A DNA stretch of 30,480 bases, from IMG/VR virus record IMGVR_UViG_3300037200_000158, positions 64,001 through 94,480 of that record; one strand, written 5' to 3'. Below, piece by piece: positions 1 through 30,480 of this stretch. The notes beneath the pieces are model-generated. The model searched no databases. It was given only the letters and a program-made list of their open reading frames with translations, and was not told the DNA's origin. The translations under genes were made by a program, and so were the position numbers. Numbering within the stretch: position 1 is the first letter of the stretch; each line of letters opens with the position of its first letter. The DNA comes from a virus.

Positions 1-405
1 ACGAAGGGCGCTTGCGCCTGGTGTGAACGCTGCAAACTCATGATCGGCGCTGTCCCGAAAGCGCTCCGTCAGCGTAAGACGTGGTGCTGTATTCAGATGG
101 CGGAGCAGAATGCAGCCGCGCTCCTGCCGGAATCGGCAAAGCCTGTATGGCTCGACCTTCTGTCTGGAACCGGGCGGCCGAACGAAGACGCAGGAGATCG
201 CTTCAACCGTAAGGAAGGCCGCGAGAACGCTTTTGTAAACGCGCTGACCGGGCCGGAAGCGCTCGCGGTGTTCGCCTCAATGCAACTCTCGGAAGCGGAT
301 ATCGCCGAGTTCACCAAGGCTGCCGCAGAAGCCTACGCGGAATCTGCGGTAACGGTGATCGACGGCCATTTCGCCGAGGTGTTAAGAGGAGGCTCGAATG
401 CCTGA
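1..405 (+). CDS. hypothetical protein, 5' end outside window
   Basis: The frame is open from the first base, and the reading before the first in-window ATG (position 40) is cysteine-rich (CAWCERC). No ribosome binding site precedes position 40, so the gene probably starts upstream of the window. The rest is an Ala- and Glu-rich soluble protein without a domain I recognise. Its last 8 bases overlap the next gene, whose strong GAGGAGG site lies inside this gene, so the two are likely co-transcribed. Function unknown; the position just before a recT-type gene suggests a phage recombination operon. Confidence 0.6.
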   Translation, partial: TKGACAWCERCKLMIGAVPKALRQRKTWCCIQMAEQNAAALLPESAKPVWLDLLSGTGRPNEDAGDRFNRKEGRENAFVNALTGPEALAVFASMQLSEADIAEFTKAAAEAYAESAVTVIDGHFAEVLRGGSNA

Positions 406-1429
406 CGCAGAACTGTACGTCACGGAGGCAGATCTGCCGGGCGCGATACTGTCTCACGCTCCCATCTGCGAGATCCTGCCGGGTACGAGCGTCAGGAAGC
501 CGGACGCCACGCCTTTCGACTTTGCGCACGGTAAATGTGGGATCGTTCACCACCGCGGCGATAAGTACGGTGTCCAGTGGGCTGGCAGTGATTCGGTATT
601 CGAATACCCCTCGGAAACGCTCTTCTCGGTAGCGAAAGAAGCCGTGAATCCCGCCGCCGAGATCGAGACTAAGGTCGCGGCGCGGCCAGCGGAAGCGAAA
701 CTCATCAGGGTCACCGACCAGGCTTCGCTTGATGCTGTTGCTGATCGGCTGGCGGTTAACAAGGCCCTCCAGAAGGAAGCGTCCGAGATCTTCGACGGTG
801 TCATATCCGCCGCGCATGAGGCGCACAAGAAAGCGATTGCGGCCAAGAAGCGCGTCACTGATCCGCTTACGACTGAAGAAACCATCCTGAAGTCCGCCTG
901 CCAGCACTACATCGTCGAGCAGCGCCGTATTCAGGAAGAGAACGAGCGTATTGCGCGGCTCGCCCGCGAAGCCGAAGAGCGCCGGCTACTCGCAGAAGCC
1001 GAAGAAAAGCGGCAGCGCGAAGAGAAGGACCTCAACGAACGGCTGGCGCGCGAACATGCCGAGCGCATCGAGCAGCACTTGAACGATCTTCCGGCCGATA
1101 CTCCGGTCGAGGTCGTGCAGGCGATATGCGACCTGCCGGCACCGGAGGCAGTCACGCTCCCGATGGACATTCCGGAGTTGCCTGCGGTTGTACGCTCGAC
1201 CCCGGCTGTCTCTTTGCCGAAAGGCCTGTCCGTCTCCGAGAAGTACAAGGCGGTGGTCACGAACCTGTCGCTACTGTGCCGGGCTGTGGCGGATGGTTCG
1301 GTTCCGAGCAGTTACGTAGAACCGAATATGACGGCGTTGAATGCGCGAGCCCGGGCAGATAAGCAGGCGATGAACGTGCCGGGCGTCAAGGTCGAGAGAG
1401 ATTTCAGTACGGCCCAAAGGAGCAGATAA
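398..1429 (+). CDS. coiled-coil phage protein upstream of recT
   Basis: This encodes 343 residues beginning at an ATG with a near-perfect GAGGAGG site about 6 bases upstream. A charged Glu/Arg/Lys-rich stretch at roughly residues 165-220 is predicted to form a long coiled coil. The N-terminal 80 residues contain a small compact region (KCGIVHHRGDKYGVQW). No catalytic motif is visible. It ends 2 bases before the RecT-like gene. Long coiled-coil proteins often sit beside RecT or exonuclease genes in phages, so a role in recombination is a contextual inference only. Confidence 0.75.
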   Translation: MPDAELYVTEADLPGAILSHAPICEILPGTSVRKPDATPFDFAHGKCGIVHHRGDKYGVQWAGSDSVFEYPSETLFSVAKEAVNPAAEIETKVAARPAEAKLIRVTDQASLDAVADRLAVNKALQKEASEIFDGVISAAHEAHKKAIAAKKRVTDPLTTEETILKSACQHYIVEQRRIQEENERIARLAREAEERRLLAEAEEKRQREEKDLNERLAREHAERIEQHLNDLPADTPVEVVQAICDLPAPEAVTLPMDIPELPAVVRSTPAVSLPKGLSVSEKYKAVVTNLSLLCRAVADGSVPSSYVEPNMTALNARARADKQAMNVPGVKVERDFSTAQRSR

Positions 1430-1431
1430 AG

Positions 1432-2397
1432 ATGGCAACACCACAAACGGAAATACAGACCACGGCGGCAGTCGCGCTACCGCCCGAGGGGCGTCAACTC
1501 TATCACTCACCTGACGCCGAGCGCTTCGCCTACCAACAGCGGATGGCGCGCGTCTTCGTCGCCAGCGGGCTTTTCTCCGACATCAAAGGCCAAAGTCCCG
1601 AACAGGCGATGGCGCAGGCCTACGTCAAGATAGCGCTCGGCGGGTCGATGGGTTTCTCTGAAGCCGAGTCTATGCAGGGGATTGACATCATCCAGGGGCG
1701 TCCGGCGATTAGCGCCCAACTTCGGGCGGCGCGCATGCAGCGGGCTGGCTTCTCATGGGCCCCGACGGTTACCGAGAAGGGCTGTTGGCTCGCACTGTTC
1801 TTCAACCGCGCTCCAATCATGGTGCCGCGGGTGAACCCGGCGACGAGCGAACTCGCACGTGACAAGGACGGCACCATCATTCAGGAGCAGGCCATTGTCA
1901 GTTACACGATGGAGGATGCGAAGTCGGCGAAACTGGCGGACAAGGATAATTGGAAAAAAGATCCATCCAGTATGCTGTTTGCTCGCGCCATCACAAGAGC
2001 ACAACGGCGCTTCGCTCCTGGCGTCCTGTCGGGCGACATCCTGACGCGTGAAGAGGCCTTCGACGCCGAGCCGGATGGGTTCGGCCCCGTTGAGCTGAAA
2101 GTTCCGCAAGCGCTCCCTGCTGACCTATCGCACTCTGACGCACCAACCTTCGACGCTAGCAAGGAACCTCAGCAAGCCGCCGAGACCAAACCCGATGCGC
2201 CAGCCGAAGGCAAGCCCGAGCCGAAACCCGATCCCGCCCGGCAGCAGATGCTCGACCAGCTCGCGAAGATCGAGGCGAATCTGGGACAGGCGGAATTCTA
2301 CCGGCGGCTGGGTGGTGGCGGCTACGAGAAGCCGGAGGATATCCCGGCGAACAAACTCGCGGCAGCGATTAAGGCGATTCAACAGGATAAGTGGTAA
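1432..2397 (+). CDS. recT: RecT-family single-strand annealing protein
   Basis: RecT-type proteins bind single-stranded DNA and anneal complementary strands during phage recombination. The 321-residue product has the segment [20 protein letters not shown], a region described as a recombination target ([20 protein letters not shown]), and later [20 protein letters not shown]. This pattern is typical of RecT-like proteins in phages and integrative elements. A Lys/Pro/Glu-rich linker at about residues 225-275 is followed by a small C-terminal region. The start has an AGGAG site. No exonuclease partner is obvious; the DUF1064 nuclease 5 kb downstream is one candidate. Confidence 0.75.
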
Positions 2398-2409
2398 GGA
2401 GGTTTTATC

Positions 2410-3207
2410 GTGACGTGGATTAAAGACCAAAACGGAAACCGCGCATCGGTTGAGCGGTGGGGATCGGAAGAAGCGGCGCGGGCATCGCTGGCCACCCTCG
2501 AAGATTGCTCCGGTTGCTCCGATTGCTCCGGTTGCTCCGGTTGCTCCGATTGCTCCGGTTGCTCCGATTGCTCCGGTTGCTCCGGTTGCTCCGATTGCTC
2601 CGGTTGCTACGATTGCTCCGATTGCTCCGGTTGCTACGATTGCTCCGATTGCTCCCGTTGCTCCGATTGCTCCCGTTGCTCCCGTTGCTACGATTGCTCC
2701 GATTGCTCCGGTTGCTACGATTGCTCCGATTGCTCCCGTTGCTCCGATTGCTCCCGTTGCTCCGATTGCTCCGGTTGCTCCGATTGCTCCCGTTGCTCCG
2801 ATTGCTCCCGTTGCTCCGGTTGCTCCGGTTGCTCCGGTTGCTCCGGTTGCTCCGATTGCTCCGGCCTGAAGAGCGCCTCGCCGCAAAGTGGCCCGCTGGG
2901 AGCACCGCCGATTCCGCGCATTGACAAGATCCACAGTGCGATCTACGCTGCCGTTAGTCAACCGGACGCACTGAACATGGGCGCATTCCATACCTGCGAG
3001 ACAACGCACTGCCGCGCAGGCTGGGCGATTCAGTTGGCAGGCGACGCCGGCAAGGCGCTGGAAGCGTTCCACAACTCAGAACTGGCCGCAATGCTGATCT
3101 ATGAAGCCAGCGGTTACCCGATCAACCCTGCGCGATTCTACGACGGCGATGCGGCGGCACTGGCGGATATGAAGCGCCTTGCGGAGGCTGAAGTAATCGC
3201 GAGTTGA
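2410..3207 (+). CDS. Cys-Ser-X tripeptide repeat protein
   Basis: A GTG start follows a perfect AAGGAGG site with 7-base spacing. The N-terminus ([19 protein letters not shown], about 30 residues) leads into 40 uninterrupted Cys-Ser/Tyr-Gly/Asp/Arg triplets at residues 33-152. A separate C-terminal domain of about 105 residues follows ([35 protein letters not shown]), of a type I recall from phage and proteobacterial hypothetical proteins. Forty regularly spaced cysteines suggest a metal-loaded or disulfide-linked solenoid. Function unknown. The repeat is open in all six frames, but only this frame has a ribosome site and conserved-looking flanking domains. Confidence 0.85.
2506..2865 (+). 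repeat. 9-bp tandem repeat, 40 units, coding
   Basis: Forty head-to-tail copies of TGC-TCC/TAC-GGT/GAT/CGT encode the Cys-Ser/Tyr-X array. All units are 9 bp without indels, and variation is confined to a few single-base positions. Higher-order patterns (for example a block ending in GGT-TAC-GAT) recur, which points to unequal exchange or slippage. The last unit differs at a synonymous base (GGC). Confidence 0.97.
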
Positions 3208-3369
3208 CGCGGCAGGCGTCGTGCTCCGTGGCGCTAACACTGGGGGATTGCTGGACCAGAGTACACGGTTTGTAAACCTGCAAGTCCACCGCGCAAGCGG
3301 CCTTTCACCGTGTGTCCCGAGCGGAGGGCGATTCGGGAGTGAGTTTCGTAAAAGGAGCGAACGGTAAAG
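3208..3369 (+). promoter_or_regulatory. structured leader before the RyR-NAD operon
   Basis: This is the only sizeable gap in the early operon. It contains several potential RNA helices: TGGAC 3252-3256 with GTCCA 3284-3288; an inner GGTT/AACC hairpin at 3267-3278; CCGC-GCAA-GCGG at 3289-3300, a GNRA-capped hairpin; ACACGG 3263-3268 with CCGTGT 3308-3313, which competes with the inner hairpin; and TCCCGA 3315-3320 with TCGGGA 3333-3338. Mutually exclusive helices upstream of nucleotide metabolism genes suggest a riboswitch or attenuator, but I cannot match it to a known class. Confidence 0.4.
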
Positions 3370-3723
3370 ATGAATATCGAACAGGTGGCGCGTATTTGCC
3401 ACGCAGCGAATCTGGAGTTCTGCGAGAGCATTGGCGATTCCAGTCAGAAGCCGTGGGATCAGGCGGAGCCATGGCAGCGCGAATCAGCCGTCAAGGGCGT
3501 GAAATTCAAACTCGACAATCCGCTAGCAGCGCCGTCGGCACAGCATGACGCGTGGTGCGCGGATAAGATTGCGGGCGGCTGGGTCTTCGGTAAGGTCAAG
3601 GATGCAACGGCGAAGACGCACCCCTGCCTCGTTCCATACGACCAACTCCCGCTCGATCAGCGCATTAAGGATTTCCTCTTCGTCGGCATCGTCGAAGCGT
3701 TCCGAAAGGCCGAAGCGGAATGA
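3370..3723 (+). CDS. RyR-domain protein
   Basis: The 117-residue product matches the phage-type ryanodine-receptor repeat (RyR, Pfam PF02026) proteins: an N-terminal helical part (IEQVARICHAANLEFCES), then W-x-A-E-P-WQRESAV, the HDAWCADKIAGGWVFG segment, THPCLVPYDQLP, and a final helix. In eukaryotic channels this repeat is a structural and modulatory domain. In bacteria and phages its ligand is not established to my knowledge. The stop overlaps the start of the NAMPT-like gene by ATGA, so the two are translationally coupled. This raises the possibility that it senses a nicotinamide- or ADP-ribose-type ligand, which is inference. Confidence 0.85.
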   Translation: MNIEQVARICHAANLEFCESIGDSSQKPWDQAEPWQRESAVKGVKFKLDNPLAAPSAQHDAWCADKIAGGWVFGKVKDATAKTHPCLVPYDQLPLDQRIKDFLFVGIVEAFRKAEAE

Positions 3724-5213
3724 TAAACCCGATGCTGTTGGCAGACTTCTACAAGGTCGGCCATGAGGCGCAGTACCCGAAAGACGTAACGCAAATATGG
3801 TCCAACTGGACGCCACGGTCGAGTCGCGTGCCCGGCCAGAGTACCGTCGTCCACTTCGGTCTTCAGTACTTCATCAAGGACTACCTGATGCGGCGCTTTC
3901 AGCATGGATTCTTCGCGCGGCCGCTGGGCTTAGTACTTCAGGAGTACGGGCGGGTCGTGGCAACCTGCCTCGGCGTAGACAATCCACGGATCGATCATAT
4001 TGCCTGGCTTCACAGCCTCGGCTATCTCCCGGTCGACATCTATTCAATCCCCGAGGGCTATTCAACACCATTGGGAGTGCCGTCGCTCGTCATCACGAAC
4101 ACACTCCCAGAAGCGTTCTGGCTGCCGAACTACTTCGAGACGATGCTCAGCATGTGCCTATGGAAGCCGTCAACCTCGGCTACAACCGCCCAGCGTTTCC
4201 GCAAGATTGGAATGAAGTGGGCGAAGGCGGCGGGCGAAACCGACTTCGGCTTCGTGGACTGGCAGTTCCACGACTTCTCGATGCGTGGCATGTCCGGCCT
4301 TGAGGACGCGATCCTGAGCGGTATGGGGCACCTGACGAGCTTCAGCGGCACCGATACAATTCCGGCCATCGTCGCGGCGCGTGAGTTCTACGGGGCGAGT
4401 CTGGCATGCGGTGGCAGCGTCCCGGCCACAGAGCATTCGGTCATGTGCGCCGGCGGCAAGGACGGTGAGTTCGAGACATTCCGGCATCTGATTGAGGACG
4501 TGTACCCGAGCGGCGTTCTGTCGATCGTGAGCGACACATGGGACTTGTGGAAGGTGCTGACGGACTACATTCCCCGCCTGAAGGACGTGATCCTTGCGCG
4601 CAAAGGCAAGATTGTCATCCGGCCCGACAGCGGCGATCCGGTCAAGATCATCCTGGGCGATGACGAAGACGGACTGCGTGATATTCTCCGCGCGGACGAA
4701 CTGAAACCGCTGAACATCGGCGTCATTGATCTGCTCGCCAAGGCGCTGGGCACGACCGGCGGCATGATAAACAACGCTGCCGCTATCTACGGCGACTCGA
4801 TCAACGAAGAACGCGCTGAAGCCATCCTGAAGGGTCTCGTTCAGCGCGGCTACTCGCCATATAACGAGGTGTTCGGGATAGGCAGTTTCACTTACGAATG
4901 GCGGACGCGCGACACCTACGGATTCGCCATGAAGGCTACTGCTGTTCGACGTAGCGGCACGGTCTGCGACATCTTCAAGGACCCGGTGACTGACACTGCG
5001 GACACCCCGAAGAAGTCCCACAAGGGCATTCCCGCCGTCTATCGCACTGAGATGTCGACGGAGGACAATCCTGAGTACTTCGTGAAGGAAGGAGCGAAGC
5101 CGGAGGACCTTGACAACTGTGCGTTCGAGAAGGTCTACAGCAACGGGCGCCTGCTGATCGACACTAACTTTGACACGATCCGGCGGAGGGTTCGGGCATG
5201 GGAGCGCGTGTGA
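3720..5213 (+). CDS. nadV: nicotinamide phosphoribosyltransferase family (NAMPT/NadV or Namat)
   Basis: NAMPT joins nicotinamide to PRPP to make NMN; the phage relative Namat joins nicotinamide to ADP-ribose-pyrophosphate, giving NAD+ directly. The 497-residue length is normal. Hallmarks are FYKVGHEAQYP at the N-terminus, FHDFSMRGMSG, FSGTDTIPAI, the PATEHSVM motif with the active-site histidine, SIVSDTWDLWKVL, and the phosphate-binding IVIRPDSGDP. It overlaps the RyR gene by 4 bases and the PRPP-synthetase-like gene by 1-16 bases. The pairing with a Prs-like gene and no NMN adenylyltransferase favours the NARP1 interpretation over simple NMN synthesis. Family assignment is firm; exact substrate is not decided by sequence. 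Confidence 0.96.
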   Translation: MINPMLLADFYKVGHEAQYPKDVTQIWSNWTPRSSRVPGQSTVVHFGLQYFIKDYLMRRFQHGFFARPLGLVLQEYGRVVATCLGVDNPRIDHIAWLHSLGYLPVDIYSIPEGYSTPLGVPSLVITNTLPEAFWLPNYFETMLSMCLWKPSTSATTAQRFRKIGMKWAKAAGETDFGFVDWQFHDFSMRGMSGLEDAILSGMGHLTSFSGTDTIPAIVAAREFYGASLACGGSVPATEHSVMCAGGKDGEFETFRHLIEDVYPSGVLSIVSDTWDLWKVLTDYIPRLKDVILARKGKIVIRPDSGDPVKIILGDDEDGLRDILRADELKPLNIGVIDLLAKALGTTGGMINNAAAIYGDSINEERAEAILKGLVQRGYSPYNEVFGIGSFTYEWRTRDTYGFAMKATAVRRSGTVCDIFKDPVTDTADTPKKSHKGIPAVYRTEMSTEDNPEYFVKEGAKPEDLDNCAFEKVYSNGRLLIDTNFDTIRRRVRAWERV

Positions 5214-6079
5214 TGTTCAAGTCGTGCCTGAATATCACCTTGCGCGATGACTCGCCATCGTACGAGTGCTTCGGTTATCCTGGCGGGGAGTGGCAGGTCC
5301 GGCTGAAGGGTCCGGTGACCGCAGATCACGTTCGCGTGATAGCGCGCCTCCAAAACGCCGCCGACATCCTCAAGCTCGCGCTGCTGAAGAATGCTATCGG
5401 CAACAAGCCGTATACGGAACTCATCCTCCCGTACCTCCCATATTCGCGGGCCGACCGAGCCTTCGTCCCGAATGACTGCGTGGGCCTCGACGCCTTCGGA
5501 AGCGTCATTAATTCCATGGCGTGGGACGCGGTAGTCACCCTCGACGCACACAACCACATCGCGGCGGTGACCTACATCGCGGCGCTTCTTGACGTGCCGG
5601 CTGATCTTTTCATTCAGCGCGCAATAGTTGAGTTCGCCCACAAGCATCAAGCGAAAAGGATCACCGTGCTCTTCCCTGACGAGGGCGCGCGGCTGCGCTA
5701 CTACGTTCTACCGCCGATCATCGGTTCCAATCTGGAGATTATCGAACTGGACGTGAAGCAATGCGAGAAGGTGCGCAACCCGGCAGACGGAAAGTTATTG
5801 TACTTCGACCTGCCGCCGCTCGACAACTCGCAGCCAGCCATCATCGTTGACGACATCTGCGACGGTGGCGGAACGTTCGTCGGCATCGCGCAGAAGGCCG
5901 GTGTCCTCAACCTTGGGCTTTACGTCACCCATGGCATCTTCAGTAGAAGCCTTGAGGTTCTGTTCTCCTACTTCGATCACATTTACACGACCGATAGTTT
6001 CCGCACGGACTATCCGGCCTATCCAAACCTGACGGTTATGACCGCCGTCGAGGAAATCCTCCGCCAGAGCAAATCATGA
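5198..6079 (+). CDS. prs: ribose-phosphate pyrophosphokinase-like (Prs/Adps)
   Basis: The protein resembles PRPP synthetase, which moves pyrophosphate from ATP to ribose-5-phosphate. Visible are the flexible-loop motif LPYLPYSRADR, a TLDAHN segment matching the metal-binding region, the PRPP-binding loop IIVDDICDGGGTF, and YVTHGIFS. At 293 residues it is slightly shorter than housekeeping Prs. The Adps enzyme of phage NARP1 is a Prs homologue that instead makes ADP-ribose-pyrophosphate for a NAMPT-like partner, and this gene lies directly after such a partner. Two starts are possible: ATG 5198 (GGAGGG upstream) or ATG 5213, overlapping the preceding TGA. Confidence 0.93.
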   Translation: MGARVMFKSCLNITLRDDSPSYECFGYPGGEWQVRLKGPVTADHVRVIARLQNAADILKLALLKNAIGNKPYTELILPYLPYSRADRAFVPNDCVGLDAFGSVINSMAWDAVVTLDAHNHIAAVTYIAALLDVPADLFIQRAIVEFAHKHQAKRITVLFPDEGARLRYYVLPPIIGSNLEIIELDVKQCEKVRNPADGKLLYFDLPPLDNSQPAIIVDDICDGGGTFVGIAQKAGVLNLGLYVTHGIFSRSLEVLFSYFDHIYTTDSFRTDYPAYPNLTVMTAVEEILRQSKS

Positions 6080-6960
6080 GAAGAGACGAAACGATCACCG
6101 AGCAATTGCGCTATAAATTCACGCCGGACGAGCATCTCGTTAACTGCGAGCAACTCGCCGCGAAACTGGACCACCAGTCGGAACTGGAGGTCGACCACAA
6201 GGCGATCAAAACGAACCTGAAGGAGCGCGAGGATAAGGTCGCCGCCGAAATCGGCAAACTTACCCGCCAGGTACGCGACAAGTTCGAGCTCCGCGATGTT
6301 CAGTGCCGCTGGGACTACGGTCGCCCGACCGGCGAGCAGAAGACCCTTATCCGCCTCGACACGAACGAGGATGTCCGCGTGGAGCGCATGCTCGACCACG
6401 AACGGCAGGAAGTGCTGAAGTTCGAGATGCCGTCGCATGTGCTCAGCGGGCCGGGCTCGTTCAAAGATATGCGCGTTGTCGACATGGAGCAGAGCGATGT
6501 CGATTACCTGTCGAACCGCGATGAGTCCGACCTGTCGAAGTTCGGCTGGATTGAAGCGGACATCCAGGCGGTATTCGCAGAAGCCCGGCGCCGGGGCGAC
6601 GAAGCGGCTGCTAAGGGTCCGGTCCTTGTGCCGGACCAGACATCCAGCACCGAAGCGGTGGCCGAGCAGAGCCTTGCGGTTCACGAAAGCGGCCTGCAGT
6701 TCGTTGGCGAAGCTGTAATAGCGGAAGAACCCGCAGCAGCGGCAGCGGAGCCGGAAGCGCCGCATACTCTCGGTAGTGCCCGCGAGATCGACGGCGGTAC
6801 CCATGCTGAGGCCGGCGCGAAACAGCGCGGGCGCCGCGGCAGCAAGGTAACAAGCATCGCTCCGCTGTCCGAGGAAGAACGCGCACACCTCGAGGCCGTC
6901 CAGCAACAGCAGGAAGAAGAATTCGGCGAGGCGGCGCGAAACGAAGCGCCGGAACTGTAG
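6076..6960 (+). CDS. conserved phage protein with helical N-terminus
   Basis: The first 130 residues resemble a family of phage hypothetical proteins: a helical region of about 60 residues (AAKLDHQSELEVDHKAIKTN), then RDVQCRWDYGRPTGEQKT and IRLDTNEDVRVERM. The rest is Ala/Glu-rich, low complexity, with a basic patch (KQRGRRGSK) and a Gln/Glu-rich end. The start overlaps the Prs-like stop (ATGA). It ends with TAG, rare in this window, which overlaps the GTG of the next gene. Function unknown. Confidence 0.8.
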   Translation: MRRDETITEQLRYKFTPDEHLVNCEQLAAKLDHQSELEVDHKAIKTNLKEREDKVAAEIGKLTRQVRDKFELRDVQCRWDYGRPTGEQKTLIRLDTNEDVRVERMLDHERQEVLKFEMPSHVLSGPGSFKDMRVVDMEQSDVDYLSNRDESDLSKFGWIEADIQAVFAEARRRGDEAAAKGPVLVPDQTSSTEAVAEQSLAVHESGLQFVGEAVIAEEPAAAAAEPEAPHTLGSAREIDGGTHAEAGAKQRGRRGSKVTSIAPLSEEERAHLEAVQQQQEEEFGEAARNEAPEL

Positions 6961-7325
6961 TGCCTGTCGCCGAATACAATCAGGCTCCGCCGAACTTCAA
7001 GGAAATAACCGAGAAGGAGTTCGCGCAATCCTTCCTGTGGAACTGGGCTCCGGCGAAGCAGGAGCGCCGGCAGATTTCCCGCGAGGAACTGCGTGGCTGC
7101 GGGATCGAGCATCCTCCTAACCAGGGGATGCTCGGCGTCCTGATGTTCTGGCATGCGGACAAGACCGGCGTGGCGATGTCGGCGGACTGGTGGGCCGGGA
7201 AGCTCCGGTTCTTTAAGTTCGCCGTCTGCCTGCACGACTTTACAGGGGAGAAACTCGGGAATTGCTATTACCGGCACACTTGCAAGAAGTGCGGCTACAG
7301 TCATACAGTGGATAGCTCGGGGTAA
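6960..7325 (+). CDS. hypothetical protein with C-terminal CxxC
   Basis: A GTG start overlaps the preceding TAG by one base. The 121-residue protein has a Trp-rich middle (FWHADKTG, SADWWAGKLRFF) and a C-terminal HTCKKCGYSH resembling one half of a zinc ribbon, with a single cysteine earlier (AVCLHDF). No family recognised. Its place between translationally coupled phage genes supports it as real. Confidence 0.7.
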   Translation: MPVAEYNQAPPNFKEITEKEFAQSFLWNWAPAKQERRQISREELRGCGIEHPPNQGMLGVLMFWHADKTGVAMSADWWAGKLRFFKFAVCLHDFTGEKLGNCYYRHTCKKCGYSHTVDSSG

Positions 7326-7357
7326 GTGGAGGAAGACGCAGAAATGGTAATCGTGAT

Positions 7358-7750
7358 ATGAGCCGCTTCATGCGAGTCGCCCGCGGGCGCGTTCGCAAGG
7401 CCGGGGACGCGAACAAGACGGAGGTCCGATATGGCGAGCACCTCGAGAAGCGGCGGCTCGACGGTGAGGTTCTCTGGTATAAATTCGAGGGGTTGAAGAT
7501 GCGGCTTGCCGACGGCACCTTCTACACTTCGGACTATGCCGTCATGGTTGCGGATGGATCGCTGGAGATTCACGAGGTTAAGGCCGGTCGCGTTGACAAG
7601 CTCACCGGCAGAGTCGTCATGCTGTCGGAGGACACTTCCAAGGTGAAAATCAAGATCGCGGCGGAGATGTACCCGTTTCGCTTCATCTGGGCGATCGAAG
7701 TTCCAAAGAAGATCGGCGGCGGATTTCAGTTCCAGATCGTTGGGGAGTGA
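7358..7750 (+). CDS. DUF1064 phage nuclease-like protein
   Basis: This 130-residue protein matches DUF1064, a phage family with a probable PD-(D/E)XK nuclease fold. Key signature: NKTEVRYGEHLEKRRLDGEV, then FRLADGTFYTSDY-type strand (here MRLADGTFYTSDYAVM), LEIHEVKAG, and KIKIAAEMYPFRF. The Asp of SDY and the Glu and Lys of EVK are the expected metal-site residues. It may act in recombination or as a Holliday-junction-type nuclease alongside RecT; this role is inferred. The gene follows a 32-base gap containing GGAGGAAG. Confidence 0.8.
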   Translation: MSRFMRVARGRVRKAGDANKTEVRYGEHLEKRRLDGEVLWYKFEGLKMRLADGTFYTSDYAVMVADGSLEIHEVKAGRVDKLTGRVVMLSEDTSKVKIKIAAEMYPFRFIWAIEVPKKIGGGFQFQIVGE

Positions 7751-7757
7751 CGCCTAT

Positions 7758-8564
7758 ATGGGAGAAAACACGGCCATAAGTTGGTGTACGCACACATTTA
7801 ACGCCTGGTGGGGTTGCACTCGGGTCGACGGTGACCCTGCGTGCGGCCCGACAGAAGAATTCCCCGACGGCGCGGTGTGTTATGCGGAGACGTGGGCGGA
7901 TCGCACCGGCTTCGGTCCAAACCCAGCGAGCGCCGACAAGTTCCCGATCTGGGGTGCGCATGAGCGACGCCGGTTCTTCGGAGACAAGCACTGGAACGAA
8001 CCCCTGCGCTGGAACCTAGCAGCCGAGAAGACAGGCATCCGCGCCAGAGTTTTCTGCATGTCGATGGGAGACTGGGCAGAGGGACGGCCCGATTACGCGC
8101 CCTACCTGGTCCGGCTCTGGGATCGGATCGAACGTACGCCGTGGCTGGACTGGCTCATGCTCACGAAGCGGCCACAGTTGATATCGAAGTTGTGCCCGTT
8201 GCGGTTGCCGCGAATCTGGCAGGGGACCACGGCGGTTACCCAGAAGTGGCTCGATCTCCGGTGGCCGCTGTTGCGTGCTCATGGCGCTGAAATCAACTGG
8301 CTCAGTATCGAGCCACAGATGGAGCGGATTGTATTGCCCGACGACTTCCTTGGGCTAGGGCCGCGCGGCTGGGTGATCTGCGGTGGCCAGTCGGGCGCGC
8401 GGACGCGCTATCTTGATCCGGCGTGGGCCCGGCTGCTTCGGGACCAATGCGCAGAAGCCGGTGTCGCTTTTCACATGAAGCAGATGAGTGGGAGGACGAA
8501 GGCGGAACTGGAAGGCATCCCGCTGGATCTCCGCATCCGTCAATTCCCCGAGGTACGCCCGTGA
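7758..8564 (+). CDS. DUF5131 family (phage gp37/gp68-like)
   Basis: The product begins MGENTAISWCTHTFNAWWGC, the conserved opening of DUF5131 proteins, continues with VCYAETWAD, and contains FCMSMGDWAEG, WLMLTKRPQ, WLSIEPQME and WVICGGQSGARTR. These proteins have a radical-SAM-like barrel outline with N-terminal cysteines; the biochemical activity is not known to me. Compared with typical members there is a short insertion between the first and last N-terminal cysteines. I place the start at ATG 7758 because family members start at this point; a TTG at 7740 is also in frame. The stop overlaps the next GTG. Confidence 0.9.
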   Translation: MGENTAISWCTHTFNAWWGCTRVDGDPACGPTEEFPDGAVCYAETWADRTGFGPNPASADKFPIWGAHERRRFFGDKHWNEPLRWNLAAEKTGIRARVFCMSMGDWAEGRPDYAPYLVRLWDRIERTPWLDWLMLTKRPQLISKLCPLRLPRIWQGTTAVTQKWLDLRWPLLRAHGAEINWLSIEPQMERIVLPDDFLGLGPRGWVICGGQSGARTRYLDPAWARLLRDQCAEAGVAFHMKQMSGRTKAELEGIPLDLRIRQFPEVRP

Positions 8565-8860
8565 GCGCCCTGCGATCCATCCACTTCCCGCCGCCCGACC
8601 TGACCCCAGCGCCAGCGGAAACTCCGCCACCAGCCGCGAAAGAGTATCTCCGCCCCGACATCGTGTTGCTCGGATCCATCCGCGGCGCGAGCGATCAGAT
8701 CCGCGAGGAACTCCGGCTGATCGGCGACGAACAGAACTATCACACCGCCCTTCTGGTCCTGAAAACTCAGGGGCGATTGATCGGCGACCTCGCGGAGGAA
8801 CTCCTTCGCCGGTTTGACGAGGCGGCGCTGTTGATTCAACAGCGTGCGCAAAAACCCTGA
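8561..8860 (+). CDS. hypothetical helical protein
   Basis: I place the start at GTG 8561, which overlaps the preceding TGA (GTGA) and follows GAGG. A longer reading from 8423 would lie entirely inside the DUF5131 gene. The 99-residue product has a Pro-rich N-terminus and a C-terminal helical region (SDQIREELRLIGDEQN, LAEELLRRFDEAALL). Function unknown. It is the last gene before a 200-base gap with a promoter. Confidence 0.65.
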   Translation: MSALRSIHFPPPDLTPAPAETPPPAAKEYLRPDIVLLGSIRGASDQIREELRLIGDEQNYHTALLVLKTQGRLIGDLAEELLRRFDEAALLIQQRAQKP

Positions 8861-8899
8861 CCGCCCGGCGTCATTCGGCGGTATTCGGTCATTTTTCTG

Positions 8900-8928
8900 T
8901 TGCGCGGCGCACGAAAAGGCGTTATATT
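8900..8928 (+). promoter_or_regulatory. sigma70-type promoter for the replication genes
   Basis: TTGCGC (8900-8905) and TATATT (8923-8928) are separated by exactly 17 bases in the gap before the replication genes. Transcription would start near 8935, leaving a leader of about 130 bases. That leader contains CCGGCG (8991-8996) and CGCCGG (9008-9013) around an 11-base loop. Confidence 0.5.
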
Positions 8929-9062
8929 CTGTGATGTTCGATCCTTACTGGCCAGTTGGGACGAGCGTTGTAACATCGGGAGCCACGGGGCCGGCGCTGA
9001 AATTTTACGCCGGTAGCCGGTTCCACCCGATGACCTTTAGCGTAAGAAGGGGAAGTGGCTAT

Positions 9063-9872
9063 TTGAACCGTCCATGGATGCCGTTCCACACAAGGGATTG
9101 GCTCGACAGTAAAGAACTCCGCAGGTGCTCCCGGGATGCCAGGTCTATTCTGGCCGATCTAATGTGCCTCGCCCATGAGGGCGAACCGTACGGTTACATG
9201 GCAGATAAAATAGGCCCACTCACGGATGAGTACATGGCTTCCCGTTGCGTTATACCCGTGGCCGCATTTCGAAGATTTGTTATCGAACTGATTAAAAATG
9301 AGCGTATACATCGGGATGGAGAGGTGTTCTTTATTAAGAGAATGGTAGTGGATGAAGCGCTTCGCATAGCCCGCGCAGAGGGCGGCAAAAAGAGCATCGG
9401 TCACCCAAAGACACACGCGCCAAAGGGCCAGTACAAGGGTACCCTTCATGCCACCCAAGCGACCACCGTTAGTGGTCACGTAAAAGGGGTGGTTGGTTCG
9501 CCCGCGCACATGCGCGCTGACTCTGACTCTGTATCTGACTCTGTAAGTTCTTCTCTTCCTGAAGATTTTGAACAATTCTGGTTGGCGCACAAAAATTGGT
9601 CGCCAAAAGAAACGTACGATGTCGTGGTGCGCGTCCTGATCGGCAAAAACGGGTCTGTCAATTGGGATCGCTTCCGTCAAATGCATCCGCGATGGTGCGC
9701 GTATTGGGAGAAAAAGGGTTGGAATTCTTTCGGTTCGCTGACGATGCTCGGCTGGATCGAAGCGAAGATGCCCGAGCCGCCCCCCGAGGCCGCACAGCCA
9801 CCAACCTTCGACCGGGGCACTCAGCGCCGCCATGAGGCGAACCAGATAGCTAAATTATTGGAGGGGAAATGA
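9063..9872 (+). CDS. phage replication protein, probable initiator or helicase loader
   Basis: The N-terminus (NRPWMPFHTRDWLDSKELRR) and following region (ARSILADLMCLAHEG, VAAFRRFVIELI, RIHRDGEVFFIKRM) have the outline of the winged-helix domain of phage replication proteins. The C-terminal part (DFEQFWLAHKNWSPKE, RWCAYWEKKGWNSFGS) resembles helicase-loader tails. I choose the TTG at 9063, 8 bases after AAGGGGAA; ATG 9078 is an alternative. The much longer frame from 8844 overlaps the promoter and has no family support. The next two genes, ending in the primase-helicase, are joined by overlaps, which supports a replication role. Confidence 0.7.
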   Translation: MNRPWMPFHTRDWLDSKELRRCSRDARSILADLMCLAHEGEPYGYMADKIGPLTDEYMASRCVIPVAAFRRFVIELIKNERIHRDGEVFFIKRMVVDEALRIARAEGGKKSIGHPKTHAPKGQYKGTLHATQATTVSGHVKGVVGSPAHMRADSDSVSDSVSSSLPEDFEQFWLAHKNWSPKETYDVVVRVLIGKNGSVNWDRFRQMHPRWCAYWEKKGWNSFGSLTMLGWIEAKMPEPPPEAAQPPTFDRGTQRRHEANQIAKLLEGK

Positions 9873-10396
9873 ACGAACAACTGCCGACGCCCTGTGAAAA
9901 TTGCTTTAGCGAGGGCGGCTATTGGGTATCCCGATCACGCAACGGGCAAGTCGAGATGGTGCGGTGTAAATGCGCTCGCGGACTCGCTCTCAGCGCTATG
10001 GATAACCCGAAGCGGCGAGAGCCGAGGAGCCCGATTATCACCACCGAACAATCCGAGGTATGTGTCGAGATGCTCGCTGGCGCTGTGGATTTCTTTCCCT
10101 CCACGGCCCCAGCGCGCGGCTTGATAGCCGCAGAATTGCGCGATATCAGTGAGAGCGTCGAACAGGCCATAATTTTTATCCGTCGTTTCGGAAGGATCTA
10201 CCGCAAGTGGCCGGGAATAGGAGAAATGCGCTGGGCGTTCTGTCAAATGGGATTCCTGCCGCTCGACGCGATTGAGCCAGTTGGGAGTTCCGACTACTAC
10301 CCAGACGGGTTAGCGAATTTATTGGGAGCCCGTCAGCCGAATCGAGCCGTGATTGGAAGCGCCCATTCAGAATCACGGCTAATCACCGCAAAATGA
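9869..10396 (+). CDS. zinc-binding hypothetical in replication operon
   Basis: ATG follows GGAGGGG and overlaps the preceding stop. The N-terminus carries PCENCFSEGGYW and VRCKCARG, a CxxC...CxC arrangement that probably binds zinc. The central helical part (DISESVEQAIIFIRRF) precedes a region EMRWAFCQMGFLPLDAIEPV. It lies between the replication protein and the primase-helicase, with its last 4 bases overlapping the latter. A replication accessory role is inferred; I recognise no named family. Confidence 0.7.
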   Translation: MNEQLPTPCENCFSEGGYWVSRSRNGQVEMVRCKCARGLALSAMDNPKRREPRSPIITTEQSEVCVEMLAGAVDFFPSTAPARGLIAAELRDISESVEQAIIFIRRFGRIYRKWPGIGEMRWAFCQMGFLPLDAIEPVGSSDYYPDGLANLLGARQPNRAVIGSAHSESRLITAK

Positions 10397-12186
10397 TCGA
10401 GTTCACGCGCGGAGAAATCGACACGTACTACCGGGCGCGGGTCGCTAATATCCGGCTGGTGCAAGGGAAACTGCGCGCTCCGTGCCCGGTTCACGGCGGC
10501 AAGGACACGAATTTTTCCATAGAAGCCGAGACAGGGCAATCATTCTGCCATAGCCAGTGTAGCCGCGGGTGGGATGTTATCTCGCTCGAAATGGAGCTCG
10601 GCGGCATGGATTTCCCGAAGTCCAAGGCCGAAGTGTTCCGAATCATCGGGCGCCCGGAAATGAATTGGCAGGATCGGGACGTAGAGGCCACTTACGATTA
10701 CCGCAACGAGGCGGGAGATTTGGTTTACCAGGTTGTGAGAAAAACCGGCAAACGCTTCATGCAGCGTCGTCCGACCGGCGTACCGGGTAAATGGAACTGG
10801 GGCCTGGGCAGCGCGCCTCCTGTGCCGTTCAGGCTGCCGGAACTCCTCAAGGCGAAAGTGGTGGGAATTTGCGAGGGCGAGAAGGACTGCCTGAATTTAG
10901 TCCGCGCTGGCTGGGACGCCACATGCAACAACGGCGGCGCCGGGAACTTCAAGGCCACGCTCGCGCCCTATTTCGCCGGTAAACACGTTGCCTTGTTCGC
11001 GGACAACGATGAGCCCGGCCGGAAGCACGTCGAGAACGTGGCGGCGCTCCTGAAGCCCGTGGCGGCATCTGTGAAAGTGGTCGAGATACCGGATTTGCCA
11101 CTGAAGGGAGACGTATCGGATTATCTGGCCAGCGGGAAGACCGGGAACGACCTACGCCAATTATGGCGAGACGCCCCGGAATGGAGTCCTGAGTGGGCGT
11201 TCGTCACCGAGGTACCGCATGAAAACGACCGATATCTGCGCACCTTCGGGCAATCCATCGAAGAGGCTGGCGGATACGAGTCCTTCTGGAAGAGCGTCGA
11301 GATTGAAGGGCTGCCGACTCCGTTTGAAAAACTAACCCGACAACTCGGCGGGTTGCGAAAAGGCGAGGTCTATGTTCTCGCAGCCAGAACCGGGCAAGGA
11401 AAGACCTCGCTGGCGCTGCAGTTCGCTATAAGCGTGCTGGAACGCAAGGCAGCAGTCTTAATGTTCTCGATGGAAATGTCGCACCGCGACGGTTTTCAGC
11501 GGCTGGCGGCTATTGACGCCAGGGTGGACTTATCGCACTTTCGGCACCTTCGAAGATCTGGGGATGTGGATGTGCCTGACTGTCTCAGATACGATGCCGC
11601 AATACGAGCGGCGACTACAAAGTTCACAAAATTGCCGTTCTACGTCACAACCAAGACGGCCGTCACGCCGGAATTCCTGACGTTGGAATCGAAGCGGATG
11701 AAAGCACGCGCCAGCATAGGCATGGTGATCGTGGATCACATGCAGTTGATGGCCACGACCGGCAAACTGAAATCGGATTACGAAAAGTTCACCGCTATTT
11801 CCCGCAGCACCAAAGAGATCGCGGTAGAACTCGACGTGCCCCTGTTGCTCGTATCGCAGGTGAGCCGCGCCAACAGCGCCGATAAGCGAACCGAACTCGA
11901 ATTGTCAGACATCCGCGGCAGTGGGGCGATCGAAGAGGACGCCGCAGGTATTTTCCTGCTGTACTACGATCCAGAGGACTTCAAGCAGGCCAAGAGCGAC
12001 GCTGAAGGCCTCAGGTTAAAACGTGGGCCGATAAAGGCGTGGCTGAAGCTCGGAAAGAACCGCTTCGGGGCTTCCGGCACATATCAGGCGCTCAATCACT
12101 GGAAGGCGCTAACGCGGTTTGATGTGTTCGGAGAAGACCCGATGCCAGCCACACCTGAAACGATGAGGCTTCCCTATGCCGATTGA
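10393..12186 (+). CDS. bifunctional DNA primase-helicase (TOPRIM plus DnaB-type)
   Basis: The 597-residue protein combines primer synthesis and 5'-3' unwinding at the phage fork, as in T7 gp4-type proteins. A CHC2-like zinc motif occupies C31, H34, C52 and C56. A TOPRIM domain follows: GICEGEKDCLNLV near residue 158 with its catalytic Glu, and LFADNDEPG near 201. The C-terminal RecA/DnaB ATPase has Walker A (ARTGQGKTSLA, about 331-341), FSMEMSHRDGFQRL, Walker B (VIVDHMQLM), LLLVSQVSRAN and the arginine-rich DIRGSGAIEEDA. It overlaps the upstream gene (ATGA) and a small downstream ORF. All key motifs appear intact. Confidence 0.95.
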   Translation: MIEFTRGEIDTYYRARVANIRLVQGKLRAPCPVHGGKDTNFSIEAETGQSFCHSQCSRGWDVISLEMELGGMDFPKSKAEVFRIIGRPEMNWQDRDVEATYDYRNEAGDLVYQVVRKTGKRFMQRRPTGVPGKWNWGLGSAPPVPFRLPELLKAKVVGICEGEKDCLNLVRAGWDATCNNGGAGNFKATLAPYFAGKHVALFADNDEPGRKHVENVAALLKPVAASVKVVEIPDLPLKGDVSDYLASGKTGNDLRQLWRDAPEWSPEWAFVTEVPHENDRYLRTFGQSIEEAGGYESFWKSVEIEGLPTPFEKLTRQLGGLRKGEVYVLAARTGQGKTSLALQFAISVLERKAAVLMFSMEMSHRDGFQRLAAIDARVDLSHFRHLRRSGDVDVPDCLRYDAAIRAATTKFTKLPFYVTTKTAVTPEFLTLESKRMKARASIGMVIVDHMQLMATTGKLKSDYEKFTAISRSTKEIAVELDVPLLLVSQVSRANSADKRTELELSDIRGSGAIEEDAAGIFLLYYDPEDFKQAKSDAEGLRLKRGPIKAWLKLGKNRFGASGTYQALNHWKALTRFDVFGEDPMPATPETMRLPYAD

Positions 12187-12322
12187 CCGCCGCTCCCCTC
12201 TACTGCCCTCCCGGAAGCCGCTAGCCCGCAATACGCCGGTGGAGGCCAAGTACGGATTTTCTCGCGCTGCCGAAGCGGCCGCGTTATACGACAACTACAG
12301 GAAGGAGACGAATGCCCGATAA
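12176..12322 (+). CDS. small basic ORF after primase-helicase
   Basis: A 48-residue ORF starts within the last codons of the primase-helicase and overlaps the next gene by 11 bases, filling what would otherwise be a gap. It is rich in Arg, Ala and Pro and ends in an Ala-rich helix (GFSRAAEAAALYDNY). The tight overlaps on both sides support translation. No function can be assigned. Confidence 0.45.
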   Translation: MPIDRRSPLLPSRKPLARNTPVEAKYGFSRAAEAAALYDNYRKETNAR

Positions 12323-12641
12323 CACGCTATCCACCGCAGAGCGGGATCCGCGCGTCGATCCGATGGCGGGAGATAGGTTCCGCATAGAAGACATGCACGT
12401 CACGGTGTGCCAGTCCAAGGCAGGCATCGTTCAAATAACATCGACGCATAAAAACCGTCCGATATTAGCGGGCGTGGGCCAGGGGACATTTAAGGATGAC
12501 CATATCGGATCACAGTTGTGTACCCTCCGTGCATTTCGTCGTTGGGCACGCAACGCTAAGGTGATTTCGGAAGGCGAGCCGGACGGCCCGCCACCGCAGG
12601 CAGAAACAAAAGGCAATTATATACATAAATACCCCGCCTGA
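12312..12641 (+). CDS. hypothetical protein
   Basis: The ATG follows GGAAGGAG with good spacing. The 109 residues include a compact region (DRFRIEDMHVTVCQSKAGIV, FKDDHIGSQLCTLRAFRRW) that could be a small beta-rich fold, and a Pro-rich tail. No family recognised. It is the last gene of the replication operon before the tnpB element, whose left palindrome begins 9 bases after its stop. Confidence 0.7.
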   Translation: MPDNTLSTAERDPRVDPMAGDRFRIEDMHVTVCQSKAGIVQITSTHKNRPILAGVGQGTFKDDHIGSQLCTLRAFRRWARNAKVISEGEPDGPPPQAETKGNYIHKYPA

Positions 12642-12649
12642 CTACTTCT

Positions 12650-12674
12650 TGACACTATCTAGCAGATAATGTCA
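12650..12674. repeat. left-end palindrome or operator
   Basis: TGACA-C-TATCT-AGC-AGATA-A-TGTCA is a 25-base palindrome with one mismatched pair. It lies directly before the GTG at 12680. It includes most of a TTGACA (12649-12654), so it could also act as an operator or promoter element for the C2HC-tnpB pair. Confidence 0.75.
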
Positions 12675-12679
12675 CAATC

Positions 12680-12823
12680 GTGAAAGTGAAGGCGAAACCA
12701 AAGCATCCGGGAGGCAGGCCGCGCGGTGTGGAAATGCCCTGCGGCTGGTGCGGGAAAGCTCTGACCGCAAAAGAGATGCGCGCGCATTTTACTGATTGCC
12801 CGAAGAGACCGAAGAAATCCTGA
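12680..12823 (+). CDS. 47-residue C2HC zinc-finger protein
   Basis: A GTG-started ORF encodes a basic peptide with KPKHPGGRPRG, then CGWCGKALTAKEMRAHFTDC, which fits a C-x2-C-x11-H-x3-C zinc finger, and a basic tail. Its TGA ends one base before the tnpB ATG, so the two are probably translated together. Small DNA- or RNA-binding proteins directly coupled to tnpB are not standard in IS605 elements as far as I know. It could bind the palindrome just upstream; this is inference. Confidence 0.6.
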   Translation: MKVKAKPKHPGGRPRGVEMPCGWCGKALTAKEMRAHFTDCPKRPKKS

Positions 12824-13960
12824 ATGATGCGAACCTTTCAGTTCCGATTGCAGCCTAACGCAGCGCAAACCGCGATGCTTGAACGAATCCTCGCTGACAA
12901 TTGCGAAACGGCAAACGCCTGTATTCAGGAGCGCCGCGAGGCGTGGAAACTTCAGCGGAAATCGATCACCTATTACGACCAACAAAAGGAACTGACTGAG
13001 CTTCGTAAAGACCCGATGTTCAACTGGATCGCCTGCGATATCCAGCGTGATCCATTGCGAAGAGTAGACCGTGCATTCAAGGCGTTCTTCCGGCGCTGTA
13101 AAACCGGCGAGAAGGCAGGCTTCCCGCGTTTCCGCTCACGTCATCGCTACGATTCGTTCACGTTCAGTATGCCTGTTTGTCGCGATAAATCGATCAAAAT
13201 CCCGAACGTAGGAGATATCCGTGCTCGTGGAGGACGGAAGATCGAGGGGCGTGTAAAGGTATGCTCCATAAAGCGAGAAGGGAAACGATGGTCCGCTTCT
13301 GTTTGCTGTGATATTGGGCCTGCACCTGAAAAAGTTACAGTCTCGAAACCAGTGGGTATCGATGTGGGGCTAACGACGCTCGCTACGCTTTCGGATGGCA
13401 CGGAGATCGCCAATCCGCGATGGACTCACCGGCATGAATATCGGATTGCGGCTGCGAGCCGGGCACTGGCCACAAAGAAGCGCGGATCTAAGAATCGGCT
13501 GAAGGCCAGAGAGTCTCTTCGGCGTGCGCATCAGCGTGCTGCGAATGCCCGCAAAAACTACATCCACCACGTCTCTAAATGGCTCGTAGAGAATTACGAT
13601 CTGATCGCATATGAGGATCTGAAGATAAAGAATATGGTTCGGTCGAACCTTGCAAAATCGATCATGGATGCCGCATGGGGTCTGCTGATTTGGTGTGTGT
13701 CGTACAAGGCGGAAGGTGCCGGTCGATACGCGATAGCAGTGAACCCGTGGGGTACATCTCAGAAGTGTTCAGGTTGCGGAGCGGTTGTCAAAAAGAAACT
13801 CAGCGAGCGGACGCATTCGTGCCCGTGTGGATTAGTTCTGGGACGTGACCACAACGCAGGCCGCAATATCGAACACTTAGCACTGTCCTCGCTCGGGATG
13901 AGCGATGTCGTTTTTCAGGCAGAATCTATGCAGATTTCCACGGGGAGGTTATGTATATAA
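12824..13960 (+). CDS. tnpB: TnpB RNA-guided endonuclease (IS605 OrfB)
   Basis: TnpB is the RuvC-type RNA-guided nuclease of IS200/IS605 elements and the ancestor of Cas12. The 378-residue protein has the N-terminal OrfB domain (FQFRLQPNAAQTAMLERIL). The catalytic triad is complete: D180 in GIDVGLTTLATL, E264 in IAYEDLKIKN and D342 in GRDHNAGRNI. A zinc finger uses C315, C318, C333 and C335. The right-end palindrome lies inside the last codons, and the stop overlaps the next gene by 10 bases. The guide RNA would be expected to come from this 3' end. Confidence 0.95.
   Translation: MMRTFQFRLQPNAAQTAMLERILADNCETANACIQERREAWKLQRKSITYYDQQKELTELRKDPMFNWIACDIQRDPLRRVDRAFKAFFRRCKTGEKAGFPRFRSRHRYDSFTFSMPVCRDKSIKIPNVGDIRARGGRKIEGRVKVCSIKREGKRWSASVCCDIGPAPEKVTVSKPVGIDVGLTTLATLSDGTEIANPRWTHRHEYRIAAASRALATKKRGSKNRLKARESLRRAHQRAANARKNYIHHVSKWLVENYDLIAYEDLKIKNMVRSNLAKSIMDAAWGLLIWCVSYKAEGAGRYAIAVNPWGTSQKCSGCGAVVKKKLSERTHSCPCGLVLGRDHNAGRNIEHLALSSLGMSDVVFQAESMQISTGRLCI
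13923..13936. repeat. right-end palindrome of tnpB element
   Basis: AATCT-ATGC-AGATT forms a 5-bp hairpin with a 4-base loop inside the tnpB 3' end. Its core matches that of the left palindrome apart from one extra base. Confidence 0.55.
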
Positions 13961-14223
13961 GTCCCATTGTGAGCGAATTAACTTGCGCCAGTTGTGGCCA
14001 TGCACCGCATATCGCACCCTGCAACACCCTTATCGTGTATAAACGCCCAGGAGGTACTCCCGGCCATCAGATGTGCCTCTGTGGGCACCCGCCGATCCAA
14101 CAGCGGATTGTTGTCACGTCATGCGGCCTGTGCGCCGGGAAAGACGCTGAGATAGAACGGTTGCGAGAGGATTTACGGCTATCCCGCGAGATGGTCAAGA
14201 AGAAGTTTCGGAGGATGTCATGA
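13951..14223 (+). CDS. multi-cysteine zinc-ribbon-like protein
   Basis: The ATG follows GGGGAGG and lies inside the tnpB 3' end. The 90 residues contain CASCGHAPHIAPC, MCLCGH and SCGLCAGKD, suggesting two small zinc sites, then a basic coiled-coil tail (AEIERLREDLRLSREMVKKK). The stop overlaps the next start (ATGA). If the tnpB element ends near here, the native ribosome site of this gene lies at the insertion boundary. Function unknown. Confidence 0.7.
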   Translation: MYISPIVSELTCASCGHAPHIAPCNTLIVYKRPGGTPGHQMCLCGHPPIQQRIVVTSCGLCAGKDAEIERLREDLRLSREMVKKKFRRMS

Positions 14224-14681
14224 GTTGCACCTGCAAAATCACATACGACCCTGAATTTCCCGGTTCGGCTTACGTGCAGTCGATTGACGCCACCAGGTGC
14301 GTAGATCACAACGACTCGCGTGAGATCGAGTGCCTCAAGGGCTTTCGTGAATCCATTCGGGCAGCACTGGCGTTTGATAAGCCGGAATCTTTAGCTACAG
14401 ATGAACTCTTGATCGCCCGCGCGAAAGACGCGGTGGATATCGCGGACGAGAAACTCAAAGCCCGCTTAGCGGAACTGGAGCACGCCGCTAAGATATCCGC
14501 AGTTCAGGCTGACTGGGATAGCCGCTGCATTGAAGAGAAGAAGGTGATCATCAGCGGCCTGATCGACAGGCTTGCGGACGCCAACGAATCGCTCGCTACG
14601 TGGGAGCAGTGGGTGAAAGGATTGGAATCTGAGTGCGACTCCCTGAGAGCGCAACTCAAAGAAGCAAAACTGGATGATTGA
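14220..14681 (+). CDS. coiled-coil hypothetical protein
   Basis: This encodes 153 residues with an N-terminal CTCKITYDPEFPGSAYV region and a long helical C-terminus (ARLAELEHAAKISAVQADWD, then VKGLESECDSLRAQLKEAK). The last heptads are duplicated, almost identical at DNA level, in the gene at 14791. Coupled to the upstream zinc-ribbon gene. No function is suggested beyond oligomerisation. Confidence 0.7.
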   Translation: MSCTCKITYDPEFPGSAYVQSIDATRCVDHNDSREIECLKGFRESIRAALAFDKPESLATDELLIARAKDAVDIADEKLKARLAELEHAAKISAVQADWDSRCIEEKKVIISGLIDRLADANESLATWEQWVKGLESECDSLRAQLKEAKLDD

Positions 14682-15245
14682 ATGACTCATTGAGAGAAAT
14701 GTACAACATAAAGCATATCTTTAGATACCCGTACATAACAGGATTGCTAACTGGCTTTACAGTCGGCTGCCTGTTATCTGCTGGATTAATATGGGTGACC
14801 CAATGGCTATAACCTACGAAGACCTGTGTAAACAGAAGTGCGAATGGTGCGCGAAAGGCTCAATGGCGTCCGTCCACAACGGTACGGTCCACAAAGTCTA
14901 TCCGCTTACATCCAGCGGTGGCTTTCAGGATGCCGCGGTAAAAGGTCCGTTCAGCGAGTACTTTCCCTGCACCGCCCCCACTATCGAAGTCGCCTACGAA
15001 TCTCTTCGCTCCCAACTAGCCGAGCGTGACGAAACAATCCACCAACTGGAGATCGCCAATCTTCCGTTGTACTCAGATAGAGTGAAAGGATTGGAATCTG
15101 AGCGCGACTCCCTGCGCTCCGAACTGGAGACCGCAAATAAACGCATTAGGGCTCCCGACTGGAAGGGATGCCCGATGAAAACGGAGGATGTCGTGAGGGC
15201 GCGGGTTGACCTGAAGGCCGAGTGCGACTCCCTGAGAGCGCAACT
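14613..15245 (+). repeat. three copies of a coiled-coil-coding repeat
   Basis: A 33-base segment at 14613-14645 recurs at 15082-15114 with one mismatch. A 26-base segment at 14631-14656 recurs exactly at 15220-15245. All encode LESE-type heptads (CDSLRAQL or RDSLRSEL). They lie in two neighbouring genes, which suggests duplication by recombination. Confidence 0.9.
14699..14812 (+). CDS. 37-residue single-span membrane protein
   Basis: A short ORF between two coiled-coil genes encodes MYNIKHIFRYPYIT followed by one hydrophobic segment (GLLTGFTVGCLLSAGLIWV). It is more AT-rich than its neighbours and overlaps the next gene. The ribosome site is weak (GAGAG). It could be a small phage membrane protein of the holin or exclusion type, but nothing specific supports either. 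Confidence 0.5.
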   Translation: MYNIKHIFRYPYITGLLTGFTVGCLLSAGLIWVTQWL

Positions 15246-15630
15246 GGAATCCGCTGGCCTTGAGGCGATGCGCGCCGGAGAAGAAATGTCACGAATGCCG
15301 GTCGAGGGACTGGAAGCCGAAGCCGACCGAGGCCGCGGAATGAAACTGCCGGAAGATCAGACTTTAGCTCCGCGCGCTGCCCCTGACTGGGAGCGGATGT
15401 ATCTCGAACTGGTTGATGCCCTTTGCTCTCCTTCGTGGGCGGGCCGAGATCGCCATGAGTCCGTAATCGGATTAGCGCGGCGACTTCACAACTCGCAAAC
15501 CAGACTGCAAGCAATGGCGGCGGAATGCACGCGGGTAACCGGCCATAGTGGGCCGTGCAATGGATTCCCGCAAGCGGGTTGCAGAAACTCCGAATCTGCC
15601 ACTGCACCTGAAACGAAGGAGAGAACGTAA
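14791..15630 (+). CDS. coiled-coil protein with N-terminal cysteine motif
   Basis: The N-terminus (DLCKQKCEWCAKGSMASVHN, FSEYFPCTAPT) has a CxxxCxxC cluster likely to bind metal. It is followed by heptad-rich helices containing two copies of the repeat shared with the preceding gene. The C-terminal third (WERMYLELVDALCSPS, SVIGLARRLHNSQ) is unrelated. ATG 14791 and ATG 14803 are both possible starts. No family recognised. Confidence 0.65.
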   Translation: MGDPMAITYEDLCKQKCEWCAKGSMASVHNGTVHKVYPLTSSGGFQDAAVKGPFSEYFPCTAPTIEVAYESLRSQLAERDETIHQLEIANLPLYSDRVKGLESERDSLRSELETANKRIRAPDWKGCPMKTEDVVRARVDLKAECDSLRAQLESAGLEAMRAGEEMSRMPVEGLEAEADRGRGMKLPEDQTLAPRAAPDWERMYLELVDALCSPSWAGRDRHESVIGLARRLHNSQTRLQAMAAECTRVTGHSGPCNGFPQAGCRNSESATAPETKERT

Positions 15631-15644
15631 ATGCAAGGGGCGAA

Positions 15645-16094
15645 ATGAAGCTACCACCTGAACGCCTTGCTGAGATCCAGGCATGGCACGAGAAAGCAAC
15701 GCCGGGTCCAGAGAATGTAAGCGCCTGCTGCCGGTCAATGTGCGAGGTCATCCCCGCACTGCTGGAAGACATCAGAGAGCGGGAACGTACCGATAAAACC
15801 CCGCTTGAGACCGTCCCCGCACCCGACACAGAGACGCAACTATCTAAAGCTCTGGCCCAGATCGAGCGCTGGAAAGCCGACAGGGATGATGACAAGCGGA
15901 TCATCTCCGGCTACAAAGAGCGGCTGGATGCGGTACGAGCGAAGATAGCTTCGATGAGGCCAGCCGAGAACGATCCGCACACGGTAGGTCTGGATGCCGC
16001 ACTCCTGGAGGTTCTCGCCATCTGTGGCCCGCCACCGGCAGACGATCTCCGCGCCGCCATCGACGCCGCACGCGACACCACAGTAAACCCGTGA
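15645..16094 (+). CDS. phage hypothetical protein with ATPGP motif
   Basis: The start follows AGGGG. The N-terminal ERLAEIQAWHEKATPGPE resembles the opening of many phage accessory proteins in which an AATPGPW motif follows a helix. A middle helical region (LSKALAQIERWKADRDDDKR) may be coiled coil. Function unknown. The last 4 bases overlap the next gene's GTG. Confidence 0.65.
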   Translation: MKLPPERLAEIQAWHEKATPGPENVSACCRSMCEVIPALLEDIRERERTDKTPLETVPAPDTETQLSKALAQIERWKADRDDDKRIISGYKERLDAVRAKIASMRPAENDPHTVGLDAALLEVLAICGPPPADDLRAAIDAARDTTVNP

Positions 16095-16549
16095 CGGAAA
16101 CCCAACACATCGAGGACGCCCTCCTCTCCCCCCAGTGCCTCAGCGGACAGCACGAGGTCTGCAAGCGGTCGATCTCCTGGATCGGCGAAGATGGCGTGTC
16201 GCGCTCCCAGCGTTGTCCGTGCCGTTGTCACGACCGGGCGCCGGTAGCCGGCAGCAGCGAGCGGCCCGAGCGTCTGTACATCCTCTCCTGGGAGTACGAG
16301 GTCTCGCAGGAGCAGGAAATCCCCTGTCCTTCGTGCAAGACCGGGCTGCCAGCGTGCCCGCGGTGTTCCGGTAAAGGTTTAGTGCCCGGCGAGGTTCATG
16401 CGTGGATTAAACGCCGCGTACTGGCGGTTTCTAAGGGCGTGGCGGAAGATTGGATAGACGCAGTGGCGGAACTCGCGAAGTTGGGGCAGGTGCGGAATCT
16501 GATCGTGCTGCGGGCGGAGGTGGGGAAGTGGGAGAAGGTGGAGGGGTGA
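16091..16549 (+). CDS. zinc-finger hypothetical (DnaJ-like CxxC pairs)
   Basis: A GTG start overlaps the upstream stop. The N-terminal region has CLSGQHEVCKR and RCPCRCHDR, and the middle has CPSCKTGLPACPRCSGKG, resembling the CxxCxGxG zinc modules of DnaJ. The C-terminus is helical (VAEDWIDAVAELAKLGQ). A zinc-binding role is likely; the partner is unknown. Its end overlaps the truncated methyltransferase start (GTGA), so it was in one operon with that gene. Confidence 0.7.
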   Translation: MTETQHIEDALLSPQCLSGQHEVCKRSISWIGEDGVSRSQRCPCRCHDRAPVAGSSERPERLYILSWEYEVSQEQEIPCPSCKTGLPACPRCSGKGLVPGEVHAWIKRRVLAVSKGVAEDWIDAVAELAKLGQVRNLIVLRAEVGKWEKVEG

Positions 16550-16582
16550 AGCCGCTCGCTATCGACCTGTTCTGCGGGCTGG
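16546..16582 (+). pseudogene. 5' remnant of cytosine methyltransferase gene
   Basis: A GTG coupled to the preceding stop, with AGAAGG upstream, begins VKPLAIDLFCGL. This is the SAM-binding opening of C5-methyltransferases. After GGGCTGG the sequence switches abruptly to the 3' end of the HNH gene on the other strand. The same protein motif (KPLAIDLYAGLGGW) reappears at 20916 in the complete methyltransferase, written with different codons. I read this as the original gene start, cut off by insertion of the HNH cassette. Confidence 0.7.
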
Positions 16583-16584
16583 AC

Positions 16585-17016
16585 TTATTTCAAGCCAAGT
16601 TCTTCTGGTGTGCAAATGCGCTTGTCGACCAATTTATGGCAAGTGGGGCAAAGAATCCAGATCATATGTGGCTTGGTGTTCTCCATCTTTCTCCACGCAC
16701 CGTTGCGCTTGAATTCAGGACGGTGGGCCAGTTCCAATACCCGACTCTCTCCGCAGGACTGGCAAGATTGCGGGAGTTCTGGATGTTTCCTTCGGACCCT
16801 TGTCACAACTCCAGAATCTTTGTAAGGGCGGCGCGAATTGTAAACCGTAAATATCTTTGGGTTTCTCTGGTGGAAGTTATTTCGGCTGGCTTTAGCGCCC
16901 TGTATAGCGCAGCCCTCAGAGCAGTATCGGCGATTGCTGTCCGGGGGCTTAATCTCAAAGTGAGTCCCGCATATTTTACAGGACTTTCCGTTCTTGGTGG
17001 AATCATCCTGTTCACC
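16585..17016 (-). pseudogene. HNH endonuclease, C-terminal part (split by transposon)
   Basis: The frame encodes KSCKICGTHFE, RRYCSEGC (a CxxC...CxxxC finger), then an HNH-type domain: PQSCQSCGESRVLELAH, NGAWRKMEN and ILCPTCHKLVDKR. No usual start precedes it within the open frame. Joining base 17016 to base 20780, which removes the element and one target-site copy, restores one 180-codon ORF from an ATG at 20890. So this is the distal part of one endonuclease gene interrupted by the 17017-20771 element. A short peptide from the GTG at 16806 could still be made. Confidence 0.85.
17009..17016. repeat. target-site duplication, left copy
   Basis: TGTTCACC directly precedes the left inverted repeat and is repeated exactly at 20772-20779. 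Confidence 0.93.
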
Positions 17017-17036
17017 GGTAGTGGCTCAGTTTGAAA
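17017..17036 (+). repeat. left terminal inverted repeat
   Basis: GGTAGTGGCTCAGTTTGAAA pairs with the right end at 20752-20771, and is also near-identical to the right end of the small element in the tRNA. Confidence 0.92.
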
Positions 17037-17047
17037 TTCTTCGTTCA

Positions 17048-17401
17048 TCACTTTGAATCGGCTGCCTGCGGGTCATCGACTTGGTTGTCGCCGGGGCCAG
17101 ATGGATAACTGGTATAGACCGATATGCACAAAGGAGCGAACTCCCCGACCAGGCGTTGCTGTGAGTGTCCGTCAGCGTCGGCCTTCGCGGGAGAGGTAAC
17201 CGACCAGTCCCACGTTCTGCAAATCTGGCCGGTTTGCGTATCAAAGGCAACGCCGTCGTCAGGAGGGAATCGTGGCAGTACGAACCTGTGTAGCGGGGGC
17301 TTAGGCACGGTCACCTTTACAGGTGCTGGTTTTGGTGGCGTGCTGTCGCAAGAGTTCTGCTGCGCCAGCACGATCAGTGCGATTCCGAGCGTGAGCCGCA
17401 T
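17048..17401 (-). CDS. small exported protein, element cargo
   Basis: The ATG at 17401 (a GTG precedes it) begins MRLTLGIALIVLAQQNSC, a signal peptide with a cysteine near its end that is only a loose lipobox. A Pro/Lys-rich linker (PKPAPVKVTVPKPP) follows, then a small domain (VAFDTQTGQICRTWDWS) containing a pattern I recall from exported proteins of Acidobacteria-like genomes. The C-terminus runs to within about 30 bases of the element's left end. Probably an envelope-associated protein; function unknown. Confidence 0.7.
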   Translation of the reverse strand: MRLTLGIALIVLAQQNSCDSTPPKPAPVKVTVPKPPLHRFVLPRFPPDDGVAFDTQTGQICRTWDWSVTSPAKADADGHSQQRLVGEFAPLCISVYTSYPSGPGDNQVDDPQAADSK

Positions 17402-17444
17402 CACCAGATGCTATCGCAAAACAGGCTCTCTTACCCGAAAACGG

Positions 17445-18023
17445 CTAAAAAGCGATAGGGATCATAAGGGGAGATGTCACGTGTCCACCGTGGCTAGCCG
17501 ATACCATCATAAAGACGGAAGTCGCGGCACCGATCACATCGACAACCGCAAGCGCAATGAAAATACAGCGAAGCCAGAAAGTGATGGCGGTTCGTTTCAA
17601 CTTTCCCGATATATAAGCATCGGGATCTTCCAAAATCCGCAGATGGCCACCCTGCCCAGCCGTTGTCCCTATTGAGAAATTCAGGGAAGAGTTCATCCCC
17701 GGTATCGCATCGGTCAGTCCCATGCGGTTTTCAAGTAAAGTCTTCTTTACTATCGTTCGTCGATAGTACTCATGGCTCTTCGTGATCGAGATCGATCCGA
17801 TAGCCGAGGTTGCGAACCCCAGCAGAAATAAAATTCCTATAAATAGATAAACGGCTGGCGGGTTGTCGAGCTTCAAGAGTCCTGTAGCGACTGTGAGTAT
17901 GCCGCTATTCAGGACGAGGAAATATGTGGTTCTGTCCCATCCGAGCCGCACCTCAAACCGATACTCATCGAGGGCTAAGCGATACAGGTCAAGAAGCTTT
18001 TCCGGAAGAGGCGAATCGGGCAC
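17445..18023 (-). CDS. three-span membrane protein, element cargo
   Basis: A GTG start lies 9 bases after the Nudix-like gene's stop. The 192 residues show an N-terminal amphipathic helix (LLDLYRLALDEYRFEVRLGW), two spans close together (TYFLVLNSGILTVATGLL; VYLFIGILFLLGFATSAIG), a cytosolic loop (HEYYRRTIVKKTLLENRMG) and a third span (FWLRCIFIALAVVDVIGAAT). This layout resembles SLATT/S-4TM-type membrane effectors predicted in nucleotide-dependent conflict systems, but I cannot confirm membership. Coupling to a Nudix-like protein supports a two-gene module. It ends with TAG. Confidence 0.75.
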   Translation of the reverse strand: MPDSPLPEKLLDLYRLALDEYRFEVRLGWDRTTYFLVLNSGILTVATGLLKLDNPPAVYLFIGILFLLGFATSAIGSISITKSHEYYRRTIVKKTLLENRMGLTDAIPGMNSSLNFSIGTTAGQGGHLRILEDPDAYISGKLKRTAITFWLRCIFIALAVVDVIGAATSVFMMVSASHGGHVTSPLMIPIAF

Positions 18024-18032
18024 CGTGGCCCT

Positions 18033-18548
18033 TTACTCCGCCAGCGAGCGGTAAAGCTCGAAAACCCTCAGGAAGGTGGGAGTGAACTTACGCGTTCGGC
18101 CCGCAATCATCCCAATGATTTGGTTGATTGAAACAAATTCCGCCTTGTCAACCTGTGAACTATCAAAGCGGAAAGGCCCTTCACTGAAGCATCGAAACAA
18201 ACTGATGAACTTCAGGCATCCATCATCAATCATCTCGGTTTTTGCCAAAAACGAAACGCTGGCACCGGGGATTCCGAGTTCCTGACCAACTCTTCGCCGC
18301 GCAGCCTCAAAGTAACCCTCGGAGGAAAAAAGGTATGCGGCCACAGAAGACCCCCACGCACCTGGATTACGTTCTCTGGTCAGAGCGAGCCGTTGAAGCA
18401 GAAGGTCGCCGTTCGAGTTAAATACGAACACATGGGCAACTCGGAAGTTTGCGTGTTTCTGAAAAACCTCCGCACGCCGGATTGTTCCGATTGGGATATC
18501 GGCCTGATCGACCGCATCGATGATCATCGCCTGCCCAACCGACGCCAT
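18033..18548 (-). CDS. Nudix-fold protein with altered catalytic box, element cargo
   Basis: The 171 residues have the Nudix fold pattern: RAEVFQKHANFRVAHVFVF, GDLLLQRLALTRERNPGAWG, then a Nudix-box region EGYFEAARRRVGQELGI. The consensus REUXEEXGU is changed: the first Glu is Arg (RRV) and the next acidic position is Gln (GQELG), leaving one of the usual metal ligands. The protein may therefore bind a nucleotide-diphosphate ligand rather than hydrolyse it efficiently. It is transcribed divergently from the XRE gene through a shared operator and co-transcribed with the membrane protein. Confidence 0.82.
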   Translation of the reverse strand: MASVGQAMIIDAVDQADIPIGTIRRAEVFQKHANFRVAHVFVFNSNGDLLLQRLALTRERNPGAWGSSVAAYLFSSEGYFEAARRRVGQELGIPGASVSFLAKTEMIDDGCLKFISLFRCFSEGPFRFDSSQVDKAEFVSINQIIGMIAGRTRKFTPTFLRVFELYRSLAE

Positions 18549-18595
18549 AGATCGTCTCGTTTCTCTTCACCAGCCATTTTCCCGCTGTTGAAGTG

Positions 18596-18647
18596 ACAAG
18601 TAAACTTGTTAACAAGTCTACTTGACGACGAAAGACACGTCAAGTAG
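18596..18647. promoter_or_regulatory. divergent operator array and symmetric promoters
   Basis: Half-sites ACAAGT (18596), ACTTGT (18604), ACAAGT (18612) and ACTTGA (18620) alternate in orientation exactly every 8 bases; TCAAGT follows at 18640. Overlapping palindromes result: 18596-18609, 18604-18617, and 10-base arms 18618-18627 with 18638-18647. TTGACG 18622-18627, 17 bases, TAGTCT 18645-18650 could serve the XRE gene. The mirror on the minus strand, TTGACG-17-TAGACT, could serve the Nudix gene. The adjacent XRE protein is the likely binder. Confidence 0.75.
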
Positions 18648-18662
18648 TCTGGAACGGTATCC

Positions 18663-19055
18663 GTGTCAGCAACGCGACCAGTCGGGGAACTTCGGGAACA
18701 GGCTTCCGCTCTGATTATTCAGAAGCTGAAGACCATATCTGCGGCCCAAGCGGCTCGCGATTTAGGCGTCACTCGTCAGGCTGTTTATGGGTTCAAAAGC
18801 GGAGAGTTCTGCCCATCCCTAGCAGTGATACAGCGCGCGTGCAAGGCTTGGGAGTTGCAGTTCAACGTCAACGGGATGACTATATCCGCAGAGAGTTTCA
18901 AAACAGGATCGAAGCCTACTCCGGCACCGGTGAGTGCGCAGTTGACCTTTTTTGACCTTTGGACTCAGCTTCAGGATCAGAAAATGACGGTGGTTCGCGC
19001 CCGCCGCATTGACGGCGCCGTGGAGATGACTTTACGAATCTCTATGCCAGCCTGA
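18663..19055 (+). CDS. XRE-type HTH regulator, element cargo
   Basis: The GTG start lies about 13 bases after the putative -10, so the mRNA has almost no leader. The 130 residues contain an HTH (ISAAQAARDLGVTRQAVYGF, then FCPSLAVIQRACKAWEL) at about 28-67. A C-terminal region (LTFFDLWTQLQDQKMTVVRA) may dimerise. It is divergent from the Nudix and membrane genes across the operator array, the usual layout for an autoregulated repressor of a toxin- or defence-like pair. Confidence 0.85.
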   Translation: MSATRPVGELREQASALIIQKLKTISAAQAARDLGVTRQAVYGFKSGEFCPSLAVIQRACKAWELQFNVNGMTISAESFKTGSKPTPAPVSAQLTFFDLWTQLQDQKMTVVRARRIDGAVEMTLRISMPA

Positions 19056-19136
19056 CGAACGTGTAATCATTACGGTGATGAACACCAAGCGTCCACCCCT
19101 GACAATCGCACACCGGGGCGGCACTGAAAAAGAAAA

Positions 19137-19167
19137 GCCAGCGATCTCCGTTTTGGAGATCGCTGGC
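19137..19167 (-). terminator. intrinsic terminator, minus strand
   Basis: A perfect 13-bp stem (19137-19149 with 19155-19167) and 5-base loop are followed on the minus strand by TTTTCTTTTT. It ends the short transposase-remnant transcript, and may stop it from entering the XRE gene region. Confidence 0.8.
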
Positions 19168-19196
19168 AAGTTACAGCAGGGATCAGGCAGCGATTT

Positions 19197-19292
19197 TTAC
19201 AAACTGGTCATTCTGGCGACGGCGCGGATACTGTTTCCTTCAACGAGCGCCGCAACCGCCTTTGCTCGCTTGTCGGGATCAAGTCGATTCAT
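19197..19292 (-). pseudogene. N-terminal remnant of IS1-like transposase
   Basis: A 31-codon ORF reads MNRLDPDKRAKAVAALVEGN then SIRAVARMTSL and stops. This closely resembles the N-terminal HTH of IS1-type transposases (a KR..V...L.EGNSIR..AR pattern). The catalytic part is absent. A strong terminator lies 30 bases downstream on the same strand. It is either decay of the transposase that once moved this element, or a retained HTH peptide that might still bind the element. Confidence 0.6.
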
Positions 19293-19327
19293 ATTGATAT
19301 TATGCTTGAGGCAGGCGCCATAGTAAA

Positions 19328-19372
19328 GTACTGGCATAGATTTATTTTCGTACCAGTACATTGTGATATACT
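19328..19372 (+). promoter_or_regulatory. promoter and palindrome for the P63C gene
   Basis: TGATATACT (19364-19372) is an extended -10 (TGn plus TATACT), ending 10 bases before ATG 19383, so the transcript would be nearly leaderless. GTACTGG (19328-19334) and CCAGTAC (19353-19359) flank the -35 region and may be an operator. Confidence 0.5.
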
Positions 19373-19382
19373 CGCATACCTT

Positions 19383-20465
19383 ATGGCAACTTTAGATGAC
19401 GCACCGGTAGATGGGCGCCGCCGCTCAGGGCAGGCCAGAATGGAGCAACTGACCAAGGAGGAACGCACAGAACTCGCAAAAAAGGCCGCAAGGGGGCGGT
19501 GGCAGATGAATGAAGAAAACGCAGAAGTCTATGAAGCGTTCCGAAGCGCCGATCTTGAAATCGCGGACCAACTTGTACCTTGCGCGGTGCTGATGGTGAA
19601 CGGTGAACCGGTCCGAGTGGTCTCCGAACGTGGCCTTGTTAAATCCTTTGGTGGTAAACGCGGTGGCGCCCATTGGCGCCGCATGAAGAAGGATTCGGAG
19701 AATACCGACCTTCCCGTCATCATCTCAGCGCTCAACCTGCGCCCATATATCAGCCAGGACTTACGGGACATGCTCGGCACCAGATATCCGTACAAAGGCG
19801 CTGGGGCCGGAGCATCAGCAGCGGGGATACGCGTCGAAGCGTATCCAATGATATGCGATGTGCTTTTGAAGGCAAGGGATGCGAACGCCCTCATTGGTAA
19901 AGGCCAGGAGGAAATAGCGAAGTCTGCCGATATCCTCATGCGCGGGCTGGCGCACACTGGGATTATTGCACTGGTCGATGAGGCAACCGGGTTCCAGATT
20001 CACCGGCCCTCGGACGCGCTGGCCAGAATTCTCGGAGCGTTCATCGCTAAGGAGCTCCAGCCGTACGTTCCCACGTTTCCGCAGGAATTCTACGAGGAAC
20101 TTTTTCGGTTGCGCCATCTGGATTACCGGAAGGATTCAGTCCAGCGCCCGCAGTATTTCGGGATGCTCACGAATGACATCGTGTACAAGCGGCTGGCGCC
20201 TGGCGTACTTGAAGAACTTCGGCGCGTGACCGCTCGAAACGAGAGCGGTAGACCGAAACATAAACTGTTCCAGAGGTTGACCGCGAACCGTGGATACCCC
20301 AAACTTATCTACCATCTCGGTCAAGTGGTCGCGACCATGAAGTCGAGTTCAGAGTATAAGGAGTTCATCCGAAAGTTGGATCAAATCCGCCCGCGTTACG
20401 GGCAGACGATGCAACTCCCATTTCCTGATTACGAAGAAGGAAACGATACCGGATCAGGTCTTTGA
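19383..20465 (+). CDS. P63C-domain protein, element cargo
   Basis: The product contains the P63C domain found in phage and bacterial proteins: LAHTGIIALVDEATGFQ, LQPYVPTFPQEFYEELFRLR, RPQYFGMLTNDIVYKRLAPG, ARNESGRPKHKLFQRL and YPKLIYHLGQVV. Its molecular function is not established. The N-terminal motif LTKEERTELAKKAARGRW is shared with the convergent small gene at 20454. I start at ATG 19383 because an extended -10 lies just upstream; ATG 19302 is in frame but lies before the promoter. The 360 residues look complete. Confidence 0.85.
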   Translation: MATLDDAPVDGRRRSGQARMEQLTKEERTELAKKAARGRWQMNEENAEVYEAFRSADLEIADQLVPCAVLMVNGEPVRVVSERGLVKSFGGKRGGAHWRRMKKDSENTDLPVIISALNLRPYISQDLRDMLGTRYPYKGAGAGASAAGIRVEAYPMICDVLLKARDANALIGKGQEEIAKSADILMRGLAHTGIIALVDEATGFQIHRPSDALARILGAFIAKELQPYVPTFPQEFYEELFRLRHLDYRKDSVQRPQYFGMLTNDIVYKRLAPGVLEELRRVTARNESGRPKHKLFQRLTANRGYPKLIYHLGQVVATMKSSSEYKEFIRKLDQIRPRYGQTMQLPFPDYEEGNDTGSGL

Positions 20466-20705
20466 CTCGCCCCACCGGGCCTTCGCAGCCTTTTTTGCAA
20501 TCTCTGCGCGTTGCTCTGGCGAGAGCTTGTCGGCTCTCGCCTTCCCGCCCTTCAGCCCGCCCAATCTTCCCAGCGAGACCGCCGCCGGGTTCTTTTCCGG
20601 CGCGACCGGCTTCTCCATCTGGCCGGTTGCCATGAGAACAGTCTCGAAAGCGCGGACGTTCAGGTCGGGCTTTCCCTTCCCTCGATTGCTTGACCGGTTC
20701 GGCAT
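20454..20705 (-). CDS. KGGKAR-type small basic protein, element cargo
   Basis: ATG 20705 follows GGAG and gives MPNRSSNRGKGKPDLNVRAF, then NPAAVSLGRLGGLKGGKARA and LSPEQRAEIAKKAAKARW. The Lys/Ala/Gly-rich repeats recall histone-H1-like or SPW/KGG-type proteins common in Acidobacteria and relatives. The last motif also occurs at the N-terminus of the convergent P63C protein, whose 3' end it overlaps by 12 bases. Possibly DNA binding; not shown. Confidence 0.7.
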   Translation of the reverse strand: MPNRSSNRGKGKPDLNVRAFETVLMATGQMEKPVAPEKNPAAVSLGRLGGLKGGKARADKLSPEQRAEIAKKAAKARWGESKT

Positions 20706-20751
20706 ATCTCCAGCGTGACGGAGGATCGCGCCCGGTGTCAATGGGGGCCGG

Positions 20752-20771
20752 ATTCAAATTGAGCCACTACC
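20752..20771 (-). repeat. right terminal inverted repeat
   Basis: Read on the minus strand it is GGTAGTGGCTCAATTTGAAT, matching the left end with one mismatch in 19. Confidence 0.92.
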
Positions 20772-20779
20772 TGTTCACC
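20772..20779. repeat. target-site duplication, right copy
   Basis: TGTTCACC, identical to 17009-17016. Confidence 0.93.
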
Positions 20780-20890
20780 ACGGCGCAGTCTGCCCTCTCT
20801 GGACTGGCACCTGAAAGAGCAGTATTTCTTATCGATTCGGCTAGCGACAAACTCGGCCCTACACGAACAGCAGAATAGAACGTGCGTCAT
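20780..20890 (-). pseudogene. HNH endonuclease, N-terminal part (split by transposon)
   Basis: An ATG at 20890 opens MTHVLFCCSCRAEFVASRID then KKYCSFRCQSREGRLRR, a CxxC...CxxxC zinc finger like the one in the distal part. The frame passes the target site and, when the element is removed, continues as GEQDDSTKNGKSCKICG at 17016. The gene therefore had two tandem zinc fingers before the HNH domain, a common design for DNA-binding homing-type nucleases. Its ATG is one base from the divergent methyltransferase ATG (CAT-T-ATG). Confidence 0.8.
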
Positions 20891-20891
20891 T

Positions 20892-22052
20892 ATGTATGTA
20901 TCTTACAGCAATAAAAAGCCTTTAGCTATAGATTTGTATGCCGGTTTAGGCGGGTGGGCCGAAGGATTTCTGGCCGAGGGCTACGACGTGGTGGGGTTTG
21001 ACATCGAACGACACCGATACCCAGAGATGAAGGCCGAGCGCGACAACAAAGGATTTGGTGGCACTTGGTTCCATAATGCCGAACTGGGTACCACGAATCC
21101 GAATCGGAGCCGCGATGGTGGCGGAATCCCCACTGGACGCCTGGCAGAATATCCAGGCCAACTGGTGCTTCAGGACGTGATGACGATCCATGGAAGCCAG
21201 TTCAAGGACGCCACGTGCATCGTCGCCAGCCCGCCTTGCCAGGCGTATTCGTACCTCGCGATGCCGTGGTCACGCTCACCGGATGTCGTTCGTCCGTGCG
21301 GCGACGGATGGGAAATCCTTAACTCCGCAGCAGCAAAGGAAATGCGCGCGGAATGGGAGCACGAGGGGCCAGATAACCGGCTGTTCGATGCGTGCTTCAG
21401 GATTCAGCGGGAAGCGTGCGAAGTTGCGGACCGGTACATCCCTCTGATCGTCGAGAACGTTCGCGGCGCAATCCCGTGGGTGGGGCGCAGCGCATGGAAC
21501 TACGGGAGCTTCCACCTGTGGGGCGATGTGCCGGCCTTGATGCCGATTACGCTGAAACATAAGAAAGTGCCGGGATTTCGGTTCGATGGAAGCGGGCGCA
21601 GTTTCCAGACCGCATCAGTTGAGGCGACAGAGAAGGGAGCGTGGGACAACACAGTGCCGGGTAGACTGCGGCGCGACGATTCGCTCAACTTCGGAGGCGT
21701 GAAAGTCCCCGGCCAGATCCACGGCACCGAATACGCGCTCACCCGCGCAGGAGCCGGCGGGCAAACCACGCTTTCGACGCGCGACGGCGAGAAAACACAC
21801 GGCCACGTAAATAAGCGGGACGGGCACAGCCACACGCGGCACCTGACCAACCAGGCCGAATCGGACGCTGTGAAGCAGTGCGCCGGGAACGGCGACTGGT
21901 TCAGCAAGGAAGCGCGGGACGGCGGGGCAAGCGCGCGGTACGGCAGCAAATCCAATGCCCGAAAGCAGGCATCCGCTCAGATAGCGAAGATCCCGTTTGA
22001 ATTGGCGCGGCACATCGCAGCGACATACAAGCGGCCCAAACTTTTGGTATGA
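20892..22052 (+). CDS. C5-cytosine DNA methyltransferase
   Basis: The 386-residue protein methylates cytosine in DNA using SAM. Motif I is AIDLYAGLGGWAEGF; motif IV is CIVASPPCQAYSYL with the catalytic Cys; motif VI is LIVENVRGAIP; motif X is QIAKIPFELARHIAATYK. The variable region includes HGTEYALTRAGAGG. The first 19 codons (MYVSYSNKKPLAIDLYAGL) use AT-rich codons unlike the rest and duplicate the remnant at 16546. No ribosome site is evident. Phage methyltransferases often protect DNA from host restriction; the partner-free context fits that. Confidence 0.93.
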   Translation: MYVSYSNKKPLAIDLYAGLGGWAEGFLAEGYDVVGFDIERHRYPEMKAERDNKGFGGTWFHNAELGTTNPNRSRDGGGIPTGRLAEYPGQLVLQDVMTIHGSQFKDATCIVASPPCQAYSYLAMPWSRSPDVVRPCGDGWEILNSAAAKEMRAEWEHEGPDNRLFDACFRIQREACEVADRYIPLIVENVRGAIPWVGRSAWNYGSFHLWGDVPALMPITLKHKKVPGFRFDGSGRSFQTASVEATEKGAWDNTVPGRLRRDDSLNFGGVKVPGQIHGTEYALTRAGAGGQTTLSTRDGEKTHGHVNKRDGHSHTRHLTNQAESDAVKQCAGNGDWFSKEARDGGASARYGSKSNARKQASAQIAKIPFELARHIAATYKRPKLLV

Positions 22053-22064
22053 TTTCCACCAGGA

Positions 22065-22559
22065 ATGGACGCCACTCTCAACGACGAAGAACTTCCGCTC
22101 TACAGCCAGGGCTATGACCCGATAACCGCGCAGGAGGGCCTCCAACTCCTCGGATTTTACCCCGGCTACGAGCTCCGCAAGCTCATCTCGCAACAGAAAG
22201 CCACCTTCAGCCGCGAGGAAGGAACTGGGCGCCGCCGCGTCATCCTGACCGAGAAAGCGGAAGTATCGCGAGCGCGCGCGCTTAGTTCGGCCGGCGCAAC
22301 ACAAGCGCTCTCGACCACCTACACCGAAAACCTCTACCCGGACTCTCCGGCCCAACTCGCCCATAAGAAAGAAAACGGCATCGAGCCAACGGTGACGGCA
22401 ACAGTCATCAGCATGAAGAAGTACCGTGGCCCGCGGGTCGGATTCGTCCCCTACAATGCAACCGAGGGCTTCGCTCGCAAGCGATTCAATCCGGATCGGC
22501 CGCCAAAGCCGCTATTCTGGTCCGCGCGTGCTGCGGAGCGGGCCATCCTCGGGAGATAA
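22065..22559 (+). CDS. hypothetical phage protein
   Basis: This 164-residue protein has an N-terminal region (YDPITAQEGLQLLGFYPGYE, RKLISQQKATFSREEG) that could be a small DNA-binding domain, since a substrate-like LRKLISQQK helix follows a turn. The rest is basic with few predicted helices. It abuts the probable small terminase gene (stop TAA, then ATG). I recognise no family. Confidence 0.65.
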   Translation: MDATLNDEELPLYSQGYDPITAQEGLQLLGFYPGYELRKLISQQKATFSREEGTGRRRVILTEKAEVSRARALSSAGATQALSTTYTENLYPDSPAQLAHKKENGIEPTVTATVISMKKYRGPRVGFVPYNATEGFARKRFNPDRPPKPLFWSARAAERAILGR

Positions 22560-23294
22560 ATGCGGAAGCGTGTTGCAGGTCCGAATCACCGCGTAGTCAG
22601 CAAAGTCACGACCGACAAGGATCCGGTAATCACCGTCACTGGAGAAATCGTTCTTGCCCCGGTCCTCAACGCTATGGATGGAGTTCCGCTGCGCGCCGCG
22701 ACCGGAGCCTACGATCCATCCTTCCCGGATCTCATCGTCCAACTCTTTACGAAGATGCTCGAAACGTCGGGCTCGAAGCGCGCCGATACTCTCACCGAAG
22801 ACGAATTCACCAAGGATCTCCGCAAGAACGCGAAGCCTACGGAGGAACAGAAGAAAGCCGGCGAACCCGGCAAAGAGCGGCTGGTGCGGCAGGAAGCCCG
22901 CAAGATGAAGTCGATGAAGTGGTCTTTCATTTGCGCGGAACTCCCCAGCCTCGCGCGGTTCGGGCGCATGGTCGGCGTCAGCCGGCGGCAGGTCGACCAC
23001 TGGCGGGCGCGCTATCCCAGCTTCGACGAGGCGTGTGAGATGTGCCACGACATGCTGGAGGCGGTCATTGTGCAGCGATCGCTTACCGGGCAATACGATG
23101 CCGACTTCGCGAAGTTCCTGTTGAAGAACTGGCTGGGCTGGAAGGATCGGACGGAGATAACCGGCGCCGACGGTGCGCCCCTGAATCCGCCACCGGAACT
23201 TCGGCTGGTGACAACCGAAGCACTCGAGGATTACCAGCGCGCATTGCTCGAAGCAAAGCAGAAATTACTTCAGGGGGTTTCACCGACAACATGA
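22560..23294 (+). CDS. probable terminase small subunit
   Basis: Small terminases bind the phage packaging site and recruit the large subunit. The C-terminal half has the expected arrangement: an HTH (LARFGRMVGVSRRQVDHWRA), RYPSFDEACEMCHDMLEAVI, VQRSLTGQYDADFAKFLLKN and WLGWKDRTEITGADG. The N-terminal 110 residues are an unusual extension (SFPDLIVQLFTKMLETSGSK then charged). A large-terminase gene would normally follow but here the convergent recombinase gene begins 33 bases on. Domain-level similarity is good; the exact role is inferred. Confidence 0.65.
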   Translation: MRKRVAGPNHRVVSKVTTDKDPVITVTGEIVLAPVLNAMDGVPLRAATGAYDPSFPDLIVQLFTKMLETSGSKRADTLTEDEFTKDLRKNAKPTEEQKKAGEPGKERLVRQEARKMKSMKWSFICAELPSLARFGRMVGVSRRQVDHWRARYPSFDEACEMCHDMLEAVIVQRSLTGQYDADFAKFLLKNWLGWKDRTEITGADGAPLNPPPELRLVTTEALEDYQRALLEAKQKLLQGVSPTT

Positions 23295-23327
23295 GCAGAA
23301 TGATGCGCACGCCCGCAGGTGGAAGGT

Positions 23328-24122
23328 TTATCGCGAGTCTTCGGACGGATCGAGAAGAGCCGGAGCCACAACCGCAGCGTAATCCTGCCAACTCTCTCGG
23401 CTCCGAGCAGGAACTGCAGCGCCAGGTACGCAAACTTCAGGAGCGACCGCGGCAATTGTTTCAGGGCCGCGAGTGCGTCCCGGTGCGTCCGCCGCTGTCT
23501 CCCCGGGTGCCGACGAGCTGACAGGCCCGTTCAACCCCATCGCGACCAGCGTTTCGTGGATCAGATTGCGTTTCAGTCCCATCTCTACGGCTATTTGTCG
23601 CACGCTGTAGCCCGCCAGGCGCAGTCGGCGCACTTCCGGCTTGTCGACTACCACTTCCGGCCTGCCGAGCCGCCTGCCCGCCGCCTTGACGCGCGCCAGA
23701 CCCGCTTTTGTGCGTTCGGAGATTCGAATGCGCTCCTGCTTCGCTACGGCTGCCAGAATCGCAATAACCGCCTCGCGGAAGATGCCCGTCGAATCGAGGT
23801 ATTGCTCCGTGAGGCTGCGCCAGCCGCATCCGTAGGTTGTCAGCAGATTGAGAGCGTTCAGGGTTTCGAGAACACCCTCCCGGCTGAAGCGGTCGAGCGA
23901 CCAGAACAGAAGCAGGTCGAACCGGCGCCGCCGCGCGTCTTCGAACATGCGATTGTATTCCGGTCGTTCTTTCGAGCCGCTGCCGGTAACGCGGTCGATG
24001 TATTGGCCGTGCAGCGTCCAATCCGGCATGTGCGCCACGAATTCGGTAAGTTGGGCAAGTTGGTTCGCTTCGTCCTGGCCTTTGCCGTCGGTCGAGATGC
24101 GGGCGTAGAGAGCAATCCTCAT
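23328..24122 (-). CDS. serine recombinase (resolvase/invertase type)
   Basis: Serine recombinases cut and rejoin DNA through a phosphoserine link. I start at ATG 24122, overlapping the upstream stop (ATGA). MRIALYARIST carries the catalytic Ser10; YIDRVTGSGSKERPEYNRMF, LLFWSLDRFSREG and QERIRISERTKAGLARVK are core motifs. An HTH follows (RLAGYSVRQIAVEMGLKRNL). The final 65 residues are Pro/Ala-rich. At 264 residues it is resolvase-sized rather than a large integrase. It may integrate the phage, resolve multimers or invert DNA. TAA ends it 33 bases from the terminase-like gene. Confidence 0.93.
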   Translation of the reverse strand: MRIALYARISTDGKGQDEANQLAQLTEFVAHMPDWTLHGQYIDRVTGSGSKERPEYNRMFEDARRRRFDLLLFWSLDRFSREGVLETLNALNLLTTYGCGWRSLTEQYLDSTGIFREAVIAILAAVAKQERIRISERTKAGLARVKAAGRRLGRPEVVVDKPEVRRLRLAGYSVRQIAVEMGLKRNLIHETLVAMGLNGPVSSSAPGETAADAPGRTRGPETIAAVAPEVCVPGAAVPARSRESWQDYAAVVAPALLDPSEDSR

Positions 24123-24262
24123 GGGAGTCTTATCACGTCGCAGCAGCGAAGGCAACGCTCTTCGCCGTCCTTGCCGAAGTCCGATTCGAGAAGTTTGTCG
24201 AACTTGCTGGAGAGCTTCTGGCGTTGAGTGGGCTCGTCTTTGATCGGCGCAAATATATTCAT
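24119..24262 (-). CDS. 47-residue ORF upstream of recombinase
   Basis: An ATG at 24262 overlaps the upstream gene's stop, and the TGA overlaps the recombinase ATG. The peptide begins MNIFAPIKDEPTQRQKLSSK, continues FDKLLESDFGKDGEERC and ends LRCCDVIRLP. Overlaps at both ends argue that it is translated. It could be a small accessory to the recombinase; no family known. Confidence 0.6.
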   Translation of the reverse strand: MNIFAPIKDEPTQRQKLSSKFDKLLESDFGKDGEERCLRCCDVIRLP

Positions 24263-24447
24263 GCCGCCGCCACCTTTCGCCGAATAATCCTAGCTTTTAC
24301 GATGATCGGCTGAATAGGCCATGGAGACCACCAGTCAAAGCGAAAACCAGCGACTACGCGGATATAGCCGTTGGTCTCAGCGCCAAGCCCCATTCTCCTA
24401 AAATCACGTTTAGGGGGAATTTTGTATTTCAGTTTTGCTTTCTTCAT
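24259..24447 (-). CDS. small basic hypothetical protein
   Basis: This 62-residue protein is strongly basic (MKKAKLKYKIPPKRDFRRMG at the start, KARIIRRKVAAA at the end) with an aromatic middle (FRFDWWSPWPI). It is linked by ATGA overlaps to both neighbours in the recombinase operon. A nucleic-acid-binding role is possible from charge only. Confidence 0.6.
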   Translation of the reverse strand: MKKAKLKYKIPPKRDFRRMGLGAETNGYIRVVAGFRFDWWSPWPIQPIIVKARIIRRKVAAA

Positions 24448-24644
24448 GCCGCCACCTCACGAAGCCGCATCGAACCTTTGAGGTAATCCGACTTGCATTC
24501 GGACCAATCGCCCTGCCGATGTTCGCGCTTGTCCTGAAGCTCCAGCGTCTTCAGCATCGAAGTACGATTCGGCCATTCGCGAAACGTGATCGGGTGCCGC
24601 GGTTGATATTCCATCGCGGCGCAATGGCTCATTGTCTTCGTCAT
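24444..24644 (-). CDS. first gene of recombinase operon, hypothetical
   Basis: I place the start at ATG 24644, preceded by GGGAGAAAAG. A longer frame extends upstream through the promoter-like element and is less likely. The 66-residue product (MTKTMSHCAAMEYQPRHPIT, then WPNRTSMLKTLELQDKREH) has a polar composition and no known motif. It opens the four-gene operon that ends with the serine recombinase. Confidence 0.6.
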   Translation of the reverse strand: MTKTMSHCAAMEYQPRHPITFREWPNRTSMLKTLELQDKREHRQGDWSECKSDYLKGSMRLREVAA

Positions 24645-24679
24645 TGTCTTTTCTCCCTGCTTTCGGTAAAAGCAAATAG

Positions 24680-24742
24680 CCTGAACGGCTGATCTGATGC
24701 GATTATGCGCCTTGCCATCGGGTCCGCGCAATCGGGGAAATC
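24680..24742 (-). promoter_or_regulatory. 63-bp shared upstream element, copy A
   Basis: It aligns without gaps to 29365-29427 and ends in an identical 17-base block (CAGATCAGCCGTTCAGG on the minus strand). On the minus strand TTGCGC (24726-24731), 18 bases and CATAAT (24702-24707) form a plausible promoter for the recombinase operon. AAATCCTA (24739-24746) and TAGGATTT (24763-24770) form an inverted repeat just upstream. Confidence 0.6.
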
Positions 24743-24768
24743 CTAGTTTCAACGCTTTTTTCATAGGA

Positions 24769-24804
24769 TTTATACGGATGATAACGTTTATACGATGTAA
24801 TACG
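24769..24804. repeat. TTTATACG direct repeats between divergent genes
   Basis: TTTATACGGATG (24769-24780) and TTTATACGATG (24787-24797) recur with an 18-base period, followed by TAATACG (24798-24804). They lie between the divergent recombinase operon and the HTH gene, so they are candidate binding sites for the HTH protein. They are AT-rich against their surroundings. Confidence 0.4.
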
Positions 24805-24824
24805 CAAGCGGTAGCGCCTGAAGA

Positions 24825-25322
24825 GTGCATATCGGTCAGAGGTTCGAACTGCTGGCAAGACGGGCAGCGGCTGAACTAAATAGCGGCCCAACCCTCGATC
24901 TATTCCAGTCATGGATGGAAGCGTTGCATGTATACGGCCTTGAGGTCACCACCGAGACCCAAACATTCCCCGGCAAGCCAGAGGTAGTCATGCAGGTCAA
25001 AAGAAAAATCAGCCACCTGCAAATCGTCTCAATGTACTACTGCGGGCATTTGGCGATTCAAACAGTCGATGCCGAGCACGCCAAGAAACAGCCGGCGCCC
25101 GCGCTCCCAGCTGTCACGTCCGTCGCACGGCAAATCGAAGCCCTCCGCGTGGAAAGCGATATCACGCAGGAGCGTGTGGTGGAGCTGACGGGACTTAGTT
25201 GGCGTACAGTCCAAAGGCACGAAGCTGGCGACACCACGCCCAATAAGCGGCAAATTTTTAAGTACGAACAGGTTTATTCTAAGTTATTAAAGCGACGGAT
25301 AGTTATAAGCAAACTGACGTGA
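24825..25322 (+). CDS. HTH regulator, C-terminal DNA-binding domain
   Basis: A GTG start gives 165 residues. The C-terminal part (VARQIEALRVESDITQERVV, then LTGLSWRTVQRHEAGDTTPN) is an XRE-type HTH. The N-terminal half (LFQSWMEALHVYGLEVTTET, IVSMYYCGHLAIQTVD) may sense a ligand or dimerise. It is divergent from the recombinase operon, which it may control. Codons 70-78 (25033-25056) have a perfect inverted copy at 25977-26000. An internal ATG at 24915 is an alternative start. Confidence 0.75.
   Translation: MHIGQRFELLARRAAAELNSGPTLDLFQSWMEALHVYGLEVTTETQTFPGKPEVVMQVKRKISHLQIVSMYYCGHLAIQTVDAEHAKKQPAPALPAVTSVARQIEALRVESDITQERVVELTGLSWRTVQRHEAGDTTPNKRQIFKYEQVYSKLLKRRIVISKLT
25033..25056 (+). repeat. 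24-bp inverted repeat, copy 1 (in HTH gene)
   Basis: The 24 bases encoding MYYCGHLA in the HTH gene are exactly complementary to 25977-26000. Flanking bases do not match. Confidence 0.92.
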
Positions 25323-25384
25323 ACTGACGTGTTCTGTCAGTGTCTCTGACGTGGTTTGACAAAGGCTTCGGACTTTACTATCGA
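25314..25384 (+). promoter_or_regulatory. triple CTGACGTG sites with promoter
   Basis: CTGACGTG occurs at 25314, 25324 and 25346, about one and two helical turns apart, at the end of the HTH gene. Directly after come TTGACA (25356-25361) and TATCGA (25379-25384) with a 17-base spacer. This looks like a regulated promoter firing toward the terminator and tRNA downstream. Confidence 0.5.
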
Positions 25385-25455
25385 ATCATGCAGTAGATCC
25401 GAGGTCCACCACAAACGCAAAAAGGGGAGCAACTCTTTCGAGTGCTCCCCTTTGT
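25385..25455 (+). ncRNA. possible small RNA between promoter and terminator
   Basis: A transcript starting near 25391 and ending at the 25421-25453 terminator would be about 65 bases and non-coding. The evidence is only the promoter and terminator layout. The alternative is a leader with attenuator for the tRNA that starts at 25464. Confidence 0.3.
25421..25453 (+). terminator. hairpin terminator before the tRNA
   Basis: AAAGGGGAGCA (25421-25431) pairs with TGCTCCCCTTT (25443-25453), with CTC/GAG continuing inside. The following bases GTCCCATTTT are a weak T-tract. Confidence 0.6.
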
Positions 25456-25516
25456 CCCATTTTGCGGGTGTGGCGGAACGGTAGACGCAGCGGTCTCTAA
25501 AACCGAAGCCTGGTCA

Positions 25517-25524
25517 GCATTGCG
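25517..25524. repeat. target-site duplication in tRNA, left copy
   Basis: GCATTGCG, repeated at 25884-25891 on the other side of the 359-bp element. Confidence 0.92.
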
Positions 25525-25883
25525 GGTAGTGGGTCAGTTACTGCTGTTTGCTACAAGTAAGTGTACGCCCGCATGCATGCAAACTGCAACCGCCTGCCGT
25601 TCGCTCTTGACGCGGCGTTACCTGTTCAAGCACCGCGATGCGAGAGCCTGAATATCGCGACCAAAAAAGCGATGGTTGATACCAGGGCGACCACGCCGAT
25701 GATGAGAAAGAATACACCCATGCTCACCGATCCTTCGAGAATGCTGGACTTCTCGAAGGATCTGTACGGTCTTGCAGCGCTACTGACTCTCCTCGCAACA
25801 TTCGCCCTACTGAGACCACAGAGCACACTTTCACAATTTTCGTTGGTTCCAAGCCAAAGCTCATTTCAAACTGACCCACTACC
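25525..25883. mobile_element. 359-bp inverted-repeat element (MITE-like) in the tRNA
   Basis: The ends are perfect 15-bp inverted repeats (GGTAGTGGGTCAGTT), flanked by the 8-bp duplication GCATTGCG. The right end extends as GGTAGTGGGTCAGTTTGAAA, differing at one base in 20 from the left end of the 3.75-kb element. It has no transposase, only a 31-residue membrane peptide ORF. It is presumably mobilised in trans by the same enzyme. Confidence 0.88.
25626..25721 (-). CDS. 31-residue membrane peptide inside the small element
   Basis: The ORF MGVFFLIIGVVALVSTIAFL then VAIFRLSHRGA is almost entirely one membrane span with a basic end. An AAGGA site about 10 bases upstream lies inside a perfect 13-bp hairpin (25729-25741 with 25750-25762), so translation could be held off by structure. 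Such peptides resemble type I toxins, but no antitoxin RNA is shown. Confidence 0.45.
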   Translation of the reverse strand: MGVFFLIIGVVALVSTIAFLVAIFRLSHRGA

Positions 25884-25891
25884 GCATTGCG
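25884..25891. repeat. target-site duplication in tRNA, right copy
   Basis: GCATTGCG, identical to 25517-25524. Confidence 0.92.
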
Positions 25892-25976
25892 GGTTCGAAT
25901 CCCGCCGCCCGCACCAAAATCCTATCAGGCAGCACGAGGGAAGTAAACCAACGCAATCGCCGCAAATCAACGCAGT

Positions 25977-26000
25977 TCGCCAAATGCCCGCAGTAGTACA
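25977..26000 (-). repeat. 24-bp inverted repeat, copy 2
   Basis: It is exactly complementary to 25033-25056 in the HTH gene and lies in the gap after the tRNA. A transcript crossing it on the plus strand would be antisense to the HTH mRNA. Confidence 0.92.
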
Positions 26001-26135
26001 CTCAGATCATCGCACGGAGGTGTGCCCACATGCAAGGACTAGGATACGCCGTCTACAGAACTCACATACGGCAAGCGTCTTCACGCTGCGGCTCGCAAAG
26101 ACTTTTGCGCCACATGGTCAGCCCATCGCTGGTGG

Positions 26136-26834
26136 ATGGCCATCGCGACGTTGGCGGTAGCTTGTGCGGCAATCATAATTCAGATCGTATTCTTGGGGGC
26201 TTCCAGCGTGTTCAATCTTGAAGTGACGCTGGTAACGGGAATATCCAGCGTGGTTCTATCTGCTGTCGGCAACTACCTCATCTCGCGCTATCATCGTGAA
26301 TGTGCATCGTCGGGAGACGCCACAGAAACGAGGACCACAGTGAATCCCGCAGCAGGCTTGGAGTGGATACAGGAAATAGATCGCCTGGACCGCGAAGATG
26401 CCACCAGAAGAGAGTTGAATAGACTCGCTCACGTACAAGCTACATCGGTCGTTAAACAAGACGGCCCTCAATTCTTCCATGACCTTCTTGCGGCGCTCGA
26501 ATTGAACGCTGAAGGAATTAAAATCCTCGGGCTTCTCGGTCGAGTCGAAATGATCAGCGAAGACCAAACCGAATGCCAATGGCGTATCACAGTCGAGCGC
26601 CGATCAGCCATCCCGAAATCAACCTGGGTGAATTTATTCTACGCACCCGGGGATGAATCCATCCGCCTTCACACTCGCGACCTGAACACAATTTTCGGCA
26701 AACCTACCGAGTTGACATTGTGTGATGTTGGAGGAAGGGCAGCTTGCGTCTCCGATGGTTTACCGGCTGGCTCAACTGCCCATGATGCCGCCAAACTCAT
26801 CGTGAGCCGCATGGTGACGGCGATTCGGTCGTAA
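26136..26834 (+). CDS. membrane-anchored hypothetical protein
   Basis: The N-terminus has two spans (IATLAVACAAIIIQIVFLGA and LVTGISSVVLSAVGNYLI), then a soluble domain of about 165 residues (WIQEIDRLDREDATRRELNR, FFHDLLAALELNAEGIKIL, STWVNLFYAPGDESIRLHTR). The ATG at 26136 has a weak site. The same frame is open upstream to an in-frame TAG at 26040, and that stretch reads like protein (ELTYGKRLHAAARKDFCATW). A GTG at 26022 lies before the TAG. The real start is therefore uncertain. Function unknown; a phage exclusion or envelope role is possible. Confidence 0.65.
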   Translation: MAIATLAVACAAIIIQIVFLGASSVFNLEVTLVTGISSVVLSAVGNYLISRYHRECASSGDATETRTTVNPAAGLEWIQEIDRLDREDATRRELNRLAHVQATSVVKQDGPQFFHDLLAALELNAEGIKILGLLGRVEMISEDQTECQWRITVERRSAIPKSTWVNLFYAPGDESIRLHTRDLNTIFGKPTELTLCDVGGRAACVSDGLPAGSTAHDAAKLIVSRMVTAIRS

Positions 26835-26837
26835 TTC

Positions 26838-26948
26838 CTAACCAACGCACTCTTCAGGCACTACCGGCAGGCCGCGGCACGCGAGCGCGGTTAGCAGATT
26901 CGTGAACGCCGTGGGTGCGGACCGAACGCGAATCCCTGACAAGCTCAT
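26838..26948 (-). CDS. 36-residue ORF, last gene of small-protein operon
   Basis: The ATG overlaps the stop of the MerR-like gene (ATGA). The peptide is MSLSGIRVRSAPTAFTNLLT then ALACRGLPVVPEECVG, and it ends in TAG, which is rare here. It fills the convergent gap with the 26136 gene. Supported by coupling only. Confidence 0.45.
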   Translation of the reverse strand: MSLSGIRVRSAPTAFTNLLTALACRGLPVVPEECVG

Positions 26949-27322
26949 GATAATCTTTTCCACTCCGGCAACTCAATCAGGAACACTGGGTGCTTTGCCT
27001 TCGCCGCTATCTGGATGGCGCGCTCCGGCGTCGAGGTAATCGCCACGGGCGTGCCGTGCGCGTTCGTGAGGATGTAGCGATTCTCCAGTTGCCGGTCGGT
27101 CAACTTCTGGATTGCCCGGATGAACGATTTCGGCTGTGCGATATTACGGTTTCTCCCCCGCCGTTGTTCCAGCCGCTGGAGGATTAAGGCAATTCGCACA
27201 TCTCGCTGGTCCCAGTCGCGCCGGTGGCCCACGATGCGAACCGGAATGTAGCCGCGCTCATCCCACCACTGGAGTTGGCGCAGCGTGGCACCGGTTGCCT
27301 GCGCTACTTCGTTCGTGGTCAT
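26945..27322 (-). CDS. MerR-type HTH protein
   Basis: ATG 27322 overlaps the upstream stop. The N-terminus TTNEVAQATGATLRQLQWWD, then ERGYIPVRIVGHRRDWDQRD, is a MerR-type winged HTH, the second half VRIALILQRLEQRRG being the helix expected in the family. The C-terminal half (TDRQLENRYILTNAHGTPVA, ERAIQIAAKAKHPVFLIEL) may bind a ligand. It is probably a regulator or an excisionase-like protein. It is far down the operon, so it may feed back on it. Confidence 0.75.
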   Translation of the reverse strand: MTTNEVAQATGATLRQLQWWDERGYIPVRIVGHRRDWDQRDVRIALILQRLEQRRGRNRNIAQPKSFIRAIQKLTDRQLENRYILTNAHGTPVAITSTPERAIQIAAKAKHPVFLIELPEWKRLS

Positions 27323-27456
27323 TGTTGCGCCCCCGCCATGAACATCGCCGCAAGAATAGTCCCAAGTGCGATCAGCCCCAGCCACACGTTGAGAATCGCG
27401 CAGGGCCAGCAGCCGCAGCTATCGTGATGCGCGAGGATACGGAAGGCGCGTTTCAT
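27319..27456 (-). CDS. 45-residue membrane protein
   Basis: Coupled at both ends by ATGA overlaps. MKRAFRILAHHDSCGCWPCA carries a CGCWPC cluster directly before one span (ILNVWLGLIALGTILAAMFM). The cysteine cluster next to the membrane is unusual. Function unknown. Confidence 0.6.
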   Translation of the reverse strand: MKRAFRILAHHDSCGCWPCAILNVWLGLIALGTILAAMFMAGAQQ

Positions 27457-27665
27457 CGTAGTCGCCTCGCCATCTCGAGATCGGATTCCGGTTCAGCCGT
27501 CAGGACCGGCACTCGCCGCGCTACCGCCGGCTGTGCCAGCGGGCCCGAGTATTCGAGCTGCGCCCCGCAAATCAGGCACGCCCGGTAGGTGCGTCCGTGT
27601 AGCGTAATCGGGAATGTAGTGCGCCGGTGGCGGCAGCCGAACAGCAGACGGAGTAGGGATTTCAT
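27453..27665 (-). CDS. small zinc-ribbon protein
   Basis: The 70-residue product reads LLRLLFGCRHRRTTFPITLH then GRTYRACLICGAQLEYSG. The C-x-H ... CLxCG pattern is one I recall in small proteins of soil bacteria and phages. It probably binds one zinc. Overlaps at both ends support translation. Confidence 0.7.
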   Translation of the reverse strand: MKSLLRLLFGCRHRRTTFPITLHGRTYRACLICGAQLEYSGPLAQPAVARRVPVLTAEPESDLEMARRLR

Positions 27666-28018
27666 AGAGCACCCCCGTAAACGTCACGCCATCCAAGCCG
27701 GTGGCATTGCCGCGCTACAATCCGCCGCCAGTCAGGGTGATAGGTCTCGTCCGTATTTTCGCCATCGCCGGGAACATAAAGCGTTGGCGTGAGATCCGGC
27801 TCCGTGCGGAATGTGATGCCGAGCCGCTTCGCGTCCGCAATGAGCGTATCAAGCGCGGCCGGTAACTTCTCGGTGGAGATCCGGTAGCGAAGCGCAAGCG
27901 TTCCTTGCGTCGAGGCATCCTGACACCAGCCGTTATCGAGGAAATCGAGATGCAGCGACCAGTCGCGCTCATGGTACTTCAGCACGATTCCGGTAGTCCA
28001 GTAGGCCTCGCCGATCAC
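27662..28018 (-). CDS. hypothetical protein, 118 residues
   Basis: I choose GTG 28018, which overlaps the stop of a 28-residue ORF (GTGA). The protein includes WTTGIVLKYHERDWSLHLDF, a Thr/Arg-rich strand region, AALDTLIADAKRLGITFRTE and WRRIVARQCHRLGW. It appears to be a compact soluble domain. A longer start at 28108 would cover the small membrane ORF in another frame. No family known. Confidence 0.65.
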   Translation of the reverse strand: MIGEAYWTTGIVLKYHERDWSLHLDFLDNGWCQDASTQGTLALRYRISTEKLPAALDTLIADAKRLGITFRTEPDLTPTLYVPGDGENTDETYHPDWRRIVARQCHRLGWRDVYGGAL

Positions 28019-28101
28019 AGCCACCCCCTGAACCACCAATAGCAGAACAGGCCGATGACGCAGGCAAAGTACGCGATAGCGAGGCGGACGAAGCGGCTCA
28101 T
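28015..28101 (-). CDS. 28-residue single-span peptide
   Basis: MSRFVRLAIAYFACVIGLFC then YWWFRGWL is one membrane span. ATGA and GTGA overlaps join it to its neighbours. Too short for family assignment. Confidence 0.5.
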   Translation of the reverse strand: MSRFVRLAIAYFACVIGLFCYWWFRGWL

Positions 28102-28190
28102 TCGTCATCCCTCCGCGTTGCCACATGCACGAACCGGCAGACGAACACAAGCGCCGCGAGGTAGATCAGGATGCCGGCAAGGATTCTCAT
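28098..28190 (-). CDS. 30-residue single-span peptide
   Basis: MRILAGILIYLAALVFVCRF then VHVATRRDDE: one span with a charged tail. Overlapping stop-starts on both sides support translation. Confidence 0.5.
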   Translation of the reverse strand: MRILAGILIYLAALVFVCRFVHVATRRDDE

Positions 28191-28513
28191 GCGCACCTCG
28201 CATCAGGCTCAGAGGCGCGCTCCCGGCCAGCAGTAGCGTCAACTTCGGCGAGGGGATCGTGAAACCGCAGCGCTTCCCGACACGCGGCGCAAACGAAGTC
28301 ATAACCGTGCCGCTGGATCAGCGACAAATCCACGGTTGGCCGGCCGCAACGGTCGCAAGTGTCGAGCGTTTTGTCGGCTTCCGCCTCGCGCGGCGTCTCT
28401 GGCATCGGCAAAGCCTGCAGCCGTCGCCATAGTTCCGCCTTCGATAGTGCGTTTCCCGCGTGGTACTCGCTCAGTAGCCAGCGGTATTCGCGGAGGATCT
28501 GGGCGGGGGTCAC
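28187..28513 (-). CDS. zinc-ribbon protein, 108 residues
   Basis: GTG 28513 overlaps the upstream TGA. The N-terminal helical part (TPAQILREYRWLLSEYHAGN, LSKAELWRRLQAL) is followed by a CDRCG...CAAC zinc ribbon (TLDTCDRCGRPTVDLSLIQR, GYDFVCAACREALRF). The family is unknown. Longer reading frames upstream lie inside the preceding gene. Confidence 0.65.
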   Translation of the reverse strand: MTPAQILREYRWLLSEYHAGNALSKAELWRRLQALPMPETPREAEADKTLDTCDRCGRPTVDLSLIQRHGYDFVCAACREALRFHDPLAEVDATAGRERASEPDARCA

Positions 28514-28809
28514 TTCCCTATCTCCGGTTGAGCCCACCCGCTGTTTGCGCCTGTTTTGGCGTCGTGGCGATGTAGGCAAATCTTGCAGATAATCAGCCCA
28601 TGCTGCTGCGCGATCGCCTCGTTCGTTACAAGGACATGCGCGGAATGCTCCAGCCGCCCGCAGTCGCGGTAGGAATGGTAGGTTTTGCCTTTCGCCGTGA
28701 CCCAGACCTGCACTCGCGCGTTGCCGGCCGTCTGTGTCGGCATCTGGGTAACAGGCTTCTGCGCCGCGAGAGAGGCGGCGAGGACGAGGAGAAGAATTGC
28801 GCGCTTCAT
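28510..28809 (-). CDS. exported protein with Ada-like cysteine motif
   Basis: ATG 28809 overlaps the upstream stop. MKRAILLLVLAASLAA is a signal peptide. The mature part has VTAKGKTYHSYRDCGRLEHS and HGLIICKICLHR. The TYH...C...CxxC pattern resembles small metal-binding domains related to the Ada N-terminus often seen in exported phage and bacterial proteins. A zinc site is likely; the role is not known. Confidence 0.7.
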   Translation of the reverse strand: MKRAILLLVLAASLAAQKPVTQMPTQTAGNARVQVWVTAKGKTYHSYRDCGRLEHSAHVLVTNEAIAQQHGLIICKICLHRHDAKTGANSGWAQPEIGK

Positions 28810-29213
28810 GCGGCCTTCCCGGTCGGCGGCACGGCCACCCCCTGTTCGCACGCTAGCCGATACGCCTCGTACTCGGCCAGAGTGGATGCGTTGTAACGGT
28901 CGGCAATAGCCTGCATCGCCGGGATGGCAAGCTCGTACGCGATAGCGTGCGCTTTGCTGCGGACCTCGATGTACCCGGAGGGGTGGGAAGTGTCACGATG
29001 GATAGCCACGCTGGTCGCCCGCCGTTCGCGGGCTGCGTCCGAGATCTCGCGGGCGATAGCCTCGGGGACGCAAGAGTCGATAGCCGCGAAATATTCATCT
29101 TTTATGGCGCGGAAGAGGGTGCGATTCCGCGCCTGGTCAAGGGTTGGGACGGTCGCTTTGGCCTGCATGCGGAGGAGGAGATAATCGAGGTGCTCTGCTG
29201 TCTTCTGTGTCAT
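28806..29213 (-). CDS. hypothetical protein
   Basis: I choose ATG 29213, which overlaps the stop of a 22-residue ORF; GTG 29234 is an alternative. The 135 residues are largely helical (DQARNRTLFRAIKDEYFAAI, SKAHAIAYELAIPAMQAIAD). No motif recognised. Confidence 0.65.
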   Translation of the reverse strand: MTQKTAEHLDYLLLRMQAKATVPTLDQARNRTLFRAIKDEYFAAIDSCVPEAIAREISDAARERRATSVAIHRDTSHPSGYIEVRSKAHAIAYELAIPAMQAIADRYNASTLAEYEAYRLACEQGVAVPPTGKAA

Positions 29214-29278
29214 TTCGTTCGCCGTCCTTTCCACGGCTTGCCAGCTTTATGCCCCGGCGCGGCAGGTTGCGCGGTCAC
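29210..29278 (-). CDS. 22-residue basic ORF at operon start
   Basis: A GTG at 29278 begins VTAQPAAPGHKAGKPWKGRR-TK and stops over the next ATG. The high Lys/Arg content and coupling are the only support. It may be a leader peptide. Confidence 0.3.
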   Translation of the reverse strand: MTAQPAAPGHKAGKPWKGRRTK

Positions 29279-29364
29279 TCACTGCGCGGAGCTGGCATTT
29301 CGACCAGCCGCCCGAATCCCGCCGGAAACACTGCGCACTCGCTCTCGCAGAAGCCTCGGCTCGC

Positions 29365-29427
29365 CCTGAACGGCTGATCTGTTGTGATTATGAGCCTGTC
29401 TCGCGGCCCTTGTGAATCAGGGAAATC
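29365..29427 (-). promoter_or_regulatory. 63-bp shared upstream element, copy B
   Basis: It aligns gap-free with copy A (24680-24742). On the minus strand TTCACA (29411-29416), an 18-base spacer and CATAAT (29387-29392) match the promoter layout of copy A. It lies upstream of the small-protein operon. Confidence 0.6.
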
Positions 29428-29446
29428 TGAGTTTTGGCTCAGATTT
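29423..29446 (+). terminator. hairpin with T-run beside copy B
   Basis: AAATCTGAG pairs with CTCAGATTT around a 6-base loop, and the plus strand continues with T residues. It could end a plus-strand transcript. It corresponds in position to a different-sequence inverted repeat at copy A. Confidence 0.5.
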
Positions 29447-29681
29447 TTACTGAGACACCTCTGGTATACCGCAGCTTTCGCCGACCCATCGGGTTTCGGC
29501 GTGGGCGCTACCCACGCCTTCATCAGGGCGAAAATTACGCAAACATCGAAGTCTGCATAGTTGCTCACTATGCGGAGTTGTGGCCAGTTGCCGAGGTTTC
29601 GTACTCGGCACCGGAGTACCAATCCGGACGATATGCAGGTGAGAAACCGGCCCTCGTCAGGCCGGAAGAACCCGCAGATGT
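29447..29681. other. 235-base gap without a supported gene
   Basis: I see only a perfect 8-bp hairpin (29498-29505 with 29511-29518, loop CGCTA). Frames on both strands here are open but have no ribosome site, coupling or protein-like composition. Confidence 0.4.
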
Positions 29682-29897
29682 CTAAGAGAGCAGGAGCGCT
29701 TCAAGGCTCGAATACTCTCCGTAAATTCGATGCGCGTTCTCTGCCGGTGAGCAGGTCCACGTATTCGGACGCGTTGTCGAGAACCGCGAACACTGAGCGT
29801 AGCCGTTGGATCTGTCGAGCGGCTTCCCTGTGACCTCCAGGTACCGCCGCTCGATATCGTCCATCCGCTTCTGCACGATTGCCTGTGTGATTCTCAC
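29682..29897 (-). CDS. hypothetical protein, 71 residues
   Basis: GTG 29897 overlaps the stop of the upstream gene (GTGA). The N-terminal half (RITQAIVQKRMDDIERRYLE) is a good helix. The C-terminal half is Ser/Thr/Arg-rich and less protein-like. It ends in TAG. Confidence 0.5.
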   Translation of the reverse strand: MRITQAIVQKRMDDIERRYLEVTGKPLDRSNGYAQCSRFSTTRPNTWTCSPAENAHRIYGEYSSLEALLLS

Positions 29898-30480
29898 AGA
29901 TTTACTCCCGCGATCTTCTTCGCGTGCTCGATGGAATGGTAATTCCGATACGCCTGCCACGCTCCGATAGTCGGAGACCATCTGAAGCCGTTACGCTTCA
30001 GCCCGCTCCGAATATCCTCGGACGGCTTCCCGTCGAAGAACAGCCGCACGCGATTATCAGCGGGACAGTCTTCGTACCGCGCGTGCTCTCCGGCGATCTC
30101 CGTCGATTCCTTCGCCTGGTTTCGGCTCACCGAAGACAGCCGCTCTTTCATGCGGCGGATGTTCGCGTTATTGTTCGTCAGTTCGAAGTCCGCGAAACCG
30201 ATACGGCCGCAGAAGTCAGGCTGAATCAGTAACGAAGCCCGCGCACGGTCGATACCCAACTCACCGAGCGCGGCAATCTGCGCATCGGCGCCCGACTTCT
30301 TGTGTTTCCGAATCGCGAGGTTCGCCGCCTTCATGCGCTCCTGCACGGCCTCGGCCTTCGCAATCTTATCTTCCAGTCGCTCCGTAGCGTTAGCATCTCC
30401 CGCCATGATCGGACGCCATTCTGGATGCAGCGCTTTCAGAATGGCGTCTTTGGCCCGCGGCAGAAACTCGATAAGCTCCG
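29894..30480 (-). CDS. mobile-element protein, 5' end outside window
   Basis: The frame stays open to the last base of the window (ELIEFLPRAKDAILKALHPE before the first in-window ATG at 30406), so the gene is incomplete. A charged helix (TERLEDKIAKAEAVQERMKA) is followed by a conserved C-terminal module: ADFELTNNNANIRRMKERL-type helix, VRLFFDGKPSEDIRSGLKRN, GFRWSPTIGAWQAYRN. I recall this module in phage and plasmid proteins, sometimes with DUF3560. The activity is unknown. Confidence 0.75.
   Translation of the reverse strand, partial: ELIEFLPRAKDAILKALHPEWRPIMAGDANATERLEDKIAKAEAVQERMKAANLAIRKHKKSGADAQIAALGELGIDRARASLLIQPDFCGRIGFADFELTNNNANIRRMKERLSSVSRNQAKESTEIAGEHARYEDCPADNRVRLFFDGKPSEDIRSGLKRNGFRWSPTIGAWQAYRNYHSIEHAKKIAGVNL

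Follow-up and report, generated by a model that had tools for sequence, protein, structure and literature searches.

Why should a phage keep the gene for a small RyR-domain protein in one overlapping cluster with genes for a NAMPT-family and a Prs-family enzyme? The question is raised by a stretch of 30,480 bases, referred to below as the window, which corresponds to positions 64001-94480 within a 94,480-base virus record and was selected for the RyR-NARP1 adjacency itself. For one mycobacteriophage, an answer exists. According to the available text of a May 2026 preprint (PMC13232231), RyDEP is encoded inside the NARP1 operon of DyoEdafos and hydrolyses the Thoeris signals 2'cADPR and 3'cADPR to ADP-ribose; together, DyoEdafos Adps, RyDEP and Namat convert 2'cADPR to NAD+, and an anti-Thoeris role is described for RyR-domain phage proteins. 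The function of the NARP1 pair and its link with an RyR-domain protein in a single phage are already published. Literature searches found nothing on the RyR-NARP1 arrangement of the window or on that of Salmonella phage Mansal (see below), and the words ‘Salmonella’ and ‘Kuttervirus’ are absent from the main text of PMC13232231.

In the window, four open reading frames (ORFs) follow each other on one strand with overlaps of a few bases, coding for the RyR-domain protein, the NAMPT-family protein, the Prs-family protein and a 294-aa product (6076-6960). The features of interest are:

3354..3357, + strand: GGAG, Shine-Dalgarno-like, 12 nt ahead of the RyR start (read in the sequence)
3370..3723, + strand: RyR (R12)-domain protein of 117 aa, predicted to bind cADPR as a sponge or a glycosidase, from PF02026, alignment and model
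3720..5213, + strand: predicted Namat (nicotinamide ADP-ribose transferase), 497 aa, clamp motif GSFTYEWRTRD, from profiles, residues and tree
5198..6079, + strand: predicted Adps (ADP-ribose pyrophosphate synthetase), 293 aa from 5198 or 288 aa from 5213, loop DDICDGGGTF, from profiles, tree and model

As read in the sequence, the RyR stop and the Namat start share ATGA (3720-3723), the Namat stop overlaps an ATG in TGATG (5211-5215), and the Adps stop shares another ATGA (6076-6079) with the next ORF. The Prs-family gene starts at either 5198 or 5213, each preceded by a Shine-Dalgarno-like GGAG. The overlap between NAMPT-family and Prs-family genes, on which the original prediction was built, is confirmed by both ORFs and by the TGATG junction; the coupling of an RyR-domain gene to this pair, to which no function had then been assigned, is likewise borne out by the ATGA that ORF 3370-3723 shares with Namat. 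The 294-aa ORF, which overlaps the stop codon of Adps, has no match in Pfam or PHROG and may be a member of the operon. Overall and third-position GC contents of the three genes are similar to those of neighbouring genes.

Elsewhere, the window encodes a RecT-like protein, a primase-helicase and a small-terminase-like protein, so the source virus is most likely a tailed phage. Positions 8000-30480 gave no megablast match, and relatives of the helicase are distant (28% at best). Several other genes deserve mention. A 265-aa ORF (2410-3207) contains a cysteine-rich repeat (DCSGCS...), encoded by 40 copies of the 9-base unit TTGCTCCGG at 2505-2864, and has relatives in PHROGs 31265 and 15341. The phage also harbours a DUF5131 protein (7740-8564), a TnpB-like protein (12824-13960; OrfB_IS605, Cas12f1-like TNB) and a P63C-domain protein with weak anti-repressor similarity (19302-20465).

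The NAMPT-family protein is recognised by PF04095 (E 5.7e-37) together with PF18127, by phrog_448 (E 2.9e-158) and by NCBIfam NF006629 (474 bits, cut-off 405). Its top match among PDB sequences, at 437.8 bits, is SPbetaL1 Namat (9w5x/9w5w, identified as such by comparing the entry sequence with the SPbetaL1 gene), followed by 9ke8 (347.7 bits; entry name nicotinamide phosphoribosyltransferase). Scores are lower for 7yqo (202.5 bits; entry name pre-B cell enhancing factor related protein), which we take to be Xcc Nampt, and for human Nampt (about 185 bits). In the alignment, the window protein and SPbetaL1 Namat have in common the motif PATEHSVM, the histidine of which is presumably catalytic. 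The Nampt-like catalytic core is also present, with F189, D215 and R306 of SPbetaL1 corresponding to F186, D212 and R301. For the solved SPbetaL1 Namat, the available text of PMC12774641 gives 20 NAD+-contact residues, of which 18 are identical in the window protein, adenine clamp included; the exceptions are A362, replaced by S, and Y396, replaced by W. SPbetaL1 residues R40, F392, T398, R399 and D400 are all retained, R40 of the adenine-stacking clamp loop being R36 in the window. The F and W of the clamp helix GSFTYEWRTRD are its two aromatics; measured against the preference printed in the available text, the motif is atypical, with E instead of Q/N at Phi2 and R instead of N/V at Phi3. 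Both clamp aromatics are found in 175 of 189 Namat-side sequences, and in none of seven Nampt references.

The phylogeny agrees with this assignment. A split with support 100 divides 63 Namat-side rows, including the window, from seven Nampt rows, and the window protein belongs to a viral clade of 12 rows, likewise supported at 100, apart from both SPbetaL1 and DyoEdafos. As no Nampt scored above cut-off among 26 bacterial genomes, plasmid and phage Nampt genes, plus a match from record ACP17, served as outgroup. All trees were thinned for redundancy (70 rows for Namat, 72 for Adps, 54 for RyR and 90 for one further tree); loci L001, L178, L323 and L330 and fragments below 400 aa (NAMPT) or 200 aa (Prs) were left out of the NAMPT/Prs set. 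Some contigs entered twice via different scans, so counts are not of independent genomes. Three near relatives of the window Namat (L040 7509-7748, L041 7446-7730 and L043 7430-7720) have a small conserved protein (GFPERIY..., QKTAVE...) between Namat and Adps that is not found in the window. Basal within the Namat side is L176 (5917-8307), which combines an Adps-like gene with a NAMPT-family gene devoid of the clamp motif (GVGGILRNHTRD), and is possibly an intermediate.

The Prs-family protein matches phrog_619 (E 4.4e-57), whereas its score against TIGR01251 (E 7.3e-22) remains under the cut-off (77.7 vs 113 bits). Its gene adjoins Namat, and in the tree it is placed with 48 Adps-side rows (window included), separated with support 100 from 24 housekeeping Prs rows. 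The phosphate-binding loop reads DDICDGGGTF. At the loop position concerned, 146 of the 181 Adps-like sequences have G (30 unmatched by the pattern), and 26 of the 30 Prs sequences have T or S (4 unmatched). The change from T/S to G might help to accommodate the AMP moiety of ADP-ribose, and would be compatible with ADP-ribose as the predicted substrate. The model (pLDDT 91.8) adopts the Prs fold, with a Z of 25.7 and an rmsd of 2.5 over 266 residues; this fold does not tell Adps and Prs apart.

The original prediction of a NARP1-type pair had called for both proteins to be placed among Adps/Namat or housekeeping Prs/NAMPT; both fall on the NARP1 side, and in Namat the clamp residues are preserved but for a single conservative substitution. 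The absence of an NMN adenylyltransferase also held up: PF01467 has no match in the whole 94,480-base record, itself possibly a fragment, while control genomes were positive in 14 of 14 cases. An Adps-family gene lies in the same locus for 179 of 187 Namat-holding loci, a count in which loci overlap and some contigs are present twice, so the pairing is not due to chance. Taken together, both tree placements, the kept NAD+-contact residues and the absence of PF01467 support the pair well, and its assignment to NARP1 can be regarded as almost certain, with the enzyme activities predicted. SPbetaL1 NARP1 (PMC12774641) offers the same Adps/Namat combination, with a Namat 48% identical to that of the window and the clamp kept, although its order is Adps-Namat and its Adps is only 28% identical; no RyR gene was found within 6.4 kb around it. 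ICP1 NrsA/NrsB is a further probable Adps/Namat pair according to the available text of PMC11559045. A housekeeping NAMPT/Prs reading was rejected on the evidence of both trees and the clamp residues. That the pair performs ordinary salvage, making PRPP and NMN for a host NMN adenylyltransferase in a NARP2-like or housekeeping manner, is very improbable: the NCBIfam name (nicotinate phosphoribosyltransferase) and the in vitro use of PRPP by Namat (PMC12774641, available text) would suit it, but both trees, the clamp residues and the missing PF01467 oppose it. Given that in vitro activity, the window Namat may nevertheless use PRPP as well.

The third component, the RyR-domain protein, scores 44.8 bits against PF02026 (E 1.5e-11; cut-off 27.4) and 50.5 bits against PDB entry 35tm, DyoEdafos RyDEP. 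Its model (pLDDT 95.8) resembles the human RyR3 R12 domain (rmsd 3.0 over 117 residues) with a Z of 9.3, modest by the yardstick of the fold tool for a small helical fold; the top matches are RyR domains. The fold-search library ends in April 2026, so that the lack of 35tm among the matches is uninformative. In the alignment, RyDEP residues H75, W78, H100 and D117 correspond to H59, W62, H84 and D101, so the ligand residues of the RyR/R12 family are in place. It is likely that this protein acts on cADPR signals.

From the gene order, overlaps, family and clade placements, active-site residues and predicted folds, all of them shown here, we infer the activities, the cADPR binding and the role in infection: the three genes very probably constitute a counter-defence module against NAD+-consuming immunity. 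Host NADases would leave ADP-ribose, to which Adps would add pyrophosphate at the expense of ATP. Namat would then couple ADP-ribose pyrophosphate with nicotinamide, giving NAD+ in two steps that bypass NMN adenylyltransferase. The RyR-domain protein, whose gene lies just upstream and overlaps Namat, would bind the Thoeris signals 2'cADPR and 3'cADPR, and is somewhat likelier to hold the signal, as a sponge, than to hydrolyse it to ADP-ribose.

How common is this association? RyR and NARP1 occur in one locus in 6 of 318 loci, which represent four records: the window (twice, L001), DyoEdafos (twice, as L119 and L178), L149 and L194. DyoEdafos, L149 and L194 have the common order Adps-RyR-Namat and cluster together in trees. 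An RyR gene anywhere in the record was seen for 3 of 50 and 6 of 50 NARP1 records (9 of 100 in all), and is inside the operon in three, again DyoEdafos, L149 and L194. Conversely, Namat-like matches occur in two of 50 RyR records, one of which (ACP17) is Nampt-like. The linkage is rare. When 18 RyR loci of named phages were inspected, NARP1 was found nearby in two, those of DyoEdafos and Mansal. In Arthrobacter phage Lewando (L373 4995-5832), a gene for a PnuC-like nicotinamide riboside transporter, an NAD-related neighbour, is located two genes after RyR.

Compared with the DyoEdafos operon (MN234187.1; PMC13232231, available text), the window has the same three families in an overlapping operon, with the H, W, H and D positions kept. 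The order differs, being Adps-RyDEP-Namat in DyoEdafos and RyR-Namat-Adps in the window; identities are 37.5% over 88 aa for RyR, 44% for Namat and 33% for Adps, and both RyR and Namat belong to different clades. With its other gene order, other RyR lineage and other Namat clade, the link in the window is taken to have been assembled separately. Mansal (OR449012.1) also has RyR, from outside the DyoEdafos clade, directly beside NARP1, but in the order RyR-Adps-Namat (L374 4458-7957) and with about 180 additional N-terminal residues on RyR; its Namat motif is GSYTYQMNTRD and its Adps loop DDICDGGRTF. A query with this 3.5-kb block matched 154 phage records, 11 of which carry at least 80% of it; among the 60 matches listed, many have the RyR part alone or the Adps-Namat part alone. 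Klebsiella phage KpS110 has RyR (L381 4458-5330) and no NARP1 gene in the stretch examined, with flanking genes on both sides 72%, 71%, 45% and 82% identical to those of Mansal. In the KpS110/Mansal setting, RyR occurs with or without NARP1 beside it.

Another reading is that chance mosaicism of phage genomes placed RyR beside NARP1, and that the role of RyR is unrelated. RyR lies outside the NARP1 operon in six of the nine records with both, and 16 of the 18 named phage RyR loci have no NARP1 gene nearby, as mosaicism would predict. It is nonetheless improbable, considering that RyR overlaps Namat by four bases in the window, that at least three separate assemblies with differing orders can be counted, and that anti-Thoeris activity of RyR proteins has been published (PMC13232231, available text).

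An alternative of more substance concerns what the RyR-domain protein does with its ligand. Like RyDEP of DyoEdafos, it may be a true glycosidase, in which case destruction of the signal would itself supply Adps and Namat. All four RyDEP residues H75, W78, H100 and D117 are matched, the operon partners are the same, and the DyoEdafos trio does convert 2'cADPR to NAD+ (PMC13232231, available text). However, among 117 other RyR sequences, the positions of H75, W78 and H100 are kept in 117 each and that of D117 in 116. The catalytic residues are thus near-invariant across the family and cannot separate a hydrolase from a sponge; a choice between the two by catalytic dyad was tried, and was undone by this conservation. 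In the RyR tree (54 rows), DyoEdafos, L149 and L194 group together (100/99), as they do in all 200 bootstrap trees, and the window, one of the 51 other rows, falls outside this RyDEP glycosidase-type clade; the position of that clade relative to the very long branches of L376, L379 and L380 is unsure. RyDEP Q54, among the residues mutated in PMC13232231 (available text), corresponds to S39 in the window, a correspondence that depends on a one-residue alignment gap, and the position is S in 114 of the 117 other sequences. In the same text, six of eight RyR homologs tested bound and none hydrolysed, and sponge behaviour is described for H4 (Ruegeria phage) and H7 (Pectobacterium phage). RyDEP is more distant from the window protein than are the RyR proteins of Pectobacterium phage CB3 (48% over 110 aa) and Ruegeria phage V21 (41% over 113 aa); unlike the window, neither of these two phages has NARP1 near its RyR gene. 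Our guess is that V21 and CB3 are the sources of H4 and H7. Clade and one residue thus weakly favour a predicted sponge over a hydrolase, and a glycosidase in the window appears rather unlikely.

A bolder and tentative proposal is that the large non-DyoEdafos RyR lineage joined NARP1 at least twice independently, in the window phage and in Mansal with its close kin, because the trapping or cutting of Thoeris signals and the rebuilding of NAD+ cooperate; in its boldest form, the window protein would be a second, separately evolved cADPR glycosidase feeding Adps. The recurrent link makes two ideas testable, namely that a sponge benefits from NARP1, or that cADPR hydrolysis has originated repeatedly. 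For these, the value of the window lies in the clean contrast that it offers between sponge-plus-NARP1 and hydrolase-plus-NARP1. At least three assemblies, with three gene orders and two RyR lineages, indicate that the RyR-NARP1 partnership extends beyond one mycobacteriophage and is not a single accident.

Follow-up and report, generated by a model that had tools for sequence, protein, structure and literature searches.

The window analyzed here, by which we mean the whole 30,480-nucleotide stretch of viral DNA, contains a tRNA gene that is not intact, being interrupted by a 359-bp insert and an 8-bp duplication (Table 1). Run on the unaltered window, ARAGORN reported no standard tRNA. Once the two parts were joined, the same program returned tRNA(cta), an 86-nt tRNA of the Leu type with CUA at positions 34-36 and an encoded CCA, while among dinucleotide shuffles of the joined stretch a tRNA of any kind appeared in only 1 of 5000. 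The original prediction of a tRNA split by a small transposon was thus exact in its coordinates, the length of the insert, the duplicated octamer and the length of the tRNA with its CCA, and the cloverleaf of the joined sequence leaves CTA, rather than another triplet, as the anticodon. The Leu-type features comprise the D arm GGTAGACGC, a long variable region and A73, and the joined tRNA can be aligned to Leu tRNAs along its whole length. The insert interrupts the T stem in its 5' strand, between nucleotides 51 and 52, and the RNA fold predicted for the split gene has the two inverted ends paired with each other in place of a T stem.

Table 1. Features of the split tRNA locus and of a second element with similar ends (positions in the window).
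Feature	Position	Strand	Basis
Window		 	Positions 64001-94480 of a 94,480-base IMG/VR record; record classed as linear
Second element, 3755 bp, ends GGTAGTGGCTCAGTT / AATTGAGCCACTACC, duplication TGTTCACC	17017..20771	.	Inverted-end scan; domain searches
GC-rich hairpin, ending 13 nt upstream of the tRNA; terminator-like by eye	25424..25450	.	Repeat; not called by the consensus scan
tRNA 5' part, nt 1-61 of the joined 86, including the first copy of the target duplication	25464..25524	+	ARAGORN on joined sequence; Leu/Sup covariance model, 42.8 bits on this half
Anticodon arm GCGGTCTCTAAAACCGA, nt 27-43, G27.A43 unpaired	25490..25506	+	Sequence; identical 17-mer in 12 IMG/VR stretches
Anticodon CTA, nt 34-36	25497..25499	+	ARAGORN cloverleaf of joined sequence
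Target duplication GCATTGCG, left copy	25517..25524	.	Inverted-end and direct-repeat scan; ARAGORN join
Non-autonomous insert, 359 bp, no recognisable transposase	25525..25883	.	Ends and duplication
Left inverted end GGTAGTGGGTCAGTT	25525..25539	+	Perfect 15-bp inverted repeat
Right inverted end AACTGACCCACTACC	25869..25883	-	Perfect 15-bp inverted repeat
Target duplication GCATTGCG, right copy	25884..25891	.	Inverted-end and direct-repeat scan; ARAGORN join
tRNA 3' part, nt 62-86, T loop to CCA (25914-25916)	25892..25916	+	ARAGORN; covariance model match to the 3' half

A Short Insert with IS1-like Ends

A scan for perfect inverted ends of 12 bp (or 9 bp) flanked by an 8-bp direct repeat found two elements in the whole 94-kb record, namely the 359-bp insert and a longer element at 81017-84771 of the record (17017-20771 of the window); five shuffled genomes yielded none. 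Inverted ends identical to those of the insert bound elements of about 150 to 4250 bp in IMG/VR contigs, many of them with perfect 8-bp duplications. In two such elements with perfect duplications, L028 (3150 bp) and L021 (2423 bp), a transposase is encoded that comes closest, among NCBIfam families, to IS1 (E 1e-15 and 6e-14, respectively, both below the curated cut-off), and L028 also matches the Pfam IS1 domain slightly below the gathering score (E 1.4e-4). On these signatures we classify the insert as a non-autonomous, MITE-like member of an IS1-like family. It resembles the miniature derivatives of IS1-family elements in being short, in lacking a recognisable transposase, in its IS1-like inverted ends and in its 8-bp duplication, but differs from them in an interior that is without matches: no second copy was found in the phage, in IMG/VR (22-mer search), in phage and plasmid records or in 299 genomes, the last giving a single 29-base match. 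Since the several near-identical copies that define a MITE were not found, the insert is termed MITE-like only. The perfect state of both the duplication and the inverted ends suggests a young insertion.

The second element carries genes for an 8xMP membrane protein, a NUDIX protein, an HTH protein and a P63C-domain protein, and no transposase was recognised within it. It is a cargo transposon within the phage, possibly a defence-type cassette. As neither element has a recognised transposase, the enzyme presumably came from elsewhere, probably from the host.

The Phage and Its Relatives

The major head protein of the phage belongs to the P22 coat family (Pfam P22_CoatProtein, E 9e-25) and genes for a head-closure protein, a DNA-ejection protein and a terminase are also present in the record, which identifies it as a P22-like tailed phage of 94 kb. 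The nearest record found, G001 (31.7 kb), encodes a coat protein that is 90% identical and is collinear with phage positions 5-28 kb in the opposite orientation; its stretch nearest the tRNA locus carries other genes. A search for an intact copy of the tRNA in relatives had been proposed as a check; the six nearest phage records have no copy of it, although these records may be fragments. A search for relatives through the neighbouring proteins (22560-23294 and 26136-26834) likewise found none. The case for a past function in this phage lineage is consequently built from the sequence of the gene itself, and the simplest reading is that the tRNA is accessory, having either been acquired in this lineage or disappeared from the others.

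Four of the relatives (G002, G003, G004, and G006) have other tRNAs, some of them odd. In G004 two adjoining tRNAs with Leu anticodons (CAA and TAA; L201:5093-5241) have short variable arms and T loops reading TGCAAGT in place of TTCGAAT. A tRNA-like gene in G005 (L202:18116-18223), called by ARAGORN only when an intron is allowed, combines an anticodon stem of 6 bp and a loop of 8 nt (CTAACGGA) with a variable region that is very long. The phage itself carries a degenerate tRNA-like stretch at record positions 29980-30061 (L122:9980-10061), 46 nt upstream of a tRNA-Met, with TTCTAAA at the anticodon position and a CCA end (model score 21.3 bits, E 0.003), which is perhaps the relic of a second amber tRNA.

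Among the protein-coding genes of the phage, the one at record positions 51071-59509 (L123:11071-19509) encodes a polyvalent protein of 2812 aa with DNA polymerase III beta-clamp, methyltransferase and Acb1-like/2',5'-ligase-like domains. Within the window, a protein encoded at 2410-3207 has a long stretch of CSGCSDCS-type pentad repeats, and at 3720-6079 a nicotinamide phosphoribosyltransferase-like gene is followed by a ribose-phosphate pyrophosphokinase-like gene (the latter identified by eye), which suggests a phage NAD-synthesis pair.

Leu-type CTA tRNAs and a Recurrent Anticodon Arm

Intact Leu-type tRNAs with a CTA anticodon exist but are rare. A strict pattern for such genes matched six stretches in a genome collection of 84,980 species, three of which are tRNAs (L209, L212, and L213), and gave no match in IMG/VR. 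With a looser pattern, IMG/VR yielded one intact tRNA (L217) as well as a Leu-type CTA tRNA on a 140-kb viral contig (L221:5208-5353). The latter is longer by some 55 bases next to its anticodon arm, which perhaps represent an intron or a further insertion. The tRNA in L209 adjoins a CRISPR-Cas cluster and that in L212 an AAA-ATPase/subtilase pair; both tRNAs are perhaps integration sites of islands. The best match to the split gene is L213, which is intact, 89% identical over nucleotides 6-77, and has the CUA anticodon along with the same G27.A43 mismatch. Its contig, binned in a Microbacteriaceae MAG, is phage-like, since it encodes a serine integrase and an endolysin that both match PHROG families strongly. 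The existence of this intact CUA sister makes it most likely that the CUA of the split gene is older than the insertion.

The anticodon arm of the split tRNA recurs in other phage amber tRNAs. Searching IMG/VR for the exact 17-mer GCGGTCTCTAAAACCGA, that is, for the mismatch form alone (the comparison form of the arm being GCGGTCTCTAAAACCGC), gave 12 stretches with 10 distinct sequences, all of them tRNA-like. ARAGORN calls tRNA(cta) at eight (L249, L251, L252, L254, L256, L257, L259, and L260), with bodies of both class I and class II, while the other four (L250, which is cut by the contig end, L253, L255, and L258) were judged tRNA-like by eye. As a control we used 399 genomes of one phylum, that of a Hyphomicrobiales MAG. 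Among Leu tRNAs with a YAA anticodon and G27, A43 was seen in none of these genomes, as against the paired form in 157. The same arm does occur in tRNA-Trp (anticodon CCA) of 17 of the 399 genomes, all ten loci that were read being tRNA-Trp. Within a set of 11 CTA tRNAs that had not been chosen on the 27/43 pair, three are unpaired there (L213 and L265 with G.A, L266 with A.A).

This mismatch has a precedent in Escherichia coli, where, according to the account of Komine and Inokuchi (1990) given in PMC13092985, a tRNA-Thr with its natural G27-A43 and a CUA anticodon reads through UAG more efficiently than a version with a 5-bp stem. The likeness to the present gene lies in the CUA and in the unpaired G27.A43 at the top of the anticodon stem; the tRNA described there was engineered on a Thr body, whereas the present one is of the Leu type. 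Given that the arm is also found in ordinary Trp tRNAs, we do not treat G27.A43 as a hallmark of suppressors: it is suggestive, not diagnostic, and is no proof that the tRNA acted as one.

UAG as an Ordinary Stop

The amber anticodon raised the question of whether the phage is recoded. The original prediction had observed that TAG ends few genes of the window and took this as compatible with use or avoidance of UAG in the lineage. When the genes of the phage were modelled simply, from codon usage (86 genes), the scarcity held for the window, where TAG ends 1 of 24 modelled genes, against 14 of 61 elsewhere (Fisher p = 0.06), and disappeared across the phage as a whole, where TAG ends 15 of 86 (17%), inside the range of the six relatives (10-31%). 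TAG-ended genes include a large structural gene that is portal-like by size and position (record positions 18205-20478), a gene directly before the coat gene that is scaffold-like by position (21498-22727) and an ejection gene (47943-48938). In G001 to G006 the homologous genes use TAA or TGA at the corresponding point or near it; for instance, the TAG of 21498-22727 corresponds to a TGA in G001, that of 27370-27786 to a TGA and that of 28983-29198 to a TAA. A TAG that stands in frame between two long genes, both scoring well, was seen just once; it parts two genes of the ejection region, the first of which has homologues that end with their own TGA or TAA. A scan of the structural genes in the rest of the phage, suggested earlier as a check, accordingly found no gene that needs UAG to be read through, and the idea of a lineage using or avoiding UAG as a codon is not supported. 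The part of the genome poor in TAG is the window, while the half with the structural genes uses TAG freely, which is the reverse of what late decoding of UAG would lead one to expect.

Among 715 phages with a predicted code 15, Sup-CTA tRNAs were found in 375 (PMC11210395; see also PMC10879173). These resemble the present case in the CUA anticodon and in being phage-borne tRNA genes, but the present phage lacks recoding and its tRNA gene is both Leu-like and split; the pattern that marks code 15, with in-frame TAG in conserved genes and TAG unused as a stop, is absent.

Origin and Fate of the Amber tRNA

Taken together, these observations make it likely, in our view, that an accessory amber-suppressor tRNA of the leucine type, once complete, was split by a non-autonomous IS1-like element and that its loss has been tolerated. 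In the scenario we propose, the phage would formerly have had the complete tRNA, which is predicted from A73, the long variable arm and the Leu-type D arm to have been charged by the leucyl-tRNA synthetase of the host. It would then have competed with release factor 1 at UAG and allowed partial read-through, the targets of which may have been host, prophage or mutated phage genes. The element subsequently inserted into the T stem, presumably by means of a transposase acting in trans, and generated the 8-bp duplication; the split transcript would no longer be expected to fold as a cloverleaf or to yield a mature tRNA. Several points count against this explanation. The consensus scan found no promoter upstream of the tRNA, which, along with the terminator-like hairpin in front of the gene, leaves its expression before the insertion open to doubt. 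The six nearest records have no intact copy, the arm is shared with ordinary Trp tRNAs, and the transposase matches fall below the NCBIfam cut-off.

An ordinary tRNA-Leu(CAA) could have arrived at CTA by drift (A35 to T) after the insertion had killed the gene. The two anticodons are a single base apart, a dead gene is free to drift, and Leu(CAA) and Leu(TAA) tRNAs are, over the whole gene, nearly as similar to the split tRNA as the best CTA tRNA. A precedent for the base change itself is E. coli supP, a tRNA-Leu(CAA) changed to CUA, which shares with the present gene the Leu-type body and the expected insertion of leucine, though supP is a laboratory mutant of a chromosomal gene and the present tRNA is a phage gene with G27.A43. 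However, the apparent youth of the insertion speaks against drift, as do the intact L213 with the very mismatch that is missing from Leu-YAA tRNAs, and the recurrence of the exact arm with CUA in other phage amber tRNAs, which decay would not be expected to produce. We therefore disfavour this origin and regard it as unlikely.

The split gene might also still be useful, if the insert were removed from the DNA by excision or from the RNA by splicing, so that the tRNA could be switched on. The pairing of the inverted ends in the predicted fold would bring the two halves together, and ARAGORN, when introns are allowed, proposes a 74-nt tRNA(cta) with a 379-nt 'intron' at 37/38. This solution borrows bases from the transposon end, apparently by chance, no intron or ribozyme family was found at the locus (the Rfam matches there being to the tRNA half only), and precise excision that also removes one copy of the duplication is not typical of IS1-type elements, all of which makes a switchable tRNA highly improbable. 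Even less credible is a lineage in which UAG stood for an amino acid in part of the genes until a recent return to the standard code. The amber tRNA itself, the low TAG count of the window and the TTCTAAA of the degenerate stretch would fit such a history, but the frequent TAG stops elsewhere, homologues that stop likewise with TAA or TGA, a TAG fraction like that of the relatives and the lack of coding-like extension through TAG, save at the one junction in the ejection region, lead us to reject it.

The amber tRNA is thus real but probably inactivated, and the phage can do without it. With UAG an ordinary stop throughout the genome, its loss costs the phage nothing that is visible from its own genes. 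A phage amber tRNA and a recoded phage, which are often read together, here come apart: the tRNA existed in a genome in which UAG is a normal stop, and its disruption was tolerated.

The amber tRNA and the element that split it are both of known kinds, and it is the recurrent anticodon arm that is worth following. As a tentative proposal, which we hold to be possible rather than probable, phage amber tRNAs with Leu-like, Ser-like or class I bodies may repeatedly have gained or kept the loosened arm GCGGUCUCUAAAACCGA with G27.A43, a natural counterpart of the laboratory change that raises UAG reading; phages without recoding may carry such tRNAs as well, in which case the tRNAs would be dispensable and could be lost to transposons. 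The recurrent arm thereby offers a concrete, testable hypothesis for how natural phage suppressors are tuned.
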